Source: Candidatus Methanoperedentaceae archaeon (GTDB lineage Archaea; Halobacteriota; Methanosarcinia; Methanosarcinales; Methanoperedenaceae). From it: a stretch of DNA of 14,073 nucleotides. The stretch's first letter is position 1, and each line of letters opens with the position of its first letter. Position numbers and translations under genes: made by a program. The notes under the pieces were generated by a model. It had not been told where the DNA came from. It did not search any database and saw only the letters and a program-made list of their open reading frames with translations. Below, piece by piece: positions 1-14,073 of this stretch. The stretch is taken from contig DAHXMQ010000174.1 of NCBI GenBank assembly GCA_027371625.1, forward strand, positions 1 through 14,073, given 5' to 3'.

Positions 1-88
1 GCCTTATCCGGAAAATAGGTATGCTTCTTCCTGCTGCCTGTACTCTTCCTGCCGTTGGATTTCTGCCTGCCCTTCTGCTGTTTCACCA
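1..88. repeat. Left arm of an 88-bp perfect inverted repeat at the window edge
   Basis: Base by base, positions 1-88 are the exact reverse complement of 403-490; pairing breaks at 89/402. The spacer is 314 bases. This arm reads as a Leu/Pro-rich, unnatural peptide fused in frame to the cysteine-cluster protein, while the other arm carries two plausible overlapping genes. This copy is therefore probably secondary: a fold-back chimera at a contig end, or a genuine inverted duplication. The repeat may extend beyond base 1. Confidence 0.97.
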
Positions 89-257
89 GGCAGGCGATGA
101 GGATTTGGAAGCGCTGTATGGGCAGCTTAAGGCATTCCAGAATAAGCGGTACGTTAAGGGGATAGAATCACCGCTGTGCAGCATCTGCCCCTTATACCAG
201 TTTTGCAACGCAGAAAGCATGCAAGATTATGGGCTGCCGATATATTTAAGGAACTGA
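89..257 (+). CDS. C-terminal fragment of a cysteine-cluster protein, possibly Cas4/PD-(D/E)XK-like nuclease
   Basis: The first trustworthy coding sequence is the C-terminal end of a protein whose 5' part is lost at the inverted-repeat junction. The frame stays open to base 3, and an ATG at 21 lies inside the inverted arm, so neither is accepted as the authentic start. The visible tail of about 55 residues is charged and helical, followed by CSICPLYQFC, a C-x2-C-x5-C cluster, and ends about 17 residues later. Cas4-like and AddB/RecB-type nucleases carry such a cysteine cluster near the C-terminus to bind an Fe-S cluster, and viral Cas4-like exonucleases are known. That assignment rests on the cluster alone because the nuclease core is not in the window. 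A zinc-binding role is equally possible. The stop is followed at once by the next ribosome binding site region. Confidence 0.4.
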
Positions 258-280
258 TATGTGCGTTAACCAGAAGCCAG

Positions 281-487
281 GTGTTATGCAGCCGCTGCGG
301 TAAGCGCGGCACAAAACCGCTCATTGTGCCTAACCCGTATGGTGAGGTGGTGATTTATATGTGCGACGTGCACTATGAAAAGTATATGGAGGGCATAAAA
401 TATGGTGAAACAGCAGAAGGGCAGGCAGAAATCCAACGGCAGGAAGAGTACAGGCAGCAGGAAGAAGCATACCTATTTTCCGGATAA
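281..487 (+). CDS. Small zinc-finger-like protein with Q/E-rich tail; start uncertain
   Basis: The ORF has an N-terminal CSRCGKRG knuckle and, about 25 residues on, CDVH, giving a C-x2-C...C-x2-H pattern typical of a small zinc finger. A Gln/Glu-rich helical tail follows (QAEIQRQEEYRQQEEA). The start is a problem. A well-placed AAGGA precedes an ATG at 259, but that frame stops after 14 codons at 303, while the zinc-finger frame has only ATA at 257, CTG at 254 or GTG at 281. I chose GTG 281 conservatively. A one-base frameshift between 259 and 300 would join ATG 259 to the zinc-finger frame. The 3' end overlaps the next gene by 86 bases in another frame. The function is unknown; DNA or RNA binding is a guess from the zinc knuckle. 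Confidence 0.5.
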   Translation: MLCSRCGKRGTKPLIVPNPYGEVVIYMCDVHYEKYMEGIKYGETAEGQAEIQRQEEYRQQEEAYLFSG

Positions 488-872
488 GGCAGCTGGCGGC
501 AAAAAGTTATCTGAAAGTGAACTCAGCGGCATCGTGAACAGGTACCTTGCTGGCGAAACATACAAGCAGCTTATGGGGTCCGGCATTACGCGTCGGCAGA
601 TAATCAACGCAATGGGCTGGGCAGAGAAAAAATACAATATTTCGTCGCACCACCTTAACATCCGCAAATTAGTTGCCGCAGCGCACCGCAATAAGGGCAT
701 AGTCAGCAATAAAGACATCGTGAAATACACAGACTGGAAATTCCCGCAGTCTGACAAGTACCAGCTGCGTGCCTACAGCCCTGAGGACTTAGAGGAATTT
801 TATGCTCAAGAATATATCCAGGAATTAATTGACACCGGCGAATACACACCCGTGGTGCTGGTAGCTGTATGA
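402..872 (+). CDS. Basic HTH-like protein just upstream of pPolB; candidate terminal protein or DNA-binding protein
   Basis: This 156-residue protein starts at ATG 402, with GGAGGG at 388-393 placed correctly upstream. Residues 1-35 are strongly basic and look disordered. Residues about 38-75 (YLAGETYKQLMGS, then GITRRQIINAM) have the spacing of a helix-turn-helix. The C-terminal third is mixed and acidic. Its stop overlaps the polymerase start as ATGA, so the two are translationally coupled. In phi29-type phages and the His viruses the terminal protein that supplies the priming hydroxyl is encoded directly upstream of the protein-primed polymerase. Position, size and basic charge fit that role. 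No family match is recognised, and a plain DNA-binding regulator fits as well. The first 86 bases overlap the zinc-finger ORF and form an arm of the inverted repeat. Confidence 0.75.
   Translation: MVKQQKGRQKSNGRKSTGSRKKHTYFPDKAAGGKKLSESELSGIVNRYLAGETYKQLMGSGITRRQIINAMGWAEKKYNISSHHLNIRKLVAAAHRNKGIVSNKDIVKYTDWKFPQSDKYQLRAYSPEDLEEFYAQEYIQELIDTGEYTPVVLVAV
403..490. repeat. Right arm of the 88-bp perfect inverted repeat
   Basis: This is the exact reverse complement of 1-88. The arm begins one base inside the ATG of the HTH-like gene and covers the whole stretch where that gene overlaps the end of the small zinc-finger ORF. Both frames look protein-like here, and a ribosome binding site lies just upstream, so this is judged the original copy. 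Confidence 0.97.
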
Positions 873-2692
873 ATAAAGCAAAACGGTACTGGCGCACAAT
901 TGAGCCGCTGGCGCTGCAGAATCCCGTGCCGCAGCAGTGGTGCACGTGGGACACTGAAGCATACCGGTATGAAGCTGCCAATGGCGAGGACCAGGTGTTT
1001 GCAGTTGGTTCCGTATATGACGGCGCAAAATCCTGGAGGTTTGATTCCTTAAGCGAGTTTATTAACATAATTATGCTTACTGCTGACAATGCGCCAGGCG
1101 ACCTTTATGTTTATGCCCATAACGCGGTGTATGATTTGTCGCTCACTGGGCTGAAAAAAGACATTATCATGGGCGATAAGCTTGGAGGATTCACCCGCGC
1201 TGGCAGGTATATGATAGAACACATTGTAATCGTTAAGTATAAGCGGCACCGCAAAATCAATGGCGTTGGTGCAACGCAATACCTCTATGTGCTTGATTCA
1301 TACCAGTTGCTGCATGCCGGTCTTGCAGCGCTTTCCAAGTCGTTTTTGAAGCAGGAGAAATATGCTACCACTGACGAATATGCGATGCCACCACCGAAAT
1401 GGAATGCGTTTATCAGCAGCGACGGGTATAACCTCGCAGCCCAGGATTCTAAGCAGCTTTATGACATCCTTGGCGCATTTTTCTCCAACATAACTGCACT
1501 GAGTGTGCCGTTTTCGCATACTTTGCCGTCTTGCGCTTTCCTGCATTTCAGGCATAAATTCCTTAAGCGCACATTAAAATACCCCAACCGCAAAGATTAT
1601 GTTATGAATATCCTTGAGGCATACCGTGGCGGCATAAATAACCTTTATAAGCCTGGGTCCTTTAGTGTTTCAGTGGATTATGACGTCAATTCGCTGTATG
1701 CCACGGCTATGCTTAAGCCGATGCCTGGCAGTTTTTTGCGCCGCACCGGCGCTCTTACCATGGGCGATTATTTAGGTTATCACAACAATAATTATGTTAT
1801 CGCTAAAGTAGAGTTTGAGCTCCCTGGCAGTGTTGAGATGAGCTTTATTGTTAAGAAAATGCACGGCAAACTCATACCGCTGCAGGCTGGCAGCTTATGG
1901 TTGCACACGCCTGAGATAGACTGGCTTATAAAACATGGGGCGAGCATCAAAATAACTGATTCGTACCTCTATGAGCTGGTGCCAGACTTATTCCGTGATT
2001 ATGTGGATTTCTGGTTCGGCATAAAGAAAAAAGCAACTGCTGAGGGTGATTCAGCCCTCAGGGACATTTCAAAATTATTCCTCACAAGCCTTTATGGCAA
2101 AACAGGGCAGCATAAATCGTATTCCGTGTTTACGCCAAACAGTACACCTGCCCAGGTCCAGGCGCCATCACGGCTCCTTGTGGTGAATAAAGACGGCACA
2201 AAGGTGTTTATCACCAATTACGGTTATTTTACGTCTGTAATAGATGAGCAGGACCCAAAGTATTCGCCAGAACTGGCTGGCGCCACAACTGCTTACAGCC
2301 GCATAATCCTTGCAGATTACGTGGAACGGGCAGGCATTGGCAACGTAATTTACGTTGACACCGATTCCATCCATTGCACAGGGCATTATCTGGATGACTG
2401 CCTCGGCAGCGGGCTGGGGGAACTTAAAATAGAGGCAGAGGGTCCGGCTGTTTACAGGGCGCCTAAAGTGTATAATATAGGTGATGTAGTTAAATTTAAA
2501 GGCGTAAATGTCAGGCGCGCGGAAAAATTAACCGATAAATCGTGGCGTGTTAGGCAATTTTCGCGCACTAAAGACGTTAAATGGAGTGGAGTATCTGTGA
2601 GGGATAAAATAAAGACAATGACGTTCACAAACGACAAGTTTAAGTGGGTCAACGGGAAGGCAGTATGCTGGAGGCAGGATGAGCTTGAGTAA
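869..2692 (+). CDS. Protein-primed family B DNA polymerase (pPolB)
   Basis: The 607-residue protein carries the complete family B signature. Exonuclease motifs: Exo I WDTE (D28, E30), Exo II HNAVYD (N85, D89) and an Exo III-like AAQD. Polymerase motifs: A, VDYDVNSLY (D270, D272, S275-L276-Y277); B, KLFLTSLYGKT (K402 to T412); C, YVDTDS (D497, D499); and a KVY at 533-535 matching the thumb KxY motif. The compact size is near that of phi29 polymerase (572) and well below the usual cellular PolB size. A long segment between motifs A and B is where the TPR2 insertion of protein-primed enzymes sits. All catalytic acidic residues are present, so it should be active in both synthesis and proofreading. 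It implies a linear genome with terminal protein and terminal inverted repeats, neither of which is proven here. It is coupled by ATGA to the upstream gene and overlaps the resolvase gene by 14 bases. Confidence 0.95.
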   Translation: MNKAKRYWRTIEPLALQNPVPQQWCTWDTEAYRYEAANGEDQVFAVGSVYDGAKSWRFDSLSEFINIIMLTADNAPGDLYVYAHNAVYDLSLTGLKKDIIMGDKLGGFTRAGRYMIEHIVIVKYKRHRKINGVGATQYLYVLDSYQLLHAGLAALSKSFLKQEKYATTDEYAMPPPKWNAFISSDGYNLAAQDSKQLYDILGAFFSNITALSVPFSHTLPSCAFLHFRHKFLKRTLKYPNRKDYVMNILEAYRGGINNLYKPGSFSVSVDYDVNSLYATAMLKPMPGSFLRRTGALTMGDYLGYHNNNYVIAKVEFELPGSVEMSFIVKKMHGKLIPLQAGSLWLHTPEIDWLIKHGASIKITDSYLYELVPDLFRDYVDFWFGIKKKATAEGDSALRDISKLFLTSLYGKTGQHKSYSVFTPNSTPAQVQAPSRLLVVNKDGTKVFITNYGYFTSVIDEQDPKYSPELAGATTAYSRIILADYVERAGIGNVIYVDTDSIHCTGHYLDDCLGSGLGELKIEAEGPAVYRAPKVYNIGDVVKFKGVNVRRAEKLTDKSWRVRQFSRTKDVKWSGVSVRDKIKTMTFTNDKFKWVNGKAVCWRQDELE

Positions 2693-3098
2693 AGCAGAGA
2701 TAACACGCCACCGGGACAGCGGCGTGCGGTTTGAATCGGAATTAAAGCGACTATTGATTATGTCCGGGCTGGATGCGTGGAATTTAGGCTACAATGAGCG
2801 CGCAGATATACTTGTGGTCAACCATAAGGACAGGGTGATAGAATGCAAGGTGGTGCACGGGACGGCGTATAATTTTTCGCGCAACAGCGCAAAGCAGCAC
2901 AAGCGGCTCATAAAATACCAGGAAGAACACCCTGATTCCAGTGTTTATTATGCTGTTAAATACGTTTATAAGCGCTCAAAGAGCGAAATAAAGTTTTATG
3001 CCCTCAGCGAAATCATATTTATGCCGGAGATATCAATGGATTCACCATTTGGCTATTCGCTAAATCAGTTTGTGAGCCATTGCAAGGAGGAAGCATGA
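2679..3098 (+). CDS. hjc: Hjc-like Holliday junction resolvase
   Basis: This 139-residue protein has the archaeal Hjc layout in the PD-(D/E)XK nuclease fold. An early acidic residue sits in GVRFESEL (E19), then D43 in ERADILVV, then the catalytic E55-x-K57 in VIECKVV, with spacing like that of cellular Hjc proteins of about 120-140 residues. Family members cut four-way junctions as dimers, and in viruses they resolve branched replication intermediates before packaging. The ATG lies inside the end of the polymerase gene (14-base overlap), so it belongs to the replication operon. The C-terminal 40 residues are aromatic-rich and do not match a feature I recognise. The nuclease class is well supported; the precise substrate is inferred. 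Confidence 0.85.
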   Translation: MSLSKAEITRHRDSGVRFESELKRLLIMSGLDAWNLGYNERADILVVNHKDRVIECKVVHGTAYNFSRNSAKQHKRLIKYQEEHPDSSVYYAVKYVYKRSKSEIKFYALSEIIFMPEISMDSPFGYSLNQFVSHCKEEA

Positions 3099-3370
3099 AA
3101 AAAATATACAAATACCCCAAGAAATGGCGCGACGCCCACAAGGAAAAACAGGCAGCATGGGTGCGGTTCCACATCGACCAGTACAGGCAGCAGCAGGAGG
3201 AATGGCGGTACAACCACCCAGGTTATTTTGCCAGATACCTCAGGAGGTGGCGGCTATTGCATAATAAAGTCCTGGGTACACTTATGACAGAGCGTATTGC
3301 TGCGGCAAAGAGCGATGATGAGCTGATTGCCCTGTTAAATGGTGAAATAAAGCGCTTAAAGCTCCGTTAA
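3095..3370 (+). CDS. Small basic Arg/Trp/Tyr-rich protein, unknown function
   Basis: The start is ATG 3095, which forms an ATGA overlap with the resolvase stop and has AAGGAGG at 3084-3090 five bases upstream. The in-frame ATG at 3080 lies ahead of that site and is rejected. The 91-residue product is rich in Lys, Arg, Trp and Tyr and appears all-helical (KKWRDAHKEKQAAWVRFH; FARYLRRWRLLHNKVLG). A hinge and a last amphipathic helix follow. There are no cysteines and no membrane segment. The charge and helicity suggest nucleic-acid binding or a replication accessory role, by inference only. It is the last gene of the replication block and is followed by the AT-rich promoter region. Confidence 0.8.
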   Translation: MKKIYKYPKKWRDAHKEKQAAWVRFHIDQYRQQQEEWRYNHPGYFARYLRRWRLLHNKVLGTLMTERIAAAKSDDELIALLNGEIKRLKLR

Positions 3371-3448
3371 ATGGTGATTAAATATTTATAAATATTTATA
3401 AATGTTTATCGCACCATTAAATACCGTTAAACATTTTTACTAAAGTGT
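3371..3448 (+). promoter_or_regulatory. AT-rich promoter/control region with dyad and shared virus motif
   Basis: This is the longest intergenic gap in the first half. It holds several TTTATAAA-like TATA candidates at 3381-3410, a second TATA-like ATTAAATA at 3417-3424, and a 7-bp dyad (AATGGTG 3370-3376, CACCATT 3412-3418) around the tandem repeats. Motif AACATTTTTACTAAAG begins at 3430, exactly 19 bases before the ATG. GTTAAATGGTGA occurs at 3366 and also at 3334 inside the preceding gene. I see no good ribosome binding site before ATG 3449, so a short-leader or leaderless transcript is likely. Confidence 0.7.
3381..3410. repeat. Three tandem 10-bp AT repeats
   Basis: AATATTTATA occurs at 3381-3390 and again at 3391-3400, followed by a diverged copy AATGTTTATC at 3401-3410. 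A 10-bp unit puts each copy on the same face of the helix. The tract could act as multiple TATA elements, an unwinding element or a site for a cooperative regulator. Confidence 0.85.
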
Positions 3449-4045
3449 ATGGACAAGCTTAAATGGCAGGAATTTATGCCAATAATCTTTATTTCCAAGG
3501 ACGGAAGGGCAGCAATCAGCACCACAAAGGTGTTATATGACGCTGCACGCTTCCTTAACCGCGAACCAGCTGTCATAACCGTTAAGCAAAACGGGCTGGT
3601 GCAGGCGCGCACAAAGGCGCTTGAAATAGTTAAAGAGTTATGGGAGCCTGGGGCACGAGGGTTCTTTATTGATGACGACATCGAGTGCGAAGGCAATGCC
3701 GGAAACACAATAGCTGATTATGTAAGGCGCGCTGATGAGGAAAATTGCTCGTTTACTGGCGCGTATTTAACAGCAATGTCAACTGCCAGCATCCAGGTTA
3801 AACCAGGCGTAAACATTTCACCGGAGGAATACCCCCATATAGATAACTGGGCAATAATAAATAGGGCAGGATTGGGCTTCTATTACGGGGATTTGCCGCA
3901 GGGGTATGTTTTCAATTATGAGCACAATGAAATGGGCGAAGATTACAGGTTCTTTGCAGATAACCCGGAAATTGTGCTTAAACTGGCAAAATCAATTACC
4001 TTAAACCACATAAAAACAATTCCGTTATCTTTGTTGACACCATAG
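3449..4045 (+). CDS. Glycosyltransferase-like protein (GT-A fold, DxD motif)
   Basis: This 198-residue soluble protein opens with a beta strand (PIIFISKDGR) and an early VQARTKALEIVKEL helix, followed by GFFIDDDIEC with the Asp triplet at 75-77. Later come MGEDYRFF (E164-D165) and a C-terminal LNHIKT (H187). This order is characteristic of small GT-A glycosyltransferases, in which DxD binds the metal-nucleotide sugar, the later acidic pair is near the catalytic base and the C-terminal His is a metal ligand. The length is slightly short for the class. Several archaeal viruses encode such enzymes, possibly to glycosylate virion surface proteins; the many Asn-x-Ser/Thr sites downstream would fit but are not proof. 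It is the first gene of its unit and starts 19 bases after the shared motif. Substrate and linkage are unknown. Confidence 0.72.
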   Translation: MDKLKWQEFMPIIFISKDGRAAISTTKVLYDAARFLNREPAVITVKQNGLVQARTKALEIVKELWEPGARGFFIDDDIECEGNAGNTIADYVRRADEENCSFTGAYLTAMSTASIQVKPGVNISPEEYPHIDNWAIINRAGLGFYYGDLPQGYVFNYEHNEMGEDYRFFADNPEIVLKLAKSITLNHIKTIPLSLLTP

Positions 4046-4056
4046 GAGAGAAATAT

Positions 4057-4416
4057 ATGACAGAAGTAGTAAAACTAAGCCCGCAGGGCAACGCAACACC
4101 ACCACCGCCAGCACCAGGCAAAACGCCAGCACCAGCAGCGGCACCAGCAGCACCTCCAGCAGCTAAGCCCAAAGCAGACGCTGCGAAGCACCGCAGTGAT
4201 TACGGGAAACCGCACAACAAGCCAGCCAACAAACAGGAACCGCCTGCTGAAGCTAAAAATGAGAAGCCTAAAAAGGATAACAGCGGCATTGCTGCCGTTG
4301 TATTTGTGGCAATCGCTTTAACCGGCGTTGCAGTTTATTTTCTTGCGAAGCAGCTGCACCTCATTAAGCCAGTAGCGCAGGATGACGGCATCCAGTACCA
4401 GCAGGAGGAGCAGTAA
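4057..4416 (+). CDS. Pro/Ala-rich single-pass membrane protein
   Basis: The 119-residue protein has a low-complexity Pro/Ala-rich segment (about 14-40), then a Lys/Asn/Pro-rich spacer (40-74), one hydrophobic helix (about 77-97, IAAVVFVAIALTGVAVYFLA) and a short acidic Gln-rich tail. A GGAGAG precedes ATG 4057. The stop overlaps the next ATG as TAATG. The extended Pro-rich stretch suggests a stalk or spacer projecting from a membrane. Its position between a glycosyltransferase and the packaging ATPase suggests a virion or assembly role. I recognise no family. CCAGCACC-type DNA repetition underlies the Pro/Ala run. Confidence 0.85.
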   Translation: MTEVVKLSPQGNATPPPPAPGKTPAPAAAPAAPPAAKPKADAAKHRSDYGKPHNKPANKQEPPAEAKNEKPKKDNSGIAAVVFVAIALTGVAVYFLAKQLHLIKPVAQDDGIQYQQEEQ

Positions 4417-4802
4417 TGGCAATGAGTGCGTTTGAATCGCTTATAATGGGCATCTTCACTGATGCTTCGTTTGTGCCGGTGCTCTCCAAGGAAGACCGCA
4501 CTGCAATAATGCAATATTACGCAGCTAAATTCAAGCAGGCGAATGTGCCGGCAGACATTGATTTCTTTGCGTCGCTGGCTTCAAGCTATGATATGCGCGA
4601 GCACCCGTATTCCGCGCTGAAGGCTGGGCTGATTGGCGGTGCCGTGATAAAAGCACTGAGCGGGGCAGTGGATAAGCTGCATGTAGCCAAAGAAGATTTG
4701 CCGTTCCTTGAGATGCTGTTTTCAATACCGTTTTTCAAGGAAAAAAGAATGGATGCAGTAAGGCAGAAAATCGCAGCGCTTAAAGAGGTCAAAAATGAGT
4801 GA
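4416..4802 (+). CDS. Conserved-looking helical protein, unknown function
   Basis: The product has 128 residues and is predicted mostly alpha-helical. A glycine-containing hydrophobic stretch at about 67-85 (LKAGLIGGAVIKALSGAV) is short and amphipathic rather than a clear membrane span. Start ATG 4416 is preceded by AGGAGGAG; ATG 4422 is an alternative. The last 8 bases overlap the next gene, so the two are probably coupled. The composition is ordinary for a soluble protein, with no cysteines and no recognisable motif. By position it belongs to the unit ending in the packaging ATPase. Confidence 0.85.
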   Translation: MAMSAFESLIMGIFTDASFVPVLSKEDRTAIMQYYAAKFKQANVPADIDFFASLASSYDMREHPYSALKAGLIGGAVIKALSGAVDKLHVAKEDLPFLEMLFSIPFFKEKRMDAVRQKIAALKEVKNE

Positions 4803-5286
4803 TGAGCGGGACATAGATTCCATCCTTAAGGAATTTAACGCCTCAGCAGAGGCAGCACCCCAGCAGCCAGCAGCCGTTGAGCACATCTTAACGCCAGAAA
4901 ACTTAACGCATTCTCTTGCGTCGCTTACCAAGATGCTCGCCAGGAAACTGGATATGCCTGAGATTGCGCTGACGCCAGACGATGAGGAAGATTTGACCAA
5001 CGCCCTCAAGCCGTTTGCTGACAAGCTGGATTTGCTCATAAAGTACTTACCATATCTGCCTCTTGGCATATTCGCAGCAGGCTATTCCATCCGCGTATAT
5101 TCTGGAGTAAAACGGAAGAGCGACGAAAAGAAGGCAAGCAAAATCGCCAGCCGCGACAAGGCAGCGCAGGCAATAGCCAAAGAAAAGGTTGATGCTGCGC
5201 AGAAGCAGGATGCCGAAGCCAGCAAAGCAGCAGCTGAGAAGGAAATAAAAGGAGGGCAGGCGAATGAACAACCTGCCTCCCATTGA
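4795..5286 (+). CDS. Membrane protein with long charged Ala/Lys-rich C-terminal helix
   Basis: This 163-residue protein has an acidic N-terminal region (1-80), a hydrophobic segment YLPYLPLGIFAAGYSIRVY (about 84-102), and a C-terminal 60 residues dominated by Lys, Ala, Glu and Gln that should form a long helix or coiled coil. The start overlaps the upstream stop region by 8 bases, and its own end overlaps the ATPase gene by 23 bases. A membrane anchor with a cytoplasmic coiled coil next to a packaging ATPase could be a docking or scaffold protein, but this is inference from context. No family is recognised. Confidence 0.85.
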   Translation: MSDERDIDSILKEFNASAEAAPQQPAAVEHILTPENLTHSLASLTKMLARKLDMPEIALTPDDEEDLTNALKPFADKLDLLIKYLPYLPLGIFAAGYSIRVYSGVKRKSDEKKASKIASRDKAAQAIAKEKVDAAQKQDAEASKAAAEKEIKGGQANEQPASH

Positions 5287-5866
5287 CATCTCTGACAAGG
5301 TAGTTATCCTGGGCTATAGCGGGTCTGGGAAATCTACGCTGCTTGGCTGGCTCCTCAAGACAATTAAGCTGCGCCCGCTGTACATCGTTGACACCGTTAA
5401 CATCTACTCAGCGGTGCCTTCGTACAATTATTCCGGCACCACCAAATGCAACAACCCGGCTAAGGGCAAAATATGCTTGAAGCTGCATACGCCGGAGCAG
5501 TTTGAAGCATTATTGACCTACCTCAACCACAAAAAAAGCAATTTTTTCCTGGCAGTCGACGAAATCGACAGGTACTGCGACGTATGGCACCTCACCACCG
5601 AGGTTAAGCTTTACCTCGAGGAAGGGCGCAATTTCGGCAGAGGCGGCATATTTACCGTTCGCCGGGTAGGGTTCCTTAACAAGAGCATACTGGGCAATGC
5701 CCATTACCTTTACCTTTTCAAGTCAAATAACGCAAGGGATTTGCAGTACCTTGAGCAGATAACCGGGCTTGATTTATTTTCCCTTAAATATTCGCAGGAG
5801 CACGCGTTCCACGTGATAGATTTGCACAATTCGCGGGACCTGGGGGAATTTGCCCTCAAGCTGTGA
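5264..5866 (+). CDS. FtsK/HerA-superfamily (A32-like) packaging ATPase
   Basis: The 200-residue P-loop ATPase starts at ATG 5264 behind AAAGGAGGG. Walker A is GYSGSGKST (G17 to T25, K23) and Walker B is FFLAVDEID (D99-E100). A following FGRGGIFTVRRVG has the position of the sensor/arginine region of HerA-like motors, and a conserved-looking ILGNAHYLYLF strand follows. The size matches the minimal packaging ATPases of small membrane-containing and spindle-shaped archaeal viruses and their bacterial tectivirus relatives; these translocate the genome into preformed particles. It ends 33 bases before the virion-protein block starts. Filamentous-phage Zot-like assembly ATPases are the main alternative within the same superfamily. 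The superfamily call is strong; the packaging role is inferred from context. Confidence 0.85.
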   Translation: MNNLPPIDISDKVVILGYSGSGKSTLLGWLLKTIKLRPLYIVDTVNIYSAVPSYNYSGTTKCNNPAKGKICLKLHTPEQFEALLTYLNHKKSNFFLAVDEIDRYCDVWHLTTEVKLYLEEGRNFGRGGIFTVRRVGFLNKSILGNAHYLYLFKSNNARDLQYLEQITGLDLFSLKYSQEHAFHVIDLHNSRDLGEFALKL

Positions 5867-5888
5867 ACATTTTTACATAAGCTATAGG
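5866..5888 (+). promoter_or_regulatory. Second copy of the shared promoter-like motif
   Basis: AACATTTTTACATAAG begins at 5866, at the ATPase stop, and matches the motif at 3430 and 10392 at 14 of the first 16 positions. Downstream, TATAGGTGAA aligns with the TATGGACAA of the other copies, but the ATG is lost. The gene starts instead at ATG 5900, with AGGTGA as its ribosome binding site. It marks the start of the virion block. Confidence 0.6.
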
Positions 5889-5899
5889 TGAAACTAATT

Positions 5900-5989
5900 A
5901 TGGCAACAGAACACCTTGACCTCATCCTCGACGGGATTATCTTCGTCGCGGTTTTAGTGTTGCTCCTGAAAGCCTTTGGAGTGATGTAA
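5900..5989 (+). CDS. 29-residue single-helix membrane peptide
   Basis: The ORF is short: a few polar residues (MATEHLD), then a continuous hydrophobic helix from about residue 8 to 28 broken only by one Asp-Gly and one Lys. AGGTGA sits 10 bases upstream, and the stop is followed after one base by the next ATG, so it fits the operon packing exactly. Small hydrophobic peptides like this are common virion or lysis components in archaeal viruses. Nothing more specific can be said. Confidence 0.65.
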   Translation: MATEHLDLILDGIIFVAVLVLLLKAFGVM

Positions 5990-5990
5990 A

Positions 5991-6482
5991 ATGACAGGAA
6001 ATACCTCAGCTAAGCTCATAAAGTCCGGCTACTCGTCCCTAACGGGAGAAGTGCCCCTGGACGTTGCGGCTTCATTCAGTGTGAGCGGCAGTGCTGCTCA
6101 GGGTACCAGCGTACCTGCGACAATCATTCCGGACCCTACTCAGCCCGCGGTGACGCAGTCTTATGTCCAGGTTCCTCCTGACGAATACTGGCTCGTATAT
6201 GGGGTTTATTCTCCAGTGCAGACACCAGCGCTCGACGGGTACGTACAGTTCGTTGTGAACAACAAGGCGCAGAACATAACGTTCGGTCCGCTTTCACAGA
6301 CGTACAGGAACATATTTGGCTATAAGTCGCTCTCCAGCACAATACTGGCACAGCCGAACTCGCAGATTGCGCCAAAGCTCATAACAGCCGCAGCCAATAC
6401 TCTCACCACACCCGTTTCGGTTTCGGTGAACATAGAGATAAAGAGGCTGCCGCAGAACTACACTGGCAAAATCGTAGCATAG
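5991..6482 (+). CDS. Beta-rich probable virion structural protein
   Basis: This 163-residue protein lacks a signal peptide, membrane segment and cysteines. Strand-like stretches alternate with Ser/Thr/Pro-rich loops: residues 62-90 (DEYWLVYGVYSP, GYVQFVVNN), 95-112, and a last strand VSVSVNIEIKRLP. This pattern, with N-terminal low complexity, resembles a single beta-sandwich or jelly-roll domain seen in virion surface and capsid proteins. GGAGTGA precedes the ATG. It is the first sizeable gene of the block after the packaging ATPase, which is a typical place for a major structural protein. No homology can be asserted; capsid, spike base or matrix are all possible. Confidence 0.8.
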   Translation: MTGNTSAKLIKSGYSSLTGEVPLDVAASFSVSGSAAQGTSVPATIIPDPTQPAVTQSYVQVPPDEYWLVYGVYSPVQTPALDGYVQFVVNNKAQNITFGPLSQTYRNIFGYKSLSSTILAQPNSQIAPKLITAAANTLTTPVSVSVNIEIKRLPQNYTGKIVA

Positions 6483-6492
6483 GTGCATTCTT

Positions 6493-6612
6493 ATGGGATG
6501 CACTGACACTACCACACCCAGCGGAAGCGGCGTAAGCACTGCGGACATATTCTTGCTCGCTGCGCTTGCAGCATTCGGGCTGTTCATAGTCATAGGAGGC
6601 TTGTTTATATGA
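6493..6612 (+). CDS. 39-residue tail-anchored membrane peptide
   Basis: A 16-residue Thr/Ser/Gly-rich N-terminus with one cysteine (MGCTDTTTPSGSG) leads into one hydrophobic helix from about residue 17 to the end (ADIFLLAALAAFGLFIVIGG). AGGTG lies 7 bases before the ATG. The stop overlaps the following ATG as ATGA. The pattern of short exposed N-terminus plus C-terminal helix is repeated by the next several genes. Confidence 0.75.
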   Translation: MGCTDTTTPSGSGVSTADIFLLAALAAFGLFIVIGGLFI

Positions 6613-6749
6613 GCTTCCTCAGCTTTTTTAATGACCTGAATACAGTGGGCAACGACATATCATGGCTCAGCAATAACGCATTCCTGGTCTTCGGTGTGGT
6701 GCTTTTATTTGTTTTGCTCATAGTAGTAGCAATAATCGCGGTGAGATAA
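6609..6749 (+). CDS. 46-residue single-helix membrane peptide
   Basis: Start ATG 6609 overlaps the previous stop and is preceded by AGGAGG at 6594-6599. Residues 1-23 are polar with an amphipathic start (MSFLSFFNDLNTVGNDISWL). Residues 24-45 form one strongly hydrophobic helix of mostly Val, Leu and Ile, ending in a single Arg. The stop is followed directly by the next ATG. Likely a virion membrane component; no family is recognised. Confidence 0.75.
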   Translation: MSFLSFFNDLNTVGNDISWLSNNAFLVFGVVLLFVLLIVVAIIAVR

Positions 6750-7097
6750 ATGCGCGCAATATACGGTGGCGGCACATACAACCAGCTGCCAGAAATTACT
6801 CCTATTCCGGCTATCAGCCAGCCAGACAGCTCTGGCTCCGTGACGGTATCATTGCCGCCTACCCAGCAGGCAGTAGTTAACAACGCCAATTCCATCATAG
6901 CAGCTGACAACAGCATAATCAGCAATTCTAACACAGAAATACAGCAGGCTAATGCTGCAGCAGGCAGTGCGTCTGGAAATGCAACAGCAACAACTGCACC
7001 AGCAATCAGCGCAAAAAACGTTGAAATAATAATCATCATTTCTGCAATAGCAGCCGTGGTTCTTGGCATAGCGGTTTACGTTATGGGGAGGAACTAA
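6750..7097 (+). CDS. Tail-anchored membrane protein with Asn/Ala/Ser-rich ectodomain
   Basis: The 115-residue product has a Pro/Ser/Gly-rich N-terminus (1-40), then an Asn/Ala/Ser/Gln-rich helix-prone region (41-88, with several Asn-x-Ser/Thr sites), one hydrophobic helix (about 91-112) and a short tail ending GRN. There is no N-terminal signal. The stop overlaps the next ATG (TAATG). The composition suggests an exposed, possibly glycosylated stalk held in a membrane by its C-terminus. Confidence 0.8.
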   Translation: MRAIYGGGTYNQLPEITPIPAISQPDSSGSVTVSLPPTQQAVVNNANSIIAADNSIISNSNTEIQQANAAAGSASGNATATTAPAISAKNVEIIIIISAIAAVVLGIAVYVMGRN

Positions 7098-7300
7098 TGA
7101 TACCTTATTATGCATCGCCTCCGGCGACACCAGAATCAACCGGGCACGCGTACCTCATTGGCGGCGTAAGCGGTCCAATCGATGTTTCGTCACCCCCGGT
7201 GCATGCAGCCACAAGTGCCATAAACACTGAAGCAATTGTCATAACAATTTTAATTGTCCTTGCCGTATTTGGGCTCGTTGCAGCGGGGATGATGTCATGA
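7097..7300 (+). CDS. Small tail-anchored membrane protein (67 aa)
   Basis: A Pro/Ser/Gly-rich first 42 residues (YYASPPATPESTGHAYLIGG) is followed by one helix at about 44-65 (TEAIVITILIVLAVFGLVAAG). GGGGAGG sits 6 bases ahead of the ATG. The last four bases overlap the next gene as ATGA. Its architecture is the same as that of its two neighbours, but I see no clear sequence duplication. Probable virion membrane component. Confidence 0.8.
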   Translation: MIPYYASPPATPESTGHAYLIGGVSGPIDVSSPPVHAATSAINTEAIVITILIVLAVFGLVAAGMMS

Positions 7301-7836
7301 GCTTTACGCTAACGTGGCATTTTGAAGACGCAAGCAACGGCTCACCAATAGATGGGCTTCCCATAACCATATCATGGATTTATGCTAACGCCAACTGCTT
7401 CGGCAGCGTAAACAATTACACACCGGTAGTTAAAACAACGGATTCAAACGGCGACGTGTCAATGGGGTTCGGCAGCGGGGCGTGCGGTTCCGACCAGATA
7501 ACAGTATCGTTCGCAGGGAATGCATATTGGCTCGGTGTCCAGGAAGAGTACAACGTGGGCGTCAACAGGGGCGGCGAGACAACGTATACCGTCTACGTGA
7601 CGCCGGTGAAAACTGTGACGGTTTTTAACCAGACAACTACATCTGAGAGCGCCAGCGGAGCAATAACCAGCGGGCAGAGTGCTCAGGCGCAGGCAACAGC
7701 TGCTGCCAAGGCGTCATCGCAGCTGAGTTCACTTGGGGCAAGCGCCCAGAGTGATTTCGAAATAATTGCCATACTTGCTGCCATAATTGGTGTCATAATA
7801 GCAATCGTGGTTGTCTTGAAGATGAGGAGCGGATAA
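7297..7836 (+). CDS. Tail-anchored protein with Ig-like beta ectodomain
   Basis: The 179-residue protein begins directly with a beta-rich domain (1-105). The pattern SFTLTWHFEDASNGSPIDGLPITISW, then TTDSNGDVSMGF, resembles the strand-turn pattern of Ig-like or prealbumin-like surface domains (variable loop 'D-x-N-G' turn included). Cys34 and Cys63 could form a disulfide. A Thr/Ser/Ala/Gln-rich stalk (106-152) leads to one hydrophobic helix (about 155-175) and a basic tail KMRSG. No N-terminal signal is present, so insertion would be by the C-terminal helix. A virion surface spike or receptor-contact protein is likely; the fold class is inferred from pattern, not a search. Confidence 0.78.
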   Translation: MSFTLTWHFEDASNGSPIDGLPITISWIYANANCFGSVNNYTPVVKTTDSNGDVSMGFGSGACGSDQITVSFAGNAYWLGVQEEYNVGVNRGGETTYTVYVTPVKTVTVFNQTTTSESASGAITSGQSAQAQATAAAKASSQLSSLGASAQSDFEIIAILAAIIGVIIAIVVVLKMRSG

Positions 7837-7837
7837 T

Positions 7838-8062
7838 ATGGCTACTGAATACTGGTTCCACAACGGGCAGGTGTACGATTCCGACCCCACAGCGTCAGTT
7901 ATTGCCGGCGGAGGCAGCATACCTTTTAACCTCACTGCCGTAATAACAATATCTGCTGTGGTTGCATATGCAATAGCCATGGTGATGGATAAACCTGGTG
8001 TGGCGGCTCTTATATTTGGGTTCCTTGCAGGAATACTCTTTATGGAGGCATTCCATGTCTGA
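7838..8062 (+). CDS. Two-helix membrane protein; candidate spindle-type major capsid protein
   Basis: This 74-residue protein has a polar N-terminus (1-28), a hydrophobic helix at about 29-50, a tight turn DKPG at 51-54, and a second hydrophobic helix at 55-72. GAGGAG lies 9 bases before the ATG. A short protein made of two hydrophobic helices joined by a tight turn is the known plan of major capsid proteins of spindle-shaped archaeal viruses such as fuselloviruses and His1. Nothing in the sequence itself proves that, and a holin-like or accessory membrane protein is possible. It overlaps the next gene by 8 bases. Confidence 0.8.
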   Translation: MATEYWFHNGQVYDSDPTASVIAGGGSIPFNLTAVITISAVVAYAIAMVMDKPGVAALIFGFLAGILFMEAFHV

Positions 8063-8456
8063 TAAAAACACTCAGAAGGGCATTGAAGCAGCAGCTGCGG
8101 CACCGCGCGCGGTCTTTACCGGCGCCATCTATATGAACATAACGTCGCTTGGCGAATCGCACGGCATAAAAATAACTGCTGGCGTAAAAAGCGATGAGCT
8201 GTATTGCGCAGGCAGCGCTAAAAATGAAGCCACATCAACAAATGTAGTTGTGCGGCTGCAGAGCTCATTCTTTGATTCAGGGTACGTTGACATAACACTC
8301 CTGCCTGGAGAAGTTGTAAAATTCAAGCGGCTGAAGCTCGACAGCCTGTATTGCCCTGGGCTTGCCGGTGCAAATACACCAAACGTAAGTGCCATAGCGG
8401 CACCATATTTTGCGGACTATTTTACTCTCGGCGACCCCGAGATTTCAATATCTTAG
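8055..8456 (+). CDS. Beta-rich probable virion protein
   Basis: I chose ATG 8055 because GGAGG at 8043-8047 is well placed and an upstream ATG at 7998 would overlap the neighbour deeply. The 133-residue product has a short Ala-rich helix (10-16) and then alternating strands (AIYMNITSLGESHGIKITAG, VVVRLQSSFF, YVDITLLPGEVVKFKRLKL). Two similar hairpins carry the only cysteines (SDELYCAG, C51; LDSLYCPG, C100), which suggests a disulfide or an internal duplication. There is no membrane segment. It lies directly before the fibre-like gene, so a baseplate, collar or spike-base role is plausible but unproven. Confidence 0.8.
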   Translation: MSDKNTQKGIEAAAAAPRAVFTGAIYMNITSLGESHGIKITAGVKSDELYCAGSAKNEATSTNVVVRLQSSFFDSGYVDITLLPGEVVKFKRLKLDSLYCPGLAGANTPNVSAIAAPYFADYFTLGDPEISIS

Positions 8457-8465
8457 GAGGGAGAA

Positions 8466-10142
8466 ATGTCCCTCTATAATTTTTCTGTCGCCCCAGGCGA
8501 AAATTCGCAAATACCAAACGTCTGTGCCAGCGGTTATGTAAAAAATAACAGCAGCACTGCAATTGCAACATTCGTGATATACAGCGAACGCAATGCTACG
8601 CTTAATAAAACGCTTTCACCGCAGCAGGCATTCAACTTCACTAATTTATACATCCTGAGAATCCTTAACACTTCGGCAGATTCGTCGTGCATCCTGGACG
8701 TTATTTTCTCAGACACCAGCGCATTTTCGGCAACAGAATCTGAAAGCGTAATCCAGCTTGGGTCCCTGGGCAGCTCACTGGGCAATATCCCCATAGAGAT
8801 TGCAGCTAACAGCTTGGGGAATATCCCAATAAGCATTGACGCAACAAACATAACCGGGAATATCCCCATAGAAATCGTTGCAAACAGCTTGGGGAATATC
8901 CCCATAACAATAGCTGCAAGCACCATAACAAGCCTTCCAATTGAAATTGTCGCCAACAGCCTGACAAGCCTGCCAATACAGATTGTTTCGCTTGGCAGCA
9001 CATTGGGAAACATACCAATAGAAATAGCTGCCAACAGCATCGGGAATATCCCCATAGAGATTGCATCTAACAGCTTGGGGAATATCCCAATAACATTAGC
9101 GGCAAACACGGTTGGAAATTTGACAATAGACATAGCCGCTCAAAGTGTGGGTAATCTTAATACGGACATTGGTAATTTCAGCACAGACCTGCAGGAAAAC
9201 CAGACAAGCGGCACTAACACATTGACGTACAATCCATGGGGATTTTCTACAAGTGTGAATCCAGCGGTTCTTGCAACTGGGTCAACCTTTAGGTACTGTA
9301 TGATTCAGCAAAACGGTGCGGCTGGATATCCAATATTCTATTTTAATGTAATTAACCCCACATCATCAAGTGCATCTGCAAATATTACGGTATATCTATA
9401 TGACCATTTACCTGAAGGCGGTCCATCAACTACGCCTATAAACCAGTTTACATTTTCAACCGGCACACTTGCCGCAGGTGCTCAGGTGTGGGTTACTGTG
9501 CAACCAAACATATACTGGGCATACAATACTTTAGCCGTCATCCCGCAAGTTATAACTGGCACAGGTGGTTCAGAGATAGGCGTGGTATTACCTGCTTCAG
9601 CAAATTATATAGATGCACATTTCTGGAATGGTACTTACTGGAACAGTTTGGATTATGGCTTTGTCGGATTCTGGTCAATAACCAACACCGCACCCGCATC
9701 ATTACCAGTAGCCGTCACCAATCCCATAAAGGTAAGCGAAGGCAACGCCGCAAGCGTAATATCATCAACCAAAACATCCAACGCCATAATAGGTACTGTG
9801 CCAAACGGCAAGAAATGGAAAATACTAAGGGCATACATAACTATAACTGCCAGCTCAACGGCAACATGGCAAGCATCTATAGCTATATTACCAAACGGTA
9901 CATCGTCGAATACTTACGAAAATCTTGCCTATGTCAATGTATCAGCAACAATTAATGATGTATATAACGGTATTGGTACAATCACAGGCAATATTGGAGT
10001 TACCTATGGCAACAATGTTCAGGTACAAATGTGGAGCGATTATCCCATACTGTATGCCGGCGATGCTATAGCAGTTTTCAATAATAATGGACTTACAGAC
10101 GCATATAAATACATGGTTTGGTATGTGGAGAGTGATATTTAA
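8466..10142 (+). CDS. Large repeat-containing fibre/spike-like protein
   Basis: The 558-residue protein, the largest after the polymerase, starts behind GGAGGGAG. Residues 1-103 look like a beta domain. Residues 104-238 are eleven 12-13-residue repeats of consensus SLGNIPIEIAAN. Residues 239-558 form a large beta-rich C-terminal part rich in Asn, Thr, Ser, Tyr and Trp, with many Asn-x-Ser/Thr sites. A short regular repeat with alternating Ile suggests a beta-solenoid or trimeric beta-fibre shaft, and the C-terminal half would be the distal, receptor-binding part. There is no signal peptide or membrane helix. The last half is visibly more AT-rich than the flanking genes, as expected for an exchanged host-range domain. 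The structural role is inferred from architecture and position; no homologue is claimed. Confidence 0.85.
   Translation: MSLYNFSVAPGENSQIPNVCASGYVKNNSSTAIATFVIYSERNATLNKTLSPQQAFNFTNLYILRILNTSADSSCILDVIFSDTSAFSATESESVIQLGSLGSSLGNIPIEIAANSLGNIPISIDATNITGNIPIEIVANSLGNIPITIAASTITSLPIEIVANSLTSLPIQIVSLGSTLGNIPIEIAANSIGNIPIEIASNSLGNIPITLAANTVGNLTIDIAAQSVGNLNTDIGNFSTDLQENQTSGTNTLTYNPWGFSTSVNPAVLATGSTFRYCMIQQNGAAGYPIFYFNVINPTSSSASANITVYLYDHLPEGGPSTTPINQFTFSTGTLAAGAQVWVTVQPNIYWAYNTLAVIPQVITGTGGSEIGVVLPASANYIDAHFWNGTYWNSLDYGFVGFWSITNTAPASLPVAVTNPIKVSEGNAASVISSTKTSNAIIGTVPNGKKWKILRAYITITASSTATWQASIAILPNGTSSNTYENLAYVNVSATINDVYNGIGTITGNIGVTYGNNVQVQMWSDYPILYAGDAIAVFNNNGLTDAYKYMVWYVESDI
8775..9179 (+). repeat. 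Eleven tandem 36-39-bp repeats coding the SLGNIPIEIAAN shaft
   Basis: Codons 104-238 divide into eleven units without remainder: eight of 12 residues and three of 13. Position 5-6 is nearly always Ile/Leu-Pro and alternate residues are Ile. At DNA level the near-palindromic core GGGAATATCCC recurs at least five times. Units 5-6 (TSLPIEI) form a variant subfamily, and the last two units are degenerate (GNLTIDI, GNLNTDI). Such DNA is prone to copy-number change. Confidence 0.95.
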
Positions 10143-10346
10143 ATGCCAGATATAGACAGCGAAAGGATAACGAGAATTGAAAGCAAAATAGACGCTCTAA
10201 ACGATAAGATAAATGACCTTAACCTGAAATATCAGTTGGAAATAGCAAACCATAGGCACACACAAAATATGGCTAAATTCACTATTACCCTATTAGGTGT
10301 ATTAAATTCGCTGTTCATTTCCCTTATTGGATTAAAAATTATATAA
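10143..10346 (+). CDS. Coiled-coil plus C-terminal membrane helix protein (XhlA-like topology)
   Basis: This 67-residue protein has a heptad-patterned N-terminal helix (ITRIESKIDALNDKINDLNL, about 9-28), a polar linker and one hydrophobic helix at about 46-66. It begins directly after the fibre stop and, like the 3' half of the fibre gene, is AT-rich, so the two may have been acquired together. Short coiled-coil plus C-terminal helix proteins are known as XhlA-type holin partners in phages. The resemblance is one of topology only; a spike-anchoring peptide is another option. Confidence 0.75.
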   Translation: MPDIDSERITRIESKIDALNDKINDLNLKYQLEIANHRHTQNMAKFTITLLGVLNSLFISLIGLKII

Positions 10347-10370
10347 TCACCGCGAGCTGTGGGTTATACA

Positions 10371-10410
10371 TTAATTTATAAACACCGCAGCAACATTTTA
10401 ACTAAAGTAT
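10371..10410 (+). promoter_or_regulatory. Promoter with TATA-like box and third copy of the shared motif
   Basis: TTTATAAA at 10375-10382 lies about 30 bases ahead of ATG 10411, a suitable distance for archaeal TATA-directed initiation just before the start codon. AACATTTTAACTAAAG begins at 10392, again exactly 19 bases before the ATG. Both genes preceded this way begin ATGGACAA. No ribosome binding site is visible, so the transcript may be leaderless. Confidence 0.7.
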
Positions 10411-10635
10411 ATGGACAAAACAGTAGCAATTAAACTGCTCCACACTGTGGACAACGTCGTGATGAGCGCCATTGGGGCTACCGTGTTTATCTTCGGGTTT
10501 ATCCACGCAACTCCGCTGACTACAATCGCCGCAGAGTACGTAGGCATATACGGCACCTATTTCGGCGTGCACGTGTTTTCCTCGAACAGCGTCTCAGCAA
10601 AGGGCATAGCAGCATCAGCAGGTACAAAACAGTAA
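10411..10635 (+). CDS. Two-helix membrane protein, holin-like or virion component
   Basis: The 74-residue product has a short amphipathic N-terminus, hydrophobic helices at about 14-32 and 36-56 separated by HATP, and an 18-residue polar Ala/Ser/Lys tail. It is the first gene of a new unit, driven by the shared promoter motif. Two-helix size and topology resemble holins and also spindle-virus capsid proteins, so it competes with the 7838 gene for the latter role. A polar tail beyond helix two is less typical of those capsid proteins. Function not assignable. Confidence 0.8.
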   Translation: MDKTVAIKLLHTVDNVVMSAIGATVFIFGFIHATPLTTIAAEYVGIYGTYFGVHVFSSNSVSAKGIAASAGTKQ

Positions 10636-10644
10636 GGCGGGAAA

Positions 10645-10800
10645 ATGCAGGAAATAAACGAGATACGGCAGGACCTTGCTGCCCTTAAGCGAAACTTCGA
10701 GAATACGCTGGCAATGATTAACGCCAGGCTGGCAGCAATAGACAACGCGGTGGAAAATGGCAAAAAAGTGGCTGCAGAAAGCAATAAACCCAAAACATAA
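10645..10800 (+). CDS. 51-residue coiled-coil protein
   Basis: ATG 10645 follows GGCGGG at a normal distance. Residues 4-38 have regular heptads (IRQDLAALKRNFENTLAMIN) ending in a Lys/Ala/Glu-rich tail; there is no membrane helix. It overlaps the next gene by 44 bases in another frame. It may oligomerise with or cap its membrane-protein neighbours; function unknown. Confidence 0.6.
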   Translation: MQEINEIRQDLAALKRNFENTLAMINARLAAIDNAVENGKKVAAESNKPKT

Positions 10801-10972
10801 AGACCGGGTTAAAAATTACGTCAGGCGGTTATACGGAGCCAAGGCATTCACAGAACGCGGCACCATAAAGCCTGAATACTTGAACAAGGCTGAAGAGCAC
10901 GCAGAAAAGACCGGTAATACCGGGCTAGTCCGGGCAATCGCGCTCGCAAAGCGGCTCAAGAAAATGCATTAG
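10757..10972 (+). CDS. Small basic protein with N-terminal Trp helix, possible nucleic-acid-binding virion protein
   Basis: The 71-residue, Lys/Arg-rich protein begins MAKKWLQKAI and ends ALAKRLKKMH, with a middle helix around residues 39-52. Short basic proteins with a KKWIQKAI-like start and a LAKxLKKM-like end are familiar to me from environmental virus genomes, where their role is undefined. I regard this as a resemblance, not an identification. The positive charge throughout suits genome condensation or packaging. The start overlaps the coiled-coil gene by 44 bases. Confidence 0.72.
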   Translation: MAKKWLQKAINPKHKDRVKNYVRRLYGAKAFTERGTIKPEYLNKAEEHAEKTGNTGLVRAIALAKRLKKMH

Positions 10973-10973
10973 C

Positions 10974-11354
10974 ATGAAAATCACGCTTATCCCCCTGGAG
11001 ATATCACTTTTTACCATCCTTGCCCTTATCATAGCGCCGCTTATCTCCCCATCGTACGCAATTTACACGGGCACCTATTTCCATAACAACCTGTGGAATT
11101 TTGGGACTACGCTTTTCGGCACTGTGATATTATGCTTAGCAGCAGCTGGCGTTTACACAGCCATTCTGGCTATAAAATTCAATGCCGCATATTACGCAGC
11201 ATTGATGCCAATCAGCATATCACTTATTGCCCTGGCATTTTACGGCATCTATTCGCCCTTTGTCATCACTGCAACAATAACAGGCATTGCAGACACCGGG
11301 CTCATAATAACAGCGAACATAATAAGCTTCCAATGGGGAGCTTCAAAAAAATAA
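10974..11354 (+). CDS. Polytopic membrane protein, about four helices
   Basis: This 126-residue, very hydrophobic protein has spans at about 5-27, 43-67, 72-93 and 97-120, short polar loops and a C-terminal tail GASKK. ATG 10974 follows the previous stop by one base. Few charged residues occur inside the spans (one Lys near 68), so it looks like a structural or permeabilising membrane protein rather than a transporter. It ends the rightward genes and faces the leftward block across a short terminator-like gap. Confidence 0.82.
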   Translation: MKITLIPLEISLFTILALIIAPLISPSYAIYTGTYFHNNLWNFGTTLFGTVILCLAAAGVYTAILAIKFNAAYYAALMPISISLIALAFYGIYSPFVITATITGIADTGLIITANIISFQWGASKK

Positions 11355-11384
11355 GGTTATAATGTAAGGGGTAATTTATTTTTA
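11345..11384. terminator. Bidirectional A/T-run terminator between convergent units
   Basis: The 27-base gap and its edges hold a run of seven A at 11345-11351, which reads as T on the leftward transcript, and TTTATTTTTA at 11375-11384 for the rightward one. Archaeal termination needs mainly T-rich tracts, and both directions have one at the convergence point. Confidence 0.55.
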
Positions 11385-11591
11385 CTCGGCAGCAAGCCGC
11401 TCGTCAGCAGTTTTATCTTCCACGTATGCGTCTATGGCAGATACCACGGAACCAAGAGCCAGCATTGCCACGCCAGCCTTGTGCCCGTTAAGCAGCGCAG
11501 CAATCTTTATTGCCAGTTCGTACGCTTCTTTGCTGTCGTCGTCGCTTATTTTCACGTGTCCAGGTTCTTCAGCTGTGATTTCTATCACCAT
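11382..11591 (-). CDS. Small acidic helical protein, unknown function
   Basis: This 69-residue acidic protein has a short strand region (MVIEITAEEPGHVKIS) followed by helices (EAYELAIKIAALLNG and AGVAMLALGSVVSAIDAYVED). The second is apolar but short and flanked by acidic residues, so a soluble helical bundle is more likely than a membrane span. It overlaps the upstream gene by 7 bases and is the last gene of the leftward unit. No family recognised. Confidence 0.72.
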   Translation of the reverse strand: MVIEITAEEPGHVKISDDDSKEAYELAIKIAALLNGHKAGVAMLALGSVVSAIDAYVEDKTADERLAAE

Positions 11592-11749
11592 ACTGTTATG
11601 CCACCAGTGTATTTAAATTTTTCTGCAAGTTCTGCCAGGTGGTTTTCGCGGCTGCGCAAATCAACAAACACCGCCCAGTCAGCCAATAAGCCTGCTGACT
11701 TCTTGCCGCCCATATTATATACAAACAGCCGCGCAGAAAGATAATTCAT
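11585..11749 (-). CDS. 54-residue protein, unknown function
   Basis: ATG 11749 is chosen because it overlaps the upstream stop as ATGA and has GGAGG 8 bases upstream; the longer frame to 11854 lies inside the zinc-ribbon gene. The product has an alternating strand pattern (ARLFVYNMGG, LLADWAVFVDLRS) and one helix (NHLAELAEKFKY). It is too small for a confident fold call. Its tight coupling to the zinc-ribbon gene suggests they act together. Confidence 0.65.
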   Translation of the reverse strand: MNYLSARLFVYNMGGKKSAGLLADWAVFVDLRSRENHLAELAEKFKYTGGITVW

Positions 11750-11928
11750 TGCACCGCCTCCGAAAACGAAAACCCGCACGCCCGGCAGTGGAACCCAACA
11801 GTATCTGGCTCCGATAGTATCAAATCGAGGTAAGGCGAACCGCAGCGCTGACACACAGCTTCATTTATCAGCTTGCGCCTCCTGTGTGATTTCCCAGGTG
11901 GAACCACTGGCTTAGGGTTGAACGTCAT
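11746..11928 (-). CDS. Zinc-ribbon protein
   Basis: The 60-residue protein has a basic N-terminus (PPGKSHRRRKL) and then two knuckles, CQRCG (C26, C29) and CRACG (C48, C51), 18 residues apart: a C4 zinc ribbon. Such small viral ribbons usually bind nucleic acid or transcription components; the basic arm fits. It is joined by ATGA overlaps on both sides to unknown small genes. A transcriptional regulator acting on the nearby promoters is a reasonable guess only. Confidence 0.78.
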   Translation of the reverse strand: MTFNPKPVVPPGKSHRRRKLINEAVCQRCGSPYLDLILSEPDTVGFHCRACGFSFSEAVQ

Positions 11929-12122
11929 AGCCTTTTCACCATAATGTACTGCTTGGAAACACTCAGCACCTCGAGGTTATATTTCTCAACCGCTTCCTTA
12001 TAGTCCATGACACCGTCAAACAGGTGCCCGCTCACTATGGAAACCAAGGGGACACCACCTGGCGGCTCATACATCAGCCCCGTGCCCTTTACTTTACCTA
12101 TTACATATAGCATCTCTGCCAC
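11925..12122 (-). CDS. Small protein, first gene of the second leftward unit
   Basis: The frame opens at GTG 12122, which lies about 27 bases below a TATA box and would be translated leaderless; ATG 12113 is the alternative and would leave a 9-base leader. The product (65 or 62 residues) begins with strands (LYVIGKVKGTG, VPLVSIVSGHLFDG), then an AVEKYNLEVLSV stretch, and ends VKRL. It has no cysteines and no membrane helix. No family is recognised. An ATGA overlap couples it to the zinc ribbon. Confidence 0.7.
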   Translation of the reverse strand: MAEMLYVIGKVKGTGLMYEPPGGVPLVSIVSGHLFDGVMDYKEAVEKYNLEVLSVSKQYIMVKRL

Positions 12123-12139
12123 CCAATACTTATATCACG

Positions 12140-12178
12140 GGGAAGTATATAAACCTTTCAGCTGAAATAATACTTCCC
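12140..12178. repeat. Dyad symmetry overlapping promoter and the VWA gene end
   Basis: GGGAAGTAT (12140-12148) pairs perfectly with ATACTTCCC (12170-12178). Inside it lies a perfect 12-bp palindrome TTTCAGCTGAAA (12156-12167), off-centre by 2.5 bases. The structure covers the last VWA codons, its stop and the TATA box. It could be an operator for a dimeric repressor, a 3'-end hairpin of the VWA transcript, or both. Confidence 0.7.
12145..12153 (-). promoter_or_regulatory. TATA box with BRE-like purines for the small leftward operon
   Basis: Read on the minus strand, GAAAGGTTTATATAC contains the purine-rich BRE-like GAAAGG followed directly by TTTATATAC, a near-ideal archaeal box. Its centre lies about 27 bases before GTG 12122. 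It sits directly after the VWA stop codon. Confidence 0.75.
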
Positions 12179-13222
12179 AAGCAGCTGCGTAATTTTAGCA
12201 AACATGCCCCGCAGCGACTTCATTGTGCTCACAGCGATAAAATCTACACCAGAAAATGCCTTTGTGGTAGCAGCAACCTTCTTTTCGTCAATGTCGTTGT
12301 CGAACCATATAAGTATGCCGCCGCGCCTGTTTTTAGCTGCCATAAACATCTTCACAAGCCTGCCTGCCCACTTATCTTCAAACTCGGCATCAGTGATAAC
12401 TATGAGCGTGTAGCCGCTGCTTATGTACTTCTCCACGGTAAACACATTATCAAACAGCCCTGACGACCCGGCACCCACCTTGGCGTCAATGTCCTTGGCA
12501 TACTGCGACCCAAAGGCATGCAGCGCAACCACGGACCCAAGCTTCTCCAGCTCCTTCTTAAGAGTAATAGCAAGATTGCGGGCTACTGCATCTTTGAATA
12601 AATCCTTATTATTCTTAATAGCCTCTGCCGCCATGGACCCGCTCTTGTCAATAACAATCAGGAACTTACCGCGGTGTATTTTATTAAACCGGCGCTGCGT
12701 AAATACTGGGATATTTGCCTGGTTTTCTCTTGCCTGGATGTATGACTTGACATTTAACCTCCCCTGCTGCCTTGGGGTGCGGGATTTAATCATCAAATCC
12801 CTAACACCAGCCTTAACTGTGTTAATTATAACCGGCAGCTTATGGTACTCCCTGTCAACGAGAATATCTGATACCGCGTTTTTGCCAGATACCTGTTTGT
12901 TAACAGCTTTCTGCGTCTTATCGTCGTTATTCACAAGCTCTGCGCTTTTCGCTGCATCATCAAGCGCACCAGACTCATTCAGCGATGCGCGGATTTCTTT
13001 ATCTTCCTTGGTGCTGCCGCTCCCGCTGCCGTTCCCGCTGCGCTCTACTTTACCACCAGGACTAGCAACGCCACCAGAGCCAGATTTTTCACCGCTGCCG
13101 TTATCGCTCTCTTGCCTGCCGTTATCTTCATTATTGCCGCTGGCTGACAGCAGCCCGTTGAGCACATTAATCGCAGCAGCCGCCTCATTGGCAACTGCAG
13201 CAATTGCTTCATTGCTTACCAT
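12158..13222 (-). CDS. VWA-domain protein with intact MIDAS motif
   Basis: ATG 13222 is chosen because a GAGGTGG site precedes it; this gives 354 residues. Residues 1-26 are Ala-rich and helical. Residues 27-100 are a Gly/Ser/Asn-rich charged linker. Residues 104-180 contain a basic segment (SRTPRQQGRLNVKSYIQ). Residues 185-350 are a von Willebrand factor A domain: FLIVIDKSGSM gives D192, S194 and S196, followed by a GYT (T272) and LIVITDAEFED (D278). The MIDAS metal site therefore looks complete. The arrangement resembles the C-terminal VWA of CobT-like and MoxR-associated proteins, which work with a AAA+ ATPase to remodel complexes or load metals. The gene overlaps the peptidase-like gene by 14 bases. 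In Acidianus two-tailed virus a VWA protein and a MoxR-type ATPase are linked to tail growth, so a virion-maturation role is one possibility. Confidence 0.85.
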   Translation of the reverse strand: MVSNEAIAAVANEAAAAINVLNGLLSASGNNEDNGRQESDNGSGEKSGSGGVASPGGKVERSGNGSGSGSTKEDKEIRASLNESGALDDAAKSAELVNNDDKTQKAVNKQVSGKNAVSDILVDREYHKLPVIINTVKAGVRDLMIKSRTPRQQGRLNVKSYIQARENQANIPVFTQRRFNKIHRGKFLIVIDKSGSMAAEAIKNNKDLFKDAVARNLAITLKKELEKLGSVVALHAFGSQYAKDIDAKVGAGSSGLFDNVFTVEKYISSGYTLIVITDAEFEDKWAGRLVKMFMAAKNRRGGILIWFDNDIDEKKVAATTKAFSGVDFIAVSTMKSLRGMFAKITQLLGKYYFS

Positions 13223-14073
13223 AATTCGCCACCTCAGGCAAATCAACTGGCACAGAATATTCCTGGGCGATATCCATAATATTGCGGCGCAGTTTTACCA
13301 TATTTTTCACGATGTCGCCGCCTTGCAGGATATTGTTGCAGGCAGCAAACGCGTCCATTATTGGTAATCCGGTATCGCCAATATCAATGCGCTCCCTAAG
13401 CCAGTTGCGCATATTAGCGACCATGGGGCGCAGCGCTTCCCACATTCCGCTTAAAACGTCATCCTGCGCAAAAATATACTGCCTTACCAGTGAAAGGTAA
13501 GGCATATAGCTGGCGCGCAGCTCACCTGGTTCTGCGATGCCAAGCACATCCGCCTTCTCTGCTATTTCCTTCTCCAGGGGCGTAAATTCCTGCTCTGGAA
13601 TGAGCCCAGAGGCAAGCAGGATAAACCTGCGCAGCCTGTTATTAAGAGGCGTATTTGCTGCACCTTCAAGCGGGTGCTTCACCATGTATTCATTGATGCC
13701 CTGCCTGAACCCTGCGTAATGCTGCGACATATACCGGTTTATGCGGAAATCCTCAGCAATATTTGTAAGGGCGTGCGGAAACCCATCCCTATCGAGCTCC
13801 ATAACAGCCTTAAACGACGCCGAGATATGCCCGCTTTCATGCATCAGCAGCGCAAGCTGCTCCACAACGGTTTTAGCCCTTATGGTTATGACAAAGGTGT
13901 TTGTCTCCTGGTGGAACTCCGTATACGTTTCCCCCTTATCATCACCCTGCTGCACAGATATCTTAACGTCTGCATTGAGCACACGCGACATAACGCTAAC
14001 CCACGGGGCAGCAAGCTTATCTGGCTCAACCGCCTTAACGTCAAGGACGCCAGATATTTTCTGCTTTATGGCA
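13209..14073 (-). CDS. Metallopeptidase-like partner of the VWA protein (5' end beyond the window)
   Basis: The minus-strand frame is open to base 14073, so ATG 13991 need not be the start; at least 287 residues are visible. Counting from ATG 13991, LLMHESGHISA gives an HExxH zinc site (H51, E52, H55). About 25 residues later, NIAEDFRINRYM supplies an acidic pair (E80, D81) where a third ligand is expected. The rest is helical with no membrane segment. The order 'strands, HExxH, then N-x2-x-D-x3-N helix' is like the putative metallopeptidase domain (DUF2201 type) that is fused to or paired with VWA-like domains in cellular MoxR-associated loci. Here the two halves are separate overlapping genes. 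Whether it cleaves protein or is only a metal-binding scaffold is unknown. The promoter and true start lie past the window end. Confidence 0.8.
   Translation of the reverse strand, partial: AIKQKISGVLDVKAVEPDKLAAPWVSVMSRVLNADVKISVQQGDDKGETYTEFHQETNTFVITIRAKTVVEQLALLMHESGHISASFKAVMELDRDGFPHALTNIAEDFRINRYMSQHYAGFRQGINEYMVKHPLEGAANTPLNNRLRRFILLASGLIPEQEFTPLEKEIAEKADVLGIAEPGELRASYMPYLSLVRQYIFAQDDVLSGMWEALRPMVANMRNWLRERIDIGDTGLPIMDAFAACNNILQGGDIVKNMVKLRRNIMDIAQEYSVPVDLPEVANYGKQ

Follow-up and report, generated by a model that had tools for sequence, protein, structure and literature searches.

Two proposals have been made for viral CobS/CobT-like pairs. For haloviruses, in which cobST genes have been described, a role in cobalamin synthesis through host CobN was suggested (PMC8651126), whereas for jumbo phages, which combine a MoxR ATPase with a metallopeptidase-vWA protein, a chaperone-type role in virion assembly was put forward (PMC7824862); these and the other papers named here are cited from extracts. 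In ATV, the vWA protein p892 binds the MoxR ATPase p618 strongly and raises its activity (PMC4124505), the vWA gene of Hardycor1 adjoins an AAA gene (PMC7911831), and CbbO binds its target through a MIDAS (PMC4660213). A viral module of metallopeptidase-vWA protein and MoxR is already known from jumbo phages and haloviruses; what is new about the pair of overlapping genes analyzed here is its setting, in a small virus whose polymerase resembles that of MetSV. In the literature on viruses of Methanoperedens (Borgs and other viruses), no such pair was found among the matches listed, and the extracted main text of the Borg paper PMC12660748 does not mention MoxR, von Willebrand or CobT.

The stretch of 14,073 nucleotides analyzed here (the window) is an entire contig, ending at position 14073, from an archaeal bin of 1.91 Mb that is 69% complete. 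The bin is very likely Candidatus Methanoperedens, a name that rests on one protein because no MCR was found in a bin of this completeness. The protein is an ATPase of the bin (L012; PAN-like by eye) that shares 76-88% identity with proteins recorded under Candidatus Methanoperedens, which make up at least 12 of the matches listed. The contig looks viral, as it carries a B-family polymerase (869-2692; Pfam DNA_pol_B_2, E 1.4e-30), a packaging-type ATPase (about 5249-5866; phrog_2666, E 5.4e-17; MetSV ATPase by phmmer in a small ORF set, E 2.4e-5) and, by eye, small membrane and structural-looking ORFs. Binning alone would link it to a host, and we regard it as a possible virus of Candidatus Methanoperedens. 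The polymerase matched 42 records of the phage collection, 26 of them Bacillus phages; among the matches listed, Methanosarcina spherical virus (MetSV) had the top coverage and the archaeal virus LCBv1 the lowest E-value (3e-14), and phmmer on the small ORF set gave E 1.2e-12 for MetSV and 1.1e-19 for LCBv1. Judged from its MetSV, LCBv1 and Bacillus phage relatives, the polymerase would be protein-primed. For the packaging-type ATPase, tblastn against the phage collection was negative at E 0.01. Both genes are related to MetSV proteins and stand in the same order as in MetSV, the polymerase being related to LCBv1 as well.

The contig was without a near match in 50,697 phage records, and PADLOC returned nothing on the window. 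When the window DNA was searched for CRISPR spacers, with nine candidates scored for each genome, 7 of the 31 genomes of the genus matched, the bin among them; matches outside the bin were all short and weak, and a simple 22-mer test revealed no CRISPR array at nine checked spacer-candidate loci, two of which lie on the window's own contig. An exact 30-base pattern used for the missing end of the virus found no match in viral_contigs. The protein cluster of the vWA protein, P0001, holds 21 member sequences from 2 contigs, the longest of 16,436 bases, so that up to about 2.4 kb beyond the window may exist. Bases 1-88 reproduce 403-490 exactly in reverse complement, most probably through a fold-back artefact at the left contig end, which renders the start of the ORF at 3-257 unreliable. 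An ORF of 558 aa contains direct repeats at 8772-9139 with units of the type SLGNIPIEIAAN (five overlapping 107-nt copies were called), like those of a repetitive spike or fibre, and an AT-rich palindrome, TAAATATTTATAAATAT, occupies an intergenic position at 3379-3408.

Two overlapping leftward genes had been described at the right end of the contig, and both open frames were indeed found there. The metallopeptidase-like half, the CobT-like N-domain, is encoded at 13209-14072 on the minus strand in a frame that is open at its 5' end and has its first ATG at 13991. The vWA-like half (354 aa; 12158-13222, minus strand) consists of a Gly/Ser-rich N-terminal linker and a C-terminal vWA-like domain. 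The 14 bases of overlap (13209-13222, minus strand) belong to both genes, and a Shine-Dalgarno-like GAGGTG precedes the ATG at 13222 by 7 nt; this ATG is the likely start of the vWA gene, since the alternative TTG at 13246 is preceded only by a weak AGGA at 14 nt. The database copy of the vWA protein in P0001 also measures 354 aa. The ATG at 13991 lacks a Shine-Dalgarno-like site, as do 3 of the 19 rightward starts tested, and relatives of the peptidase-like protein carry extra residues ahead of the matching stretch (alignment A2), so that this protein may begin beyond the window. The overlapping genes are probably translationally coupled. Programmed frameshifting within the overlap, which would yield in part one fused protein, is most improbable: the two frames do overlap, homologues are often a single protein, and frameshifting in chlD is described in the title of a paper (Antonov 2020), but a Shine-Dalgarno-like site precedes the vWA ATG and other viruses have two separate genes. 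A plus-strand open frame of 314 aa (12423-13367), antisense to the vWA gene, is probably a shadow of coding composition.

Sequence comparison relates the first half to the metallopeptidase-like domain found at the N-terminus of phage CobT-like proteins. The HESGH motif behind its earlier description as metallopeptidase-like was located at 13827-13841 on the minus strand (read from 13841 to 13827) and is putatively zinc-binding and catalytic; a second conserved block, NIAEDFRIN, follows at 13737-13763 on the same strand. In alignment A2, H, E, H, N, E, D, I and G were identical in 9/9 rows, and the H, E and H of the first motif and the N and E of the second were kept in 10/10 rows of A3, some rows of these alignments having been collected via a pattern that contains the ED block. 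The second His of HESGH is 25 residues from the Glu of NIAED, which by gluzincin spacing is a candidate third zinc ligand; counted from the ATG at 13991, the zinc site would comprise His51, His55 and Glu80. We know of no reported peptidase activity for the CobT-like N-domain. With motifs picked after the sequence was seen, HExxH by itself turned up in 169 of 20000 shuffled peptidase-like frames, and HExxH followed by NxxEDxxI within 10-60 residues in none of 20000. The two motifs stand in the same register as in the N-domain of phrog_459-type viral proteins.

Profile searches with N-domains of different origin recovered the frame to different extents. It reached 22.6 bits with the profile built from eight viral N-domains (E 1.3e-5 in a set of 2966 targets; 5.9 for the highest of 2000 shuffles) and 22.0 bits with one built from two cyanophage sequences (highest shuffle 7.7). 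Five cellular sequences gave 7.7 bits (best shuffle 5.5), and a halovirus-only profile of 14 sequences missed the frame (5.9 bits; best shuffle 7.4). Mixed profiles yielded 20.8 bits for halovirus plus cyanophage (16 sequences; best shuffle 5.5), 16.3 bits for cyanophage plus cellular (best shuffle 9.3) and 24.5 bits for all 21 sequences (best shuffle 5.0). PHROG models matched the protein at one place, about residues 42-100 of its 260-residue reading: phrog_459 'peptidase' at E 0.0019-0.0021, phrog_1576 at E 0.022 and phrog_1314 'HNH endonuclease' at E 0.091. At E 0.1 the phrog_459 model itself matched 5 of 9 phage or virus records, with full-length proteins in Syn9, S-PM2 and P-SSM2, and had no match in HHTV-2, Hardycor1, HCTV-2 or G458. 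The homology leans on the phage branch because the halovirus-only model misses and phrog_459 matches only these five records. No phrog_459 match occurred in 246 genomes of the phylum, where the controls were silent too. A weak phrog_459 match in ATV (L042; NC_007409, 39933-40553; 14 bits, E 2.3e-4 for one genome) falls inside gp57, a structural protein of the virion whose coordinates give 653 aa.

The sequence-only reading had proposed a search of viral contigs for the same pair. No close relatives of the peptidase-like protein were detected in viral_contigs, phages, genome_contigs or the protein collection. Among the 600 pattern matches listed, a search with alignment A4 found at least seven viral contigs, all seven with HExxH-ED and LDWSGSM within one ORF and with T4-type phage-like neighbours by eye. 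BLASTP of the peptidase-like half against nine phage proteins (from those seven contigs, Syn9 and P-SSM2) aligned 60-121 residues at 30-39% identity, with best-segment E-values of 4e-6 to 1e-3 within that set, and the profile of these nine reached 22.6 bits on the frame (best shuffle 6.3). Ten proteins of 240-417 aa were matched by A2 in a search restricted to such lengths, and some of them come from contigs of 978-1801 bases, where they may be truncated. Of 149 genomes in the order, not counting the bin, 12 had cellular proteins matched by A2 (E 7e-6 to 9e-4), all 12 in family f5; no cellular HEVGH-vWA protein was found in the bin's own genus. Two cellular f5 proteins scanned in Pfam passed the cut-off for VWA only.

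Proteins of the phrog_459 type carry both domains in one chain, and two overlapping genes share them here. Among the virus loci read, three (HHTV-2, L030 and L034) are divided between the same two domains, and to judge from these sequences such a split is tolerated. In HHTV-2, whose cobT has been described as split (PMC8651126), gp2 and gp3 match two parts of one protein in HCTV-2 (gp79) and Hardycor1 (vwa).

The second half is likely a vWA domain: its VWA_2 match lies below the cut-off and the profiles of relatives fail, and two metal-site motifs fit, which leaves the assignment likely and unproven. An intact DxSxS MIDAS had been claimed for it, and the claim holds in part. DKSGS, the first MIDAS motif (DxSxS), lies at 12635-12649, and VITDAE, which contains the later TD and fits the last metal-site motif, starts at 12400, both on the minus strand in the vWA frame; the Thr motif could not be placed, and, read by eye, GAGSSG may offer a Ser in the place normally taken by the MIDAS Thr. 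Beyond the DxSxS motif, we infer a vWA fold. The sole Pfam hit of the protein was VWA_2 (E 0.0078 whole, 0.0028 for the domain alone; below the curated cut-off), and haloviral, cyanophage and cellular vWA profiles did not detect this half above shuffles, so that kinship of its vWA domain with the phrog_459-type family was not found. We assign a low probability to the idea that the protein is not a vWA protein at all, with DxSxS as a chance match and its place beside the peptidase-like gene as fortuitous. Such a reading agrees with the silence of all the relatives' profiles and with the 11 of 2000 shuffled versions of the protein in which DxSxS again followed a hydrophobic run, but the only Pfam hit is VWA_2 and starts at the very strand that carries the motif, and relatives have a vWA part behind the peptidase-like domain.

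Single-sequence AlphaFold models of the two halves (mean pLDDT 43 and 37) were too poor to show a zinc site, and Foldseek with both models returned no match at E 0.001 or better. The vWA protein had no close relatives in viral_contigs or phages; among 392 genomes of the phylum it matched only the window itself, and in the protein collection only its own copy. One match to it in genome G019 (L003) was dismissed as chance, lying over an ORF that is rhodanese-like by eye, with stops in frame.

As the sequence-only reading had remarked, the usual ATPase is not in view. The contig holds no MoxR/CobS-type ATPase, its sole Walker A frame of at least 60 aa being the packaging-type match. Downstream of the pair lie short minus-strand ORFs of 65, 60, 89 and 69 aa (11382-12122), one zinc-ribbon-like by weak matches below cut-off and none an ATPase, and beyond them a rightward gene terminates. 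Of 17 related loci, 10 encode an ATPase on the strand of the vWA part and downstream from it; the ATPase is annotated as such in HHTV-2, HCTV-2, Hardycor1 and Syn9 and recognized by its Walker A motif in L033, L040, L135, L136, L137 and L140. Five of the other seven (L031, L041, L138, L139 and L141) hold at most 1.5 kb downstream, and L030 and L034 showed no ATPase in about 2.3 and 4.2 kb with a pattern that also misses that of Hardycor1.

The 10 loci suggest a motor-linked role, and they count against a two-part protease in which the HExxH protein would cleave virion or host proteins while the vWA protein presents substrates, with no AAA+ motor involved. We consider this alternative doubtful. 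It accords with the missing ATPase, with the retention of H, E, H and the later Glu in every row of A2 and A3, and with the proteolytic processing also proposed for jumbo phages (extracts of PMC7824862), but the peptidase annotation of cyanophage cobT has been called mistaken (extracts of PMC8651126). A host motor may be available to the pair, because the bin carries a MoxR-like gene (L008; MoxR by eye), which exceeds the AAA_5 cut-off and adjoins a second ORF. Pfam AAA_5 had 11 matches in the bin, and the three loci examined (L008, L010 and L012; one MoxR-like and two PAN-like, named by eye) look cellular and were rejected as a viral motor.

Metal insertion, a role the sequence-only reading had included, is disfavoured. 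None of 31 genomes from the bin's genus had a CobN (PF02514) match; 19 of these genomes reach a completeness of 90% or more with contamination of no more than 5%. The control search matched in 5 of 14 genomes, including Methanosarcina acetivorans, and a scan of ten ORFs of the window yielded no CobN either. With the host taken from the bin, a cobaltochelatase would find no CobN in these 31 genomes, and a role in cobalt insertion is unlikely if Methanoperedens is the host. No Pfam CobT model matched up to E 1, which is a weak test, as HHTV-2 gp2 matches PF06213 at no better than E 0.77 and none of the further viral CobT-like proteins scanned matches it. It is quite improbable, then, that the pair forms a cobaltochelatase subunit, with viral CobS and host CobN inserting cobalt into the corrin ring and raising cobalamin during infection. 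The first half is homologous to phage proteins that are named CobT in viruses, HHTV-2 gp3 matches a PHROG named CobT subunit (E 0.0022), and the hijacking of host CobN by haloviral CobST is a published proposal (PMC8651126, in extract), but no CobS was seen on the contig and CobN was not found in the 31 genomes of the genus to which the bin points. Of the two proposals for viral pairs, a CobT-like pair on a virus-like contig binned with an archaeon whose genus shows no CobN favours the virion-assembly chaperone, if the host assignment holds.

On balance, we lean slightly toward the pair as a split co-chaperone for a MoxR-type ATPase, the two genes encoding the halves of a viral CobT-like protein. 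A CobT-like protein would here be split into overlapping genes for a metallopeptidase-like domain and a vWA domain. If the pair works in the manner of CbbO, ATV p892 and the metallopeptidase-vWA proteins of phages, the metal site of the vWA half would bind the target, most likely a virion protein or a host complex, and a MoxR/CobS-type AAA+ ring would remodel it, with the first half either docking on that ring or trimming for it. Such a motor would come from a viral gene past 14073 or be a MoxR protein of the host. The scheme presumes that the two halves associate and that zinc is bound, and its ATPase and target are likewise presumed. The homology of the N-domain and the same split in HHTV-2, L030 and L034 argue for a split co-chaperone; against it stand the contig without such an ATPase, the merely short ORFs downstream, the failure of the relatives' vWA profiles and of the halovirus-only N-domain model, and the poor structure models. 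Of the MoxR/CobT-like remodelling module first suggested, the peptidase half stands by homology and its pairing with a vWA half resembles known viral proteins; remodelling would fit, and metal insertion is disfavoured. More tentatively, and with less confidence than in the co-chaperone as such, we picture a small protein-primed virus of anaerobic methane-oxidising archaea whose split pair, with no CobS of its own, drives a host MoxR-type ring for particle maturation or the dismantling of a host complex. If true, in a host line without CobN, viral CobT-like proteins would serve protein remodelling rather than vitamin B12 synthesis.

Among known systems, the T4-type cyanophage CobT-like 'peptidase' (phrog_459; Syn9 gp150) resembles the pair in the order of HExxH and NxxEDxRI, in 30-39% identity and in the vWA part that follows. 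It differs in being a single protein of about 700-740 aa with a CobS-type ATPase downstream where seen (the Syn9 homologue, annotated as a peptidase, has CobS 0.8 kb downstream), whereas the window has two genes, no ATPase downstream and a vWA half that is not recognizably similar. Cellular f5 HEVGH-vWA proteins (L046-L054) likewise show HExxH, the ED block and DxSxS in order in the five of five read, but these are single frames of 781-1162 aa with 66-80 residues from HExxH to the ED block. The jumbo phage protein, compared by its description in extracts of PMC7824862, has the same two domains in the same order, but it is fused and has a MoxR ATPase named as its partner. ATV p892 is, like the window's second half, a viral vWA protein with DxSxS (DSSGS); unlike the window pair, it is not accompanied by HExxH in its own chain, and ATV encodes its MoxR ATPase. 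HHTV-2 gp2/gp3 likewise combine an HExxH/ED half with a vWA half in an archaeal virus, although HHTV-2 is tailed, has acidic linkers and an AAA gene about 3 kb downstream, and belongs to the haloviruses whose own profile misses the window protein. With this pair, the module of large tailed viruses would reach a small virus whose polymerase is MetSV-like.
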